22,640 bases of DNA, taken from IMG/VR virus record IMGVR_UViG_3300028569_000180, positions 1 to 22,640 of that record; one strand, 5' to 3'. Made by a program: the position numbers and the translations under genes. The notes beneath the pieces were generated by a model. That model did no database searches, was not told the origin of the DNA, and saw only the letters and a program-made list of their open reading frames with translations. Shown here in pieces: positions 1 to 22,640 of the stretch. Within the stretch, counting starts at the first letter, position 1, and each line of letters begins with the position of its first letter. Source of the stretch: a virus.

Positions 1-21
1 TCCCAACCGAAAGGCTCTGCC

Positions 22-309
22 ATGTCGCACCTGAAGCGTCACTTTGTGCTCGCCCTCGCCTGCCTGTTCCTGCCGCTGGCCTTTGCCGGGGCGGCCCTCG
101 CGGCCGGGCCTGCCGTCTTCGCCTGGTCCACTCCGCTGGTGGGTGTGGATGCCGGTGTGTCGCTCGACATGGACCGGGTGGCCCATGCGCTGGTCATTAG
201 GGACCGGGGCCAGGTGCAGGTGATGAGCTTTGTGGGGCGTGGCGTCGGGCACGATCTCTACGTCAATGGCGGCTACCGGACCGGCGTCCCCGCCGGACAG
301 CCGGGCTAG
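22..309 (+). CDS. Small predicted secreted protein of unknown function
   Basis: A 95-residue protein that I do not recognise. It begins with a classic signal peptide: positively charged residues (K5, R6, H7), a hydrophobic core over about residues 8-27 and an ALA-A type cleavage site near residues 25-28. About 67 residues would remain after cleavage, apparently short beta strands ending in a Gly/Pro-rich tail with no cysteines. AAGG lies about 8 nt before the ATG, which supports this start. It sits upstream of the HNH nuclease and packaging genes in the same direction, so it may end a preceding phage module or be a host-envelope or moron-type gene. The coding assignment is likely but not certain because the ORF is short. 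Confidence 0.55.
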   Translation: MSHLKRHFVLALACLFLPLAFAGAALAAGPAVFAWSTPLVGVDAGVSLDMDRVAHALVIRDRGQVQVMSFVGRGVGHDLYVNGGYRTGVPAGQPG

Positions 310-365
310 GAGCCGTCAGGCCGGACGCTCTGCAGCCGCAACCGGGGCGTCCGGCGGTTCTCTCG

Positions 366-707
366 ATGGGCAGGCTCAAGGCGCTGCCATCACGGTTGAG
401 GCTGCTGGACACGCGGGCGGTCAAGCCGGTCGTGACGGTCAAGCAGGCCGATGCCGAGCTGCTCACGGCGGCGCACCGGGCCTTCCGTCAGGTGGTCTGC
501 GAGCGGGCAGGGTGGCGGTGCGAATGGGTCGAGGACGGGGTGCGGTGCACCAGGTCGCGGGCCCGCGGAGACCGGATGGTCGCCGATCACGTGGTGGAGC
601 GGGCCGATGGCGGGTCAGCCACCGATCCCGACAACGGGCAGTGCCTCTGCGTCAGGCATAATACAGCCAAGGGCACGATGGCGCGGGCCGCACGGCTTGG
701 CGCCTGA
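366..707 (+). CDS. HNH endonuclease (packaging-associated)
   Basis: A 113-residue protein with the HNH/beta-beta-alpha-metal signature in its C-terminal half: zinc-ligand candidates C52 and C61, then D74-H75, a GG turn at 82-83, N90, C93/C95, H98-N99 and K102. In HK97-like phages an HNH protein encoded beside the terminase cooperates with it in cos cleavage and packaging. The position directly before the terminase genes fits that role, which I infer from family and context rather than from sequence alone. The start is uncertain because no strong ribosome-binding site precedes the ATG at 366. The N-terminal ~35 residues are unlike the conserved core, so a later GTG or TTG start is possible. 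The stop overlaps an ATG at 707 that I do not take as the next gene's start. Confidence 0.8.
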   Translation: MGRLKALPSRLRLLDTRAVKPVVTVKQADAELLTAAHRAFRQVVCERAGWRCEWVEDGVRCTRSRARGDRMVADHVVERADGGSATDPDNGQCLCVRHNTAKGTMARAARLGA

Positions 708-711
708 TGAC

Positions 712-780
712 GGGGAGGGAGGGGGGTCTCAATCCCTACCACCCCCCCGGGGCCCCAACCGCATGGGGCTCATTCGGAGG
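712..780. other. Candidate cos / packaging-recognition region
   Basis: Between the HNH gene and the preferred small-terminase start lies a stretch with extreme strand structure: G4, G3 and G6 runs at 712-726, a C7 run at 742-748, and the abutting palindromes CCCCGGGG (745-752) and GGGGCCCC (749-756). A further GCCCC/GGGGC pair surrounds 752-769. In HK97-like phages cos lies immediately upstream of the small terminase gene and beside HNH. The placement and symmetry therefore make this a reasonable cos candidate. This is inference: no cleavage position or overhang can be read from the sequence. It could also simply be a structured leader for the terminase mRNA. Confidence 0.35.
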
Positions 781-790
781 TTTTTTTCTT

Positions 791-1264
791 GTGAGTGAAA
801 ATTTGGACCTGCTCGGCGATCCGATCCCCGATGGGTTCGGGCGGCGCGGGCGACCCCCGCATATCCCCACTCAGGAAAACCGCTTGAAGGTCAGGATGTT
901 GCTGGCCTTCGACTGGAACGAGGAGCGGATCGGCCGGGCGCTGAGGATCTCGGCGCCGACGCTGCGCAAGCATTATTTTCGCGAACTCAAGCTGGCCGAC
1001 GAGGCGCGGGATGCGCTGGAGGCAAGCCTGATCGCGACCACCATCCGCGAGGCCCATGCGGGCAGCGCGTCGATGATGAAGATGGCGATCAAGCTGATCG
1101 ACAAGCACGATGCGAGTCTGGCCGGCTCGACCTTCGGCGAGCGCAGGGTGAGAGAACCCAAGCGTGGCAAGAAGGAGCAGGCGCTGGTCGATGCCAAGAC
1201 GCCGGACGAGTCGACGCCGCTGGGCCAGCTGATGGCGCAGCGCCAGTCGGGGAAACCGAACTAG
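791..1264 (+). CDS. terS: Phage terminase small subunit (probable)
   Basis: 157 residues from a GTG start. The start is chosen because a strong GGAGG (776-780) lies 10 nt upstream. An in-frame ATG at 707 overlaps the HNH stop but would add 28 Gly/Pro-rich residues encoded by the G/C homopolymer tract. Residues ~30-70 form a helix-turn-helix (a pattern of the type WNEERIGRALRIS, then PTLRKHYF), as used by small terminases to recognise packaging sites. The remainder is helical, with a basic/charged tail (about 113-128) that could contact the large subunit. The next gene begins 4 nt after the stop and is the large terminase, which supports the call. A bare HTH regulator is the main alternative. 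Confidence 0.75.
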   Translation: MSENLDLLGDPIPDGFGRRGRPPHIPTQENRLKVRMLLAFDWNEERIGRALRISAPTLRKHYFRELKLADEARDALEASLIATTIREAHAGSASMMKMAIKLIDKHDASLAGSTFGERRVREPKRGKKEQALVDAKTPDESTPLGQLMAQRQSGKPN

Positions 1265-1268
1265 CCCG

Positions 1269-3167
1269 ATGTGGGATCTCAGCTGCCCGGACTGGGAGAC
1301 GCGGATCCGCGAGGGCCGGTCGCTGGTCCCGGACCTGCCGCTGGTCAACGCGGAAGCCGAGATGGCGCTGCGGATCTTCGACGAGCTGCAGCTGCCCGAC
1401 CAGGAAGACCTGCCGTTTCTCCGCGATGCGGCCGGGCAGTGGTTCCGCGATATCGTCCGGGCCGCGTTCGGCTCCTGGAACCCGGAGCTCCGGCTGCGGT
1501 TCATCCGCGACATCCTGGCGATGCTGCCCAAGGGATCGTCGAAGACGACCTATTCGGCCGGCTTCTGCCTGACCTGCCTGATGATGAACCTGCGGCCGCG
1601 CGCCGAGGCGCTGTTCGTGGCACCGTCGCACGCGATCGCCGAGAACGCCTACGACAAGGCGGTCGGCATGATCGACCTGTCGCGGGACCTGAAGAAACGC
1701 TTCCGGCCGCGCGACCACATCAAGACGATCGAGGACCTCTCGAACGGCTCCGAGCTCAAGATCAAGACGTTCGACGTCAACATCCTGACCGGGTCGATCC
1801 TGATCCTGGCGCTGCTCGACGAAATCCACCTGCTGGGCGCGTTCCCGCAGGCGGCCAAGGTGCTGCGGCAGATTCGCGGCGGTCTCGAAAAGACGCCTGA
1901 GGGCGTCCTGCTTATGACGACGACGCAGAGCGACAGTCCCCCCAGCGGCGTCTGGAAGGACGAGCTGATCACCGCGCGGAAGATCCGCGACGGCGACATG
2001 CGGGGCAAGGTCGGGCGGCCGATGCTGCCGGTGCTCTACGAGTTTCCGGACGATATCGCCCGCAACCCGCACAAATGGCAAAACCCGGCCAATTGGCCGA
2101 TGGTGATGCCGAACCTCGGGCGCTCGGTGCAGCTCGATAGCCTGGTGGCCGACTGGGAGACCGAGAAGGCCAAGGGCGTCCATGCCATCGTCATCTGGGC
2201 CAGCCAGCATCTCAATATCGAGATCGGCGTGGGGCAGAAGACGGACGCGTGGAAGGGCGCCAAATTCTGGGAGGCGGCGGAAGACCCGACGCTGACCTAT
2301 GCGACGCTGCTTGAGCGCAGCGATGCGGTGGTGATCGGCGCCGATGGCGGTGGCCTCGACGACCTCTTCGGCGCCGCCGCGGTGGGCCGCGAGAAACTGA
2401 CCAAGACCTGGCTTGGCTTCGGCACCGCCTGGGCGCACGAGACAGTGCTCGAGGAGCGCAAGTCGATCGCCAGCCGGCTGCAGGACTTCGACAAGGACGG
2501 CGAACTCTTCATCATCGACGAAGAGTTCGTGGACATCTACGCCGAGGTCGAGGACCTGCTGGTCAGCGAAGCCGAGATCGACGAGCTGCTGCTGCCCAAG
2601 GATGTGGCAGGCATCGTGATCATGGTGGCGAAGGCGAAACGCGCCGGCAAGCTGGCCGCGGTCGCGCTCGACATGGAAGGCCCCTATTCGGAACTGATGG
2701 ACGCGCTGTCGTTCATCGGCGTCACGGCCGAGGCCGGTCTCGTGGTCGGCGTGGGGCAGGGTATCCGGCTGATGCACGCGCTCAAGGGCAGCGAGCGCAA
2801 GCTGGCCAACAAGACGATGAAGGTCGCGAAGTCGGGGCTGATGCGCTGGTGCGTGGCGAACGTGAAGATCGAGGCCACGGCGACGGCGATCCGCGCCACC
2901 AAGCAGAACGCCGGCGACGCCAAGATCGACCCGGTGATGGCGCTGCTCGATGCGATTTCTGTGATGCAGACAAACCCTGTCGTTGGACGGTCGGTCTACG
3001 ACCAACTCGGCGACGGTGACGAGGACGAGGCTGACGATGATCAGCCGATGGAGGAGGTCGATATGTCGGTATTGAGAGACCCCAGCCATCCGGACTGGGC
3101 CAAGGCCGTGGCGCTGTTCAATGCGGCGCTCGATGCCCGCGGCGGCCGGGACGAAGACTATGCTTGA
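1269..3167 (+). CDS. terL: Phage terminase large subunit
   Basis: 632 residues, of the Terminase_1/HK97-like type. It is the ATP-driven DNA-translocating motor and headful/cos nuclease that docks on the portal. Visible parts: a P-loop in the form PKGSSKTT (87-94), in which Ser replaces the usual Gly before the Lys; a Walker B hydrophobic strand ending LLDEIH (182-187); a coupling motif LLMTTTQ (214-220); and then the RNase H-like nuclease half with the strand VVIGADG (354-360) and nearby acidic D364/D365. A C-terminal segment of the type KIDPVMALLDA carries the last conserved acidic residues of this family. Length is slightly above the common 550-600. The start is the first ATG after the small-subunit stop. 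The 3' end overlaps the portal gene. Confidence 0.93.
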   Translation: MWDLSCPDWETRIREGRSLVPDLPLVNAEAEMALRIFDELQLPDQEDLPFLRDAAGQWFRDIVRAAFGSWNPELRLRFIRDILAMLPKGSSKTTYSAGFCLTCLMMNLRPRAEALFVAPSHAIAENAYDKAVGMIDLSRDLKKRFRPRDHIKTIEDLSNGSELKIKTFDVNILTGSILILALLDEIHLLGAFPQAAKVLRQIRGGLEKTPEGVLLMTTTQSDSPPSGVWKDELITARKIRDGDMRGKVGRPMLPVLYEFPDDIARNPHKWQNPANWPMVMPNLGRSVQLDSLVADWETEKAKGVHAIVIWASQHLNIEIGVGQKTDAWKGAKFWEAAEDPTLTYATLLERSDAVVIGADGGGLDDLFGAAAVGREKLTKTWLGFGTAWAHETVLEERKSIASRLQDFDKDGELFIIDEEFVDIYAEVEDLLVSEAEIDELLLPKDVAGIVIMVAKAKRAGKLAAVALDMEGPYSELMDALSFIGVTAEAGLVVGVGQGIRLMHALKGSERKLANKTMKVAKSGLMRWCVANVKIEATATAIRATKQNAGDAKIDPVMALLDAISVMQTNPVVGRSVYDQLGDGDEDEADDDQPMEEVDMSVLRDPSHPDWAKAVALFNAALDARGGRDEDYA

Positions 3168-4491
3168 GGCAGCGCGCTGGGGCGTGGCCGACACGCTGCG
3201 GGCGATGGCCGCGCGGCTGACGACCGAACGCCGTGGCGAGACTGCGCCACGCGTCAGCACCAGCAGCCGGACCATGGCCGGCGTCGCGGTGACGCCCGAC
3301 ACGGCGGTGACGATCGCGGCGGTGTGGGCGTGCCTGCGCTATCTGTCGCAGACGGTGGGTGTGCTGCCTTGGCATGCGATGAAGAGCGGCGCCAAGGGCG
3401 CTCAAATCCAAGACCGAAACACAGTCGACTGGCTGCTCAGCAAGCGCCCGAATCCGGAGTGGAGTTCGTTCCAGTTCCGGGAGACGCTCACCCACTGGGC
3501 GCTGCGCTGGGGCAATGGCTATGCCGAGATCGAGCGCGACCAGGCCGGACGGCCGTTCGCGCTGTGGCCGCTGCACCCGGAGCGCTGCGCGCTGTGCCGG
3601 GATCCCGAAACCGGCGAGCTCTATGGCGATATCGACGGCGGCAAGGTCGAGATTCCGTATCGCGACCTGTTCCATATCCGCGGCTTCGGTGAGGGCGTGG
3701 TCGGCGTCAACGTCATCAACTATGCCAGCCAGTCGCTCGGTTGGGCGAAGGCTGCTCAGCTCTTTGGTGCGCAGTTCTTCGGCAATGGTGCGAACCCCTC
3801 CGGGGTCGTCATCAACAAGAAGGGGCTATCGCCGGCCGGGCTCAAGCGCCAGAAGGCGGAGTTCGACGAGCTCTACAAGGGCATCGGCAAGGCCCACACG
3901 ACCGTCCATGTCGACAATGACGCGGACTACAAGCGCATCGGCCTCAATGCCGAGGAAACCCAGCTCCTCGAACTGCACCAGTACCTGGTGGAGGAAGTCT
4001 GCCGCTGGTTTGGCGTGCCGCCGCACAAGGTGATGCACCTCCTCCGCGCGACGTTCTCGAACATCGAGCACCAGGCGATCGAAGTCGTCATCGACAGCGT
4101 GTCGCCCTGGGTGAAGCGGTTCGAGGACGAGGCCGACTACAAGCTGTTCGGCGTCAACAACCGGCAGAAGCTCTACACCAAGATGAACATGCGGGCCCTG
4201 ATGCGCGGCGATTCCAAGACCCGGGGCGAATACTACAAGCTGATGCGCGAGGTCGGCGCCTACAGCGCCAATCGCATCCTCGAGCTCGAGGACGAGAACA
4301 CGATCGGCAACGCCGGCGACAAGCACACCATGCAGCAGTCGTACACGACGCTGGAAAAGATCGGCACCGAGGCGCCGAAGCCGGCAGTACCGCCGGCCCC
4401 GCCGGCCGCTGACCCGGCCGACGACCTGCCCGACGATGCCGATGCACACGCCATGGTCGACCAGCTGGTCGCCATGCTGGAGGCGGCGTGA
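3160..4491 (+). CDS. HK97-family portal protein
   Basis: 443 residues. It forms the dodecameric ring at the capsid vertex through which DNA passes. The family signature near residues 41-75 is clear: VTPDTAVTIAAVWACLRYL followed by a TVGVLPWH segment. A central WALRWGNGYAEIERD stretch, a FGVPPHKV motif and the long C-terminal helix region (about 300-390) follow, then a Pro/Ala-rich acidic tail (about 405-443). The start at 3160 overlaps the terminase stop in an ATG..TGA arrangement. An upstream in-frame ATG at 3121 would add 13 residues encoded inside the terminase gene and looks less likely. Its stop shares one base with the next start, suggesting translational coupling. Confidence 0.92.
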   Translation: MLEAARWGVADTLRAMAARLTTERRGETAPRVSTSSRTMAGVAVTPDTAVTIAAVWACLRYLSQTVGVLPWHAMKSGAKGAQIQDRNTVDWLLSKRPNPEWSSFQFRETLTHWALRWGNGYAEIERDQAGRPFALWPLHPERCALCRDPETGELYGDIDGGKVEIPYRDLFHIRGFGEGVVGVNVINYASQSLGWAKAAQLFGAQFFGNGANPSGVVINKKGLSPAGLKRQKAEFDELYKGIGKAHTTVHVDNDADYKRIGLNAEETQLLELHQYLVEEVCRWFGVPPHKVMHLLRATFSNIEHQAIEVVIDSVSPWVKRFEDEADYKLFGVNNRQKLYTKMNMRALMRGDSKTRGEYYKLMREVGAYSANRILELEDENTIGNAGDKHTMQQSYTTLEKIGTEAPKPAVPPAPPAADPADDLPDDADAHAMVDQLVAMLEAA

Positions 4492-5414
4492 TGGCGCGGA
4501 GCAACCCGGTGGTGCTCGCCAAGGCGACGGGCGGCAGCCCGAAGCAGCCGACGGCCTTCGCGCGCCTCGTCGCCGTGGTCTCCGGCGCGATCGGGCGCAT
4601 CAAGGATCTGGAGGCGGCGGTTCGCAATGCGCCGGTGCCCAGAGATGGCATGGGCGTCGCAAGAGGTCTCGTCGATGGCGCCGGCAACCTGGTGCTCGTG
4701 CGCACTGATGGCGAGCTGATCAACTGCGGTCCCATCGATCTCTCGGCGATGCAGGCGATGATCGATGCCGCCGTCGCGAAGCGGCCTCCAGCAGAGCCGG
4801 GGACGAGTGTGACGCTCGACGAGGTGAGGCCGCTGATCGCCCAGGGCATTGCCGCCGCGGTTGCCGACCTGCCGCCGCCGGAGCCGGGCAAGCCAGGCAC
4901 CAGCGTGACGGTGGAGGATGTGACCCCCCTGTTGTCGCAGATGGTCGATGCTGCGGTGGGCAAGATTCCCCCGGCCAGGGATGGTGTCGGCATTGCCGAC
5001 GTGGTGATCACCGCTGAAGGACGCTGGGCAGTGAGCCTTGCAGATGGCCGGCGGCTTGATGCCGGGCCGGTACCGGTACCGCAGCCAGGTGCGCCCGGGC
5101 GCTCGCTCGATGGCGGGTTGGTCGATGCGGACGGCAACCTGGTGCTGGCGTTCAGCGACGGCTCCACCGTTTCGGTTGGCCGCGTGACGGCCGAGCCGGG
5201 CGTCAGCATTGCTGGCGGGATGCTCGACGAAAACGGCGTGCTGACGCTGACGCTGACCGACACCAGCACGGTGACCGTGCGCGGCTCCCTGGCGGTGCCC
5301 AAGGCCGTGGTCGGGTCGCCGACCGCCGAGGGGGTACCGGAAGCCCTGGCAGGCTTTGCGCTCCGAACCATCGACCTCAATGGCGAGACCGTCACGGTCC
5401 TCTGCCGAAGCTAG
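4491..5414 (+). CDS. Repeat-rich phage protein between portal and protease, function unknown
   Basis: 307 residues. The ATG at 4491 shares a base with the portal stop; a GTG one codon earlier is an alternative start. Two repeat classes are visible. Class A (residues ~104-133 and ~137-165, period 33) reads GTSVT-x-DEV-x-PLI, then AAAV and a Pro-rich turn, resembling short helices joined by collagen-like PG linkers. Class B (about 55-80, 165-192, 203-230, 237-265) reads G-x(5)-LVD-x-DGNLVL-x-SDG-x-V, a beta-hairpin-like unit common in phage tail and appendage proteins. Its location within the head module is odd for an appendage protein. It could be a capsid-decorating fibre or a head-vertex spike. 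No enzymatic motif is seen and no function is claimed. Confidence 0.8.
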   Translation: MARSNPVVLAKATGGSPKQPTAFARLVAVVSGAIGRIKDLEAAVRNAPVPRDGMGVARGLVDGAGNLVLVRTDGELINCGPIDLSAMQAMIDAAVAKRPPAEPGTSVTLDEVRPLIAQGIAAAVADLPPPEPGKPGTSVTVEDVTPLLSQMVDAAVGKIPPARDGVGIADVVITAEGRWAVSLADGRRLDAGPVPVPQPGAPGRSLDGGLVDADGNLVLAFSDGSTVSVGRVTAEPGVSIAGGMLDENGVLTLTLTDTSTVTVRGSLAVPKAVVGSPTAEGVPEALAGFALRTIDLNGETVTVLCRS

Positions 5415-5424
5415 GAAGTCCGAC

Positions 5425-6111
5425 ATGGCCCCGATCAACAACCGCGCTGGTGCGAAAACGCCGGCGGGCTACCGCATGCTCAACCGCGGCAACGACCACG
5501 CCGAGATCTACCTCTACGGCATCATCGGCCAGGACTGGTATGGCGATGGCGTCACCGCCAAGCAGTTCGCCGACGATCTCAAGGGCCTGGGCAAGGTCAA
5601 GGCCATCGACTGCCGCATCAATTCGGAAGGCGGCGACGTGTTCGCGGGCAAGGCGATGTACACGCTGCTCGCCGAGCACGAGGCGACGGTGAAGGTGCAT
5701 ATCGACGGCCTCGCGGCCTCGGCCGCCAGCTTCATCGCCATGGCCGGCGACGAAATCCGCATCGCCGAGGGCGCGTTCGTGATGATCCACAACGCCTGGA
5801 CGTTCGCGGCCGGTGGCGCCGACGACATGCGCCGCACGGCGACGCTGCTTGACACCGTCAACGAGACCATCCGCGAAGTCTATGTGGCGCGGACCAAGAA
5901 CACCGCCAAGGCGGTCAAGGACTGGATGGACGATGAGACCTGGTTCGCCGGCAAGGAAGCCGTGAGCGCAGGCTTTGCCGACAAGCTGGTCGAGAACCTC
6001 AAGGTCGCCGCCTGTCTCTCGCATGGCGACCGTTTCAAGAACCTGCCGTCGGCGTTGAAGCCACGGCGACTGGCCGCGCTGACGCGGCTCGAGGCGCTGC
6101 GGCGCCGCTGA
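5425..6111 (+). CDS. ClpP-like head maturation protease
   Basis: 228 residues from ATG 5425, preceded by AGGAAG (5413-5418) at a 6-nt spacing. An in-frame upstream ATG lies inside the preceding gene and is rejected. The ClpP/crotonase fold is evident: strand and turn of the type INSEGGDVFAGKAMY (65-79); the nucleophile region GLAASAAS with S99 as the likely catalytic serine; then MIHNAW with H122; and AGFADKLVE with D186. This triad order (S-H-D) is that of phage S14/S49-type prohead proteases, which remove the capsid scaffold domain before DNA packaging. The basic C-terminal tail (about 207-228, many R/K/L) may target it into the prohead. It lies directly before the capsid gene. Confidence 0.92.
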   Translation: MAPINNRAGAKTPAGYRMLNRGNDHAEIYLYGIIGQDWYGDGVTAKQFADDLKGLGKVKAIDCRINSEGGDVFAGKAMYTLLAEHEATVKVHIDGLAASAASFIAMAGDEIRIAEGAFVMIHNAWTFAAGGADDMRRTATLLDTVNETIREVYVARTKNTAKAVKDWMDDETWFAGKEAVSAGFADKLVENLKVAACLSHGDRFKNLPSALKPRRLAALTRLEALRRR

Positions 6112-6182
6112 AGCTTTCCGGCGCAAGCCGGGTAGAGCCCCGAACCCCGCGCCCTGGGCCCGCGCAACCTGGAGCAATCCCA

Positions 6183-7631
6183 ATGAAACTGCAGTCCACT
6201 GCGCGGGCCCTCAGTGGCCTGTCGATCCTTGCAGCCGCATCGCTGGCTTCGACCGCGGCGCTCGAGCACGAGTTCCCGATCCTGATGGGACCCTCGGTTG
6301 CCGACCGGCTGGAAGCCGCCGAGGCCGAATTCTCAGATCTCGAGGCGGAATCGACCGCCATCATCGACTCGGTCGAAGAGGGCGATGACCTGTCCGACGA
6401 ACAGGTCGCCGAGATCACTGAGATCGGCAACAAGATGGAAAAGGTCAAGGCGCGCATCGCCGCGCTCAAGCCGCTGGTGGCGCAGGGGCAGGGTCGGCGC
6501 GCTCCGCCCGAGCCGAAGAACGAAAACCGGCAGGACCCGAACAATCGCCGCGTCCCGGCCGAGCCGCGCAACCAGCCCGGCACGGGCGGCTTCAAGAACT
6601 TCGGCGAGTTCGCGCAGTGCGTCAAAGCCTCGGCCCTCAAGGACGACGGGGCCACACAGCGGCTGCTGAACGCCACCAGCACCTATAGCAGCGAGGCCAT
6701 CGGCGCTGATGGTGGGTTTGCCATCCCGCCGGACTTCAAGGCGCGTATTGTAGACAAGGTTCTGGGCGAGGAAGAGCTGATCAGCCGCTGCGACAAGATG
6801 GAGACGGGTTCGAATTCCGTTTCCATTCCCAAGGACGAAACCACTCCGTGGCAGACGACCGGCGGGGTGCAGGCCTACTGGGAAAGCGAAGGGTCTGCGA
6901 TGACAGCGTCGAAGGTGGCGCTCGAACCCATGAATGCGCGCCTTCACAAGCTGACGGCTTTGGTGCCGGTTACCGAAGAGCTGCTCGATGATGCCCCTCT
7001 TCTGGCGGGGCACTTGATGAAGAAGGCGCCGGAGAAGATCAACTACAAGGTCTCGAACGCGATCTTTGACGGCACAGGTGTCGGCCAGCCGCTCGGCATT
7101 CTCCGTTCACCGGCGTTAGTGGTCGTCGGCAAGGAGGGCTCGCAAGCTGCTGACACTCTCTTGTCGATGAATGTTTTCAAGATGTGGTCGCGGATGTACG
7201 CACCGTGCCGCAAGAACGCCATCTGGATGATCAACCAGGATCTCGAACCGCAGCTCTTGGGAATGACGATTCCGGTCAAGAACGTCGCCGGCACTGAAAA
7301 TGTTGGTGGAGGACCGGCCTACATTCCCCCCGGTGGCATCAACGCTTCGCCGTTTGGGTTGCTGCTCGGCAAGCCGGTCATTCCTCACGAGGTGTGCAAG
7401 ACTGCCGGCGACGTCGGCGACATCGTCTTTGCCGACTTCTCCAAGTACATGGCGGCCACCAAGGCCGGCGGCATCCGCACCGACGTATCGATCCACCTCT
7501 ATTTCGACCAGGACGTGACGGCCTTCAAGTTCGTGTTCCGCGTCGCTGGCGAGCCGTGGTGGAGCAGCCCGATCGCCCGGGCCAACGGCTCGAACACTCT
7601 CTCCGCCTTCGTGGCGCTCGAAGCCCGCTAA
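6183..7631 (+). CDS. HK97-fold major capsid protein with N-terminal scaffold (delta) domain
   Basis: 482 residues; GGAG at 6171-6174 lies 8 nt before the ATG. Layout: residues 1-34 are a hydrophobic, signal-like stretch; ~37-100 is a charged heptad-like coiled coil (the delta/scaffold domain removed by the protease); ~103-135 is a Pro/Arg/Asn-rich linker with probable cleavage sites; ~168 onward is the HK97 fold. The fold begins at a motif of the type SSEAIGADGGFAIPPDF and continues through VPVTEELLDD and IFDGTGVGQPLGIL to the C terminus. This fits self-scaffolding HK97-type capsids, where the upstream ClpP-like enzyme matures the prohead. The N-terminal hydrophobic segment before the delta domain is unusual. 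A strong hairpin follows the stop. Confidence 0.93.
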   Translation: MKLQSTARALSGLSILAAASLASTAALEHEFPILMGPSVADRLEAAEAEFSDLEAESTAIIDSVEEGDDLSDEQVAEITEIGNKMEKVKARIAALKPLVAQGQGRRAPPEPKNENRQDPNNRRVPAEPRNQPGTGGFKNFGEFAQCVKASALKDDGATQRLLNATSTYSSEAIGADGGFAIPPDFKARIVDKVLGEEELISRCDKMETGSNSVSIPKDETTPWQTTGGVQAYWESEGSAMTASKVALEPMNARLHKLTALVPVTEELLDDAPLLAGHLMKKAPEKINYKVSNAIFDGTGVGQPLGILRSPALVVVGKEGSQAADTLLSMNVFKMWSRMYAPCRKNAIWMINQDLEPQLLGMTIPVKNVAGTENVGGGPAYIPPGGINASPFGLLLGKPVIPHEVCKTAGDVGDIVFADFSKYMAATKAGGIRTDVSIHLYFDQDVTAFKFVFRVAGEPWWSSPIARANGSNTLSAFVALEAR

Positions 7632-7651
7632 ACCTCCCTCCAGCAGATCAG

Positions 7652-7675
7652 CGACGCGCCCTTGTGGGCGCGTCG
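7652..7675 (+). terminator. Perfect 10-bp hairpin after the capsid gene
   Basis: CGACGCGCCC (7652-7661) and GGGCGCGTCG (7666-7675) are exact reverse complements around a TTGT loop, 20 nt beyond the capsid stop. No T-run follows, so it is not a textbook intrinsic terminator. It may attenuate transcription or protect the 3' end of the capsid mRNA. The next gene has its own good ribosome-binding site. Confidence 0.55.
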
Positions 7676-7725
7676 TGTCGTGCCTAACCGCCATTCCCCC
7701 GCGAATCCCAGCCAGGAGCTGAAAC

Positions 7726-8238
7726 ATGTTCACCCCCAACGCCTGCTTCGTGGAGCAGGCCCAAGTCGTCATGGCCATCGTGCCGGTCGACTCGCAGTCC
7801 GGCGCCAATACCGGCGACTATGTGTCGATGAAGAATTACGAGCGGTGCACCGTTCTGGTGATGAAGGCCGCCGGCGTCGCCGGTGACGATCCGGTCATCA
7901 CCATGACACAGGCGCAGGATGTCGGCGCCACCGGCGTCAAGGAACTCAACTTCACCCGGATCGACGCCAAGGTCGGCGCGCAGACCGGTATCGGCCAGTT
8001 CACCACGGTGCTGCAGGCGGCCGCCAACACCTATACCGACGCCGCATCGGCCGAGGCGCAGGCGATCTTTGCCATCGACATCCAGGGAGAGGATCTCGAC
8101 GTCGACAACGGCTTTGACTGCCTCAAGGTGGCCATCCCCGACACCGGTTCGGCCGGGGCGCAGCTGCTCACCGCGATCTACATCCTCTGGGCGCCGCGCT
8201 ACCAGTCGCAGCCGCTGCCTTCGGCGATCGTCGACTAG
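7726..8238 (+). CDS. Predicted head-associated structural protein
   Basis: 170 residues, AGGAG at 7714-7718 with 7-nt spacing. I do not recognise a named domain. The sequence predicts beta strands throughout (CTVLVMKAAGVAG, then PVITMTQAQDV, and later LLTAIYILWAPRY near the C terminus), with no signal peptide and no enzymatic residues. Its place directly behind the major capsid gene is where HK97-like phages encode capsid decoration or stabilising proteins, so a virion role is inferred. Good translation signals and the preceding hairpin suggest high, possibly separately tuned expression. A minor head protein is equally possible. Confidence 0.75.
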   Translation: MFTPNACFVEQAQVVMAIVPVDSQSGANTGDYVSMKNYERCTVLVMKAAGVAGDDPVITMTQAQDVGATGVKELNFTRIDAKVGAQTGIGQFTTVLQAAANTYTDAASAEAQAIFAIDIQGEDLDVDNGFDCLKVAIPDTGSAGAQLLTAIYILWAPRYQSQPLPSAIVD

Positions 8239-8277
8239 CGGCTCGCGGTCCCCCTCACACACACGCAGGAGATCGAG

Positions 8278-8973
8278 ATGCGTTACCTTTTCACGGAACG
8301 TGCCTTCTACAAGGCCGGCCCGCAGCCCTTCCCGGTTTACGAGAAGGACACGGTCTATGAGCTGACGGAGGACTTTGGCGAGCGCTGGGTCCGCCGCCAG
8401 GTCGCGGCCCGGGATCCCGATGGCAAGGCCGAAGCGCATCCCGATCCCCGCCTGGCGCAGGCGGAGGCGGGCGCTGCGGTGGTCACCCTGACCCGCACCG
8501 AGCAGGTCAACTACGAGCGCATGGGAAAGCCCAGCCTACTCGAGCTGGCCGCCAAGCGTCCGGACCTCGCCTTCACCGACAATAACACCCGCGCAGAGAT
8601 CATTGCCGGGCTGCAGAGCCCGGTGCGCACGGCGGAGCAGATCGCTGCCGATGACGCTGCCGCCAAGACCGCTGCGGACGCCGAAGCTCAGTTGCGCGCA
8701 CTGCTGGAGACCGCTGAGCCGGTCAAGGGTGCGTCGCGGGGTACCGGCAGGGCGCAGAAGCTCTTCGTGATGGCCCCGTGGCCCAAGGTGACGGCCGTCG
8801 CAGCGGCGGCGCTGGCCGCCAAAGCGCCTGGCGTCGATGTGGCCGAGGACCGGTCGGTGACGTTCACCTTCGAGAACGGCAAGGCGGTCTATGCGTTCAA
8901 GGGGTCTCTGCCCGAGGCCGAGATCTATGAGCTCACCGACGGCGCCAGCTACGAAGCGGCGCCGGCCGAATAG
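8278..8973 (+). CDS. Phage head-region protein with a possible SAP/HeH-like segment
   Basis: 231 residues, AGGAG at 8267-8271. Three parts are visible. An N-terminal compact domain (about 1-45, MRYLFTERAFYK then YELTEDFGERWVRRQ) is followed by a central segment (about 85-105) of the form LLELAAKRPD with KAEII-like NTRAEIIAGL. That segment resembles the helix-extended-loop-helix (HeH/SAP/Rho-N-like) nucleic-acid binding motif. A helical Ala-rich linker and a C-terminal beta domain (about 160-231) complete it. Proteins with such motifs are common between capsid and connector genes in siphophages, but the role is unknown to me. The domain assignment is by eye from a short motif. Confidence 0.7.
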   Translation: MRYLFTERAFYKAGPQPFPVYEKDTVYELTEDFGERWVRRQVAARDPDGKAEAHPDPRLAQAEAGAAVVTLTRTEQVNYERMGKPSLLELAAKRPDLAFTDNNTRAEIIAGLQSPVRTAEQIAADDAAAKTAADAEAQLRALLETAEPVKGASRGTGRAQKLFVMAPWPKVTAVAAAALAAKAPGVDVAEDRSVTFTFENGKAVYAFKGSLPEAEIYELTDGASYEAAPAE

Positions 8974-8999
8974 TCTGGCGCGTTTCCAGCGAGGCTGCC

Positions 9000-9635
9000 G
9001 TGCAATCCAAGGTCAGCATCACCACGCCCTCGACGTTCACGTCGATGACGACGCTGGAGCGCGTGAAGGCGGAGCTCGGTATCACCAATTCGGCCAGCGA
9101 CGCGCTGTTGCTGGCCAAGATCGCCGAGGCCAGTTCCGACCTCGAGGCGCATATCGGCGGACGCCTCTGCCGCGAGCGGCTGACGCAGCTCTGCTGGGGC
9201 GTACCCAACGTCGCCGCGGTGCTGGTTCTGGCCCGCTTCCCGGTGGCCAGCATCGTGTCGCTGGCTGTCGATGACGACGATGTCGATCTCGCCGAGCTGC
9301 GGCTCGACGAAGAGACCGGTTTGCTAACCCGGCTGACGGCCGACGGCTATCCGTGTTCCTGGCACTGGGCCAAGTCGGTCTCGATTGTCTTCGACGCCGG
9401 CTACCTGATGCCGGGCGAAGCCGGCCGCGACCTGCCGCCGGTTCTCGAGGCGGCGGCGGTCGAGCTGGTCTCAAGCTACTGGGCTGCCAAGGGCAGGGAC
9501 CCGCTGGTGCGCGTCGAGGATATCCCCGGCGTCATGCGCACCGAATACTGGGTCGGCGCCGTGGGTGAAGCGGGATCGCTGCCGCCCAGCGTCGAATCCA
9601 AGATCGAGCCGTTCCGAAGGGGCATGTTCGCATGA
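9000..9635 (+). CDS. Head-tail connector/adaptor protein (HK97 gp6-like)
   Basis: 211 residues from a GTG start at 9000; a later in-frame ATG at 9042 is an alternative. The segment LERVKAELGIT followed by SDALLLAKIAEASSDLEAHIGG is characteristic of gp6/gp15-type adaptors: an N-terminal helical bundle that stacks as a dodecamer under the portal. Then come beta-rich RFPVASI and a VFDAGY-type motif and a C-terminal helix with SSYWAAKGRDPL. Length is larger than the ~100-residue HK97 gp6 but within the range of the longer family members. The stop overlaps the next start (ATGA), as with most genes in this neck operon. Confidence 0.8.
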   Translation: MQSKVSITTPSTFTSMTTLERVKAELGITNSASDALLLAKIAEASSDLEAHIGGRLCRERLTQLCWGVPNVAAVLVLARFPVASIVSLAVDDDDVDLAELRLDEETGLLTRLTADGYPCSWHWAKSVSIVFDAGYLMPGEAGRDLPPVLEAAAVELVSSYWAAKGRDPLVRVEDIPGVMRTEYWVGAVGEAGSLPPSVESKIEPFRRGMFA

Positions 9636-10066
9636 GCCGCGTCTACAATCTGGGCCAACTGGCCATCACGGGCGAGCTGACCGCAGCGGTGATCACTACG
9701 GGTGTGACCTCGCAGGGAGGCGCGCAGGCGCTCATCGACCGACTCGACGGCATGAACGCCGTCACCCTCGAGGCGGACTTCGACTATGGCGGCTCGGGCG
9801 GCACGACCTGCATCGTCAGCGTGCAGACGCGGCTGGGGGCGGGTGGCGACTGGATCGACATCGCGCGGCTCGATTTTGCCACCACGTCGGCGCGCAAGGC
9901 CTGCACGATCAACGGTCTCGCGGCCAAGGCTGTCGCGGCCGTGGCTGCGCTCGGCGCCGAGGGCGTGCTGGACGGCATTCTCGGCGACGCGCTGCGCGCC
10001 GTGGTCACCAGTACCGGCACCTATGGGGCCAACACCAACCTGGCCGTGCGGGCCGCGGTGCGATGA
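9632..10066 (+). CDS. Neck-region phage protein of unknown function
   Basis: 144 residues, starting in an ATGA overlap with the connector gene and ending in an ATGA overlap with the next, so probably translationally coupled. It reads as a beta-sandwich: VTLEADFDYG, GTTCIVSVQTRLGAGGDWIDIARLDF, and then an Ala-rich helix and GYG-type turn. The segment of the type SVQTRLGAGGDWIDIARLDF resembles a beta-sandwich binding module. It could be an accessory head or neck decoration protein. No function is assigned beyond the structural context. Confidence 0.75.
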   Translation: MSRVYNLGQLAITGELTAAVITTGVTSQGGAQALIDRLDGMNAVTLEADFDYGGSGGTTCIVSVQTRLGAGGDWIDIARLDFATTSARKACTINGLAAKAVAAVAALGAEGVLDGILGDALRAVVTSTGTYGANTNLAVRAAVR

Positions 10067-10422
10067 ATTTCGACCAGGTCGACGCAGCCTATCGGCGGGC
10101 GCTCGGCCGGTTCGACGCGATCAATATCCGTCGCTATTCGGGGGCGGGACCGCACCGGCCGTTCTTCGACTGGGACTGCCATGCGCGGATTGTCGACTAT
10201 GACCCGGCGGCGATCGTTGGATCGGTCAAGCAGGGCGACCAGAGGCTGATCGTGATGGTGAGCGACCTCATCGCCGTGCAGTTTCCGCTGCCGGTGGTGC
10301 AGGGCGACAAGGTGGTGTTTGCCGGCCGGGAACTCAATATCGAGAAGGCCGACGGCAACACGCGCCGGGTGCAGGGCCGTCTCGTCGCCTATGAGCTGCA
10401 GGTGCGCGGGGGTGGGCCCTGA
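10063..10422 (+). CDS. Putative head closure (stopper) protein
   Basis: 119 residues from ATG 10063 inside the ATGA overlap; the open frame extends further upstream but only as a shadow of the previous gene. The C-terminal half is a small beta barrel: VSDLIAVQFPLPVVQGDKVVF, then a RELNIEKADGNTRRVQG-type stretch and LVAYELQV. This matches the size and style of SPP1 gp16/HK97 gp7-like head closure proteins, which bind the adaptor and seal the DNA-filled head. The position after the gp6-like connector and before a gp10-like gene supports the role. The identification rests on context and length as much as on sequence. Confidence 0.65.
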   Translation: MNFDQVDAAYRRALGRFDAINIRRYSGAGPHRPFFDWDCHARIVDYDPAAIVGSVKQGDQRLIVMVSDLIAVQFPLPVVQGDKVVFAGRELNIEKADGNTRRVQGRLVAYELQVRGGGP

Positions 10423-11090
10423 TGGTCCGGCTGGTGGGTGCGAGCCGCTCGATCGCCGTGGCGGCGCAGGCGACGATAGAGCAACTGACGGCAACGCATG
10501 CGCGGATTGCGCGTCGCGAGCACGGCAGGATCATGACGGCCAATCCGCGGCCCAATGCCTTCGTGCGGCATGTCGATGGGCGCGAGGGCGTGCCCGAAGA
10601 GTCCGTGCGGCCGTTCGGCATCATCGTCTACGACTACGTGCGCCTGGCGCAGGTGGTCCAGTACGCGTTCGAGGTGCTGTTCTCGCTCTCGCCGGTGCTC
10701 TCGGGCGAGTATCGCGCCAGCCACATGCTGTTCATCGACGGCGCGCCGGCAGCCAACCTGGCGGGCTGGAAGCCCGGGCAGGAGATCTCGATCACCAACA
10801 CCGTGCCCTATGCGCGCAAGATCGAGATTCCGGCCATGAGACTGAGGGTGCCGGGAAGTGCCCAGGTCTACCAGCAGGCGGAGCGACGGCTGAAGCGGCG
10901 GTTCGGCAACATCGCCGAGATACGGTTCACGTATCGAGCCGTGATCGAGTCGCGGCAAATCGACCAGATGGCGCAACCCTCTGCCGGTCAACCCTGGTAC
11001 TGGGGCGGCGCGGCGGCTCGCGGGGGCGGGGCGACGGCGCACAACAGGTCCAACGTGCGCTTCCCGGCGCTGATCATCCGGAGCCGCTGA
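10422..11090 (+). CDS. Neck / tail completion protein, HK97 gp10-like
   Basis: 222 residues; the ATG shares one base with the preceding stop (TGATG). The central motif ISITNTVPYARKIE is the hallmark of the HK97-gp10 family (N-x-V/A-PYA-x-x-V/I-E), proteins of the head-tail interface or tail completion. The N-terminal ~30 residues form a helix rich in Ala/Arg. The middle carries a hydrophobic YAFEVLFSLSPVLSG segment. The C-terminal third contains a Gly-rich loop (GGAAARGGGA) and ends in a basic strand. It is longer than typical gp10 (~150), with extra sequence both before and after the core motif. Confidence 0.75.
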   Translation: MVRLVGASRSIAVAAQATIEQLTATHARIARREHGRIMTANPRPNAFVRHVDGREGVPEESVRPFGIIVYDYVRLAQVVQYAFEVLFSLSPVLSGEYRASHMLFIDGAPAANLAGWKPGQEISITNTVPYARKIEIPAMRLRVPGSAQVYQQAERRLKRRFGNIAEIRFTYRAVIESRQIDQMAQPSAGQPWYWGGAAARGGGATAHNRSNVRFPALIIRSR

Positions 11091-11091
11091 G

Positions 11092-11544
11092 ATGGCGAGC
11101 TATGCCGGGGCAAAGGCGGCGGTCAGGACCTATTTTGCGGGTCTCTGGACGACGACACCGGTGCTGTTCAAGAACGGCAGCACGGATAGGCCGAAGGGCG
11201 AGGACGGGCAACCGCTGCCCTGGCTGTTCTTCGAGATCGTCGGCAGCGGCAGCCGCATCTACGCTGCCGGCAAACCCGGCAACAGCGTCTGGTACTACGA
11301 CAGGCTGATCCAGCTGCACGTCTTCGTCCCCAAGGGCGAGGGCGAAGACCGGGCAACCGAACTGGCGGACACCGCCGGCGAGCTGTTTCGGGCCAAGGTG
11401 CTCTACGACGATGTGACGCCGGGCTGCTACGTGCGGACCTGGGCGCCCAGCACCGACGAAGACGATGACGGCGCGGCCGACGAAGAGGGTGTCTACTTCC
11501 GGCGCACCTGCCGCATCCCCTTCGAGTACTGGCACCGGGCCTGA
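11092..11544 (+). CDS. Tail terminator-like protein
   Basis: 150 residues, starting one base after the previous stop. The pattern is N-terminal helix (AGAKAAVRTYFAGLW), a strand PWLFFEIV, a loop with SVWYYDRLIQLHVFVPKG, a helix ATELADTAGELFRAKV and a final strand pair. This matches the alpha/beta fold of tail terminators (lambda gpU / SPP1 gp17 / HK97 gp10-neighbour class), which cap the tail tube and set its end. The location immediately before the tail tube gene is the usual one. There is an acidic insertion (DEDDDGAADEE) near residues 122-132. Function is inferred from secondary-structure order and synteny. Confidence 0.7.
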   Translation: MASYAGAKAAVRTYFAGLWTTTPVLFKNGSTDRPKGEDGQPLPWLFFEIVGSGSRIYAAGKPGNSVWYYDRLIQLHVFVPKGEGEDRATELADTAGELFRAKVLYDDVTPGCYVRTWAPSTDEDDDGAADEEGVYFRRTCRIPFEYWHRA

Positions 11545-11549
11545 GTTTC

Positions 11550-11626
11550 GTTTCGCGGTCGCCTCGCATAGGAGCTCGCGACTCGCTGGGATCTCTGTTT
11601 CGCGGTCGTATCGCATAGCGGCTCGC
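11550..11626 (+). repeat. Imperfect 30-nt direct repeat before the tail tube gene
   Basis: The non-coding gap 11545-11675 holds two copies of a 30-nt element, at 11550-11579 and 11597-11626 (offset 47 nt). They share GTTTCGCGGTCG, TCGCATAG and GCTCGC and differ at only four positions. No ORF with a good start crosses it. The repeat could be a regulatory site for the tail tube gene or a remnant of a mosaic junction. Confidence 0.6.
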
Positions 11627-11675
11627 ACCTAGCGGGCGCCCTTCAACACACTTTTCTCATCGAGGAGCTGCTCAC

Positions 11676-12914
11676 ATGGTGTTCCAGAGCAATTCGAACC
11701 GCTATTCCGCCTACAAGGTGCAGTCGGCTCTCGGCTCGCAGGCCAGCGGCGCGGCTGCCAAGATCTTCCGCTCGACCGGTACCGGCGGCAGCGGTGCGCT
11801 CACCAAGGCGGTCACAGCCAGCGGTGAGGTGCGGCGCGACGGCATGCGCTCGCGTGGCCGCCACGGCTCGCAAGGGGCCACCGGCAGCGAAGGCGGGCAG
11901 CTGGCCATCGGCGCCTATGACGACGTGATCGAAGCGATCATGCGCGGCACCTGGGGCAGTGCCAATCTCGCCATCACCGAGGCTGACATGACCAGCATCA
12001 CGGTGACCGAACACGCCATCGTTGCGGCGGCCGGGTCGTGGATCACTGAAGGGCTGCGCGTCGGCCAGGTCATCCGCCTGACCGAAGTTGCCGACGCCGC
12101 CAACATGAACCGCAACCTGCTGGTTACCGCACTCACGGCTCTCGAAATCACCGTGGCCGAGACGCTCACCCCGAACGCGTCGCCGGATACCGACTTCACC
12201 GTGACCCGGCCAGGTTGCGTGCTGATCAATCCCGCGGCCGGTGCGCTGCAGAAGCGCTATTTCACCTGGGAAGATCACGAGGTCGATATCGATGCGTCGG
12301 AAGTGTTCACCGACTGCGTGTTCCAGTCTGGCAAGTTCACGATGCAGCCCGATGGCATCCTGCTGTTCGATGCCAACTGGACGGGCACGGGCCGGTTCGA
12401 GAGCGTCGAGGACAGCGCCTCGCCGCATTTTACCTCGCCGGCGGAAAACTCGGCCGTGCCTCTGGCGGTGATCGAAGCCGCGGTGCGCCTCGGCGACGAA
12501 GACGTCGCCGACTGCAGCGCTTTCGACCTGACCTTCGACATCGGCGCCAATGCGCCAAAGACCTTCGGCGTACCCGGCACCCGCTATTCGCCCGACGTGT
12601 TCACCGGGCTGATGGGCATCACGATGAACATCACCATGCTGCGGCAGGACCATGAGCAGGTGGCCCGGCACCTTAGCGAGGAGGTGCTATCGCTGCATGT
12701 GCTGGCGGCCGAGCCGGATGCGGCGCCCGAGGACTTCTTCTCCATCCATGTGCCCAACTTTACGCTGGGTGGGGTGCAGAAGTCGGCCAAGAGCATGGAA
12801 GCCGGCGGCATGACGCAGACGCTCTCCATCCCGCTCGAGCTGGTGGGAAAGGACGAGCGCGGCGGCGCCTATGACCCGACCATGATCTCGTTCCAGCGGT
12901 CGAACGCTTCGTAG
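11676..12914 (+). CDS. Major tail tube protein
   Basis: 412 residues, start supported by CGAGGAG (11661-11667). It stacks as hexameric rings to form the tail tube around the tape measure. Visible: an extended Ser/Gly/Arg-rich N-terminal arm (about 1-75, including RSRGRHGSQGATGSEGG); a probable inserted beta domain at about 107-178 (EGLRVGQVIRL, NLLVTALTALEITVAETL) of a kind often embedded in long tail tube proteins; and a C-terminal beta-rich core, with FTWEDHEVDID, FDLTFDIG, YSPDVFTGLMG and QTLSIPLELVG. It is longer than simple tube proteins (150-250 residues), consistent with the insertion. The following chaperone pair and tape measure confirm the context. It is flanked by a direct repeat upstream and a hairpin downstream. 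Confidence 0.85.
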   Translation: MVFQSNSNRYSAYKVQSALGSQASGAAAKIFRSTGTGGSGALTKAVTASGEVRRDGMRSRGRHGSQGATGSEGGQLAIGAYDDVIEAIMRGTWGSANLAITEADMTSITVTEHAIVAAAGSWITEGLRVGQVIRLTEVADAANMNRNLLVTALTALEITVAETLTPNASPDTDFTVTRPGCVLINPAAGALQKRYFTWEDHEVDIDASEVFTDCVFQSGKFTMQPDGILLFDANWTGTGRFESVEDSASPHFTSPAENSAVPLAVIEAAVRLGDEDVADCSAFDLTFDIGANAPKTFGVPGTRYSPDVFTGLMGITMNITMLRQDHEQVARHLSEEVLSLHVLAAEPDAAPEDFFSIHVPNFTLGGVQKSAKSMEAGGMTQTLSIPLELVGKDERGGAYDPTMISFQRSNAS

Positions 12915-12953
12915 CGGAACCCTCAAGATCGCGGCCGGCACGCCGCGACATGC

Positions 12954-13010
12954 AAAGGCCGGGGCGCTTTGCCCTTGCCCTGAGGGCTGGGGGTGCCGCC
13001 CCGGCCCTTT
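12954..13010 (+). terminator. Long hairpin after the tail tube gene
   Basis: AAAGGCCGGGGCG (12954-12966) pairs with CGCCCCGGCCCTTT (12997-13010) as about 13 bp with one bulged base. The 30-nt loop can itself fold (GCCC TGA GGGC, 12977-12987). It is followed by CTCATTTGC, only weakly T-rich. As with the capsid gene hairpin, it may attenuate or stabilise rather than fully terminate transcription, since the downstream tail genes are still needed. Confidence 0.55.
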
Positions 13011-13031
13011 CTCATTTGCAGAGGACAGACC

Positions 13032-13526
13032 ATGACCACAAAGCCATCGACTGACGTCGTGGACATCGACGCCTTCCTGCCGGACGAACTGTTCGAGCTG
13101 GCGATCCTGAAGCCAGGCACCACCGAGCCGACCGGTTGGGTGCTGCAGCTGGCGCCACCCGGCCATGACAAGGCTGTTGCCTATTCCACCTCATCGAGCA
13201 AGGCGCGGCTCAAGAAGGAAGCGCTGGAGCACGCGCAGCAGGTCAACGGACGCAAGGTCAAGCCGGACGAGCGCTCGGTGGATGAGCAGAAGCTCGACAA
13301 CGTCAATTGGGTGGCGAGCCGCCTGCTGGGGTGGTCGACGGTCAAGAGTGCCCTGTTCGGGCCCGATCCGATCCCGTTCAGCGACGACAACGTCCGCATG
13401 GTGTTCATGCACCCGAAAATGGGTTGGGCCTATGCCCAGGTGGTCGATCACCTGACCGAAGAGGGAAATTTTACCAAGCGCTCTGCGTCGATCTCATCGA
13501 CCACGCCGAGCGCGCCTTCGTCCTAG
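13032..13526 (+). CDS. Tail assembly chaperone, short form (gpG-like)
   Basis: 164 residues from ATG 13032, with GAGGA at 13021-13025 just upstream; the frame extends upstream into the hairpin but without a good start. It is an N-terminal helix-rich protein: DIDAFLPDELFELAIL, a basic helix ARLKKEALEHAQQV, and VNWVASRLLGW followed by PIPFSDDNVRMVF. The last 17 residues past the slip site are low-complexity Ser/Thr/Ala. Lambda gpG-type proteins coat the tape measure before tube assembly. The position between the tail tube and tape measure and the frameshift signal near the 3' end make the call strong despite low family sequence identity. Confidence 0.88.
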   Translation: MTTKPSTDVVDIDAFLPDELFELAILKPGTTEPTGWVLQLAPPGHDKAVAYSTSSSKARLKKEALEHAQQVNGRKVKPDERSVDEQKLDNVNWVASRLLGWSTVKSALFGPDPIPFSDDNVRMVFMHPKMGWAYAQVVDHLTEEGNFTKRSASISSTTPSAPSS

Positions 13527-13888
13527 GAACTCCGACCGAGGATGGTACGCCCTATGGCGACGTCCTCAAGGGCCTGGTGAAGCGGGCCCGAAAGCCCGAA
13601 CGCCGGGCGCGTTACGAGGCGCTTCTGGAGTGCCCCCCGCGTCCGCCCGAACTCGACTATCTCTGGCGGCTGTTCTTCCGGCTCCGGCGCCGGAAGGGCA
13701 GCGCCGGCATGGGGCTCTCGCCCTGGGAGTGGCCGGACCTGATGGCCTTTCTCTCGCTCAACCGCATCGACCTCGCGCCCTGGGAGATCGGCGTGCTCGA
13801 GGATCTGGACGACGCCTTCCTCAGTGCCCGCCACGCGACGCCCGAGGACGAGCTGGAACAAACCCCGCAGTTGGAAACCGATGGCTGA
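13032..13888 (+). CDS. Tail assembly chaperone, -1 frameshift fusion (gpGT-like)
   Basis: Ribosomes slipping back one base at 13463-13472 leave the short-form frame after codon 146 (AAT, 13467-13469). They continue in the -1 frame from 13469 to the TGA at 13886-13888, adding 139 residues for a 285-residue product. The added domain has VDLIDHAERAFVLG, a basic RARKPERRARYEALL helix, a WRLFFRLRRRKGSAGMG segment and an acidic C terminus. In lambda the T domain brings the tail tube subunit to the tape measure-chaperone complex. The -1 frame has no plausible start of its own near the junction, which supports expression only as a fusion. It overlaps the tape measure start by 8 nt. Confidence 0.85.
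13463..13513 (+). promoter_or_regulatory. Programmed -1 ribosomal frameshift signal
   Basis: Two overlapping heptamers, both in the X_XXY_YYZ register of the upstream frame, occupy 13463-13472: G_GGA_AAT and A_AAT_TTT. Slippage at either gives the same residue sequence at the junction. A stem-loop starts at 13478: GCGCTC (13478-13483) with GAGCGC (13508-13513), and inner GTCGAT (13487-13492) with ATCGAC (13496-13501) closing a CTC loop. The gap from the heptamers to the stem is 8 or 5 nt, the usual spacing for -1 stimulators. Lambda uses GGGAAAG at the same genetic position. Confidence 0.85.
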
Positions 13889-16205
13889 CGAAACGCAGAT
13901 CACAGAGCTGATCGTCGATGCCCGGGGTGCGACCGCGGGGTCGGCCGAGTATGTGCGCGCCATGGCGGCCGCCCAGCGGGCCGTGGACCAGCTCTACGAT
14001 CGCGACCAGCGTCTGGCCGAGGCGCAGCGGCGCGGGGTAGGGGTTATGCAGGCTTCAGCCGGTGGCATTGCCCGCACGGCGGCCGCCTGGGACCGGCTGC
14101 GCTCTTCAATCGACCCCGTGGCGGCGGCCGAGATCCGGGCGCAGCGCGAGATCGAACGGGCGGTGGTCAGCGCCGACAATGCCGTCAAGCGGGGTCTCGC
14201 CACCGAAGTGCAGGCCGCTGCCGTAATCGAGAGGTTGCGGCAGCAGCAGGTCATCGACCTGCAGCGGGTACGTGATGCGCAACAGCAGGTGACGGATTCG
14301 CGCGTTGCCGACACGCATGTTCGCAACGACAACGCTGCTGTCCGGTCTGAACGGGCGGGCCGGTTCGAAACCGGCAATATCGCGGCGCAGTTTCAGGACG
14401 TCGCCGTTACTGCAGCAATGGGCATGAACCCGCTGACGATCGGCTTGCAGCAGGGTACCCAGCTCAGCGCCGTCATCGGCCCTATGGGCGCCGCCGGCGC
14501 GGTGCGAGCGCTGGGTGCAGCCTTTCTTGCGCTGATCAGTCCCGTGTCGCTCTTCACGATCGGCGCTGTGGCGGCAGTCGCCGCGATTATTCAGCTCGTG
14601 GGCGCGATCACCAACGAAACACCCAAGGCTGAGGAGGCGCTAGCGACTCATCTTGAGCTAATCGAGCAGCTGACGCGTGGGTATGACAGGGCCCGGGAGG
14701 CGGCGACCGGCGCGCTGGAGCGCGCCCAGATGCTACCGCGCGGTGTGGTCCTCTCCGACCTTGCCAAAAGTCTAAGCGAGCAGGCCGAAGCGGCCGGCAA
14801 GCTGCAGGAAAAGATCGACGCTACTAACAAGTCGCTGCAGGAAAGCGCCGATTTCGTTCGGGACATGCGCAAGGTCGGCGCCTCGCTGGGCGGCGACGAT
14901 ACCGAGCTTGCTAAGGTGCAGCAGCAGGTTGAGCTGATCCGCGATCTGGGTCTCTCGGCCGCCAGCACGGTTCCCGACATAGAAGCCGCCATGCAGGCGG
15001 CGCGCGAGCTCTACAATACCAGCGACGATCCGGCGCTGCGCGATATGGCCAACGATGCCTTCACGCTGGGCCAGAACCTGCTGGCCGTCGAGGCCCAGGC
15101 TTATGCGTCTCGGGCCGCGATCTCGGCGCTGCAGAACGAGGCGGCGTTCGACGATGCCATCGCCGACGCCGAGCGGTTCGCCGCCGCGATCGGCAAGATC
15201 AGCGGCCTGCGGCCGGAGCTGCGCTCGCCGCGCGAACAGGCAGTTGCGGCGCTGAACGAGGCCAAAGCCAGCGGCGGCTCCATCGAACGTCTCGCGGCGG
15301 AAAAGACGTTTGCCAGCGTGATCTCTGACATGGACGAAGCGGACCGCCGGCGCAAGGCAGAGGAGGGTGCGCGGGGCGCCGCTTCGGCCGCGAAGCGTGA
15401 GTCTCCGGCCGACAAATTCGGCGGCGCCGTGGCGCAGATGGAACAGGAGATCGCCGGCATCGAAGCGCGCACGGCCGCGCTCGGGCAGGCCACCTTCGAA
15501 ACCGAGCGGGCTCGCGCCAGCACAGAACTGTTCAATGCGGCCAAAGAAGCCGAACTGGCGATCGACGCGCCGCTCGAGGCGCAGATCGACGCCCTCGCGA
15601 CGCGCTACGCCGAGGTGCAGCTGGCGGCCGAGGGCGCGCAGCTGACGATGGCCAACCGCACGCCGTTCGAGGAACTGGGGTCCGAACTGAGGGGACTCCA
15701 CGAGCTGCTGGCGGCCGGGGCGATTAGCTGGGAGACCTATGCTCGGGCAGTGGGCAATGCCACGGCCAATGCCGCGGGCACCGCCATCGGCGCGCTCGCC
15801 AATCTCTCCTCGAGCCTGTCGTCGGCGTTCGAGGACAACAAGGAACTGGCGGTGGCGACCGCCGTGCTCAAGGGCGCGGAATCGGTGGCCTCGGCGTATG
15901 CGGCAGGCAATGCCGTGTTCGGGCCGATCGGCGGCGCGGCGTTCGCGGCTGTGGCGGCCCTCGCGGCGGCCAAGAATGTCTCGGACGTCATGTCGGTCAG
16001 CCGGACGTCCAAAAGCATGGCGGGCGGCGGCGGGGCAGGGGCCACGCCGGCGATCCCGGCGGCGGCCGCAGCGCCGCAGAGCAAGTATGTCGGCGTGAAC
16101 CTCTACGGCGACAGCTACAAGCGCGAGACGGTGGGCGGGTTGTTCGAACGGCTCAGCGACGAGCTCGACGACCGCGGCGTCAAGCTCAGCGTCAGCTACA
16201 AGTAG
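13881..16205 (+). CDS. Tail tape measure protein
   Basis: 774 residues from ATG 13881, which overlaps the gpGT stop; the open frame continues upstream but inside the chaperone gene. The N-terminal ~150 residues are coiled-coil-like (ARGATAGSAEYVRAMAAAQRA and on). The segment FQDVAVTAAMGMNPLTIGLQQGTQLSAVIG (from about residue 170) is characteristic of lambda gpH-type tape measures. A hydrophobic stretch to about residue 250 follows, probably inserted in the host membrane on DNA entry. Long Ala/Glu/Arg helices fill about 260-600, and the Gly/Ala-rich C terminus (about 640-774) would bind the tail tip. At roughly 0.15 nm per residue it predicts a tail near 115 nm, an inference from the family rule. 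Confidence 0.9.
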   Translation: MADETQITELIVDARGATAGSAEYVRAMAAAQRAVDQLYDRDQRLAEAQRRGVGVMQASAGGIARTAAAWDRLRSSIDPVAAAEIRAQREIERAVVSADNAVKRGLATEVQAAAVIERLRQQQVIDLQRVRDAQQQVTDSRVADTHVRNDNAAVRSERAGRFETGNIAAQFQDVAVTAAMGMNPLTIGLQQGTQLSAVIGPMGAAGAVRALGAAFLALISPVSLFTIGAVAAVAAIIQLVGAITNETPKAEEALATHLELIEQLTRGYDRAREAATGALERAQMLPRGVVLSDLAKSLSEQAEAAGKLQEKIDATNKSLQESADFVRDMRKVGASLGGDDTELAKVQQQVELIRDLGLSAASTVPDIEAAMQAARELYNTSDDPALRDMANDAFTLGQNLLAVEAQAYASRAAISALQNEAAFDDAIADAERFAAAIGKISGLRPELRSPREQAVAALNEAKASGGSIERLAAEKTFASVISDMDEADRRRKAEEGARGAASAAKRESPADKFGGAVAQMEQEIAGIEARTAALGQATFETERARASTELFNAAKEAELAIDAPLEAQIDALATRYAEVQLAAEGAQLTMANRTPFEELGSELRGLHELLAAGAISWETYARAVGNATANAAGTAIGALANLSSSLSSAFEDNKELAVATAVLKGAESVASAYAAGNAVFGPIGGAAFAAVAALAAAKNVSDVMSVSRTSKSMAGGGGAGATPAIPAAAAAPQSKYVGVNLYGDSYKRETVGGLFERLSDELDDRGVKLSVSYK

Positions 16206-16217
16206 CGGACCGACCAA

Positions 16218-17030
16218 TTGGCCTTCTTCCTTGCCCCCGCCCTGGTGCTGACGCCGCCGGTCGGGTTCGAACCGCACGACCCGGTGATCCTCTGGGACAA
16301 TCAGGTGCGCGAAGCCTACATCACGGCCGACAGCGAAACCGCTGACGACCCGATCACCAATGCCGCCAATCCCGGCACCGACAATGTGTGGACGGCGGCG
16401 ACGGCGACCGACCCGATCACCATCAATGTGGTGCTGGCGGGCGACGGGCTGATCCAGGCCGTGGGCATTGGCTACCACAATCTGGGTTCGACCGGCTGCA
16501 GCGTCGCCATCTGGGGCAAGACGGCCGAAGAGGGCGCCGTGTTCGTGGAGCTCAATGCCGCGAGCCTCCTCGGAAATGACGAGCCGGCGTTCCTGCGCAT
16601 CTCGGACGTCAACCTGGCCGAGCTCGAACTGCGGCTGGTGCCGAACGGCACCGCGCCTTTCATCGGCGCCTACTATGCCGGCGAGGTGCTGACCCTCGAT
16701 AACGGCATCGAGGTCGGCCACACGCCGATCAGCGATGGCGACGACGTCACGCTCATGAACGGCTACTCGCAGGGCAGCCGTTATCTCGGCTCGATCGTGA
16801 CCGCGGCGAAGCGCTCGTCGAACCCGACGATCCGGCTCATCGACCCCGACTATTACCAGGCCAGGGTGCGGCCCTTCATCCGCGCCTTCAACCGCGGCGT
16901 GCCGTTTTTCTACAGCTGGGACGGCAGAGACGCCGGCTATTGCTGGGCCAGTGCCTCGACCAAGCCGGTGATCAGCCAGCGGACCGGCGAATATGACGTG
17001 ACGCTGCCGATGGACGGCATCGCCACATGA
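16218..17030 (+). CDS. Distal tail / minor tail protein, TTG start
   Basis: 270 residues. The only reasonable start is TTG at 16218, since no in-frame ATG occurs until well inside the conserved-looking sequence; a weak GCGGA lies upstream. Residues ~25-125 resemble a discoidin-like beta sandwich: NVWTAATATDPITINVVL, then GLIQAVGIGYHNLGSTGCSVAIWGK and a later ELELRLVPN strand. The C-terminal third (SRYLGSIVTAAKRSSNPTIRL, FIRAFNRGVPFFYSWDG) looks like a small tail-tip domain that would dock on the hub. Its location between tape measure and hub is the distal tail protein slot of siphophages. A carbohydrate-binding role is possible but unproven. It overlaps the next start by ATGA. Confidence 0.8.
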   Translation: MAFFLAPALVLTPPVGFEPHDPVILWDNQVREAYITADSETADDPITNAANPGTDNVWTAATATDPITINVVLAGDGLIQAVGIGYHNLGSTGCSVAIWGKTAEEGAVFVELNAASLLGNDEPAFLRISDVNLAELELRLVPNGTAPFIGAYYAGEVLTLDNGIEVGHTPISDGDDVTLMNGYSQGSRYLGSIVTAAKRSSNPTIRLIDPDYYQARVRPFIRAFNRGVPFFYSWDGRDAGYCWASASTKPVISQRTGEYDVTLPMDGIAT

Positions 17031-19576
17031 GCATCCGGCAGGCGGTGCTCTATGCCGAACTCGATATCGACTGGTGCCAGCTCCGCTTTGGCGAGACCAC
17101 TGATGCCGGCACCTGCACGGCGACGATCGGCGAAGCCAGTCCGGCCAAATGCTTCAACACCATTGCCACCTGTCCAGTGCGCGAGGTGTTCGACCCGGCG
17201 CCGGTGACGCTGCGCTTTGCCGAGCCGCAGGACTATCTGAGCAAATCGATCCGGGCGATCCAGTCGATCGTCTCAGTCGACTTCACGCACGCCCGGCTCG
17301 AACCGGGCGAGTCGCTGGGGACCCGGGGCACCGTCCGGATCCAGTTCAGGGAACATCCGTATCCCGACACCGGCCCGGGCTTTGACAAGTATGTCACCGA
17401 GCGGCCCTACAGCGCCTATGGGCAGGGCAGCTTCTGGAGCAAGTTCCGGGCCCGGCAGCCCTTCCTCCGCAGCGAGCCGCTGCGGCTGATCATGGGCTTT
17501 GCCGACCAGGCACTGGCCGAGATGGAAACCCGGCATTATTTCGTCGACAGTTTCGACGGGCCGACGCCGGACGGCCTCTACACGCTGATCGCCAAGGATC
17601 CGCTGAAATATCTCGACGGTGACCGGGCCAATGCGCCGCGGCCAAACAAGGGGTATCTCAGCGCCGACATCGCCGCGGACGCGACCGGGGCAACGCTGGC
17701 GCCTGCCGGCATTGGCGACGAGGACTATGAAGCCTCCGGGCTGCTCTCGATCGGCGGCAAGGAGACCATCGAGTTCACGCGGTCGGGCGATACGCTGAGC
17801 TTTGTCGAGCGCGGCCTCTACGGCACCGAGCCGCAGGCGCACAAGGGCGAGGACCGGGTGCAGGTCGGCCTGCTGGTCGATGCCAAGAACCCGGCCGAAA
17901 TCGTCGATCTGCTGACCACAGGCTACGTGCCGGGCTGGGACGCGGATTGGAACCCAGTTGACGACTGGGAAGACGAAGTCACCGAGTACCTGCGGCGCGA
18001 ATATACACGCTTCATTCCCGAGCCGACGCCGGTCAACCAGCTCATCGACGAGCTGATCGTCCAGGCAGGGCTCTGTATCGGCTGGGACGATCTCCGCGCC
18101 GAAGTGTTTCTGCAGGTGCTGCGGCAGATCCCCACCGACGCGGCGGTCTACGATGACCGCATCAACGTTGTGGATACGCTCAGGATCCGCGAGCAGCAGT
18201 CGCGGCGCGTCTCGGAAGTGTGGATGCGCTATGCGCAGCGCAATCCGCTCGAAGGGCAGACGACAGACAATTTCCCCGGCTTCCAGGTCGGCGCGGACCC
18301 CGAAAACGAGGAGAACTACGGCCAGCCGGCCATTCGCAAGGTCTGGGGCACCTGGTTGCCGCTTGGCGCCAGCTCGGCCGCCAACCGTTGCATCGACCTG
18401 ATCATCGGCCGCTACGGCAAGCCGCCGCGCGAGTTTGCGTGGAGCCTTTTCCGCGGCACGCAGGAGCCGCCGGAAATCGGCGGCGGCTACCAGCTGGCGG
18501 CGCGGGGGTTGCAGGACGCGTCGGGTGCCGCAGAGCTGGTGCCGGTGCAGATCGTCGAGATCAAGCCGCTCAAGCATGGCTGGGACGTGGTGGCAATCGA
18601 GATGCGCTACACCAAGCGCGCCTCCGACGACGTGGCCAACAAGTCGATCTCGTTCAACGTCAACCAGAACGGTATCAACCTGCGGACGGTGCATGACACG
18701 CTGTTTCCCGATCCGGTGGACGGCGACACGATCAATGCGTTCATCCCCGAAGGCGTCATCCTGGGCGCAGCGGCGCTCGGGGCGCCAGCCTTCACCATTG
18801 GCAGCTGGCCGACGCTGAGCTTTACCGGCACGCGCACGGACGGCAGCGCCACGATCCTCGTGGACGACACATCAGAGTTCGCTGTGGGCATGCCGGTGGG
18901 TGGCCCCGGCCTCGTGGACTATCCGCGAATCGTCTCGATCGACCCCGACACCTCGATCACGCTCGATGACGAGGCGCAGGCCGATGGCGCGACGACGCTG
19001 GTGCTCTACACCATCATCATCAACCTCTATGCCCGCGGCCGTGGGCAGGGACCAGGCGGTCGCGGGGGGCGCGGCGCAAGCTGGAACCCGACGCAGAACC
19101 CGAGTAACGGCGAGGCCGGCGGTACGGCGCTCTACCTGCGCTATCCGATCAATCTCTTCCTCGACGTCGGTGCGGCGGAGATTTGGGCTGGCGGCAGCGG
19201 CGGCGGCGGCGCGGACGTGCTCAATCTCGACCAGGCGCGGGGTGGTGGGGGCGGTGGGGGCGCCGGCATTCCCGGTGGACCCGGGGGCGATGGACCCGGC
19301 AATGCGCAGGATGGCGGCACCGGCAGCCAGGATGCCGCCGGCCCTGGCGGCAATTCCTACGCCAGCTTCAACTGGTGGACCGGACCGAATTCGTCGGGCG
19401 TCTACGGCGGACCGGGCGGCCCGCCCGGAGGGGTCGGTAGCGCCGGTGGACATCACGGCGGCAATGCCGACGAACAGCAGCCCGGCCAGGGCGGTCCGCA
19501 GGGCGCCGCGATCGATGGCGCCAGCTACGCCAAAAAGACCGGCAGCGGCGACATCCGCGGCACGCAGATCAACTGA
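17027..19576 (+). CDS. Tail tip hub protein with glycine-rich C-terminal domain
   Basis: 849 residues beginning in an ATGA overlap. The first ~640 residues look like a central tail hub (gp27/gpJ-type): repeated beta domains, a RQPFLRSEPLRLIMGF stretch, VEDLLTTGYV-like spacing segments, TPVNQLIDELIVQAGLCIGWDD with the following FLQVLRQI (about 340-370), and LPLGASSAANRCIDLIIGRYG (about 445-465). From about residue 668 the composition switches to Gly-rich sequence (GRGQGPGGRGGRG, GGGGGGGAG, GGPGGPPGG) interrupted by short aromatic or aliphatic strands. That pattern resembles polyglycine-sandwich adhesins such as T-even gp38, which bind the host receptor. The receptor-binding role is inferred from composition and position only. 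Confidence 0.8.
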   Translation: MSIRQAVLYAELDIDWCQLRFGETTDAGTCTATIGEASPAKCFNTIATCPVREVFDPAPVTLRFAEPQDYLSKSIRAIQSIVSVDFTHARLEPGESLGTRGTVRIQFREHPYPDTGPGFDKYVTERPYSAYGQGSFWSKFRARQPFLRSEPLRLIMGFADQALAEMETRHYFVDSFDGPTPDGLYTLIAKDPLKYLDGDRANAPRPNKGYLSADIAADATGATLAPAGIGDEDYEASGLLSIGGKETIEFTRSGDTLSFVERGLYGTEPQAHKGEDRVQVGLLVDAKNPAEIVDLLTTGYVPGWDADWNPVDDWEDEVTEYLRREYTRFIPEPTPVNQLIDELIVQAGLCIGWDDLRAEVFLQVLRQIPTDAAVYDDRINVVDTLRIREQQSRRVSEVWMRYAQRNPLEGQTTDNFPGFQVGADPENEENYGQPAIRKVWGTWLPLGASSAANRCIDLIIGRYGKPPREFAWSLFRGTQEPPEIGGGYQLAARGLQDASGAAELVPVQIVEIKPLKHGWDVVAIEMRYTKRASDDVANKSISFNVNQNGINLRTVHDTLFPDPVDGDTINAFIPEGVILGAAALGAPAFTIGSWPTLSFTGTRTDGSATILVDDTSEFAVGMPVGGPGLVDYPRIVSIDPDTSITLDDEAQADGATTLVLYTIIINLYARGRGQGPGGRGGRGASWNPTQNPSNGEAGGTALYLRYPINLFLDVGAAEIWAGGSGGGGADVLNLDQARGGGGGGGAGIPGGPGGDGPGNAQDGGTGSQDAAGPGGNSYASFNWWTGPNSSGVYGGPGGPPGGVGSAGGHHGGNADEQQPGQGGPQGAAIDGASYAKKTGSGDIRGTQIN

Positions 19577-19588
19577 GGACATCGGCTC

Positions 19589-20590
19589 ATGCCTTACGCC
19601 CCGTGGCGGCAGTACATCACCGATGCTGCCGGCAACATCATCACCAATGCGCAGGTGCGGGTCCGGCAGGAGCGCCAGGGCCTGCCGCCGGCGCAGATCT
19701 ATGCCGACTCCGAGCTGACGCAGACCAAGACCAACCCGTTCCAAGCGACGGATGGGCTGGCCGAGATCTACGCCCGCGGCGGCTTCTATCGCGTCGATAT
19801 TGTCGCGCCGGGTCTGAGCATGCCGCCGCTGCGGTTCGTGGCGATCGGCAACGCCCAGGCTGTCGACACCGACCAGATCGGCATCGGCTCGAACACTGAC
19901 AAGCAGGTGGCCAACCTCACCGCCCGGGCGGTCTATGACGATGAAGAGGAAGACTTCTCGGTCCTCATCTCCGATATTGGCGACGGGCGGGCCGGCATCT
20001 CCAGCAAGCTGTCCGGCGACACGGCGGACTGGAGCGAAATCGCCATCATCACGGGCAAGACCGGCACCGGAACGGGGCTGAGCTTCGACGTTACGGTCGC
20101 GGACCTTACCGAGCGTGCCCTCTACGACGATGAGGCAGAGGGCTATCGTGCGTTGGTCTCCAACGCCGGCAACGGGCGATCGGCCGTCTACGTCAAGCTC
20201 TCGGGCGACTCCGCCGACTGGAGCGACCCGAATTATCTCGACGGCGGGCTCTTCGACCTGACGATCCAGGTCAACGACTTCCCGTACTCGGGCGAGCAGG
20301 TGCTCAACCACATCTTCCGCGAGCCGATCAACTTCGAGGCAGGATTCACCGGAAGTGTCGGCAAGGCGGAGGGCTTCTCCACCGGGGAGGCGATCTTCCT
20401 GTTCTACAAGAACGGGGTCGAGATCGGCAGCGTGACCTTCGACAACTCGGTCGACCCGACTTTCTCGCTGCCGGGCGGGGCTTCCTTCGACACGGGCGAC
20501 ATCGCCAAACTGATCGCGCCCAGTCCGCAGGACGCCACCCTGTTCAACGTGACGATCACCCTGGCCGGCAAGCGTCTGCCGGCCTCCTAA
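19589..20590 (+). CDS. Tail fibre/appendage protein with tandem ~45-residue repeats
   Basis: 333 residues; the GAGGA overlapping the previous stop lies 12 nt before the ATG. N-terminal ~90 residues form an Ig/prealbumin-like beta domain (YITDAAGNIITNAQVRVRQ, then GLAEIYARGGFYRVDI), probably the attachment module to the tail tip. Two related repeats follow at about 107-149 and 169-213: LT-x-RA-x-YDDE, then an LVS/LIS-x-x-G-x-GR segment and a KLSGD-x-ADWS motif. These are common in phage and prophage fibre proteins. The C-terminal ~110 residues carry a distinct beta domain (FLFYKNGVEIGSVTFD, ATLFNVTITLAG) that could be the tip. No enzymatic motif is seen. Confidence 0.75.
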   Translation: MPYAPWRQYITDAAGNIITNAQVRVRQERQGLPPAQIYADSELTQTKTNPFQATDGLAEIYARGGFYRVDIVAPGLSMPPLRFVAIGNAQAVDTDQIGIGSNTDKQVANLTARAVYDDEEEDFSVLISDIGDGRAGISSKLSGDTADWSEIAIITGKTGTGTGLSFDVTVADLTERALYDDEAEGYRALVSNAGNGRSAVYVKLSGDSADWSDPNYLDGGLFDLTIQVNDFPYSGEQVLNHIFREPINFEAGFTGSVGKAEGFSTGEAIFLFYKNGVEIGSVTFDNSVDPTFSLPGGASFDTGDIAKLIAPSPQDATLFNVTITLAGKRLPAS

Positions 20591-20610
20591 CCCCCAGAGG
20601 ACATTTCCCC

Positions 20611-20853
20611 ATGCCCAAGAAAACCACACCAGCGACGGTGGGGCACCGCTTTGCCGTGTCCGGCCCCGCCGACTTTCTCGTCGGCACCAAGCTCACCGCC
20701 AAGTGGCTGCCGGGCGGCAGCTATCGCGTCACCGAAGAGAACTGCGTCCGCGTCGGCGAACTCATCGCCGAAGGCATCGCCACTGACCTCGGCGTCGGCC
20801 GCAGCGGCGGTCCTGCCGGCGTCGCGACTACCGGCTTAAGGAGCCCCGCATGA
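20611..20853 (+). CDS. Small tail-region protein, unknown function
   Basis: 80 residues, start supported by AGAGGA about 9 nt upstream. The sequence FAVSGPADFLVGTKLTAKWLPGGSYRVTEENCVRVGELIAEGIA looks like a compact beta-plus-helix protein of a type often found among phage fibre genes. Its C-terminal Gly/Ala tail is probably disordered. I do not recognise a family. The stop overlaps the next gene by ATGA, so the two are probably coupled and may be small subunits of the same appendage. Confidence 0.65.
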   Translation: MPKKTTPATVGHRFAVSGPADFLVGTKLTAKWLPGGSYRVTEENCVRVGELIAEGIATDLGVGRSGGPAGVATTGLRSPA

Positions 20854-21227
20854 GTATCACCCACGTAACGGCCGTCCGGTCCGCGCTCGCCGACCTGATC
20901 GATAGCCTCATCAACACCGGCGGCGGCACCGCAGTGCTCCGGCTGCGCGACAGCACCACGACGATCGTGGACTTCAGCCTCGCCAACCCGGCCTTCGGCG
21001 CCGCCTCGAGCGGCGTCATCACCCTGGCCGGCGTTCCGATCGCGGCTGTTGCCGCAGCTGCCGGCGATGTCGATAATTTTCAGATTCTCGACCGGGGCGG
21101 AGCGCTCGTCCTGTCGGGTTCCGTCACTGGCGCTGGCGGAGGCGGCGATATCGAAGTCAGCAACATCTCCATCGCCAGCGGGCAGGACTGCTCGCTCGAA
21201 AGTCTGACCTACACCGCTTCGGCCTGA
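20850..21227 (+). CDS. Small phage appendage-associated protein
   Basis: 125 residues beginning in ATGA. The layout is one N-terminal helix (TAVRSALADLIDSLINTGGG), a beta region (TAVLRLRDSTTTIVDFSLANPAFGAASSGVITLAG), and a C-terminal beta domain with a GAGGGGDIEVSN motif and GQDCSLESLTYTA. Proteins with this organisation (helix, NPAFG-AASGVIT, VLSG-VTGAGGGGDIE) are frequent next to fibre genes in tailed phages; their role is unknown to me. It lies directly before the long repeat protein, whose ribosome-binding site begins 13 nt after this stop. Confidence 0.7.
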   Translation: MSITHVTAVRSALADLIDSLINTGGGTAVLRLRDSTTTIVDFSLANPAFGAASSGVITLAGVPIAAVAAAAGDVDNFQILDRGGALVLSGSVTGAGGGGDIEVSNISIASGQDCSLESLTYTASA

Positions 21228-21251
21228 TTCCGGGGCGACTGAGGAGCGCCC

Positions 21252-22640
21252 ATGGCCGGCCCCATCCGCATCAAGCTCTCGGGCGACCAGCAGAGCGGCA
21301 ATGACGTTCTGCTGCTCTCGGGAGACATGCAGAGCGGGGCCGACGCCGAGGCGACCTCGATCCGTGCCGCCTCCGGCACGCTGCAGGCCGGTGACGCAAC
21401 ACTTTCGGGTGCCGTCACCGTCTCCGATGCCACCATCTATACCAGCGGCACGCTGGCCGCTGGCACGGCCGAGCTCTCGGCCGACGTGGCGGTTCTGGTC
21501 ACGGCAGCGGCGACACTGGTTGCCGACGCCGCTTCGATCGACGGCGAAATCGCCGCCATCATCGCGGCGAGCGGAGGGCTGGAAGCCGAAGCTGCAGAGA
21601 TCGCGGGGACGGTGTCGGCTGTCGTTGCGGCGTCCGGCTCCCTGGACGCGGAGCCGGCGGACCTCGCCGGCGCAGTCACCTCCGCCTCCGCCTTCACCGT
21701 CAACGGCGACCTGGTTGCCGAAGAGGCGACTCTGGCCGGCGCCGTCGAAACCTCGATCTCTGCCAGTGGCGGGCTCGAGGCGGAGCCGGCCGAGATCAGC
21801 GCCGCGGCGGAGATAGCCAACGAGGCGGCCGGCCCCATCCGCATCAAGCTCTCGGGCGACCAGCAGAGCGGCAATGACGTTCTGCTGCTCTCGGGAGACA
21901 TGCAGAGCGGGGCCGACGCCGAGGCGACCTCGATCCGTGCCGCCTCCGGCACGCTGCAGGCCGGTGACGCAACACTTTCGGGTGCCGTCACCGTCTCCGA
22001 TGCCACCATCTATACCAGCGGCACGCTGGCCGCTGGCACGGCCGAGCTCTCGGCCGACGTGGCGGTTCTGGTCACGGCAGCGGCGACACTGGTTGCCGAC
22101 GCCGCTTCGATCGACGGCGAAATCGCCGCCATCATCGCGGCGAGCGGAGGGCTGGAAGCCGAAGCTGCAGAGATCGCGGGGACGGTGTCGGCTGTCGTTG
22201 CGGCGTCCGGCTCCCTGGACGCGGAGCCGGCGGACCTCGCCGGCGCAGTCACCTCCGCCTCCGCCTTCACCGTCAACGGCGACCTGGTTGCCGAAGAGGC
22301 GACTCTGGCCGGCGCCGTCGAAACCTCGATCTCTGCCAGTGGCGGGCTCGAGGCGGAGCCGGCCGAGATCAGCGCCGCGGCGGAGATAGCCAACGAGGCG
22401 GCCGGGGACCTGACGGCCGAGGCGGCGACGCTCGCCGGGGCGGGCTCCGTGGTGGTGGCCGTCGAGGGAGCACTCGAAGCGGCCGACGCCTCGCTCTCCG
22501 GCGCGGCAACCGCCGGGTTCGCGGTCACCGCCAGCCTTGAAGCCGAGATCGCCGAACTGTCCGGCGCCGTCGATATCGACATCGCGGCCACCGGCGGGCT
22601 GCAGGCCGAAGACGCCATTCTGGGCGGCGATATCGAGGTC
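21252..22640 (+). CDS. Long alanine-rich repeat protein (fibre-like), 3' end beyond window
   Basis: At least 463 residues, open to the window edge; GAGGAG (21241-21246) lies 5 nt before the ATG. It contains no Cys, few aromatics and many Ala/Gly/Glu. After a 40-residue start (PIRIKLSGDQQSGNDVLLLSG...) come ~21-residue units of the form G-x-L-x-A-E-x-A-x-L-x-G followed by a beta-prone Ser/Thr/Ile/Val segment, typical of solenoid or elongated fibre domains. Codons 2-191 are duplicated perfectly in tandem, so the start region reappears inside the protein at about residue 192. After the second copy at least four more diverged units follow. Position at the end of the fibre block suggests an elongated tail or side fibre; that is inference. 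Confidence 0.75.
   Translation, partial: MAGPIRIKLSGDQQSGNDVLLLSGDMQSGADAEATSIRAASGTLQAGDATLSGAVTVSDATIYTSGTLAAGTAELSADVAVLVTAAATLVADAASIDGEIAAIIAASGGLEAEAAEIAGTVSAVVAASGSLDAEPADLAGAVTSASAFTVNGDLVAEEATLAGAVETSISASGGLEAEPAEISAAAEIANEAAGPIRIKLSGDQQSGNDVLLLSGDMQSGADAEATSIRAASGTLQAGDATLSGAVTVSDATIYTSGTLAAGTAELSADVAVLVTAAATLVADAASIDGEIAAIIAASGGLEAEAAEIAGTVSAVVAASGSLDAEPADLAGAVTSASAFTVNGDLVAEEATLAGAVETSISASGGLEAEPAEISAAAEIANEAAGDLTAEAATLAGAGSVVVAVEGALEAADASLSGAATAGFAVTASLEAEIAELSGAVDIDIAATGGLQAEDAILGGDIEV
21254..22405 (+). repeat. Perfect tandem duplication, 573-bp period
   Basis: Copy 1 (21254-21832) and copy 2 (21827-22405) are identical over 579 nt by eye, with a 6-nt overlap (GGCCGG) at the shared edge. 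The period of 573 nt is 191 codons, so the reading frame is kept. The base before copy 1 is T and before copy 2 is C; after the copies they diverge as C versus G. GGCCGG at both edges is a plausible microhomology for unequal recombination or replication slippage. An assembly duplication is the alternative. Confidence 0.9.

Follow-up and report, generated by a model that had tools for sequence, protein, structure and literature searches.

Phage EfV12-phi1 repeatedly acquired 1.8-kb in-frame tandem duplications in a putative tail-fibre gene while coevolving with Enterococcus faecium (PMC6365445). In one isolate, 1,021 long reads spanned the gene; 134 were without the duplication and 852 carried one (PMC6365445). 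The same study cites duplications in gp37 of phage T4 (Tetart et al. 1996). In crAssphage, tandem arrays of BACON domains grew by domain duplication (PMC6949934). On the copy number of tail-fibre repeats, our literature search returned nothing useful beyond PMC6365445 and PMC6949934.

Here we describe a comparable locus in the window, by which we mean the whole 22,640-bp stretch of DNA analysed, which is the full length of an IMG/VR metagenome contig. Going by its assembly, the window resembles EfV12-phi1 in having an in-frame tandem duplication of a block of a structural gene, the structural role being putative in the window, and copy number may vary in both. The EfV12-phi1 duplication lies within a putative long tail-fibre gene, was confirmed by long reads and was a response to host resistance, whereas that in the window is 573 bp long, lies at the N-terminal end of a putative structural gene and is read from an assembled contig. 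T4 reportedly widened its host range by duplicating a small adhesin domain, to go by the title of the T4 work; the window likewise duplicates a small segment of a gene, and the host-range effect is one reported for T4. The crAssphage BACON array is tail-associated, as the window's array probably is, and both have grown by duplication. The crAssphage units, however, are Ig-like domains that were duplicated singly and have long diverged, whereas those of the window are about 21 residues long and were copied nine at once.

A 573-bp block is duplicated in frame

The repeat gene begins with two identical copies of a 573-bp block (Table 1). Self-comparison of the window aligned positions 21254-21832 with 21827-22405, a run of 579 identical nucleotides at an offset of 573 with no mismatch. 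This run is the sole exact direct repeat of at least 40 nt in the window. When the window was simulated 30 times with a first-order Markov model, the longest exact repeat was 14-17 nt, and a maximum of 17 against 579 observed excludes chance. Tandem Repeats Finder did not report the 573-bp repeat because the longest period it handles is 500. The run exceeds the block by six nucleotides, the GGCCGG common to the edges at 21254, 21827 and 22400. Between the copies, identity is total out to these microhomology edges and gone past them.

The duplication keeps the reading frame. The block is 191 codons long, and residues 193-383 of the protein repeat residues 2-192. An AGGAG at 21242-21246 precedes the ATG (21252-21254), and the identical run starts on the last base of that codon. 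Copy 2 opens with the protein's N-terminal residues (AGPIRIKLSGDQQSG), now internal, and has neither the ATG nor the upstream AGGAG ribosome-binding site. The original prediction had described a 579-nt match free of differences, an in-frame tandem copy of 191 codons and GGCCGG at the copy edges, placing the repeat at 21254-22405, and all of this was borne out.

Table 1. Features of the repeat gene and its upstream neighbour, in window coordinates.
Feature	Positions	Strand	Basis and remarks
Upstream neighbour, 125 aa, phrog_3758-like (virion structural protein)	20850..21227	+	Match 1.5e-10
ORF of the ~21-residue-repeat protein, 463 codons in window	21252..22640	+	ORF listing, sequence; runs off record end
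GGCCGG, start of copy 1, within M1-A2-G3	21254..21259	+	
Copy 1 of the 573-bp block, residues 2-192	21254..21826	+	Self-comparison; nine units of 21, 18, 24, 21, 21, 21, 23, 21 and 21 residues
GGCCGG, copy 1/copy 2 junction	21827..21832	+	
Copy 2, identical to copy 1	21827..22399	+	Self-comparison
GGCCGG after copy 2, start of next unit (AGDLTAEAATLAG)	22400..22405	+	Codon phase as other sites
Further units of this type outside the duplication (four visible), last cut by contig end	22406..22640	+	

The duplication is recent relative to the units it contains

The protein is an array of short diverged units. These are 18-24 residues long (mode 21) and follow the form SGxLxAxxAxLxG, and the duplicated block comprises nine of them, whole, in its 191 residues. 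G+C content by codon position in the gene is 0.73/0.57/0.83, like that of neighbouring phage genes. A 639-codon frame on the minus strand was rejected as the coding frame, its values of 0.81/0.58/0.71 being unlike those of the neighbours.

Unit cores of 13 codons have a median pairwise nucleotide identity of 0.56 (range 0.41-0.74, n=55). Since the units share about 56% of their nucleotides and the two long copies differ at 0 of 573, the long duplication is recent relative to the units. The original prediction had likewise seen well-diverged 21-residue units inside each copy and a long copy much younger than they are.

The 333-aa gene upstream also holds an internal repeat (window 19968-20226), which is in frame and diverged. 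Its two parts lie 189 nt (63 codons) apart and share 73% of their nucleotides over 70 nt.

GGCCGG microhomology points to a possible route for the duplication

The gene contains seven GGCCGG sites (four in one-copy terms), every one in codon phase 2, and exchange between any two of them therefore keeps the frame. This agrees with the earlier expectation that a 191-codon unit could change in copy number without loss of frame. At 21827 and 22400 the hexamer encodes the Ala-Gly at a unit start; at 21254 it runs from the start codon into Ala2-Gly3. If breakpoint pairs were drawn at random within the repeat gene, only about 0.7% would be expected to show junction microhomology of at least 6 nt.

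We propose that one recent tandem duplication of the gene's first nine units produced the repeated 573-bp block. Template switching or unequal exchange would have joined two GGCCGG sites, one at the start codon and the other nine units downstream. With the hexamer marking a recurring motif in a single codon phase, such an event would have preserved both frame and unit register and made the protein nine units longer. Judged from the anatomy of the locus, exchange between GGCCGG sites nine units apart would account for the preserved frame and register as well as for the exact edges. Our best reading of the locus, and a fairly likely one, is that the gene for a probable tail protein underwent a recent duplication that was mediated by microhomology and preserved the register. 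We infer a genuine genomic event that left exactly two copies, and the extra units would lengthen a structure.

The repeat protein is probably tail-associated

Gene order suggests a structural role for the repeat protein. Tape-measure and tail-fibre-like genes lie upstream of the repeat gene, which makes a tail role likely and a fibre role possible, and we take the product to be probably a phage structural protein associated with the tail. It matched no tail-fibre profile and had no match among PHROGs. Matches to Pfam and NCBIfam all fell far under the cut-off and were taken as chance. The description "fibre-like" in the original prediction is a plausible guess from position and composition, and a fibre whose length is tuned by copy number is plausible as well.

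Structure prediction gave models of low confidence, with a mean pLDDT of 43 from the single sequence and 47 when relatives were included. In the latter, short beta-strands recur in each unit; these would suit a beta-solenoid or fibre shaft, and at such confidence the prediction is too weak to rely on. A Foldseek search with the same model returned nothing that passed 0.001. Phage tail fibres have a fibrous, beta-structured shaft that is usually trimeric, and they bind the receptor at their C-terminal end; the C-terminus of the repeat protein lies off the contig. Further upstream, the 849-aa tail-fibre-like protein has a glycine-rich end (window 19141-19353), within which the sister contig L078 breaks, at 19323.

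Similar repeat genes accompany the same neighbour in other phages

The gene itself was found only in the window. No other copy of it turned up when phage records were searched at the DNA and protein levels, when viral contigs and bacterial genomes were scanned for peptide patterns, or when viral contigs were scanned for a 24-nt DNA pattern. A genome scan with the neighbour gene returned two metagenome-assembled genomes only. The closest terminase matches are to Bradyrhizobium and Paracoccus phages, at 67-70% nucleotide identity. A relative by its portal gene (L007, 71% identical) had no such repeat gene in the parts read.

Similar genes occur beside relatives of the neighbour. In other phages, relatives of the phrog_3758-like neighbour adjoin similar repeat genes or lie a few kb from them. 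Directly downstream of the neighbour homologue, Vibrio phage 501E54-1 has a repeat gene of 583 aa, and Vibrio phages K354, K406 and K408 have one of 669 aa, with the gene order as in the window. Metagenome contigs L095, L100, L111, L112/L114 and L120 carry similar repeat genes near the homologue. In L092, which holds the neighbour gene's nearest relative, a shorter repeat segment occurs in a gene 0.5 kb further along, after which comes a tail-fibre-assembly-like gene. The repeat genes of the Vibrio phages and of contigs L095, L100, L111, L112 and L120 resemble that of the window in repeat length, in the motif SGxLxAxxAxLxG and in gene neighbourhood. The original prediction had looked to other phages for counts of the copy; similar 21-residue-repeat genes turned up there, and with the same gene nowhere among them there were no copies to count. 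Downstream of that neighbour, contigs L103, L097/L098, L133, L115 and L116/L117 have very large frames, 1,738-3,065 residues long, in which 21-residue repeats are combined with other sequence.

Kinship of the repeat genes rests largely on their neighbourhood. The repeat protein is 23-36% identical to its relatives. The true query scored 102 bits against them and shuffled queries at most 14.6, but the reversed query still scored 72 bits, so the similarity is partly one of periodicity and composition.

Relatives differ in length by whole units

Length differences among the relatives come in multiples of the repeat. The proteins of L111 (positions 5052-7619, 856 residues) and L112 (5409-8417, 1003 residues) share 89% of their residues at aligned positions. 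Just two gaps set them apart in length, one of exactly 63 and one of exactly 84 residues, or three and four units. Vibrio phages K354 and 501E54-1 differ by gaps of 21, 21, 20 and 21 aa, the placement of which is uncertain at 33% identity. L100 (11456-12838) has older, nested in-frame duplications, 86-88% identical, at offsets of 66, 132 and 255 nt. A recent, long and exact copy like that of the window was found in 0 of the 16 relatives' frames compared. L143 was considered as a shorter variant and rejected, being a broken contig identical to L111. Going by these sequences, length in the 21-residue-repeat group appears to change by whole units.

Genuine duplication or assembly artefact

The copy junction bears on whether the duplication is real. 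Words of 33-127 nt spanning it are unique. For a graph assembler to build a contig, the junction must occur in the reads. Reads across the copy junction were therefore needed, which favours a real DNA junction, though not a count of exactly two, and would hold for a chimeric library molecule as well. Against a genuine duplication we count the length of the exact repeat itself, since ordinary short reads do not reach 579 nt.

Sister contigs of the same phage stop short of the gene. Four metagenome contigs (L004, L005, L006 and L078; 3300027730, 3300027728, 3300028553 and 3300029268) are about 99.9% identical to the window, and they break off at window positions of about 4,957, 14,339, 14,931 and 19,323, all before the repeat gene. 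Many of their mismatches with the window are bunched at 14300-15040, partly at a contig's end, and this clustering suggests low-depth assembly around that region.

An artefact is unlikely, while deserving serious weight. The one-copy gene would then be real, and copy 2 would stem from one of two errors: a molecule made chimeric by PCR or by whole-genome amplification, or a graph loop that the assembler unrolled where a low-depth contig ends. The window's contig does terminate 235 nt beyond copy 2, no other contig of the phage spans the gene, and the mismatches near a sister contig's end hint at low depth. Amplification chimeras, moreover, typically use short microhomology too, and one would leave the same anatomy. 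An overlap of 6 nt, however, is far below what an assembler joins on, so that a junction-bearing molecule was needed. The junction is also in frame and in unit register (frame, though, is guaranteed by GGCCGG alone), and the same protein group changes length by whole units in separate contigs. We judge that the duplication is probably real.

Copy number may vary within the population. One, two, three or more copies would coexist, with two merely the number assembled and the variation in length selected by the host. We consider this rather improbable; it overlaps with a genuine duplication, of which it is a stronger form. The single EfV12-phi1 isolate was mixed for its duplication (PMC6365445), and the window's relatives vary by whole units, but the gene is present in one contig only. 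A still bolder version is very doubtful: the phase-locked Ala-Gly microhomology would constitute a contingency-type length system, in which frequent in-frame gain and loss of unit blocks gives variable-length virion appendages within one population.

Older copies held identical by recurrent exchange, whether homogenisation or gene conversion, are highly improbable: identical tandem copies would readily recombine and the remaining units of the array are old, but those adjoining units stayed diverged, and full identity that ends sharply at microhomology edges is more simply explained by a single recent event, which leaves no need for the homogenisation that the original prediction had entertained.

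Discussion

A recent duplication of this sort would be ordinary in kind. In-frame duplications in tail-fibre genes are already documented in EfV12-phi1 and T4. By analogy, the window may represent the same process as in EfV12-phi1, T4 and crAssphage, at a smaller scale.

If real, the locus is a snapshot of a repeat-built phage protein in the act of growing, by nine units in one step. Frame and register would both be kept, since the hexamer at the join encodes a motif of the unit. Taken with the gaps of 63 and 84 residues that separate L111 from L112, the locus suggests that whole-unit length change occurs in a little-described group of proteins. Short-read assembly easily collapses or breaks identical blocks of such size, and variation of this kind may therefore be under-reported.
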